From IMG/VR virus record IMGVR_UViG_3300005515_000625, positions 1 to 26,328 of that record: a stretch of 26,328 nucleotides of DNA. One strand, written 5' to 3'. Positions 1-26,328 of the stretch are shown here, in pieces. Source of the DNA: a virus. The notes under the pieces were generated by a model, which made no database searches, was not told the origin of the DNA, and saw only the letters and a program-made list of their open reading frames with translations. The translations under genes were made by a program, and so were the position numbers. Within the stretch, counting starts at the first letter, position 1. Each line of letters begins with the position of its first letter.

Positions 1-678
1 TTATCGAACGGGCATGGGGGCATGCCCCGTGAACATGATCCGCCCTCCGACGCGCAGCTCATCGATGCGATCGGCCGCAAATTCTTCCGATGGATAGCCA
101 GCGGCCATGTTGTCGGAGGTCAGGTATAGCTTACCGTCCAAGGACCATCGAGCACGTTTCACCAAGGCTCGATCCATCACATTGAAATGATAAATGCGGC
201 CATCGTCGACTTCTGTCTTTGAGGCGTCGGCGATGAGCAGTGCCCCGTCCGGTATCGTCGGCCACATTGAATCGCCGCGAGCTTCCAAGATGTAGCAATA
301 GTCAGGGTTTGCGCCGAGGTTGCGCAGGAAGTCGCGGGCGAACGCGACTTCCCCGACTGGCATCTCATTTACCGGTACCAGGCCCCGACCTGCGGAGGCT
401 CGTGCATCGAACCTGGGAAGCCGCACGATGTTTTCGTATGTTTCGGATGGCAGATTTTTGCTAGATGCATCACCTTGGCTTTGCTCGCTCATCAACCAAG
501 CGACGGAAACGCCAGTGGTTTGAGCTATTTCGGCGAGAGTTGATGCCTTTGGCTCACTCTTCCCCGATACGTAGTCTGACAAAGTTCGTCTGCTTACACC
601 CGAAAGCCCAGCTTCCAGTTTGTCCAAACCGCCAATTAATGCAGCGGCTTCGCGGATTCTCGCCCCTAAATCGCTCAT
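1..678 (-). CDS. LexA/CI-like phage repressor with S24 peptidase domain
   Basis: 225 residues. The N-terminus (about residues 5-65) is a helix-turn-helix domain of the lambda-repressor type. The C-terminus is an S24/LexA-like autoprotease: GDSMWP carries the likely nucleophile Ser137, ALVKRA the likely Lys174, and an Ala96-Gly97 pair in ASAGRG sits where such repressors self-cleave. The family is inactivated by RecA-stimulated cleavage, so SOS induction is inferred. The ATG at 678 is preferred over a GTG at 705 because the longer form would run into the operator dyad at 686-718. No strong ribosome site is visible. It diverges from the ner-like gene and presumably represses the early promoter and its own gene. 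The original Mu repressor is not of this type. Confidence 0.9.
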   Translation of the reverse strand: MSDLGARIREAAALIGGLDKLEAGLSGVSRRTLSDYVSGKSEPKASTLAEIAQTTGVSVAWLMSEQSQGDASSKNLPSETYENIVRLPRFDARASAGRGLVPVNEMPVGEVAFARDFLRNLGANPDYCYILEARGDSMWPTIPDGALLIADASKTEVDDGRIYHFNVMDRALVKRARWSLDGKLYLTSDNMAAGYPSEEFAADRIDELRVGGRIMFTGHAPMPVR

Positions 679-685
679 GCTTTTT

Positions 686-718
686 AGCAGATTTCTGCGT
701 GACACGCAGAAATCTGCT
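686..718. promoter_or_regulatory. Operator: perfect 15-bp inverted repeat between repressor and ner
   Basis: Two perfect 15-bp arms (686-700 and 704-718) are separated by 3 bases. Each arm holds a smaller dyad of the form GCAGAwwTCTGC (687-698 and 706-717), so the structure reads as two repressor sites 19 bp apart centre to centre. Position and symmetry suggest binding by the neighbouring repressor, by the Ner-like protein, or both (inference). Confidence 0.8.
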
Positions 719-745
719 TGTCACATGGCAGAAATTTGCTATCCT
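718..745 (+). promoter_or_regulatory. Predicted early promoter for ner-transposase operon
   Basis: TTGTCA at 718-723 (5 of 6 to the -35 consensus) is followed after 16 bases by TATCCT at 740-745 (4 of 6 to the -10 consensus). The predicted start is near 752, about 70 bases before the ner ATG. Operator dyad 2 abuts the -35 and dyad 3 fills the spacer. Confidence 0.6.
728..739. promoter_or_regulatory. Third operator site, imperfect copy
   Basis: GCAGAAATTTGC differs by one base from the dyad at 706-717, and its centre is 22 bp further right. It lies between the predicted -35 and -10 of the rightward promoter, so a protein bound here would block RNA polymerase. Confidence 0.65.
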
Positions 746-778
746 CTCCATAAATACGGACAAAATCACCCATGAAAA

Positions 779-800
779 GGGAGGCCGGCCAGGGCCTCCC
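779..800 (+). other. Leader hairpin upstream of ner
   Basis: GGGAGGCC at 779-786 and GGCCTCCC at 793-800 form a perfect 8-bp stem with a 6-base loop in the predicted early leader RNA, 21 bases before the ner start. No T-tract follows, so it is not an obvious terminator. It could affect leader stability or translation. Confidence 0.45.
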
Positions 801-821
801 TCATCAAAACGAGGATCCACT

Positions 822-1154
822 ATGCACCGGCCCCAGCAGGCGGACAAGAAGACCCGAAAGGCGATCGACAAGATTGCTGAGATGACAGCGATCAAAGGTC
901 GGCTTTTTACCGCTGGCCTTGCTCTTCTCGATATCGACCGCACGTATCAGCTCCCGCGTGGAACTGCTGGAACGACGCTCCGGGAACCGAATGCGGCTGG
1001 GGAGAGGGCGATCGCTGCAGCTCTCGGTACAAGGCCACATCTCCTGTGGCGGTCGCGTTACCACGCCTCCGGTCTGCGGAAATCCCCTCAACCCCGCGAG
1101 AACTATGAGCGTCCGGCCACGATGGCACAACGCCAAAACGGCACGGCTGCGTAG
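822..1154 (+). CDS. ner: Ner-like DNA-binding transcriptional regulator
   Basis: 110 residues. Residues about 26-90 match the Ner/Nlp (SfsB) helix-turn-helix family of Mu: a short first helix, then QLPRGTAGTTLREPN, then GERAIAAALGTRPHLLWRSRY, the typical recognition region ending in W-x-S-R-Y. In Mu, Ner turns down both the repressor and early promoters. The ATG at 822 is chosen because GAGGA lies 7 bases before it and the Ner homology begins after it; the open frame upstream runs through the operator and is not coding. It is the first gene of the early operon. The C-terminal 20 residues are polar and unlike the family. Confidence 0.85.
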   Translation: MHRPQQADKKTRKAIDKIAEMTAIKGRLFTAGLALLDIDRTYQLPRGTAGTTLREPNAAGERAIAAALGTRPHLLWRSRYHASGLRKSPQPRENYERPATMAQRQNGTAA

Positions 1155-1156
1155 AC

Positions 1157-1285
1157 ATGCGCAATCCCTTCATTCCCTCACGTTCCCCGGTTTGCGAACT
1201 CGCAAATCTGATCCTGATTTTCGGGGTGACTGTCGCAGGTATTGCGGCAGCGGCAGCGGCCCTGGTCGCGAGTGTGATGCCATGA
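1157..1285 (+). CDS. Small single-pass membrane peptide (hypothetical)
   Basis: 42 residues. After about 15 polar residues comes one long hydrophobic stretch rich in Ile, Val and Ala (about residues 16-40), which would span the membrane once. It starts 2 bases after the ner stop, and its TGA overlaps the next ATG (ATGA at 1282-1285), the same coupling seen throughout this operon. No family is recognised. Tiny hydrophobic early proteins of phages can act in exclusion or host killing (compare Mu Kil), but no function is shown here. It could also be a chance ORF filling the gap. Confidence 0.5.
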   Translation: MRNPFIPSRSPVCELANLILIFGVTVAGIAAAAAALVASVMP

Positions 1286-1644
1286 GCTTGAACGTATTCG
1301 ACCAGAACGCGCTCTATGACGCGCACCTTCACGCCTGCTTTGCGGCAGTCCGCGAGGGCTTTCCGCATCTTGCGGTTGGCGAAATCGTCGACCCGCCGCA
1401 CGACTGGTTCGATGCGGCCCTCGCGCGCCAGGTCGTGATGTACCTGATGGTCACGGAATTAAAGTGGCCGAAGCGGCGCGTCGTCGAGGCCGAGAACCGT
1501 TCTCGGGAAGCGATCAACCGAGCGCTCCGCACGGTCGATGCGCGCCTCGGCAGTCTGCGTTTCGCCGCTCATTACAAGACGATGGCACTGCGTGCCCGCG
1601 CGCTCATCACCCTCCAAACGACAGCAGAAGAAGAAGTCGCATAA
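1282..1644 (+). CDS. DnaA domain IV-like helix-turn-helix protein (hypothetical)
   Basis: 120 residues. The segment around residues 47-90 (ARQVVMYLMVTEL followed by SREAINRALRTVDARL) resembles the DNA-binding domain IV of DnaA, in which an R-Q-x-x-M-Y-L helix precedes the HTH and a T/A-I-x-x-A-x-R-x-V recognition helix. No ATPase domain is present, so it cannot be a full initiator. The start at 1282 overlaps the previous stop; its own TAA overlaps the next ATG. It probably binds DNA in early regulation or replication (inference). The DnaA resemblance is by eye and moderate. Confidence 0.6.
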   Translation: MSLNVFDQNALYDAHLHACFAAVREGFPHLAVGEIVDPPHDWFDAALARQVVMYLMVTELKWPKRRVVEAENRSREAINRALRTVDARLGSLRFAAHYKTMALRARALITLQTTAEEEVA

Positions 1645-2495
1645 TGGCCGAGTTCAAACGTATCCTGATTTCAGACATCGTCATTCCGGAGCGGCTGCGC
1701 GCTGTCGAAGAAGAGCATGCGATCGCGATTGCTCAGAGCATCGTCGAGCATGGGTTGATCAACCCCATCACCGTTCGCAGCACGCCCAATGCGAAGGGCG
1801 GCAAATATACTCTTGTCGCCGGCGCTCATCGTATTCGGGCAGAGCAGATCAATGAAGAGCCCGAAATCGATGCGATGATCGTCGAGGGCGACAAGGCCGA
1901 AGCCCAGCTCATCGAAATTACGGAAAATCTTTTCCGAAACGACCTCTCGGTCATGGATCGCGCGATCTTTGTTCAGTCATACCGTGACATTTGGGAGAAG
2001 GCGCACGGCAAGATAGCGGTGGGACGGCCGGGAAATAGGGCCAACTTGGCCCAATTATTCGGGGACGAGACGGAGGCGGGAAGCTTCTCCCAACACGTCG
2101 CTGACCGGATGGGGCTGTCCAAGCGAGCCGTTAAACGGCTCTCACAGATCTCGCAGAACCTTCACACTGACGTCCGCGCTGCTATCCGAGGCACTCCAGT
2201 TGCCGACAACCAGTCGGCTCTGTTGAAGATCGCCAAGATGGAGCCGCAAAAGCAGCGACAGACGGCGATTGCCTTCCGCACTGAGCAGGATCTGAAAAAG
2301 GCGCTTGCGCTGGTCGAGCCCGCACCGAAGCTCTCCAAGGCGCAGATCGAGCAAGCAACGCTTCTGTCTCGCCTCGTAACTGCCTGGGAAGACGCCAGTG
2401 AGGAGACGCGCACTCAATTCCTGGCCCATATCGGCCTGGGTGACGAACACGATGCCCTGATGGCAGAAATCCGCAGCGAGGCCGGTGATGAGTAA
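1644..2495 (+). CDS. ParB-like (ParB/Srx fold) DNA-binding protein
   Basis: 283 residues. The N-terminal ParB domain is clear: GLINPITVR at about 37-45, the GxHRxxA box as GAHRIRA at about 60-66, and ENLFRNDLS at about 94-102. A helical region with an HTH (around DRMGLSKRAVKRLSQIS) follows, as in ParB/RepB proteins. Classical ParB binds parS and loads on DNA with CTP to segregate replicons, usually with ParA, but no parA gene is present. In this early operon it more likely acts on phage DNA in regulation or transposition (inference). Start ATG 1644 overlaps the previous TAA. Mu itself has no such gene before A. Confidence 0.85.
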   Translation: MAEFKRILISDIVIPERLRAVEEEHAIAIAQSIVEHGLINPITVRSTPNAKGGKYTLVAGAHRIRAEQINEEPEIDAMIVEGDKAEAQLIEITENLFRNDLSVMDRAIFVQSYRDIWEKAHGKIAVGRPGNRANLAQLFGDETEAGSFSQHVADRMGLSKRAVKRLSQISQNLHTDVRAAIRGTPVADNQSALLKIAKMEPQKQRQTAIAFRTEQDLKKALALVEPAPKLSKAQIEQATLLSRLVTAWEDASEETRTQFLAHIGLGDEHDALMAEIRSEAGDE

Positions 2496-2946
2496 GCACC
2501 CCGCGCAGCTGGACTTCTTCCTGCAGCCGCTCTTTCCCGTTCGCCAAGCCACGGTCACGATTGATATCGAGCGCTTTCGCGCAAAGCTGAAGCGGGCGAT
2601 GGCGCAGGCGATCAGGGAATGCCCGCACGGCCGCGAAGTCGTCGCGGCTCGCATGGCTCAATATCTCGGCTTGCCAAACCTCTCCAAGACCACACTCGAC
2701 GCCTACACAGCGGAAAGCAAGGCCTCCCACGACATCAGCCTTGTCCGTTTCAAGGCTTTCGTACGCGCGACGGGCGCTCTTTGGCTTTGGGATCTGATCG
2801 TCTCGGAGGACGGGCTGATCATGCTTGAGGGCGACGAAGCCCGACTGGCCGAGATTGCACGACTTCAGCAGGAGCAGCGAGCGCTCGCCCAGGAGCTGAA
2901 GGCTCTCCGATCCACTCCCATCAACATCAAGCGACGCGGACGTTAA
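2488..2946 (+). CDS. Possible CII-like phage regulatory protein
   Basis: 152 residues. An HTH-like stretch (VAARMAQYLGLPNLSKTTLD, about 54-73) is followed by ISLVRFKAFVRATGALWLWDLI and a C-terminal coiled coil (about 119-142). This layout recalls the phage CII/CP76-type regulators, where an HTH is followed by a line naming a residue-rich 'RATG' helix, but the match is by eye only. The ATG at 2488 overlaps the ParB stop (a GTG at 2485 is an alternative). It sits directly before transposase A, so a role in early regulation or transposition control is inferred. Confidence 0.6.
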   Translation: MSKHPAQLDFFLQPLFPVRQATVTIDIERFRAKLKRAMAQAIRECPHGREVVAARMAQYLGLPNLSKTTLDAYTAESKASHDISLVRFKAFVRATGALWLWDLIVSEDGLIMLEGDEARLAEIARLQQEQRALAQELKALRSTPINIKRRGR

Positions 2947-2948
2947 GC

Positions 2949-4907
2949 GTGAAGCAGTTTTACACCATAGCCGAGTTGATTGCGGCCAACCTGCCGGACC
3001 TTCCGCGCACGGAGAAGAGCCTCGACAACCTTGCCCGCGCGAAGTGGCGTGTGAACGAGGCCACTTCTCGGCGGGTGAGCGGGAAGACAAAACCCGTTTG
3101 GGAATATCACGTTTCACTTCTGCCGCAGGCGGCGCAAACGCGTTTGCTGATCGTCCACTCGGCTCCAGCAAACGACGACAAGGATCTGAAAGCGCAGGAA
3201 AAGAAAGCCCTCTGGCAGCGATACGACGCGTTGCCAGTGCATCAGAAAGCGGTGTGTGAAGCCCGTTTGAGAACCCTTCAAATGGCCGATGAGCTTGAGC
3301 GCGCCGGCATGTCTGCCAAGGCTGCCGTCCTTATGGCCTGCAACAAGGGTGGTGTCGAAAAGTCGGCGCTCTACGAATGGCGCCGCATGGTCGAGGGGAT
3401 CGACCGTCAGGACTGGCTTGCCGCTCTGGCACCGAACTATACCAATGAGCGGAGCCGCTCGGAATGCCATCCGAAGGCGTGGGAATATCTGACGTCTGAT
3501 TATCTCCGCGCGGAAGCGCCGAAGTTCTCGACCTGCTATCGCCGCATGATCAAGGTGGCCGCGAAGCAGGGGTGGTCGCCCATCCCGCATGAACGCTCCC
3601 TCCGCCGTCGCCTCGACGCTGAAGTGTCCGCAGCGGTCCAGCAGTTGGCTCGCAAGGGGAAGGAAAAGGCAAAGGGGCTCTATCCCGCCCAACGACGCAC
3701 TCGATCGCACCTGCACGCCATGCAGATGGTCAACATGGATGGCCACAAGCTGGACGTTTTCGTTTCGGTGCCATGGTCGGAACAGCCGGTTCGCATGTTC
3801 CTGCTCGGCATCCAGGACCTCTATTCCGGCAAGATCGTCGCATGGCGGATCTCTGATAGCGAAAACAAGGAAACGGTGCGCCTCGTCATCGGCGATATGG
3901 TCGAGCGCTACGGCATCCCTGATCGCATTTACCTCGATAACGGCCGATCGTTCGCATCGAAATGGATCTCCGGCGGCGCTGCTACCCGCTATCGTTTCAA
4001 GGTTCGGGAGGAGGATCCGGAAGGTCTGCTCGTTACCCTCGGCATCGAGCCGCGCTGGACAAACCCGTATTCCGGCCAGTCGAAGCCGATCGAGCGCGCC
4101 TGGGGTGATCTCGCCGAGAACATCTCCAAGCACCCATTTTGCGCCGGCGCCTATACCGGCAACAAGCCGGACGCCAAACCGGAAAACTACGGCAGTCGCG
4201 CCGTGCCTCTTGATGGTTTCCGCGCACATGTCGGCCGGGAGATCGCCGAGCATAACGCGCGTCTCGGCCGGAAGTCTCAAACCTGCAAAGGCCGCAGCTT
4301 TGACGAAACGTTCCAGGCGAGCATCGATGGCGGGGCTATCGTGCGGTGGCCTACGGCTGCTCAGCGAGCACTATGGCTGCTCGCCTCGGAGGCAATCCGG
4401 GCACAGAAGGGCAGTGGGGAGATCCACTATCACGGCAACCGCTACTGGAGCCGTGAGTTGAACCAGTACGCCGGGCAGAAAGTGACGATCCGGTTCGATC
4501 CCGACAACCTGCACGGCTCTATCCGCGTCTACGACCTGAGGAACACTTTGATTTGCGAAGCGCCCTGCATCGCCGATGCCGGCTTCGATGATCAGGATGC
4601 GGCTCGCCAGCACGCTCGCAAGCGTCGTGATTACCAAAAGGCCGTGGCCGCTGAGAAGGCCGCAATTGCGGCGCTAACCGCTGCGCAGCTTGCTGATCTC
4701 CTGGCCAAAGGCGAGCCGGCAATGCCGCAGCCTGAAGAGCCGATCCGCCCGAAAATCACACGCCTGTCGACCGGCAATCTGGCGCTGAAACAGCAGCCGG
4801 CCGGCGACGACGGTGCGTTCGAAGACCGTTTTTCCCGCGCCTTGTCCCGAGTGTCGGGCGAGAACGCGGTCATCCAATTCCCGAAGGGGGATCGGTCGGG
4901 AAAATAG
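2949..4907 (+). CDS. A: Mu-type DDE transposase (A protein)
   Basis: 652 residues, close to the 663 of MuA. The order is an N-terminal winged-helix DNA-binding part beginning FYTIAELIA, further end-binding helices, an RNase H-like rve catalytic core, and the beta-barrel and tail of Mu transposases. The catalytic triad is visible: Asp264 in NMDGHKLD, Asp330 in IYLDNGRSF and Glu382 in KPIERAWG, equivalent to MuA D269/D336/E392. It pairs prophage ends, nicks them and joins them to target DNA for integration and replicative transposition. It starts with GTG, 2 bases after the previous stop. The C-terminal 60 residues presumably contact ATPase B. Confidence 0.95.
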   Translation: MKQFYTIAELIAANLPDLPRTEKSLDNLARAKWRVNEATSRRVSGKTKPVWEYHVSLLPQAAQTRLLIVHSAPANDDKDLKAQEKKALWQRYDALPVHQKAVCEARLRTLQMADELERAGMSAKAAVLMACNKGGVEKSALYEWRRMVEGIDRQDWLAALAPNYTNERSRSECHPKAWEYLTSDYLRAEAPKFSTCYRRMIKVAAKQGWSPIPHERSLRRRLDAEVSAAVQQLARKGKEKAKGLYPAQRRTRSHLHAMQMVNMDGHKLDVFVSVPWSEQPVRMFLLGIQDLYSGKIVAWRISDSENKETVRLVIGDMVERYGIPDRIYLDNGRSFASKWISGGAATRYRFKVREEDPEGLLVTLGIEPRWTNPYSGQSKPIERAWGDLAENISKHPFCAGAYTGNKPDAKPENYGSRAVPLDGFRAHVGREIAEHNARLGRKSQTCKGRSFDETFQASIDGGAIVRWPTAAQRALWLLASEAIRAQKGSGEIHYHGNRYWSRELNQYAGQKVTIRFDPDNLHGSIRVYDLRNTLICEAPCIADAGFDDQDAARQHARKRRDYQKAVAAEKAAIAALTAAQLADLLAKGEPAMPQPEEPIRPKITRLSTGNLALKQQPAGDDGAFEDRFSRALSRVSGENAVIQFPKGDRSGK

Positions 4908-4949
4908 TGCGTCCGACTGAAATAGCAGAGCCGAAATGTAGTGCGTCCG
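4905..4949 (+). repeat. Pair of 11-bp direct repeats in the A-B gap
   Basis: TAGTGCGTCCG occurs at 4905-4915 (its first three bases are the transposase stop codon) and again at 4939-4949, with starts 34 bp apart. The copies face the same way, about three helical turns apart. They may be protein-binding sites, for example for the transposase or ATPase B, or remnants of an insertion. No copy was noticed elsewhere in the window by eye. Confidence 0.6.
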
Positions 4950-4956
4950 GTTCCGA

Positions 4957-4987
4957 CAAAAAAATAGGGCGGGGTTCAACCCCGCCC
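4957..4987 (-). terminator. Intrinsic terminator facing leftward between A and B
   Basis: GGGCGGGGT at 4967-4975 and ACCCCGCCC at 4979-4987 form a 9-bp, nearly all-GC stem with a 3-base loop. On the plus strand it is preceded by seven A (4958-4964), so on the minus strand the hairpin is followed by TATTTTTTT, the classic Rho-independent layout. No T-run follows on the plus strand. It would therefore stop leftward, antisense RNA. Confidence 0.7.
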
Positions 4988-5027
4988 GCCAAATCAGCCC
5001 TCAAGGGCAACACAAAGGAACCTTAGT

Positions 5028-6047
5028 ATGAATAAACACGTCGACACAAGTAGGATGACAGGCTGGGAACAGCCCGAACCTTCGATCGACTTTCTTTCTA
5101 AGCATGTCGATGACATCGACGACTGGCGCGCGATCCGGGAGCAGGTAGCAGAGCTGGCAATCGCCAACTCGTGGAGCAAGGCGGAAGTCACCCGTCGCAG
5201 CGCCATGAAGGAGGGCACCTTTAGCCAGTGGTTCTCGGGAACCTACCTCGGCAGGCTCGAAAACATGAACCGGCAAATGCGCCAGTGGGTGGACGCGGTG
5301 GTGGAAGCCGCCGGCATGCCTGCCATTCCGACATCGCCGGCGTTTGTGAAAACACGCATCGCTTCGGAAATTGCCCAGACGCTCCAGTGGGCGCAAATGA
5401 CAGCCGATCTGGTGATGATCACGGTCGGCGCAGGCTTCGGCAAAACTGCCACCTGCCGGCACTATCGAGCCACGCATCCGCATGTCTTCCATGCGACCGT
5501 TAGCCCGCATACTCGGACGGTTCACGGGATGCTCGTCGAATTGGCGGCAGAGCTGGAAGTTCACGAGAACAACCCGGCAAAGCTGACCCGAGCAATCGGC
5601 GCTAGGCTGCAGCGCATCGGAGGCGGTTCGCTGCTCATCATCGACGAAGCGCAGAACCTCGTCGACGACGCAATCAATCAGCTCCGGCACTTCTCCGACA
5701 TCTACCAATGCGGCATTGCTCTCGTTGGCAACGAAGAGGTCTATTCCCGCTTTGCCAAACAGGCAGCAGGAAAGTCCTATGCGCAGTTGAAGCGCCGCAT
5801 CGGCAAGCACCTAAAGCGGCAGAAGCCGTATGCCGAAGACGTCGCCGCCTACATCAGGGCTTGGGACGTCACTGATCTGGACAGCGTCAAGCTGCTCACC
5901 GGGATCGGTATGAAGGGCGGCGCTCTCGGGCAGATCGATAAGACGATGAAACTCGCCAGCATGATCGCGCTCGCCGACGATCGTTCCGTCACCGTCAAGG
6001 ATATCCAGGATGCCTGGAAGAATCGCGACGTGGAGGATTTGGGATGA
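5028..6047 (+). CDS. B: MuB-like AAA+ ATPase, target DNA selector (B protein)
   Basis: 339 residues. The N-terminus (about 35-75) is an HTH (SKAEVTRRSAMKEGTFSQWF) as in MuB. The AAA+ core follows: Walker A GAGFGKT at 134-140, Walker B LLIIDE at 202-207, and a sensor-1-like VGNE near 233. MuB binds DNA with ATP, forms filaments, delivers target DNA to transposase A and gives target immunity. The C-terminal part (about 255-339) corresponds to the MuB C-terminal helical domain. AAAGGAA lies before the ATG. It follows A after a 120-base gap holding direct repeats and a hairpin, the longest gap in the early operon. Confidence 0.92.
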   Translation: MNKHVDTSRMTGWEQPEPSIDFLSKHVDDIDDWRAIREQVAELAIANSWSKAEVTRRSAMKEGTFSQWFSGTYLGRLENMNRQMRQWVDAVVEAAGMPAIPTSPAFVKTRIASEIAQTLQWAQMTADLVMITVGAGFGKTATCRHYRATHPHVFHATVSPHTRTVHGMLVELAAELEVHENNPAKLTRAIGARLQRIGGGSLLIIDEAQNLVDDAINQLRHFSDIYQCGIALVGNEEVYSRFAKQAAGKSYAQLKRRIGKHLKRQKPYAEDVAAYIRAWDVTDLDSVKLLTGIGMKGGALGQIDKTMKLASMIALADDRSVTVKDIQDAWKNRDVEDLG

Positions 6048-6337
6048 GCGCCGCCCTGATCCTCAGCACCGAAATTGCCAACGCGCGGAGGCGCTTTGAC
6101 GAACTGGTCTCTCCCGACCGCGCCAAAGATGCCGACGTCGTCGCGTTTCGCAAGCAACTCCAGATCCTCGGCAAACTTGCTGCGAGCCTCGAACGCGAAG
6201 TGCAGATCTATCGGCTTTGCGAAGCCGGCAAGACTGGCCGCGAGGTTGTCGAACAGCTCGCTGCCGAAGCGGCGGCCAACTTCATTCTGAACAGCGACGG
6301 AAACGTCATCAAACCGGATTTCGGGAGGAGGTCATGA
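6044..6337 (+). CDS. Small early protein, unknown function
   Basis: 97 residues, charged and mostly helical, with a weakly amphipathic stretch over residues 28-75. No transmembrane segment or metal motif is visible. The ATG overlaps the stop of B (ATGA), so translation is probably coupled. Mu carries a run of small semi-essential early genes at the same place; this is positional analogy only. No family is recognised. Confidence 0.7.
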   Translation: MSAALILSTEIANARRRFDELVSPDRAKDADVVAFRKQLQILGKLAASLEREVQIYRLCEAGKTGREVVEQLAAEAAANFILNSDGNVIKPDFGRRS

Positions 6338-6612
6338 GCTGCTCAGAACTCGTATCGGGCTGCCTTTCCCATCTTCGCGAAGAACTGAAACCGCACGTCC
6401 ACGGTGGAAAGTTCTTCACTAGCGAGGACGTCGGCAACCTCGTCCGCCGCCTCAATACGGCGATTTCTCTCGCCGAGGAGATCGAGGAAGAAAAGCGAAT
6501 GCTGGAGCGGCGGGAACGCCTCTCCAGCGGCCGTCAGCACGGCCTGGCGCTTGTCGGCGCCAACGTCGTCGCCTTTCCGGCACATACGCCGGCGGGAGGG
6601 GGCCGAGCGTGA
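6334..6612 (+). CDS. Small early protein, unknown function
   Basis: 92 residues. The ATG at 6334 follows GGAGGAGG closely and overlaps the preceding TGA. The central part (about 35-67) is rich in Glu, Arg and Leu and could form a coiled coil; the C-terminus is Gly/Ala-rich. No known domain is visible. An upstream in-frame ATG at 6217 lies deep inside the previous gene and is rejected. Confidence 0.65.
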   Translation: MSCSELVSGCLSHLREELKPHVHGGKFFTSEDVGNLVRRLNTAISLAEEIEEEKRMLERRERLSSGRQHGLALVGANVVAFPAHTPAGGGRA

Positions 6613-6809
6613 ACGAGACATCCTCTGCTCCATCGGTCAAACGCCGTCTGCCGACGGAGCCCCTTCGAACCGCGGTCGATCGCGTCGTGAGCGCGCTCAG
6701 CTATTTGGAAACAGTCACTCACACGGTCGGAGAACCAAATGCGCGCCGGCAGCTCATGAAGGCTGTCAGCAACCTACGCGCCACCGCCGTCAAACAAAGG
6801 AACAGGTAA
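6609..6809 (+). CDS. Small early protein, unknown function
   Basis: 66 residues starting with GTG at 6609, overlapping the previous stop (GTGA). It is a basic, soluble, mainly helical protein with no recognised family. A gap of one base separates it from the DUF3164 gene. Support comes from its fit in the overlapping operon, not from homology. Confidence 0.6.
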   Translation: MNETSSAPSVKRRLPTEPLRTAVDRVVSALSYLETVTHTVGEPNARRQLMKAVSNLRATAVKQRNR

Positions 6810-6810
6810 A

Positions 6811-7461
6811 ATGGAAGCTGCGATACTCGAAGAACGCACCGATGGCGTCACGCTCATTAACGGCAAGGAATTCATGACCGATGCGAAGGGAGCATACGTG
6901 CCGCTCTCGCTGGTGAAACCCCAGCACAAACTGGAAGACGAGACTGTCAGGAAGATCATCAATTTTGCGATTGACGTCAGTGCACAGATCGCCCGGTTCC
7001 GAGGCCATACAATGACCGACCTTGGCAGTCTTGACGCGTTGATCGCCCAGGAATACGGCGCCAAGATCGGTGGCGCCAAGGGGAACCGAACGTATCAGAC
7101 GATCGACGGACTGATGAAGGTCCAAGTGCAGGTAGCCGAGCAGATCGACTTCGGATCGGAGCTGCAGGTCGCGAAATCTATCATAGACGAATGCCTGACC
7201 GAGTGGTCGGCGGATAGTCGCGCAGAGATCCAGTCCATAATCACTCGCGCGTTCAATACGGACAAGGAGGGAAAGATCAATCGCGCCGAAATCTTCATGC
7301 TGTTGCGTCATCAGATCGAAGATCCCCGCTGGCAGCGAGCCATGGATGCGATCCGTGACGCAATGCGCGTGACCGGGTCTAAGGAATATGTTCGTTTCTA
7401 CCGGCGAAAGACTATCGCCGAGGCGTGGCAAGCCGTTACTATCGACATGGCAAAGGCTTAG
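6811..7461 (+). CDS. DUF3164 family phage protein
   Basis: 216 residues matching the DUF3164 family common in Mu-like phages: a short N-terminus (FMTDAKGAYVPLSLVKP, about 22-38), a long helical middle with RFRGHTMTDLGSLDALIAQEYG, a conserved GGAKGNRTYQTIDGLMKVQV region, and a C-terminal part containing MRVTGSKEYVRFYRR. The biochemical role is unknown; the gene sits in the early/replication block, usually near gemA. Here gemA is displaced by about 1.6 kb because two opposite-strand genes lie between. AACAGG precedes the ATG. Confidence 0.85.
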   Translation: MEAAILEERTDGVTLINGKEFMTDAKGAYVPLSLVKPQHKLEDETVRKIINFAIDVSAQIARFRGHTMTDLGSLDALIAQEYGAKIGGAKGNRTYQTIDGLMKVQVQVAEQIDFGSELQVAKSIIDECLTEWSADSRAEIQSIITRAFNTDKEGKINRAEIFMLLRHQIEDPRWQRAMDAIRDAMRVTGSKEYVRFYRRKTIAEAWQAVTIDMAKA

Positions 7462-7473
7462 GGGCGTCGGATG

Positions 7474-8178
7474 TTATCGTTCAACTCCGTACCTTTTGGC
7501 AGTTGCCGAAAGCAGCTCAACGATTACGGGGAGTTCATCGGCAAGCTTGATTATCTGTCCGTAGAGATAGTTCACGCGAAAATATCCATCTTGATCATCG
7601 AGAGCAAAGCTGGGCGCGGTGTATCGACTCCCTCTCGAGAAGGTCTCAAGAAGCGCCTGAGCTTCCTTGCTGTTTTCGCGGAGCCAATGCAGTTTGTAGG
7701 TCAGAATGCCGTCGAAAAGGCGGCTCCCCTCTACCAGTTGTGCCCGTTCGAGAAGAGCGACAAGGTCTCGGCACGACGTCTCAACCCAATAGGCTTCTTG
7801 CACAATCAAGCCGAGCTGACCGCGAAGAGTATTTATCTTGAGCATCTCGGTTTTCAGCCTAGCGAATGCATAACCCGCCTGAGAAAGCCCCAGTACCTGA
7901 GGGTAGACTGCGCGCTCCACTGCGAGCCGATCGCTCCGCAGCGAAAGCTCAACAAGTTGGGCGTGTCGCTCTCCCTGTCGCGCATCCGTCTTTTCCATCA
8001 CCGAGATGGTCCATGTGGCGGCTCCGACAGCAGCGAGGCCTGTGATCAATGTCTGATAATCCGACACGAACTTTCCCCAGGGATCCCCGATGCCACCTGC
8101 TACGGCAGGTATAAGAAGCGCGGTGGCAACTACCAGAATCGCTGCGGCGAGGATCCGTCCTCGATTTGTCTTTGGCAT
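7474..8178 (-). CDS. Membrane protein, paralog of its upstream neighbour (unknown; likely moron)
   Basis: 234 residues. Two transmembrane segments are predicted near the N-terminus (about 8-30 and 41-61), then a soluble, helical C-terminal domain of about 170 residues. Residues 41-93 (LITGLAAVGAA, then RHAQLVELSLRSDRLAVER) closely match the same region of the gene at 8263-9054, so the two are paralogs. GGAGGAA lies just before the ATG. It points against all surrounding genes, and the DNA is less G+C-rich (one sampled 60-base line is 50%). Similar TM-plus-RH-motif proteins occur as unannotated proteins in Rhizobiales, from memory. Function unknown; superinfection exclusion or defence is a guess. 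Confidence 0.75.
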   Translation of the reverse strand: MPKTNRGRILAAAILVVATALLIPAVAGGIGDPWGKFVSDYQTLITGLAAVGAATWTISVMEKTDARQGERHAQLVELSLRSDRLAVERAVYPQVLGLSQAGYAFARLKTEMLKINTLRGQLGLIVQEAYWVETSCRDLVALLERAQLVEGSRLFDGILTYKLHWLRENSKEAQALLETFSRGSRYTAPSFALDDQDGYFRVNYLYGQIIKLADELPVIVELLSATAKRYGVER

Positions 8179-8230
8179 TCAGTTCCTCCGGCCACTGCCA
8201 CTAAACTACAGGCGCGCTGTGAAGCGCCCT

Positions 8231-8244
8231 GCCATTGCAATGGC
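8231..8244. repeat. Perfect 14-bp palindrome in the gap between the two membrane genes
   Basis: GCCATTGCAATGGC is perfectly palindromic and lies 52 bases upstream of the start of the gene at 7474-8178, in the 84-base gap behind its paralog. It is a candidate operator. It has no loop, so an RNA hairpin would be short. Confidence 0.45.
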
Positions 8245-8262
8245 GATGTAATTCTCGGCGTA

Positions 8263-9054
8263 TTAGATATTTGTTCCGAGAGCATAGCCCTCGGACAAAT
8301 AGAGGTCAGCGAGGGCACTAAGTCCCTGTCGCACCTCCTCCAGGCAATTTTTAAGAAGCTGAGCTCTGATCATCATGCTTTTGAGATCACTCTGGACGGC
8401 AACGAAAATCGTCACCTCAGGTTCGCCTTCTTTGCTCTTGTTTCGAATTTCTTCCATGAGGTTTTGGGCTGCCGCCCGAAGGTGGTTGGCTCTGTACTGC
8501 GCGTCTTGAAAATCGATCGCAAGCTTGCCGTCGAAGAGCTCGTAGGCTTCTTTCATCTGTGGGTTGTTGAGATAATGAGTGAGGAAATTCACGCAGTTCT
8601 CTACTTCGGATACAAAGAGCATTTGGCTCCCAACGTCATCAAGACCGGTCCGGGAGATAATGCTACCCAACTCTGCTATTGCCCGGATGATGGATGGCAG
8701 GACGGGCCCAACAAGCCTGCTGACTTTCAATCGATCCGACCTCAGCGTCAACGCCATCATTTGGCGGTGCCGCCGCTCGCTTTCTCGCTCTATTTCTCGG
8801 GCCAGAGCGAGAGCGTTTTGCGACTGTCTTTGAGATTGCTCATGTCGAAACTGTGCAGCCTCGTCAGTCCTTTCCATGGTCCGGATGGTCGCATCCATTT
8901 TCCCGATAGTGATACTTGCGGCGAAGACAGCGGCCAGTCCGGTTATCAATCCCTGAAACTCACGTATCCAGGCCTGGAAAACCGGAAATGCGAAGGTCCC
9001 GGCAAGCATGCCGACCGCCCCGCCTACCAGGCTCCATTTCAGATAACGCCCCAT
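8263..9054 (-). CDS. Membrane protein with coiled coil, paralog of the following gene (unknown; likely moron)
   Basis: 263 residues from the ATG at 9054, which has a GGGGG ribosome site; a longer form from 9114 would overlap gemA and is less likely. Two transmembrane segments (about 8-29 and 33-52) are followed by a charged coiled coil (about 55-97) that the paralog lacks, then RHRQMMALTLRSDRLKVSR at 95-113, shared with the neighbour, and a helical C-terminal domain. First gene of a leftward two-gene unit; its promoter must lie in or near the 5' end of gemA, where no clear -35/-10 pair is seen. Function unknown; a membrane-anchored host-benefit or exclusion role is inferred only. Confidence 0.75.
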   Translation of the reverse strand: MGRYLKWSLVGGAVGMLAGTFAFPVFQAWIREFQGLITGLAAVFAASITIGKMDATIRTMERTDEAAQFRHEQSQRQSQNALALAREIERESERRHRQMMALTLRSDRLKVSRLVGPVLPSIIRAIAELGSIISRTGLDDVGSQMLFVSEVENCVNFLTHYLNNPQMKEAYELFDGKLAIDFQDAQYRANHLRAAAQNLMEEIRNKSKEGEPEVTIFVAVQSDLKSMMIRAQLLKNCLEEVRQGLSALADLYLSEGYALGTNI

Positions 9055-9092
9055 AAGAATCGCCCCCAGCGCATTTCGAACGGAATCATCGC

Positions 9093-9767
9093 ATGACCGC
9101 CTCGATCGCTGCAATCCATGTTGCTAAGAAGCATCTCGGCCTCGACGACGATACCTACCGCGCCAAGCTTGAGCGTATTACGGGCAAGCGTTCCGCCAAA
9201 GACATGTCCGAGGCCGAGCGTGAGAAGGTTTTATCGGTCTTTAGAAACGAGGGCTTTATCAAAGCCCCCGCAGCCCGTCGGATAGGAGGGCGTCAAAAGC
9301 TGACAGGTAAATATGCCAAGAAGCTGCAGGCGCTTTGGATCGCCGCCTGGAATCTCGGCATCGTTCGCGACCGCGACGACAAGGCGCTTATCGCATTTGT
9401 GAAACGTCAGACCGGCATCGATCACACGCGCTTCCTCGTCTACGCCGACGATGCCAGGCGCGCGATCGAGGCGCTAAAGGGCTGGATCAATCGCGAGGCC
9501 GGCGTCTCCTACGGCAACACAAACGGCTATGACTGGCTGGCGGCGGATGGCGCAAAGGTCGCCTGGGCGCAATGGAAGGTCCTGACGCCAGGCGCGGGTC
9601 TCTTGGTCCGCAAAGGCTTCGACAGCGAAGTGGCAAAGCTGACAGGCAGGGCCATGCTCCAGGAGGTCGCCGCCGCCGACTGGCAGATCGTCATGAACAG
9701 CTTCGGTGATCGCATCCGTGCGGGGAGGGGCCGATCCGGCGACCTGCCCGTTTCACGAGGAGCATGA
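9093..9767 (+). CDS. gemA: GemA-like regulatory protein (Mu gp16 family, DUF1018)
   Basis: 224 residues. The N-terminal 150 residues match GemA: IAAIHVAKKHLGLDDDTYRA at about 5-24, then TGKRSAKDMSEAEREKVL, then KLQALWIAAWNLGIVRDR and the FVKRQTGIDHTRFL segment. In Mu, GemA (gp16) changes host gene expression and DNA supercoiling and is cotranscribed with mor. The start is 38 bases from the divergent membrane gene. The stop overlaps the next ORF. The C-terminal 70 residues are less conserved. Confidence 0.88.
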   Translation: MTASIAAIHVAKKHLGLDDDTYRAKLERITGKRSAKDMSEAEREKVLSVFRNEGFIKAPAARRIGGRQKLTGKYAKKLQALWIAAWNLGIVRDRDDKALIAFVKRQTGIDHTRFLVYADDARRAIEALKGWINREAGVSYGNTNGYDWLAADGAKVAWAQWKVLTPGAGLLVRKGFDSEVAKLTGRAMLQEVAAADWQIVMNSFGDRIRAGRGRSGDLPVSRGA

Positions 9768-9769
9768 CA

Positions 9770-9964
9770 ATGCCACACGCTCTGCCACTCTTTGAAAGCA
9801 CCGAACTCGCAGCCGTCAGAGCCAAGTGCGACGACCTGTTGAAGAGGCTTCAAAGAGGCGGCGTGGATGCCGAGACGCGCATCCGTAGGGAACAGCGTCT
9901 GCGCAAATTACGTGCGGAGCAGATGCGCCTTGAGATGCAGCTCGGGCTGGGAGAGTGCCAGTGA
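9770..9964 (+). CDS. Small hypothetical protein between gemA and mor
   Basis: 64 residues, highly charged and helical (RLRKLRAEQMRLEMQLGL at the C-terminus), possibly a coiled coil. GAGGAG at 9757-9762 is well spaced for the ATG at 9770; an ATG at 9764 that overlaps the gemA stop is too close to that site. Its TGA overlaps the GTG of mor. No known family. Confidence 0.6.
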   Translation: MPHALPLFESTELAAVRAKCDDLLKRLQRGGVDAETRIRREQRLRKLRAEQMRLEMQLGLGECQ

Positions 9965-10320
9965 GTGATCTGACCGGCGAACTGCTCGACGCGCTTGGCG
10001 TCGAAGGCTTCATTGCCTTGACCGAAGCCCACGGCGGCATTCGGCTTTATGTGCCCGTCGAAGCGCACGGATCGCAGCTTGCGGCCGATATCGGTCTCGA
10101 TCATGCAGCAAGGCTTTCCAAACTTTTTCCTGGCAGCTATATAAGAGTGCCGTTGGCCCGCGAAATTCGTGCGCAGCACTATCGCGCATTGGGCGAGAGT
10201 AACGGAAAGATTGCTCGACGCCTCGGCCTGACTGAGACCGGCGTCGATAAGCTCTTCCGGCGATCGCCGAACACGATCGGCAGACCGGAAAAAGATCCCC
10301 GACAAATCGAAATGTTCTAG
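9961..10320 (+). CDS. mor: Mor family transcription activator (middle operon regulator)
   Basis: 119 residues (Mu Mor is 129). The N-terminal dimerisation part contains GGIRLYVP (about 25-32), and the C-terminal HTH is NGKIARRLGLTETGVDKLFR at about 81-100, typical of the Mor/C family. In Mu, Mor binds as a dimer at the middle promoter and recruits RNA polymerase through its alpha and sigma subunits. GTG start at 9961, preceded by GGGAG. It is the last gene before a 98-base gap and the lysis genes, the expected place for its target promoter. No second family member (Mu C) is seen in the window. Confidence 0.88.
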   Translation: MSDLTGELLDALGVEGFIALTEAHGGIRLYVPVEAHGSQLAADIGLDHAARLSKLFPGSYIRVPLAREIRAQHYRALGESNGKIARRLGLTETGVDKLFRRSPNTIGRPEKDPRQIEMF

Positions 10321-10418
10321 TCCCGCCCGCCTTGGCGGTCATGACCACGAGGCCGGTTGCAAAGCTATTGTCGCCCCATGTTCAGCCGCTTCGCGGCTAA
10401 TCCGGCAGGGGCGATCTC
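10321..10418 (+). promoter_or_regulatory. Candidate Mor-dependent promoter region
   Basis: This is the only sizeable gap between mor and the late genes. It contains an inverted repeat CCGCC-TT-GGCGG (10327-10338), a possible -10 TATTGT (10366-10371) without a good -35, as in Mor-activated promoters, and a hairpin AGCCGC-TTC-GCGGCT (10384-10398). The assignment is by position and is not proven by a known Mor site. Confidence 0.4.
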
Positions 10419-11153
10419 ATGGCAAATTTTGATCAGTGGCTTATCCAGCGCCTGCGTTTGCACGGTGCCTATGCCGGCGTCGTCGATGACGCTCACGGCC
10501 GGGCCGCGATCGAGGCGCTGAAGCGCTTTCAGCATGCTGAGTGTTTGCCGGAAACGGGACAGGCGGATGAAGCCACCGTCGAGGCGCTGCGCTATGACCC
10601 AGCCCGAACCGCGAGCAGCGCTCCGGTTGTCGTCACACCTGCGCCCCCCAAGCCGGCGGAGCCCGTGTGGATGCGCGAGGCACGGCGGTTCATGGGGCTG
10701 AAAGAGATTGCCGGCGCCGGCTCAAATCCGACAATTCTCGGCTGGGCGAAGAGGCTCGGCGGCTGGATCGCCAGCTTTTACACCAACGACGATACGCCTT
10801 GGTGCGGCCTGTTCATCGGCAATCTGATTTCGACGACACTTCCGCAGGAGAAATTGCCGTCGAACCCGCTCGGCGCCTTAGAGTGGGCGAAGTTCGGGCA
10901 GCCAATGCCGGCGCCGGCGCTAGGCGCTATCCTCGTCTTCCAGCGGCCTGGCGGCGGTCATGTCGGCCTCTACGCGGGCGAGGATGATGAGAATTACATT
11001 GTTCTCGGCGGCAACCAGGGCAACAGCGTAAAATTCTCGCCTGTCGAAAAGCGCCGCTGCGTTGGCATCCGCTGGCCGAAGACGGGCGAGCAGCCCGTTG
11101 GCGGAAGAGTTCGGGCGATCACTATCGGCGAGGTCTCCCGCAATGAGGCCTGA
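10419..11153 (+). CDS. Endolysin: peptidoglycan-binding domain plus TIGR02594/CHAP-like peptidase
   Basis: 244 residues. Residues about 5-60 form a PG_binding_1-like domain (RAAIEALKRFQ, then ETGQADEATVEALR). A Pro/Ala linker (61-81) leads to a TIGR02594-type NlpC/P60-CHAP-like amidase/peptidase with likely catalytic Cys129 in DTPWCGLF, His181 in GGGHVGLY and Asn199 in LGGNQGN. It would cut peptidoglycan for host lysis. No signal peptide is visible, so it probably needs the holin downstream. First gene of the late block; its stop overlaps the holin candidate. Confidence 0.88.
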   Translation: MANFDQWLIQRLRLHGAYAGVVDDAHGRAAIEALKRFQHAECLPETGQADEATVEALRYDPARTASSAPVVVTPAPPKPAEPVWMREARRFMGLKEIAGAGSNPTILGWAKRLGGWIASFYTNDDTPWCGLFIGNLISTTLPQEKLPSNPLGALEWAKFGQPMPAPALGAILVFQRPGGGHVGLYAGEDDENYIVLGGNQGNSVKFSPVEKRRCVGIRWPKTGEQPVGGRVRAITIGEVSRNEA

Positions 11154-11421
11154 ACGTCGGTCCACGAAACCGAGCTATACGCTCTCACGGCGCCAGATCT
11201 GGGCGTCGTTCTGGTTTGCGTGGGGGGTGAACGCCTTCATCCTCGTCTCGGCCATCATCTATCATTCGGCCGAGGCGGTGCAGCTTGCGCCGATCATCAC
11301 GCCCAGCACCTTCCTGCTTATCGCCGCCATGCTCGGCGTCCACCGGTTCTCCGGCGCCGCAGATTTTCGTGCTGCCGCAATCATGGCCTCGACCTCGGCG
11401 AACGCAGAGGAGGTCCAGTGA
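11143..11421 (+). CDS. Probable holin (two-TM membrane protein)
   Basis: 92 residues with a basic N-terminus, transmembrane segments at about 20-40 (WASFWFAWGVNAFILVSAII) and 49-66, and a polar C-terminus. Size, topology and position between the endolysin and the spanin pair fit a class II holin, which makes the membrane lesions that release the endolysin. The sequence is not tied to a named holin family. The ATG at 11143 lies inside the endolysin 3' end. Confidence 0.6.
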   Translation: MRPERRSTKPSYTLSRRQIWASFWFAWGVNAFILVSAIIYHSAEAVQLAPIITPSTFLLIAAMLGVHRFSGAADFRAAAIMASTSANAEEVQ

Positions 11422-11792
11422 CCGCGTTGTTTTCGAAGCCACTGGTCCGGTTGATCCTCATCGTGGTCCTGGTCATCGCGGTCCTCGGCACGGCGTATCT
11501 CGGTATTCGCGAGATCCGGGGAATGGTCGCCGACGCGGTCACGCTGAAGGGTGATGAGCGCGACGCATATTGGACAGCCAAAATCGAGAAGGCGAACGCC
11601 GACACCAACAAGCGGGCTGCCGACCAGGCGGCCGCGGTCGTGAAAATCCAGGCGGTCATGGCAGAGCAAAGCCGGTCCGACCAACAGACACTTGCAGATT
11701 TGAGGACGAAGAATGCGCAGCTTCCTAAGGGGGACGGCAAGGGTGGCCGTTGTGGTCTCAGCGGTGATCGCGTCGGCTTGCTCCCAGACTGA
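11418..11792 (+). CDS. Rz-like inner-membrane spanin
   Basis: 124 residues. One N-terminal transmembrane helix (about 9-30) is followed by a periplasmic Ala/Lys/Glu/Gln-rich coiled coil (about 45-100), the i-spanin layout. GTG start overlapping the previous TGA. Its 3' end overlaps the Rz1-like lipoprotein gene by 80 bases in another frame, as in many Rz/Rz1 pairs. Together they would disrupt the outer membrane in the last step of lysis. Assigned by architecture and context. Confidence 0.72.
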   Translation: MTALFSKPLVRLILIVVLVIAVLGTAYLGIREIRGMVADAVTLKGDERDAYWTAKIEKANADTNKRAADQAAAVVKIQAVMAEQSRSDQQTLADLRTKNAQLPKGDGKGGRCGLSGDRVGLLPD

Positions 11793-12024
11793 GCGCAAGG
11801 AGGCCACATTGATCCCGGCGCCGACGCCGATCGTCGTGCCGCCTGAGGCGCGGCGGCCCTGTGTTCTCGCGCCGAAGCCGGCCGTAGACCCTGCGACGAA
11901 CTCGGTGCCCGAAGATCAGGTTTTCGAGATGTCAGCGACTGATCGTTTCGAGATCAGGTCTTGCGATCGGCGCCGGGCCGCAGCCGTAGCCGCGATCGAC
12001 GCGGCGAATGGAGCCGCGCCGTGA
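11713..12024 (+). CDS. Rz1-like outer-membrane spanin lipoprotein
   Basis: 103 residues with a lipoprotein signal: basic start, hydrophobic core (about 11-20) and lipobox ending in Ala-Ser-Ala-Cys23. The mature part starts Pro-rich (PAPTPIVVPPEARRP), typical of Rz1. It begins inside the Rz-like gene in a different reading frame, the hallmark of overlapping spanin pairs. At about 80 mature residues it is longer than lambda Rz1. Confidence 0.75.
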   Translation: MRSFLRGTARVAVVVSAVIASACSQTERKEATLIPAPTPIVVPPEARRPCVLAPKPAVDPATNSVPEDQVFEMSATDRFEIRSCDRRRAAAVAAIDAANGAAP

Positions 12025-12242
12025 CGATCGAGCTGAATTACGACCAGGCCGAAGAACTGGCGGCCAAAGAACGGCAGGCCGGCATCCGCCGTTTGCAAGC
12101 CGCCCTGGAACGCGATGGCAGTTCCGATTGCCTGGACTGCGAAAAGGAAATCGAGCCGGCGCGGCGTGAGGCGATGCCTTCAGCCACCCGGTGCATTGCA
12201 TGCCAGACGCGCTCCGAACAGCGCATGCGTAGGAACCGCTAA
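12021..12242 (+). CDS. TraR/DksA-like C4 zinc-finger protein
   Basis: 73 residues. An N-terminal helix (about 7-31) is followed by a four-Cys zinc finger: Cys37, Cys40, Cys58 and Cys61 (DCLDCEKEI and RCIACQ). This is the size and form of TraR, the short DksA relative that enters the secondary channel of RNA polymerase and changes promoter choice without ppGpp. Phage copies are common near lysis and packaging genes. GTG start overlaps the Rz1 stop. Regulation of host or late phage transcription is inferred from the family. Confidence 0.82.
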   Translation: MTIELNYDQAEELAAKERQAGIRRLQAALERDGSSDCLDCEKEIEPARREAMPSATRCIACQTRSEQRMRRNR

Positions 12243-12631
12243 TGGATCTCAAAGACATCGTCCTGTACGTCTCGCTCTTTCTCAATACCGCGAACGCGGT
12301 TGCCCTGGTGAAGAGCTTCTTCAGCTCAGGAGAAAAGCAGCTCGCCGATAAAATATCGAAGCTTGAGAGCAAGACCGACGCCAACGAAAAGAAGCTGATT
12401 GAGCACGATCGCCGCGTCCAGATGCTGGAGAGCGACATGAAGCATCTGCCCGATCGCGACACGACGCATCGCATCGAAATGACCATGGCGCAGATCATGG
12501 GCCGGCTGGATGCCCAGGACGCGACGCTGGCCGGCCGGTTCTCCGCAATGGACGAGCGCCTCAAACCCATCCAGGCGATCGGAGAGCGCCTTCAGGATGT
12601 TCTTATCGAACAGGCAAGGAACGCAGCATGA
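12242..12631 (+). CDS. DUF2730 family protein (Mu gp25-like)
   Basis: 129 residues. An N-terminal hydrophobic helix (about 6-24, IVLYVSLFLNTANAVALV) is followed by a long coiled coil (about 30-125), the layout of Mu gp25/DUF2730. The role is unknown; it is always near the packaging genes. The ATG overlaps the previous TAA and the stop overlaps the next ATG. Confidence 0.75.
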   Translation: MDLKDIVLYVSLFLNTANAVALVKSFFSSGEKQLADKISKLESKTDANEKKLIEHDRRVQMLESDMKHLPDRDTTHRIEMTMAQIMGRLDAQDATLAGRFSAMDERLKPIQAIGERLQDVLIEQARNAA

Positions 12632-12945
12632 GCCTCGGTATCGACTACGCCAATATGCAACGGGAGGAAGGCCGGCTGATCCTCCTGAAGGAAATGGCAG
12701 AGCAGCCAAACGAAAGCCTGTCGTCGAGCATGATGGAACCAGCGCTGAACCGGTTTGCGATCTACCAGGACCGGCCGTGGATTCATCAGCAGCTCGACTG
12801 GATGGCGAACATGGGCGCGATCACCGTTCTGGATGCAGGGACGGTCAAGATCGCGACCCTGACGCCGGCTGGCTGGCGTCACCTTCGGCGTGAGCACTTC
12901 ATTGAAGGCATCAAGCGTCCGTCACCCGTTCGACCGGGGATTTGA
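12628..12945 (+). CDS. Mu gp26-like phage protein (winged-helix-like)
   Basis: 105 residues. It resembles Mu gp26 and related 'VpaChn25_0724' phage proteins: EEGRLILLKEMAEQPNESLSSSMM, then a helix-turn and WMANMGAITVLDAGTVKIATLTPAGW with a final HLRREHFIEGIKRP. The LTPAGW line is like the wing of MarR-type winged helices. Found between gp25- and gp27-like genes as in Mu. Function in packaging is suspected but unknown. Confidence 0.8.
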   Translation: MSLGIDYANMQREEGRLILLKEMAEQPNESLSSSMMEPALNRFAIYQDRPWIHQQLDWMANMGAITVLDAGTVKIATLTPAGWRHLRREHFIEGIKRPSPVRPGI

Positions 12946-12947
12946 GT

Positions 12948-13571
12948 ATGTCCAAAGGACGTGGGAAACTCTCCGCTATCGATCTGTTGCCGGATGAATG
13001 CGAGCCGATCGTTAACTGGGCTGCGCATGAGCTTGCCAACCGAGATCGCACCCAGCTCGAAATCTTCGCCGAGTTTAAGACGAAGCTGATCGCGCTGCAG
13101 GGCGAGCTGGGCCTTGCCTTCGACATCCCGTCGTTTTCGGCCTTCAACCGCTATTCCATCCGCCTGGCGATGCTATCGCGCCGGTTGGAACAGACGCGTG
13201 ACATCGCCGAGACACTCTCCCAACGGATGGATGCGGCAGGCTCCGACGATCTGACGCTGATCGCGGCCGAGGCGATCAAGACGCTGATCTTCGAAGTGCT
13301 GCAGTCGTCGGGTGAAGCGGGCATCAGTCCGAAGGGCGCGATGGAGCTGGCAAACGCGCTGCGCGCTGCCGCAGCTGCGCAGGCTTCGTCGTCGAGCCGC
13401 CGTCTCAAGCTAGAAGCCGAGGAGAAGGCGCGCAAGGCGGAGGCCGACATGAAGGCCAATGCAGAGCGGGCGCTGGACACTCTATCGAAAGAACCTGGCA
13501 TCTCGAAGGAGGCGATCGCGCGCGCTCGCCGCGACTTCCTTGGTGTTCGTCCGAGAAAGGAAACAGCCTGA
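12948..13571 (+). CDS. Small terminase subunit (DUF3486, Mu gp27-like)
   Basis: 207 residues. The N-terminus (GRGKLSAIDLLPDECEPIVNWA) and an HTH-like part with SFSAFNRYSIRLAMLSRRLE match the DUF3486/Mu gp27 family. The C-terminal third (about 145-190) is a charged coiled coil, likely for oligomerisation. Small terminases recognise phage DNA and hand it to the large subunit. The ATG at 12948 is preferred over the TTG at 12942 because GGGGA is then well placed. The stop overlaps a small zinc-protein gene. Confidence 0.85.
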   Translation: MSKGRGKLSAIDLLPDECEPIVNWAAHELANRDRTQLEIFAEFKTKLIALQGELGLAFDIPSFSAFNRYSIRLAMLSRRLEQTRDIAETLSQRMDAAGSDDLTLIAAEAIKTLIFEVLQSSGEAGISPKGAMELANALRAAAAAQASSSSRRLKLEAEEKARKAEADMKANAERALDTLSKEPGISKEAIARARRDFLGVRPRKETA

Positions 13572-13750
13572 TGTCCGATGTTGCCGCGACATCACCCGCC
13601 TGTTCGCGGTGCCGGGGCGTTGGTCTCGGCATTAAGCGTATCACCACCCGAAAGGACGGCTCGATCGCAACGATCAGCTATGACCTCAAGGCGAAGTGCA
13701 GCGCCTGCCGTGGCACCGGCCTTCAGGTCATGGAGGTGCATCGTGGCTGA
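13571..13750 (+). CDS. 59-residue zinc-knuckle protein between the terminase genes
   Basis: Two CxxCxGxG motifs, CSRCRGVG (Cys11, Cys14) and CSACRGTG (Cys43, Cys46), are separated by a 28-residue basic linker. This spacing forms one DnaJ-type zinc ribbon. The ATG overlaps the gp27-like stop, and the last 8 bases overlap the terminase GTG. Two paired motifs and tight coupling make a chance ORF unlikely. It may bind DNA or RNA, or act as a packaging chaperone; this is inference. Small CxxCxGxG proteins exist in other phages, but no name is assigned. Confidence 0.75.
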   Translation: MSDVAATSPACSRCRGVGLGIKRITTRKDGSIATISYDLKAKCSACRGTGLQVMEVHRG

Positions 13751-15419
13751 AGCTCTTCCCGGCCTGCCGCGTGGCAAATGGATTGATCCGCCCGTCCTGT
13801 CGCGTGATCCCGAGAAACTGCCAGACGACTTTCCGCGCGGCGGCGACATTCCCGACGATCTCGACCCTTTGGCCGAAGGCGTTCTCATGGCGCACCAGTC
13901 GGATTGGATCGCCGACGAAAGCACCCTGAAGATCTGCGCCAAGGGCCGACGCACGGGCATCACCTTTGCCGAGGCTCTGGACTGCACGCTGATCGCCGCT
14001 GCCCGGCGTTCGGCTGGCGGGCAGAATGTTTTCTACATTCCGGATACGAAGCCGAAGGGCCGCGAATTCATCGGCTATGCCGCCCACTTCGCCAAGACCG
14101 TGTCGAAGGAGCTGCTGACGATTGAGGACGGCATCTATTTCGACCAGAAGGAAGACGGCACCACAAACGCGATTTCCAGCTACATCATCCGCTTTGCATC
14201 CGGCTTCCGCATTGAGGCGCTATCCTCTCGCCCGGAAAACATTCGCGGTCTTCAGGGCACCGTCGTCATCGACGAAGCGGCATTCCATCGTGACGTTCGT
14301 GGTGTCGTCGATGCGGTCGGCGCCCTGCTGATCTGGGGCGGCAAGGTGCGGATCATCTCCTCGCACAATGGCATCAGCAGCCCGTTCAACGAACTGATCA
14401 AGGAAGCCGAGGCAGGGAAGAACGGCTTCAAGATCCATAAATATTCCTTCGGCGATGCTGTGGAGAACGGCCTCTACAAACGCGTTTGCCTGATCAAGGG
14501 AGACGAATGGTCCCAGGAGAAGCAGGACGCTTGGGAAGCCGAGATCCGCAGCGCCTACGGCACGCGCACCGCGAAGATGAAACAGGAGCTGGACGCTATC
14601 CCGGCCGAGGCGGAGGGCTCGGCCTTGTCCCGCGTCCTGATCGAGAGCTGCATGTCGCGCGACTTGCCGGCCGTCGTTCGCTGGGATCGTCCCGATGACT
14701 TCAAGAACCTCGACGATTTCGAGCGCGAAGAGCAAGCCCTGGAATTCTGTGAAGGTGTTTTGAAGCCTCTTCTAGAGGCGCTCGATCCCGAGCGCGAGCA
14801 TTGCTTCGGCGAAGACTTCGCCCGCAGCGGCGACAAGACTGCCATCGTCGTCTTCGAGATCGGCGCCGACCTCGTCCGCCGCGCCCGCCTGGTCGTCGAG
14901 CTGAAGAACATTCCGTTTGATCAGCAGCGCGATATCCTCTTTTACATTGGCGACGCCCTCCCGAGGATGATGGGCGGCGCGCTCGATGCGCGTGGCAACG
15001 GCCAGTACCTGGCGGAAAAAGCTCGTCAGCGCTGGGGCGAAAACATCGTCGAAGTGATGTTGTCGGCTAAGTGGTACGGCCTCCAGATGCCGGCGTACAT
15101 CGAGGCGTTCTCCGACAAGACAGTGTTGCTGCCGTATGACGCCGACGTGCTGACCGATCACCAGGCGCTCGCCTATGTGAACGGCATCATCAAAGTGCCG
15201 GACGGTCATTCCAGCAAGGGTGTCGACGGTTTTGATCGGCACGGCGACACGGCGCCGGCCGGCGCCCTTGCCTGGTTCGCGAGCTGCCAGGACTTCATCG
15301 CCTACGTCTACGAGACCGCAAGAGACCGTGGCAAGCCGCAGGAAGTTCATCCGAGCAGGGCGGCGCGGGAAGACGATCGCAGCCGATCGGTGGATGTTCA
15401 TATGAGAGGATCGCTTTGA
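13743..15419 (+). CDS. Large terminase subunit (Mu gp28-like)
   Basis: 558 residues. ATPase part: Walker A-like AKGRRTGITFA (66-76), Walker B TVVIDEAAF (173-181, Asp177/Glu178), and the coupling motif IISSHNG (204-210). Nuclease part: GEDFARSGDKTAIVVFE with likely metal ligand Asp358, and GALDARGNGQ with Asp415. It pumps DNA into the prohead and cuts it by headful, as Mu does with host DNA attached at both ends. The GTG at 13743 is chosen because the upstream frame covers the zinc-knuckle gene. The stop overlaps the portal ATG. Confidence 0.92.
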   Translation: MAEALPGLPRGKWIDPPVLSRDPEKLPDDFPRGGDIPDDLDPLAEGVLMAHQSDWIADESTLKICAKGRRTGITFAEALDCTLIAAARRSAGGQNVFYIPDTKPKGREFIGYAAHFAKTVSKELLTIEDGIYFDQKEDGTTNAISSYIIRFASGFRIEALSSRPENIRGLQGTVVIDEAAFHRDVRGVVDAVGALLIWGGKVRIISSHNGISSPFNELIKEAEAGKNGFKIHKYSFGDAVENGLYKRVCLIKGDEWSQEKQDAWEAEIRSAYGTRTAKMKQELDAIPAEAEGSALSRVLIESCMSRDLPAVVRWDRPDDFKNLDDFEREEQALEFCEGVLKPLLEALDPEREHCFGEDFARSGDKTAIVVFEIGADLVRRARLVVELKNIPFDQQRDILFYIGDALPRMMGGALDARGNGQYLAEKARQRWGENIVEVMLSAKWYGLQMPAYIEAFSDKTVLLPYDADVLTDHQALAYVNGIIKVPDGHSSKGVDGFDRHGDTAPAGALAWFASCQDFIAYVYETARDRGKPQEVHPSRAAREDDRSRSVDVHMRGSL

Positions 15420-17026
15420 TGGCTTCATTTCGTGACTGGTTGGGCCGTGTCGTTCTCGGCCGCGAGCTGATGGAGCAGGTTGCCGAGGGACGCATCGGGA
15501 GCGTTCGCAATCCGTATTCCGGCCATCCGGCGGACGGCATGACGCCGCAGAAGCTCGCCGGCATTCTTCGCTCCGCCGCCAACGGCGAACCGGAGCCTTA
15601 CTTCGAACTCGCCGAGGACATCGAAGAGCGCGACCTTCATTATGCCGGCGTGCTCGGGACTCGGAAGCGATCGGTGGCCCAGCTCCCGATCACGGTCAAG
15701 GCCGCCTCGGACAGTGCCGAACACCAGAAGCATGCCGCCCTGGTCCAGTCGTGGCTCGATGACGAAATCCTGCAGGCCTCGCTTTTCGACATGCTTGACG
15801 CGATCGGCAAAGGTCTCTCCGTCATGGAAATCGACTGGCAGTATCGCCTCGGCAACATGCTGCCACGTGAGCTGACCTGGAGGACGCAGCGCTGGTTCAC
15901 CTTCGATTATAACGATGGCGAAACCGTTCTGCTGCGCGAGGGCGTCTCCGGCATCGAGCTGCCGCCACATAAGTTCATCATCCATCGCCACAAGCAGAAG
16001 TCCGGCCTGACGATCCGTGCCGGCATTGCCCGCGTGGCTTGCTGGGCGTGGATGTTCAAAGCCTTCACCGTGAAGGACTGGGCGATCTTCTGCCAGAATT
16101 TCGGTCAGCCGATCCGTATAGGCAAATATGGACGCGGCGCCACCGAGGCGGAGAAGGACGTACTCTGGCGCGCCGTCAGCAGCATTGCCGGCGACTGCGC
16201 TGCGATCATCCCACGCGAGATGCTGATCGAGCTTACGGAAGTCGGCTCCAAGGGCACCACGACGGATATGTATGAACGCCGTGCTGACTGGCATGACCGG
16301 CAGGTCTCCAAGCTCGTCCTCGGCCAGACGGCGACGACGGATGCCATTGCGGGCGGCCATGCGGTCGGGAAAGAGCATCGCCTCGTCCAGGAAGATATTG
16401 AGCGGGCTGATGCCAGGTGCGTTTCGTCGACGCTCAATGAGCAGATCATCCCCAACATCGTCGCCTTCAATTTCGGGCCGCAGGATCACTATCCGAAGGT
16501 GCGCGTCGGCCGTCCGGACGAAGTGCCACTCGGCGAATTTGCCGAGGCCTTTGACAAGCTCGCTTTGCACGGTCTGACAGCCGAGGAGAGCTACCTGCGC
16601 GACCGTATGGGCATCCCGGCGCCGAAGGCCGGCGCCATCCTGGTCGGCGGCCGCAAGCCTGAGGCTGCGCCAAGCGCAGATCCTGCAGCTGTGCCGCCGG
16701 CAAAGAAGGGCAGGCCGGAAAAGACCGTTCATTCGGCCTTCAATCATCTCTTCAAGTCGACGCATGCGAAATCTGCCAACGATATCGTCGTCGACGAATT
16801 GGCCGCCAAGCTTGAGCGAGATGCGGCCGGCGCGCTCGGCGGGATGGTCGACCAAGTTAAAACAGCACTGATGCAGGCCACCGATTTGAGGGACGCGGCC
16901 GAGCGTATCGCCAAGCTCGATCTAGAACCGGATGCGCTTGCCGAGGCGATGGCGCGCGGCATGGCGCTGGCGCATCTTGCAGGCCAGGCCACGCTGATCG
17001 ACGACCTCAGGAGTGCCGATGAATAG
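15419..17026 (+). CDS. Portal protein (DUF935, Mu gp29-like)
   Basis: 535 residues, the usual size for DUF935 portals. Typical segments are DWLGRVVLGRELMEQV near the start, YFELAEDIEERDLHYAGVLGTRKRSV (about 60-85), FHKIIHRHK-like KFIIHRHKQKSGLTIRAGI in the middle, and KDWAIFCQNFGQPIRIGKYG. Twelve copies form the ring at the head vertex through which DNA enters and to which the tail joins. The C-terminal 130 residues are helical and variable. ATG at 15419 overlaps the terminase TGA; the next gene begins inside its last codons. Confidence 0.92.
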   Translation: MASFRDWLGRVVLGRELMEQVAEGRIGSVRNPYSGHPADGMTPQKLAGILRSAANGEPEPYFELAEDIEERDLHYAGVLGTRKRSVAQLPITVKAASDSAEHQKHAALVQSWLDDEILQASLFDMLDAIGKGLSVMEIDWQYRLGNMLPRELTWRTQRWFTFDYNDGETVLLREGVSGIELPPHKFIIHRHKQKSGLTIRAGIARVACWAWMFKAFTVKDWAIFCQNFGQPIRIGKYGRGATEAEKDVLWRAVSSIAGDCAAIIPREMLIELTEVGSKGTTTDMYERRADWHDRQVSKLVLGQTATTDAIAGGHAVGKEHRLVQEDIERADARCVSSTLNEQIIPNIVAFNFGPQDHYPKVRVGRPDEVPLGEFAEAFDKLALHGLTAEESYLRDRMGIPAPKAGAILVGGRKPEAAPSADPAAVPPAKKGRPEKTVHSAFNHLFKSTHAKSANDIVVDELAAKLERDAAGALGGMVDQVKTALMQATDLRDAAERIAKLDLEPDALAEAMARGMALAHLAGQATLIDDLRSADE

Positions 17027-18227
17027 CGGGCCGCTGGCGCGCGCGGGCTACTCCGGACGGGTGAGCGCCGCGCAAGTCACCAAAAACGCTTCTACGGGCT
17101 TTGAAGCGCCTTTGAAAACGAGCGTGAAGGCGATGGGAGCGAAAGGGGAGACGGTTTCGGCGGTCAACCTGCCGTTCGATGAAGCCATAGCATTTCTACG
17201 GCAGAAAGTTAGCACCCCGACCGAAAGCTGGCGTGACGTCTGGGATGGGGCGCATTCGAAGATGTTCATGGTCGCCGGCGCCAACTCGAAGGCGATTGTC
17301 GACGACTTCAAAGACTCGATTGCCAAGGCGCTGGAACAGGGCACCACGCTCGAAGACTTCCGCAAGGACTTCGACGGCATCGTGAAGACGCACGGCTGGA
17401 GCTACAAGGGAGAGCGCGGCTGGCGAACGCGAACGATCTTCGAAACAAACTTGCGCACGGCCTACGCCGCTGGCCGCTATGCCCAAATGACAGAGCGGGA
17501 TACGCTCGCGACCTTTCCCTATTGGCAATATCACCATTCGGGCGCCGTCCATCCGCGCCTGCAGCACAAGGACTGGGATGGGCGTTGCCTCGCCGCAGAT
17601 GATCCGTTCTGGACAACGGCATATCCGCCGAACGGTTTCGGATGCGGTTGCTTCGTCACGCCGATCTCTCGGCAGGCGCTTCGTCGCCTGGGAAAAGCCG
17701 GTCCCGATCGCACTCCAGATCTCGACCAGCTCGGCACCGATCAGCCACTCGGCGTCGATCCGTCCTTTGCTTACAACCCCGGCAAGGCGTGGCTTGAGCA
17801 GACCGCGCCTGGTCCGAAGGCGGTCTCTGCAGATGAAGCGAATGTCGCGGCCTTCGTCTCTTCGGCATTGCGCGGCAAATGGCCGGACGGCTCCTGGATG
17901 CCAGTGGCGACCGCCTCGAAAGAGGTTGCCGCAACGCTCGACGTCAAGGTCGGCACAGAAGTGCGCCTGTCGGCCGACACAATCCGCAGCCACCTCAAGC
18001 ATGCGATTGCGTCGCCGGCGGCCTATGGCGTCATCCCGCGCCGGCTGGCTTCGTCGGGACGCCTGGTCAAGGATGCAAGCGGCCGCTGGGCTATCGTCGG
18101 CGAATATGATGGCCAGCTCTATCAGGCGGCGGTCAAGATCGTGAAAAAAGGTGATCGCGAAGAGATCTATCTCGTCTCGCTGCGGCGGACGAATGCCAAT
18201 CAGATCAAGCAGCGGTTTGGAGAATGA
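17019..18227 (+). CDS. MuF-like minor head protein with C-terminal PBECR nuclease-like domain
   Basis: 402 residues. The MuF (SPP1 gp7) head morphogenesis domain covers about 60-230, with the signature YWQYHHSGAVHPRLQHKDWDG, then PFWTTAYPPNGFGCGCFVTP. The last about 95 residues (from ADTIRSHLKHAI to the end) look like a phage Barnase-EndoU-ColicinE5-RelE-type (PBECR) nuclease-toxin domain: helix with SHLKHA, then a beta-rich part with GRWAIVGEYDGQLY and EIYLVSLRRT. MuF proteins connect portal and head and may be injected with the DNA. The toxin assignment is by pattern and moderate. ATG 17019 has AGGAG just before it. Confidence 0.85.
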   Translation: MNSGPLARAGYSGRVSAAQVTKNASTGFEAPLKTSVKAMGAKGETVSAVNLPFDEAIAFLRQKVSTPTESWRDVWDGAHSKMFMVAGANSKAIVDDFKDSIAKALEQGTTLEDFRKDFDGIVKTHGWSYKGERGWRTRTIFETNLRTAYAAGRYAQMTERDTLATFPYWQYHHSGAVHPRLQHKDWDGRCLAADDPFWTTAYPPNGFGCGCFVTPISRQALRRLGKAGPDRTPDLDQLGTDQPLGVDPSFAYNPGKAWLEQTAPGPKAVSADEANVAAFVSSALRGKWPDGSWMPVATASKEVAATLDVKVGTEVRLSADTIRSHLKHAIASPAAYGVIPRRLASSGRLVKDASGRWAIVGEYDGQLYQAAVKIVKKGDREEIYLVSLRRTNANQIKQRFGE

Positions 18228-18329
18228 CGCGCCGGGGGGCCGGAAATACCATCCCAATCACCCTGAAGGGTGCGCTTCCTGCTCGGCGCGTCATCTGAAA
18301 CATAAGCCCGATCGGGCAGAAAGGCAAAT

Positions 18330-18842
18330 ATGTCGGGCGCGGTGCTCTCGATCACAACCCAGGTCATGGACCGCCAGGTGCAGCGCGCTTTCGAGCAGTT
18401 GCAGCACCTCATGGGCAATACCCGCCCGGTCATGGCGGCGATCGGCGTCGAGCTGGTGGGATCGACGCATATGCGCTTCGTCACCCAAACCGATCCGGAC
18501 GGCCAGGCGTGGAGGTCACTTAATACCGAATATGCCGCCACCAAGCGTAATTCCCGAATCCTGACTGAGAGCGGCCGGCTGCGCGACAGCATCAGTTCGC
18601 AGCCGTCGAGTGATGAAGTTCGAGTTGGAACGAACACGATCTATGCCGCCGCTCACCAATTCGGCGCCGAGATCAAGCCGAAGACTGCCAGCCATCTTTA
18701 TTTCCGGATCGGCGGCAACCTGGTCGTCACGGACAGCGTGACCTTGCCCGATCGTCCCTTCCTCGGTATATCGGATGACGACGAGACGTCGATCGCGGAA
18801 ATCGTCTTCGACTTTGTTGACCGGTACTCGATCCGGGACTAG
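18330..18842 (+). CDS. Phage virion morphogenesis / tail completion protein (Mu gpG-like)
   Basis: 170 residues. The family pattern is clear: FVTQTDPDGQAWRSLNTEYAA, then RILTESGRLRDSIS, then VGTNTIYAAAHQFGAEIKPK and LPDRPFLGIS. Mu G-type proteins take part in the head-tail junction or tail completion. It follows MuF after a 102-base gap holding only a 24-codon ORF. AAAGG precedes the ATG. The stop lies 28 bases before a strong inverted repeat. Confidence 0.88.
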   Translation: MSGAVLSITTQVMDRQVQRAFEQLQHLMGNTRPVMAAIGVELVGSTHMRFVTQTDPDGQAWRSLNTEYAATKRNSRILTESGRLRDSISSQPSSDEVRVGTNTIYAAAHQFGAEIKPKTASHLYFRIGGNLVVTDSVTLPDRPFLGISDDDETSIAEIVFDFVDRYSIRD

Positions 18843-18870
18843 CTCTTCCCTTCATCGCCAATCAGCTGCA

Positions 18871-18892
18871 CATGCCCGCCTGGGCGGGCATG
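18871..18892. repeat. Perfect 22-bp inverted repeat before the protease gene
   Basis: CATGCCCGCC-TG-GGCGGGCATG: two 10-bp arms with a 2-base centre (as RNA, an 8-9 bp stem with a 4-base loop), in the 84-base gap between the G-like gene and the I-like gene. No T-run follows on either side. It may terminate partly, protect mRNA ends or block ribosomes. Confidence 0.6.
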
Positions 18893-18926
18893 ATATGGGC
18901 TTCGGCGTCATGGCATATCTCGTGCC

Positions 18927-19964
18927 ATGGAAAAAGCGATCAACTCCATTATCCGGGCCTTGAACCATGCTGACGCGACCGCGCCGGAATGGCTGCACCT
19001 GCTTCCTGCCGGCGAGTTTACGGGCGTCGACGGGCGTGGTCCTTATGCCGCGCCTGACATGGACGCGCTGATCTCGCTCTTCAACCGCGAAGGTCACAAG
19101 CTCGCTGTTGACGAGAACCACTCCACCGATCTTGCCGCCAAGAAAGGCCACTCGGCGCCGGCGCGCGGGTGGGTCGTGGAGTTACAGAAGCGCGACGACG
19201 GGCTTTATGGCCGTGTCGAATGGACGCCCGAGGGCGAGCGCATGGTGACGGCCAAGGAATACGGCTTCCTGTCGCCGGTCTTCAACCACACTACCGCCAA
19301 GCCGTTCAAGACGACCAAGGTGCTGCGCGTCTCGCTGACCAACGATCCCAATCTCACAGACCTGAAATCCCTTCACTCTCAACAGGAGACTGCAATGCTT
19401 GAACAGTTGCGGAAGGTGTTTGGCCTTCCCGAGACTGCCGACGAGGCGACCATTTTGGCCGCGGTCTCGGCAGCTCATGCGGCACAGACGGCCGGCGCCG
19501 CTCTGATGTCCCGCATCGCCGAGGCCGCCGGCGTCGCTAAGGACACCGCACCGGATGCCCTCGTCACCGCCATCCAGACGCGTGGCAAGGTGTCGGCGAC
19601 CGACGCTGAAAACGCCGAGCTGAAAACCCAGCTCGTCGCGATGCAGGCGCAGTTGACGACGCTGGCAACCTCCACCGCCCAGGACAAGGCCACCACCGCG
19701 ATCGACGGCGCCATTCAGGCCGGGAAGATCGTCCCGGCGCTGCGCGATCACATGATCGCCCGTCACATGAAGAACCCGACCGAGGTCGAGAGCGAAATCA
19801 AGCTGATGCCATCGCTGAACGCCGGTGGCCTCGGCAATCGCAAGCAGCCCGGCGCCGACGATAGCGCGCTCACCGCCGAAGACGACAAGGTCATGGCGAT
19901 GATGGGCATCGACCCGAAGGCCTACGCCGATACGGCAAAGGCGCTCCACGGAAAGGGCAACTGA
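18927..19964 (+). CDS. Mu I-like capsid maturation protease (with embedded scaffold)
   Basis: 345 residues. The first 150 residues match Mu gpI proteases: LHLLPAGEF at 24-31, LAVDENHSTD with conserved Asp62/His65 at 59-68, SAPARGWV at 76-83, and EYGFLSPVFN at 111-120. The C-terminal 190 residues are Ala-rich and helical, typical of a scaffold. In Mu, gpI cuts scaffold and itself during head maturation, and the scaffold gpZ is made from an internal start in the same frame. The same arrangement is visible here. Start ATG 18927 follows a strong inverted repeat. Confidence 0.9.
   Translation: MEKAINSIIRALNHADATAPEWLHLLPAGEFTGVDGRGPYAAPDMDALISLFNREGHKLAVDENHSTDLAAKKGHSAPARGWVVELQKRDDGLYGRVEWTPEGERMVTAKEYGFLSPVFNHTTAKPFKTTKVLRVSLTNDPNLTDLKSLHSQQETAMLEQLRKVFGLPETADEATILAAVSAAHAAQTAGAALMSRIAEAAGVAKDTAPDALVTAIQTRGKVSATDAENAELKTQLVAMQAQLTTLATSTAQDKATTAIDGAIQAGKIVPALRDHMIARHMKNPTEVESEIKLMPSLNAGGLGNRKQPGADDSALTAEDDKVMAMMGIDPKAYADTAKALHGKGN
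19395..19964 (+). CDS. Scaffold protein from internal start (Mu Z-like)
   Basis: 189 residues, in frame with the protease and equal to its residues 157-345. An ideal ribosome site, CAGGAG, ends 6 bases before the ATG at 19395, exactly where the protease domain ends. The product is helical and Ala/Glu-rich with no catalytic motif, as expected of a scaffold. This mirrors the I/Z arrangement of Mu. The evidence for separate translation is the ribosome site and analogy. Confidence 0.7.
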   Translation: MLEQLRKVFGLPETADEATILAAVSAAHAAQTAGAALMSRIAEAAGVAKDTAPDALVTAIQTRGKVSATDAENAELKTQLVAMQAQLTTLATSTAQDKATTAIDGAIQAGKIVPALRDHMIARHMKNPTEVESEIKLMPSLNAGGLGNRKQPGADDSALTAEDDKVMAMMGIDPKAYADTAKALHGKGN

Positions 19965-19965
19965 C

Positions 19966-20361
19966 ATGACGGCGACGAACGATATTCGCGCGAAGAAGAA
20001 GCCCGGCCTCGGCCGCGCCTACGGCTATCCGGTCCTTGCCGGCGTCCTGATCTACGGCGGCGCAGCCGTTGGCATTACCGCCAACAAGGAAGCCGTGCCG
20101 GCCGGCCACGTCAGTGCCGTCAAGCTCATCGGGTTTGCCGAGGAGCGGATCGACAATACGACCGGCGCGACCGGCGACCAGTACGTCAAGATCGAGAAGG
20201 ATGTTCGCATCATTCCGCTCGCCGGCGCTACCGTCGCCAACATTGGCGCGGCTGTTTACGCCAGCGCCGACGACACCTTCACTCTGACGGCCGGCGCGCT
20301 GCTTCAGATCGGCACCATCGACGCCATCGACGCCGACGGCGTCTGGCTGAAAACCCTTTAA
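19966..20361 (+). CDS. DUF2190-like capsid decoration/stabilising protein
   Basis: 131 residues, mostly beta, with the DUF2190-like course: GYPVLAGVLIYGGAAVGI at the start, then AGHVSAVKLIGFAEERIDNTTGATGDQYVKIEKDVRIIPL, then GAAVYASADDTFTL and a closing IGTIDAIDADGVWLKTL. Such proteins coat and stabilise the capsid. It starts one base after the protease/scaffold stop and is directly followed by the major head gene, the usual head-operon order. Confidence 0.82.
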   Translation: MTATNDIRAKKKPGLGRAYGYPVLAGVLIYGGAAVGITANKEAVPAGHVSAVKLIGFAEERIDNTTGATGDQYVKIEKDVRIIPLAGATVANIGAAVYASADDTFTLTAGALLQIGTIDAIDADGVWLKTL

Positions 20362-20371
20362 GGAGCGAGCC

Positions 20372-21265
20372 TTGGATATCAATTCCAACACCCTGCGCGG
20401 CATCTACACGGGCCTTTCGACCGCCTACAATGCGCGGTTCAGCTCGGTGCCGACATTCTACAGCTCTGTCGCAATGACGGTGCCTTCCACCACGGCCATG
20501 AACGAATACCCGCGTCTCGACGATCTGCCGGGCATGCGCGAATGGATTGGCGATCGCATCGTCCATGACCTGTCGGCCCAGACCTACATCATCCGCAACC
20601 GCGAATTCGAAAAGACGATTTCGATCAAGCGTTCGCAGATCGAAGATGATCAGATCGGCATCTTCACGCCGGTCGCCGGCCAGATCGGCCAGGATGCCGC
20701 CGAGTTTCCCGATCAGCTCGTTTTCCCGCTGATGAAGAAGGCCGAGACGGTCAAGTGCTACGACGGCCAGTATTTCTTCGACACAGACCATCCGGGCTAT
20801 GACGAGAACGGCGCCGCAACCGTCGTCTCCAACTTCACCGATGGCCCCAACCCCGCATGGTATCTGATCGACGATACCCAGGTGATGAAGCCATTCGTCT
20901 TCCAAAGCCGCAAGAAGTTTGTCCTGACGGCGATGCAGAACCCTGACGATCCGAACGTCTTCTACCAGGGCAAGTTTGTTTGGGGCGTCGATGGCCGCTG
21001 CAATGCCGGTCTCGGGCTTTGGCAGCTCGGCTACAAATCCAAGGCGACGCTCAACGCCGCAAACTACGCCCTGGCGCGCACCGCCATGCAGTCGATCCGC
21101 AAGCGTGGCGGCGAAGTCATCAACATCCGCCCGACGAAGCTGGTGGTGCCGCCGGCGCTCGAAGGTGTCGCCCGCCAGATCCTCAATGCCGAGCTGGTGA
21201 ACGGCGGCGATAGCAACGTCTGGGCAAAGACGGCTGAAGTTCTGGTCATCCCTTACCTCGCGTGA
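20372..21265 (+). CDS. Major head (capsid) protein, Mu gpT-like
   Basis: 297 residues, near the 305 of Mu T. Recognisable segments: LRGIYTGLSTAYNARF near the start, DLPGMREWIGDRIVHDLSAQ with YIIRNREFEKTISIKRSQIEDD (about 50-90), YDGQYFFDTDHPG, and KPFVFQSRKKFVLTA. It forms the icosahedral shell. The start codon is TTG at 20372, supported by AGGAG at 20361-20365. A TTG start on such a highly expressed gene is unusual. Three hairpins follow its stop. Confidence 0.92.
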   Translation: MDINSNTLRGIYTGLSTAYNARFSSVPTFYSSVAMTVPSTTAMNEYPRLDDLPGMREWIGDRIVHDLSAQTYIIRNREFEKTISIKRSQIEDDQIGIFTPVAGQIGQDAAEFPDQLVFPLMKKAETVKCYDGQYFFDTDHPGYDENGAATVVSNFTDGPNPAWYLIDDTQVMKPFVFQSRKKFVLTAMQNPDDPNVFYQGKFVWGVDGRCNAGLGLWQLGYKSKATLNAANYALARTAMQSIRKRGGEVINIRPTKLVVPPALEGVARQILNAELVNGGDSNVWAKTAEVLVIPYLA

Positions 21266-21272
21266 CCCGGGT

Positions 21273-21292
21273 GGCGGGCACTCTTGCCCGCC
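21273..21292 (+). other. Hairpin 1 after the major head gene
   Basis: GGCGGGCA (21273-21280) and TGCCCGCC (21285-21292), a perfect 8-bp stem with a 4-base loop, 7 bases after the stop codon of the capsid gene. No T-tract. A candidate RNA stabiliser or weak terminator. Confidence 0.55.
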
Positions 21293-21295
21293 GAG

Positions 21296-21327
21296 CCGTC
21301 GCCGGCACTCCTCCCAGCCGGCGACGG
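21296..21327 (+). other. Hairpin 2 after the major head gene
   Basis: CCGTCGCCGGC (21296-21306) and GCCGGCGACGG (21317-21327), a perfect 11-bp stem with a 10-base loop, 3 bases after hairpin 1. It is followed by GTTTCTG, not a true T-run. A smaller GAAACG/CGTTTC hairpin lies at 21345-21359. Confidence 0.6.
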
Positions 21328-21383
21328 GTTTCTGACAAGCGGCCGAAACGGGCCGTTTCTCCGAAACCCGAAGGAGAGATCCA

Positions 21384-21806
21384 GTGAAGATCCAGATCAT
21401 CTGCAGCTCGCCCGGCATGTGGCGCAATGGCATCCAGCATCCTGCCAGTGAATTCTACCCGGCCGATCGCTGGAGCGAAACCGAGCTTGAGCGCTTCAGA
21501 GCCGACCCGGCCTTCGCGGTTCGTGAGGTCGATGAAACCGCCGAGAACACAATGACGGATGCCGACTTCCAGCTGCGCGTCGACGCAGAGGTCAAGCGTC
21601 AGGTCGATGCCCTGAAGGACAGCCTGCAGGCGGGCTTCGCAAACGCTGTGAAGGATGCGGTCGCCGAGAAGACCGCCGAGTTGAAGGCCGGCCACGACAA
21701 CGCAATGGACGCCCTCGGCAAGCAGCTGAAGACGGCCAACGAAGCGGTCGAGGATCTGCAGGCGAAACTCGCCGCCGCTCCGAAGCCGGTTGCTGCAAAG
21801 AAATAA
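21384..21806 (+). CDS. HI1506-like / Mu gp35-like phage protein
   Basis: 140 residues. The N-terminal 48 residues (MKIQIICSSPGMWRNG, ADRWSETELERFRADPAFAVREV) fit the Mu gp35/HI1506 family, which has a small beta domain with a conserved 'L..DP.L.V' end. The rest (55-140) is a long Ala/Glu/Lys helix or coiled coil ending in a KPVAAKK tail. Function unknown; the gene always lies after T. AAGGAGAG precedes the ATG. Hairpins lie on both sides. Confidence 0.75.
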   Translation: MKIQIICSSPGMWRNGIQHPASEFYPADRWSETELERFRADPAFAVREVDETAENTMTDADFQLRVDAEVKRQVDALKDSLQAGFANAVKDAVAEKTAELKAGHDNAMDALGKQLKTANEAVEDLQAKLAAAPKPVAAKK

Positions 21807-21826
21807 CTCCCAAGGCGGACCGACCG

Positions 21827-21854
21827 GGCGGCCTGGCAATTCAGCCAGGCCGCC
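21827..21854 (+). other. Hairpin between gp35-like and gp36-like genes
   Basis: GGCGGCCTGGC (21827-21837) and GCCAGGCCGCC (21844-21854), a perfect 11-bp stem with a 6-base loop, in the 78-base gap. No T-tract follows, so termination would be partial at most. It is 30 bases before the next start codon. Confidence 0.6.
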
Positions 21855-21884
21855 AGAGCCGACCGAAAGCAGAGACCCTTCATT

Positions 21885-22319
21885 ATGTACGCAACCGTTT
21901 CCGACATGATCGCCCGCTTCGGTGAGACGCAGATCATCCGGCTTTCCCGGCCGGAGGACCGCACGGCCGAGACGGTTGACGAAGACAAGGTCAATATCGT
22001 GCTCGCTGACGCTGGAGCGCTAATCGACGGCTATATCCGTGGCCGCTATTTCGCGCCGATCGCGGCGCCGCCGGCGGAGATCGTTCGCGCCGCCTGCATC
22101 CTTGCCCGCTACGACCTTGCCCAGGGAGAGCACACGGACCCGAGCGAAGAAATGTCGAAGGGCCGCAAAGACATCATCACGTGGCTGGAGAACATCGCCA
22201 AGGAGCTGGTCAATCTCGACGTGCCCGCCGCAGAGCCCGCCGGCCCGGCCGTCAACTCCGGCCCGCGCATGTCCGACCGCCCGCGCATCATGACATCTGA
22301 CACGTTACGGGGTTGGTGA
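21885..22319 (+). CDS. Mu gp36-like protein (DUF1320, head-tail connector type)
   Basis: 144 residues: MYATVSDMIARFGETQIIRLS at the start, VNIVLADAGALIDGYIRGRYFAPI in the middle and RAACILARYDLAQG after it, the classic DUF1320 pattern of a helical connector protein near the neck. The Pro-rich C-terminus (about 110-144) is variable. Its stop overlaps the next ATG. Confidence 0.88.
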   Translation: MYATVSDMIARFGETQIIRLSRPEDRTAETVDEDKVNIVLADAGALIDGYIRGRYFAPIAAPPAEIVRAACILARYDLAQGEHTDPSEEMSKGRKDIITWLENIAKELVNLDVPAAEPAGPAVNSGPRMSDRPRIMTSDTLRGW

Positions 22320-22900
22320 TGGATCTCGCTTACGCACCGATCCGCAAGATGGAGCCGCCGATCGTCGAGCGGCTGCGGCTTGCCTTCCCCGCCAAAGATT
22401 TCACCATCGAGCGCGTGCCGCAGACCCTGACGATCAAGGAGTTTGAGCGTCTCGTAAAGCAGGCTCCCTTCATCGGTCTGGCGTGGACCGGAATGAAGCC
22501 CGACGCGGCGAGCGGCCGCATCCTGAAAGGTCAGATGCTTTGGCGCCTGGTCCTCATCTTCAAGGCTTCGAACGGCCTTGAAACCCGCTTCAAAGGCGAC
22601 AGGCGCGGTCTCGGCCTCGACGCCATGATCGATGTCGCGGTCGCGCTGCTGCAGGGGGCCGAGATCCCAGGCGTCGGCGTCGCGACGGTCACCGGTTCCA
22701 ACAGCGTCATCGCCGATGGCTGGACCGAAGATAACGTCGTGATCGCCCAGATCGATTTCAACGTCGCCTTCCAGATCAGCCCAGCTGCCTTCCGACTGGT
22801 GACGCTCGACGATCTCAAGCGGATCGGCGTGTCCTGGGCCTTTGCCGAAGATCCGGACACAACCGCTGCCACCGACCTAACCGAGCTACCTGAGGAGTAA
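22319..22900 (+). CDS. Mu gp37-like protein (DUF1834)
   Basis: 193 residues: two early segments PPIVERLRLAFPAKDFTIERVP and KEFERLVKQAPFIGLAWTG, then QMLWRLVLIFKASNG, LGLDAMIDVAVALLQGAEIPGVG and a beta-rich end. This is the gp37/DUF1834 family next to gp36 in Mu-like phages, thought to act at the neck or tail terminator. ATG 22319 is preferred over TTG 22313 because it overlaps the previous TGA. Confidence 0.82.
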   Translation: MDLAYAPIRKMEPPIVERLRLAFPAKDFTIERVPQTLTIKEFERLVKQAPFIGLAWTGMKPDAASGRILKGQMLWRLVLIFKASNGLETRFKGDRRGLGLDAMIDVAVALLQGAEIPGVGVATVTGSNSVIADGWTEDNVVIAQIDFNVAFQISPAAFRLVTLDDLKRIGVSWAFAEDPDTTAATDLTELPEE

Positions 22901-22903
22901 ACC

Positions 22904-23191
22904 ATGCTTGGATTTTTGAAGCCCGCCGAGGGCTGCACCGTCGACCAGGAAGACGGCAGGCCGTGGCCGGCTGACGGCATGGACGCGCCGAACACGCTGT
23001 TCGTCCGCCGTCGCATCGCCTGCGGCGACCTGGTCGAAGCCGAGCGCCCTGTCGTGGCGCCTGCAGATCCCGAAGAGGAAGGCGAGCCGTCAGTCGTTCC
23101 GGAAGGCGAAACGCCCGAGAACGATCCGCTTGCCGGCGCCACCGAAACCGAAACACCGCCGCGCACGCGCCGGTCCAAAGGAGAGAAGTAA
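22904..23191 (+). CDS. DUF2635 family protein (Mu gp38-like)
   Basis: 95 residues. The first 48 residues match DUF2635: FLKPAEGCTVDQEDGRPWPADG, then FVRRRIACGDLVEAE (compare 'RRL.dGDVv' in the family). The remaining half is acidic, Pro/Glu/Thr-rich and probably disordered. It lies just before the sheath gene, as in Mu. GAGGAG precedes the ATG. Function unknown. Confidence 0.8.
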   Translation: MLGFLKPAEGCTVDQEDGRPWPADGMDAPNTLFVRRRIACGDLVEAERPVVAPADPEEEGEPSVVPEGETPENDPLAGATETETPPRTRRSKGEK

Positions 23192-23194
23192 GCC

Positions 23195-24682
23195 ATGGAC
23201 TTTGATGAAATCCCCTATGATTGGCTTGAGCCGGCGACCCTCCTTGAGGTCAAGCCGAACTATTCAAATTCCGGTGTCCTGCCATATCCGACCAAGCCGC
23301 TGATCGTTGTCCACAAGCTTGCCAGCGGCACTCTGGCGCCCGGCCAGATCGTCGAGGTGACGCGCGGCGAGGAAGGCATCGACCTTTGCGGCCGTGGCTC
23401 GATCGGCGCCGAACAGATCGCGGCTTTCCGCAAGGCCAACAAAACCTCGCCGCTCTTCGTGACGGCAGCGGTCGACGCCGGCGGCGCGGTCAAGGCGACC
23501 GGCACCATCACGTTCGCGGGTGCCGTGCCTCAGGCCTCCGTTCTGCGGTTCAAGATTGCCGGCCGGGCGATCCGCTTCACTGCGAATCCGGCCGACACGG
23601 TCACGGTAATGGCTGCGGCACTGGCGGCTGCCATCAACGCGGACCTGGACAACGTGGTCACGGCGGCCTCGGCGCTTGGCGTCGTTACCTGCACCGCCCG
23701 CAACGGCGGTGAGTTGGGCAACGGCATCGATCTGCGCGTCGATGCGGGAGCGTCTCCGGTTCCGTCCGGCCTGACGATCACAGTCGTCGATATGGCTGGT
23801 GGCGCTGGCAACCCCGTGCTGCAGACGGTGCTCGATCTCCTTGCGAACACCTGGTTCACCGATATCAACAGCCCCTGGGCGGATGCCACCAACATGGCGG
23901 CACTCGCTGAGTGGCTGCGCGTCCGCTACCAGGCGACGTCGAAGCTCGATGTCCACGGCTATGTCGCCAAGCGCGGCACCTATGGGGCGCTCGGTACCTT
24001 CGGCATGCTCACCAATTCGCCGAACCTGACCGCCATGGGCCTCAACCGATCGCCGACCAGCCCTTGGGTTCTCTCGGCATCGGTTATGGCTCTCTGCGCC
24101 TTCCACTTGACGAACGATCCGGCTCGGCAGCTGCGGTCATTAGTCGTTCCTGGTGTCGAAGCGCCGGCGCCGGCGGACCAGTTCACCGACAGCGAACAGA
24201 ACCTGCTCTTGAACAAGGGCATCTGCACCTTCGACCATCTGTCTGATGGCTCGACGGTGATCTCGCGCATCATCACGACATACAAGACCTCAAGTCTTGG
24301 CGTCGCCGATCGTGCTTGGCTGGACATCATGACGCCGAAGACGCTGTCGCGCATTCGCTACGACTGGTCGGCCTACGTCTCGCTGCAATATCCGCGCTCC
24401 AAGTTGGTCGACGACGAAAGCGATGCATCTATGGCAAGTCGCTTCGATGATGACGAGGACGCGGGCAGCGCCGTCGTCACGCCGCGCCGCATGCATGCCT
24501 CCTGGGGCGCGCGCTGCAAACTCTATGGCGAGAAAGTCTGGATCGAGAATGTCCAGGCGACGGTCAAGGCCAGCGTCTTCCAGCGGGCATCCGACGACAG
24601 GAACCGGCTCGAAAGCCGTCAACAGATCAAGATCGTCGGCAACCTCATGGTGCTCGCCGGCTCCCTTGAATTCCAAGTGTAA
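23195..24682 (+). CDS. Tail sheath protein (Mu gpL-like)
   Basis: 495 residues, equal to the usual length of Mu L. The N-terminus has the sheath opening (YSNSGVLPYPTKPLIVVHKL), then a variable beta domain (about 90-200), then the conserved sheath core with SPWADATNMAALAEWLRVR, YGALGTFGMLTNSPNLT, NLLLNKGICTFDHLSDGSTVISRIITTYKT, and a C-terminal part ending in a short beta strand that links neighbouring rings. It contracts to drive the tube through the envelope, making this a myovirus. Confidence 0.94.
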   Translation: MDFDEIPYDWLEPATLLEVKPNYSNSGVLPYPTKPLIVVHKLASGTLAPGQIVEVTRGEEGIDLCGRGSIGAEQIAAFRKANKTSPLFVTAAVDAGGAVKATGTITFAGAVPQASVLRFKIAGRAIRFTANPADTVTVMAAALAAAINADLDNVVTAASALGVVTCTARNGGELGNGIDLRVDAGASPVPSGLTITVVDMAGGAGNPVLQTVLDLLANTWFTDINSPWADATNMAALAEWLRVRYQATSKLDVHGYVAKRGTYGALGTFGMLTNSPNLTAMGLNRSPTSPWVLSASVMALCAFHLTNDPARQLRSLVVPGVEAPAPADQFTDSEQNLLLNKGICTFDHLSDGSTVISRIITTYKTSSLGVADRAWLDIMTPKTLSRIRYDWSAYVSLQYPRSKLVDDESDASMASRFDDDEDAGSAVVTPRRMHASWGARCKLYGEKVWIENVQATVKASVFQRASDDRNRLESRQQIKIVGNLMVLAGSLEFQV

Positions 24683-24697
24683 GGAGAAAACCCAACC

Positions 24698-25060
24698 ATG
24701 GCTCAGGTATTGGGCATTGTGGATATCGTCTGGCGCGGACGAAATATCCCAGTCGAAAAGGGCGCCAAGATCAAGGTCGGTGGCATCAAGAATAATGCCG
24801 TGACCTATGGCCGCAAAGTGGGTCGCGCCCAGGAATTCGAAGCCTCCGAGGTGACGGCTACGACCAATCTCGAAGCCGGTCAGCGCTGGGGCAATCTCTG
24901 GGATGCCAGTGAAGGCGAACTGCAAGTGGTCTGTGACACCGGCCAGACCTTCGTGTTCGCCGAAGCCTTCCTGACCGACATCCCTGAGATCACCGGGGGC
25001 GAAGGCGGCAAGATCGAACTCAAATGGGCAGGCCCTCAGCCTGACGAGGTGCTCGCATGA
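24698..25060 (+). CDS. Tail tube protein (Mu gpM-like)
   Basis: 120 residues, mainly beta: VDIVWRGRNIPVEKGAKIKVGGIKNN, then FEASEVTATTNLEAGQRWGNL and a closing EITGGEGGKIELKWAGP. Length and course fit the Mu-like tube family found directly after the sheath. AAGGAGAA precedes it. It forms the inner tube under the sheath. The stop overlaps the next ATG (ATGA). Confidence 0.88.
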   Translation: MAQVLGIVDIVWRGRNIPVEKGAKIKVGGIKNNAVTYGRKVGRAQEFEASEVTATTNLEAGQRWGNLWDASEGELQVVCDTGQTFVFAEAFLTDIPEITGGEGGKIELKWAGPQPDEVLA

Positions 25061-25539
25061 CGGCCGCTCTCAGCAAATCAAGCACTGTCGTCATCGATCT
25101 TGACGAGGATGCCGGCAAAACGGCAGAGACCGTGGTGGATCTCGACCGGCCCGCCGCGATCGCGGGCAAGGCGGACGCGGATGTCGTCGACGAAGACCTC
25201 AATCCGCTCGATCGGCTGCCCGAGGATGCCGTGCGCAATTCGGACGGCTCCGTAACGCTGCCCTTGCACTACAGCGTCACCCTTCGCACCAAGAAGGATG
25301 ACAAGATCAAGGAGCGCGTCTTCGCCGAGCTTATCTTCCATCGCCTCAATGGTGCCGATCAGCGGGCGATCGGGGCGGTGAGCGATGAACATCAGATCGC
25401 CGTGTCCTTCGCGCGATCGACCCGCCTCAATCAGGCGATCATGAACGCGCTCTACGACAAGATGGATCTGTCCGACATCGCTCGGGCCGGACGCGTGATC
25501 AATTTTTTCGTCAGCAATGGCCCCAAAATTGGCGGCTGA
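25057..25539 (+). CDS. Tail assembly chaperone (Mu gp41-like), zero-frame product
   Basis: 160 residues. The conserved part begins near residue 67: LPLHYSVTLRT, then RVFAELIFHRLNGADQRAIGA and MNALYDKMDLSDIARAG, as in the gp41/tail assembly family that binds the tape measure protein. The N-terminal 60 residues are acidic and variable. At its 3' end T-TTT-TTC (25503-25509) allows a -1 shift into the next ORF; the shifted product would have 204 residues. The shorter form ends 30 bases after the slip site. Confidence 0.88.
   Translation: MTAALSKSSTVVIDLDEDAGKTAETVVDLDRPAAIAGKADADVVDEDLNPLDRLPEDAVRNSDGSVTLPLHYSVTLRTKKDDKIKERVFAELIFHRLNGADQRAIGAVSDEHQIAVSFARSTRLNQAIMNALYDKMDLSDIARAGRVINFFVSNGPKIGG
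25503..25509 (+). promoter_or_regulatory. Predicted -1 ribosomal frameshift site (T TTT TTC)
   Basis: The canonical X-XXY-YYZ heptamer lies in frame in the chaperone gene (AAT TTT TTC). After slipping, the -1 frame runs without stop from 25509 through the ORF at 25539 to its TGA at 25670. Phage tail chaperone genes widely use such shifts. Confidence 0.75.
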
Positions 25540-25670
25540 TGGTTGGCGGTCTTGCCGACAGTACGTCGCTCTCGGCGTCGGACATTGATGGGTTCGACGC
25601 CGAAACTCTCACCTACTGGTGGAACTGCGTGATGGAATGGCGGGGATACGCCAAGACCCTGGGAGACTGA
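25539..25670 (+). CDS. Tail chaperone extension ORF (-1 frameshift product, gp42-like)
   Basis: 43 residues if read alone from ATG 25539, which overlaps the previous TGA. More likely it is read as the C-terminal extension of the chaperone after a -1 shift at 25503-25509. It contains DAETLTYWWNCVMEWRGYAKTLG, a Trp-rich segment much like the short second chaperone ORFs of tailed phages. It ends one base before the tape measure ATG. The extended form would bind the tape measure during tail assembly (family knowledge). Confidence 0.72.
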   Translation: MVGGLADSTSLSASDIDGFDAETLTYWWNCVMEWRGYAKTLGD

Positions 25671-25671
25671 C

Positions 25672-26328
25672 ATGGCAAGGTCGATGGCGCTGGACGTTCT
25701 GGTCCGATTGAAGGATCTTCTGTCCTCGCCGTTGCGGGGCCTCCGCCGCAGCCTCCAGGGCGTTGTCGACACGGCCAAGAAAATCGGCCTGGTCGGCACG
25801 GCGATCGCCGCCATCTCCTTTATGCAGCCGATGAAGGAGGCGGCCGCATTCCAGCAGCAACTCCTCGACATTGCCGGAACGTCCAACAAGACAGGCGCGC
25901 AAGCCTATCTGATGGTCGATCAACTCAAGGGGCGTTTCGAGGATCCGGCGCTGACGGTCGGGCAGACGTCCGACACGGTCGCCAAGGGCTCCGGCCAGAT
26001 GATCGCCGCCGGCCTTGATGAGCAGCTCGTCAACAATTCCCTGAAAAGTATCGGCCGCGCCACCAAAGCCGCGAATGCCGATTTCGCAGACATGTCGGCA
26101 GTTGCGGTTTCACTCCTGCAGACGCTGAAGCTCCCGGCCGATCAGCTCGAAGATACTTTTGCCGGCCTCATTGTCGCCGGCAAGGAAGGTTCCTTCGAGC
26201 TGAAGGACATGGCGAAAAGCTTCCCCGGTCTTACCGGGCAGATGGCAAAGCTCGGCATCACCGGCCGAACGGCTGCGACACAGCTTGCCGCCATGCTGCA
26301 GATTGCCAAGAAGGGAACAGCCGACCCG
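25672..26328 (+). CDS. Tape measure protein, N-terminal part (truncated by window end)
   Basis: 219 residues are visible and the frame stays open to the end of the window. Features are helical, Gly/Ala-rich: a hydrophobic stretch near residues 45-60 (GLVGTAIAAISFMQP), then FQQQLLDIAGTSNKTGAQAYLM, the typical start of PhageMin_Tail (TIGR01760) tape measures with a 'G.....A......L' rhythm, and AKSFPGLTGQMAKLGITGRTAATQLAAMLQI. The full protein sets tail length and likely passes into the cell on injection. Position after the chaperone confirms the call. Confidence 0.9.
   Translation, partial: MARSMALDVLVRLKDLLSSPLRGLRRSLQGVVDTAKKIGLVGTAIAAISFMQPMKEAAAFQQQLLDIAGTSNKTGAQAYLMVDQLKGRFEDPALTVGQTSDTVAKGSGQMIAAGLDEQLVNNSLKSIGRATKAANADFADMSAVAVSLLQTLKLPADQLEDTFAGLIVAGKEGSFELKDMAKSFPGLTGQMAKLGITGRTAATQLAAMLQIAKKGTADP

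What the first reader, a model, noticed from the sequence alone, without database searches (positions are those of the whole stretch)
7474..9054. Paired paralogous membrane proteins on the opposite strand inside the early operon
Two adjacent leftward genes share LITGLAAV.AA..TI followed by RH.Q...L.LRSDRL.V.R, each after two N-terminal transmembrane helices, but differ in a coiled-coil insertion (only the upstream one) and in the C-terminal domain. They split DUF3164 from gemA, oppose all neighbours and lie in visibly less G+C-rich DNA. This is the classic picture of a moron expressed from the prophage, and the pair may form a heteromeric membrane complex, perhaps for exclusion of other phages. 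The function is unknown, so this is the best candidate here for an undescribed system.
Basis: partly seen in the sequence, partly recalled or inferred. Interest (0 to 1): 0.75.

Follow-up and report, generated by a model that had tools for sequence, protein, structure and literature searches.

The report
Prophage genes readable through both ways
A Mu-like phage carries two membrane-protein genes backwards inside its early gene block, and across more than 60 relatives such backward genes avoid exactly the codons that would put stop signals on the other strand, so ribosomes reading the early message could run straight through; nearest relatives and neighbours suggest these genes defend the host cell against other phages.

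Summary
The pair is real. A (7474-8178, -) and B (8263-9054, -) are paralogues with two N-terminal membrane helices and a helical cytosolic part. The same reversed cassette, as one gene or two, sits between DUF3164 and gemA in about 45 dereplicated Mu-like (pro)phages, many of them in Rhizobiaceae, and in 23 of 80 surveyed DUF3164 loci.

It begins 9 nt after the DUF3164 stop and ends in an ATGA overlap with gemA. This is selected. Fifty-one nested relatives hold 2 antisense-stop codons (TTA, CTA, TCA) in 12,388 codons, where relatives outside such operons hold 68 in 2,240. The other two operon-strand frames carry normal numbers of stops. An independent sample gave 0 in 2,618. Two unrelated nested families, one a type IV restriction enzyme, show the same.

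Only openness is conserved, not the opposite-strand protein. Best explanation: prophage exclusion or defence genes, nested antisense in the lytic operon and kept 'ambigrammatic' so ribosomes can pass to gemA and avoid polarity. Selection is shown; translation, Rho protection and the defence function are inferred.

The parts
8263..9054 (-). Gene B (first in the reversed cassette): 263-aa membrane protein of the 'DYQTLITG' family with an extra coiled-coil stretch
   Evidence: AlphaFold2 pLDDT 88, long helix 24-134; 0 TTA/CTA/TCA codons
7474..8178 (-). Gene A (second in the cassette): 234-aa membrane protein of the same family; two TM helices, TM2 continuing into a stalk helix, helical C-terminal bundle
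   Evidence: pLDDT 90.6; 0 TTA/CTA/TCA codons
7471..9096 (+). Pass-through (ambigrammatic) reading frame of the early-operon strand: 541 codons without a stop, codon-aligned antisense to A and B, from just after the DUF3164 stop to the gemA start; probably a ribosome path rather than a conserved protein
7460..7473 (+). Start of the pass-through frame: AGGGG (Shine-Dalgarno-like, overlapping the DUF3164 stop TAG 7459-7461), then ATG 7471-7473
   Evidence: sequence; start 10 nt from the last base of the DUF3164 stop
9093..9096 (+). ATGA overlap: TGA stop of the pass-through frame overlaps the ATG start of gemA (coupling-type junction)
6811..7461 (+). DUF3164 gene, upstream operon neighbour
   Evidence: PF11363 E 4e-70
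9093..9767 (+). gemA, downstream operon neighbour
   Evidence: PF06252 E 5.9e-34
8183..8189 (-). Shine-Dalgarno-like GGAGGAA upstream of gene A
   Evidence: sequence read directly

Best explanation
A and B are accessory prophage genes, most likely phage-exclusion/defence proteins of the inner membrane, nested in reverse inside the early (lytic) operon as a noncontiguous operon. In the lysogen, with the early promoter repressed, they can be made from their own strand. On induction the early transcript runs through them antisense and shuts them down. To let that transcript reach gemA, mor and the late switch, the cassette is 'ambigrammatic': its Leu and Ser codons never include TTA, CTA or TCA, so ribosomes from the DUF3164 side can translate one stop-free frame across the cassette and hand over to gemA at the ATGA junction. 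This would keep the RNA covered, avoid Rho-dependent polarity and couple translation. Shown here: family, place, orientation, codon avoidance, junctions, and lack of constraint on the opposite-strand product. Inferred: actual translation, Rho protection, silencing on induction and the defence function.
For: Antisense-aligned stops: 2 in 12,388 codons of 51 nested family genes, against 443 and 620 in the other two operon-strand frames; family members outside such operons 68/87/114 in 2,240 codons. Expected from flanking-gene codon usage 73, observed 1 in the 43 genes with flanks (Poisson P about 1e-30). A-ending codons 2/1250 in the Ser4+Leu4 boxes against 851/4368 in other four-fold boxes of the same genes. 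Same-strand repressor genes, outside the operon, in the same kinds of phage carry 32 in 1,206. Independent sample found through DUF3164: 0/87/135 in 2,618 codons. In most loci the open frame starts at or within 13 nt of the DUF3164 stop and ends NTGA on the start of gemA or the next operon gene; the CTA of L106 lies before the DUF3164 stop, where no constraint is expected. The trait follows context, not descent. The coding strand is A/B and the opposite product is unconstrained. A second 2TM family and type IV restriction enzymes in reversed cassettes show the same, including an isolated Rhizobium phage. Defence links: type IV REase, SpbK-like TIR partner.
Against: No RNA or ribosome data; no clear sigma-70-type promoter found for the cassette. 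L036 keeps one TTA inside the frame, and L109 (contig end, apparently decayed) two. Three loci end the frame without an exact overlap (L037, L054, L064). A short reversed gene in phage RHph_TM3_3_3 (EVB37_075, 92 aa) has one aligned stop. No fold or family match names a function for A or B. Codon tests treat codons as independent, though genes were dereplicated.
Confidence: 0.76

Rival explanations
1. The open antisense frame is a by-product of GC-rich codon usage: TTA, CTA and TCA are simply rare here, so long antisense ORFs appear everywhere.
For: Other long antisense ORFs occur in the window (for example 476 aa at 15425-16855); flanking genes use these codons at only about 0.6%.
Against: Flank usage predicts 73 such codons where 1 is seen. 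The nested genes are AT-richer at third positions (GC3 0.59 against 0.76), so they should have more. Repressors on the same strand have 32 in 1,206 and family members outside the operon 68 in 2,240.
Confidence: 0.02
2. The + strand ORF 7471-9096 is itself a functional operon protein (dual coding), and A/B are constrained by it or are artefacts.
For: It is built into the operon like a gene: start beside the DUF3164 stop, ATGA overlap with gemA.
Against: Divergence lies at A/B third positions (74/49/121 for A against L040; 63 of 92 single changes silent for A, 17 for the opposite ORF). Gln CAA/CAG switching, silent on both strands, is no more frequent than Lys or Glu switching (0.499, 0.483, 0.476). 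Homologues outside operons keep the A/B protein but not the opposite frame. A folds confidently (pLDDT 90.6). No family match to the opposite ORF.
Confidence: 0.06
3. Stops are avoided not for Rho/polarity but because translation of the antisense strand itself silences A/B on induction (ribosomes and RNA polymerase displacing or masking the A/B message).
For: Convergent layout; the lysogeny/lysis switch logic shown for Tha in S. aureus phages (PMC11087260).
Against: Silencing by transcription alone would not need a stop-free frame, and the precise ATGA hand-over to the next gene points to the downstream genes as beneficiaries.
Confidence: 0.15
4. A and B are not defence proteins but regulators of the phage's own membrane or lysis programme, or other lysogenic-conversion proteins.
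For: No direct functional evidence; two-TM architecture is generic; no defence-family match to A/B.
Against: Optional, fast-diverging cassettes at fixed core sites; neighbours of relatives include TIR/SpbK-like and hsdM genes, and sister cassettes hold type IV restriction enzymes; not near lysis genes.
Confidence: 0.3

Closest known systems
Noncontiguous operon of the Tha/ith immunity module in S. aureus phage 80alpha (PMC11087260)
   Same: A gene lies antisense inside a phage operon; the layout separates immunity in lysogeny from lytic growth.
   Different: There the small inhibitor ith is the nested gene inside the cI operon; here candidate defence genes are nested inside the lytic operon. 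In the passages of that paper read here, no antisense-frame stop avoidance or translation through the nested gene is described; families are unrelated.
Ambigrammatic narnaviruses (PMC6884476, PMC8316113, PMC8155312)
   Same: UUA/CUA/UCA are avoided so that the codon-aligned reverse frame stays open; the reverse product seems unconstrained and the act of translation appears to matter.
   Different: Those are small RNA viruses of eukaryote hosts with the reverse frame over nearly a whole segment; here a dsDNA phage, limited to genes nested in an operon, with junctions to the flanking genes and an obvious use.
Overlapping exclusion genes olg1/gene 10 of the B3-like Pseudomonas phage Fc02 (PMC9936078)
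   Same: A transposable phage with genes on opposite strands at the lysis-lysogeny region, both giving superinfection exclusion.
   Different: Near the repressor, not between DUF3164 and gemA; small unrelated genes; no codon avoidance reported in the parts read.
SLATT / two-TM effector proteins of bacterial conflict systems
   Same: Two N-terminal TM helices followed by a cytosolic helical part.
   Different: Only 1 of 39 members gives a weak NCBIfam SLATT_1 match (E 8e-4); no Pfam SLATT match.

Membership tests
Noncontiguous operon | A gene of opposite orientation lies inside an operon | tested here: met
Noncontiguous operon | Flanking genes are co-transcribed through the nested gene | not testable with these tools
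   no RNA data; only tight gene spacing and the stop-free frame suggest it
Ambigrammatic sequence | Sense frame lacks TTA/CTA/TCA so the codon-aligned reverse frame is open over the gene's length | tested here: met
Ambigrammatic sequence | Openness exceeds what codon usage and composition give | tested here: met
   73 expected, 1 observed; repressor and out-of-operon controls
Ambigrammatic sequence | Reverse frame is translated | not testable with these tools
   needs ribosome profiling or mass spectrometry
Superinfection exclusion / prophage defence (moron) | Accessory, variable gene at a fixed place in otherwise conserved phages | tested here: met
Superinfection exclusion / prophage defence (moron) | Expressed from the repressed prophage | tested here: inconclusive
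   orientation fits; promoter scan not decisive
Superinfection exclusion / prophage defence (moron) | Blocks other phages | not testable with these tools
   needs plaque assays
Superinfection exclusion / prophage defence (moron) | Match to a catalogued defence family | tested here: not met
   PADLOC: none for A or B; stray single-member hits only
SLATT domain proteins | Profile match to SLATT models | tested here: not met
   1 of 39 weak NCBIfam match, none in Pfam

The most novel reading that the evidence does not exclude
Temperate phages with GC-rich genomes have a general, undescribed device: genes meant for lysogeny are nested antisense in lytic operons and are recoded as ambigrams, so the lytic message can be translated straight through them. 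The 'protein' made is meaningless and ribosome transit itself is the function (anti-polarity and coupling). TTA/CTA/TCA depletion would then be a sequence-only detector of nested defence genes.
Probability: 0.6. Interest if true: 0.92.

Novelty: new variant of a known kind. Interest (0 to 1): 0.85.

Why it matters
It links two separate ideas, noncontiguous operons and ambigrammatic coding, and gives the latter a plain mechanical purpose in DNA genomes: letting ribosomes pass through a gene that points the other way. It answers how a phage can store always-on defence genes inside an operon it must later transcribe without Rho cutting the message. It also gives a quick sequence-only test for new prophage defence genes and warns gene callers that long antisense ORFs at such sites may be real translation paths. 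The membrane-protein family itself matches no Pfam, NCBIfam, PHROGs or PADLOC family convincingly.

Tried and rejected
Codon-usage artefact: rejected by flank, repressor and out-of-operon controls. The + ORF as the real gene: rejected by codon-position divergence and double synonyms. Known fold or family for A/B: none convincing in Pfam, PHROGs, PADLOC, NCBIfam or PDB sequences, and none with E below 1e-3 in Foldseek against PDB or BFVD. Promoter and terminator scans gave no more than shuffles, and a promoter-score comparison only a slight rise (7.49 against 7.03). Search for other reversed gene families in 54 DUF3164-gemA gaps without the family: mostly ordinary forward small genes, one clear further reversed 2TM gene (L179). 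Relatives could not be drawn for a virus record. Literature searches for prior reports of stop avoidance in phage operons found none, though only open-licence papers were searchable.

Full report
WHAT IS THERE. The window is a Mu-like phage contig; the pair and its surroundings are 100% identical in an IMG/VR contig of 38 kb. Gene A (7474-8178, -) and gene B (8263-9054, -) are related (5e-12), lie between DUF3164 and gemA and oppose their core neighbours in lower-G+C DNA. B alone has the coiled-coil insertion; the C-terminal parts are divergent but share the LFDG motif. AlphaFold2 gives confident all-helical models: A has TM1 (3-27), then one helix (33-91) made of TM2 plus a stalk, then a helical bundle (pLDDT 90.6); B is similar with a 110-residue helix and a poorly modelled N-terminus (88.1). 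No solved or viral structure matches convincingly.

THE CASSETTE ELSEWHERE. Sinorhizobium phage Aussie carries a pair at the same place and orientation. Scans gave 31 viral loci and 9 genome loci, the latter mostly Rhizobiaceae, and 30 of 395 genomes of that bacterial family. Nearly all the viral ones lie reversed between DUF3164 and gemA, as one gene or two. In a survey started from DUF3164 alone, 23 of 80 loci hold the family in this slot. Phages with MuA/MuB 93-99% identical to the window have an A only 32-59% identical. Relatives outside Mu-like phages lie counter-oriented among early genes of other phages (L045, L061), or by integrases, resolvases, hsdM or a TIR/receiver gene with an SpbK match.

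THE UNEXPECTED PART. A + strand frame of 541 codons (7471-9096) runs codon-aligned through B and A and the gaps around them, starting with an SD-like AGGGG and ATG beside the DUF3164 stop and ending in ATGA on gemA. Codon-aligned antisense stops correspond to the sense codons TTA, CTA and TCA. In 51 dereplicated nested family genes there are 2 in 12,388 codons, while the other two operon-strand frames have 443 and 620 stops. Family members outside such operons have 68, 87 and 114 in 2,240 codons. Codon usage of flanking operon genes predicts 73 in the 43 genes with flanks, where 1 is seen (Poisson P about 1e-30). Third-position A is used in 851 of 4,368 codons of the other four-fold boxes but 2 of 1,250 in the Ser/Leu boxes. 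Repressor genes on the same strand but outside the operon have 32 in 1,206 codons. Eleven further family genes found only through DUF3164 have 0 against 87 and 135.

JUNCTIONS. In most loci the open frame has a start codon within 13 nt of the DUF3164 stop, often overlapping it, and ends NTGA overlapping the start of gemA, or of another operon gene where one lies between. Exceptions are informative: the single CTA of L106 lies before the DUF3164 stop, where ribosomes still read DUF3164. L109, at a contig end without a detectable DUF3164 and with a broken gemA start, has two. L036 has one TTA, with a start codon a few bases after the resulting stop.

WHICH STRAND CODES. Divergence between A and its relative L040 is 74/49/121 at positions 1/2/3; 63 of 92 single changes are silent for A, 17 for the opposite frame; other pairs agree. 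Codon switching at conserved Gln, silent on both strands, is no higher than at Lys or Glu (0.499, 0.483, 0.476). So the opposite protein is not conserved; only its openness is. A tree shows stop-bearing relatives outside operons interleaved with stop-free nested ones, with at least four changes forced by well-supported branches; L031 (9 stops) groups with L030 and L047 (0) at 100/94. The property follows the place, not the lineage.

NOT ONE FAMILY'S QUIRK. A second two-TM family (WVGALSGW), found nested among DnaB, primase, methylase or DUF3164 genes in 11 viral loci, shows 54 and 128 stops in the two other frames and 1 in the aligned frame; that one lies upstream of the likely true start of L214. 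Three of its cassettes also hold HNH enzymes matching type IV methyl-directed restriction enzymes (PADLOC 1e-19 to 2e-13), with no aligned stop in 846 codons. An isolated phage, RHph_TM3_3_3, has a reversed relative of that enzyme with 0 aligned stops and exact junctions to both neighbours, while plasmid-borne relatives have 6, 4 and 0.

MECHANISM. From established knowledge, untranslated RNA in bacteria is exposed to Rho, so an early message crossing 1.6 kb of antisense sequence should suffer polarity. The stop-free frame and coupling junctions fit a path for ribosomes across the cassette to gemA, mor and beyond. The reversed orientation fits expression in lysogeny and shut-off on induction, as with noncontiguous operons and the Tha module (PMC11087260). 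The ambigram itself has a precedent in narnaviruses, where translation of the reverse frame is needed and its product looks unconstrained (PMC6884476, PMC8316113, PMC8155312). The defence role of A and B rests on variability, place and company, not on a test: about 0.6-0.65. The selected pass-through frame is about 0.95; translation of it about 0.85; Rho/coupling as the reason about 0.7.

LIMITS. There are no RNA, ribosome or plaque data. Codon tests assume independence. The window's host is unknown. Promoters were not found convincingly. Whether A and B form a complex is untested.

Noticed in passing
L031 (Rhizobiales bacterium AFS025817, UBQW01000031) 6986-8756: A family gene directly overlaps (ATGA) a TIR + receiver-domain gene that matches PADLOC spbK (6e-19): a possible two-gene defence operon outside phage early operons.
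   Followed up: partly
L205 4128-4997, L208 5841-6650, L213 2907-3773; Rhizobium phage RHph_TM3_3_3 EVB37_077 (L219 4001-4816): Type IV methyl-directed restriction enzymes (HNH) reversed inside phage early operons, with a stop-free opposite frame and ATGA or GTGA junctions.
   Followed up: yes
L205-L215, L179 5376-6092, L061 5530-6321: A second, undescribed two-TM family (motif WVGALSGW) with a different C-terminal domain occupies the same kind of reversed slot, including DUF3164-gemA in L207 and L211.
   Followed up: partly
L217 (Azospirillum brasilense plasmid NZ_CP059450) about 2001-2885: A plasmid-borne relative of the type IV enzyme also lacks antisense stops over 294 codons; its context (possible prophage) is unannotated.
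   Followed up: no
L120, L121: Family genes outside Mu-like phages (near hsdM, near a phage integrase) that also have stop-free opposite frames ending in ATGA: probably nested in operons of other mobile elements.
   Followed up: no
L038 (Sphingomonas formosensis) 6836-7726: A distant possible family member next to type IV-secretion-like (VirD4-like) genes, outside Rhizobiales.
   Followed up: no
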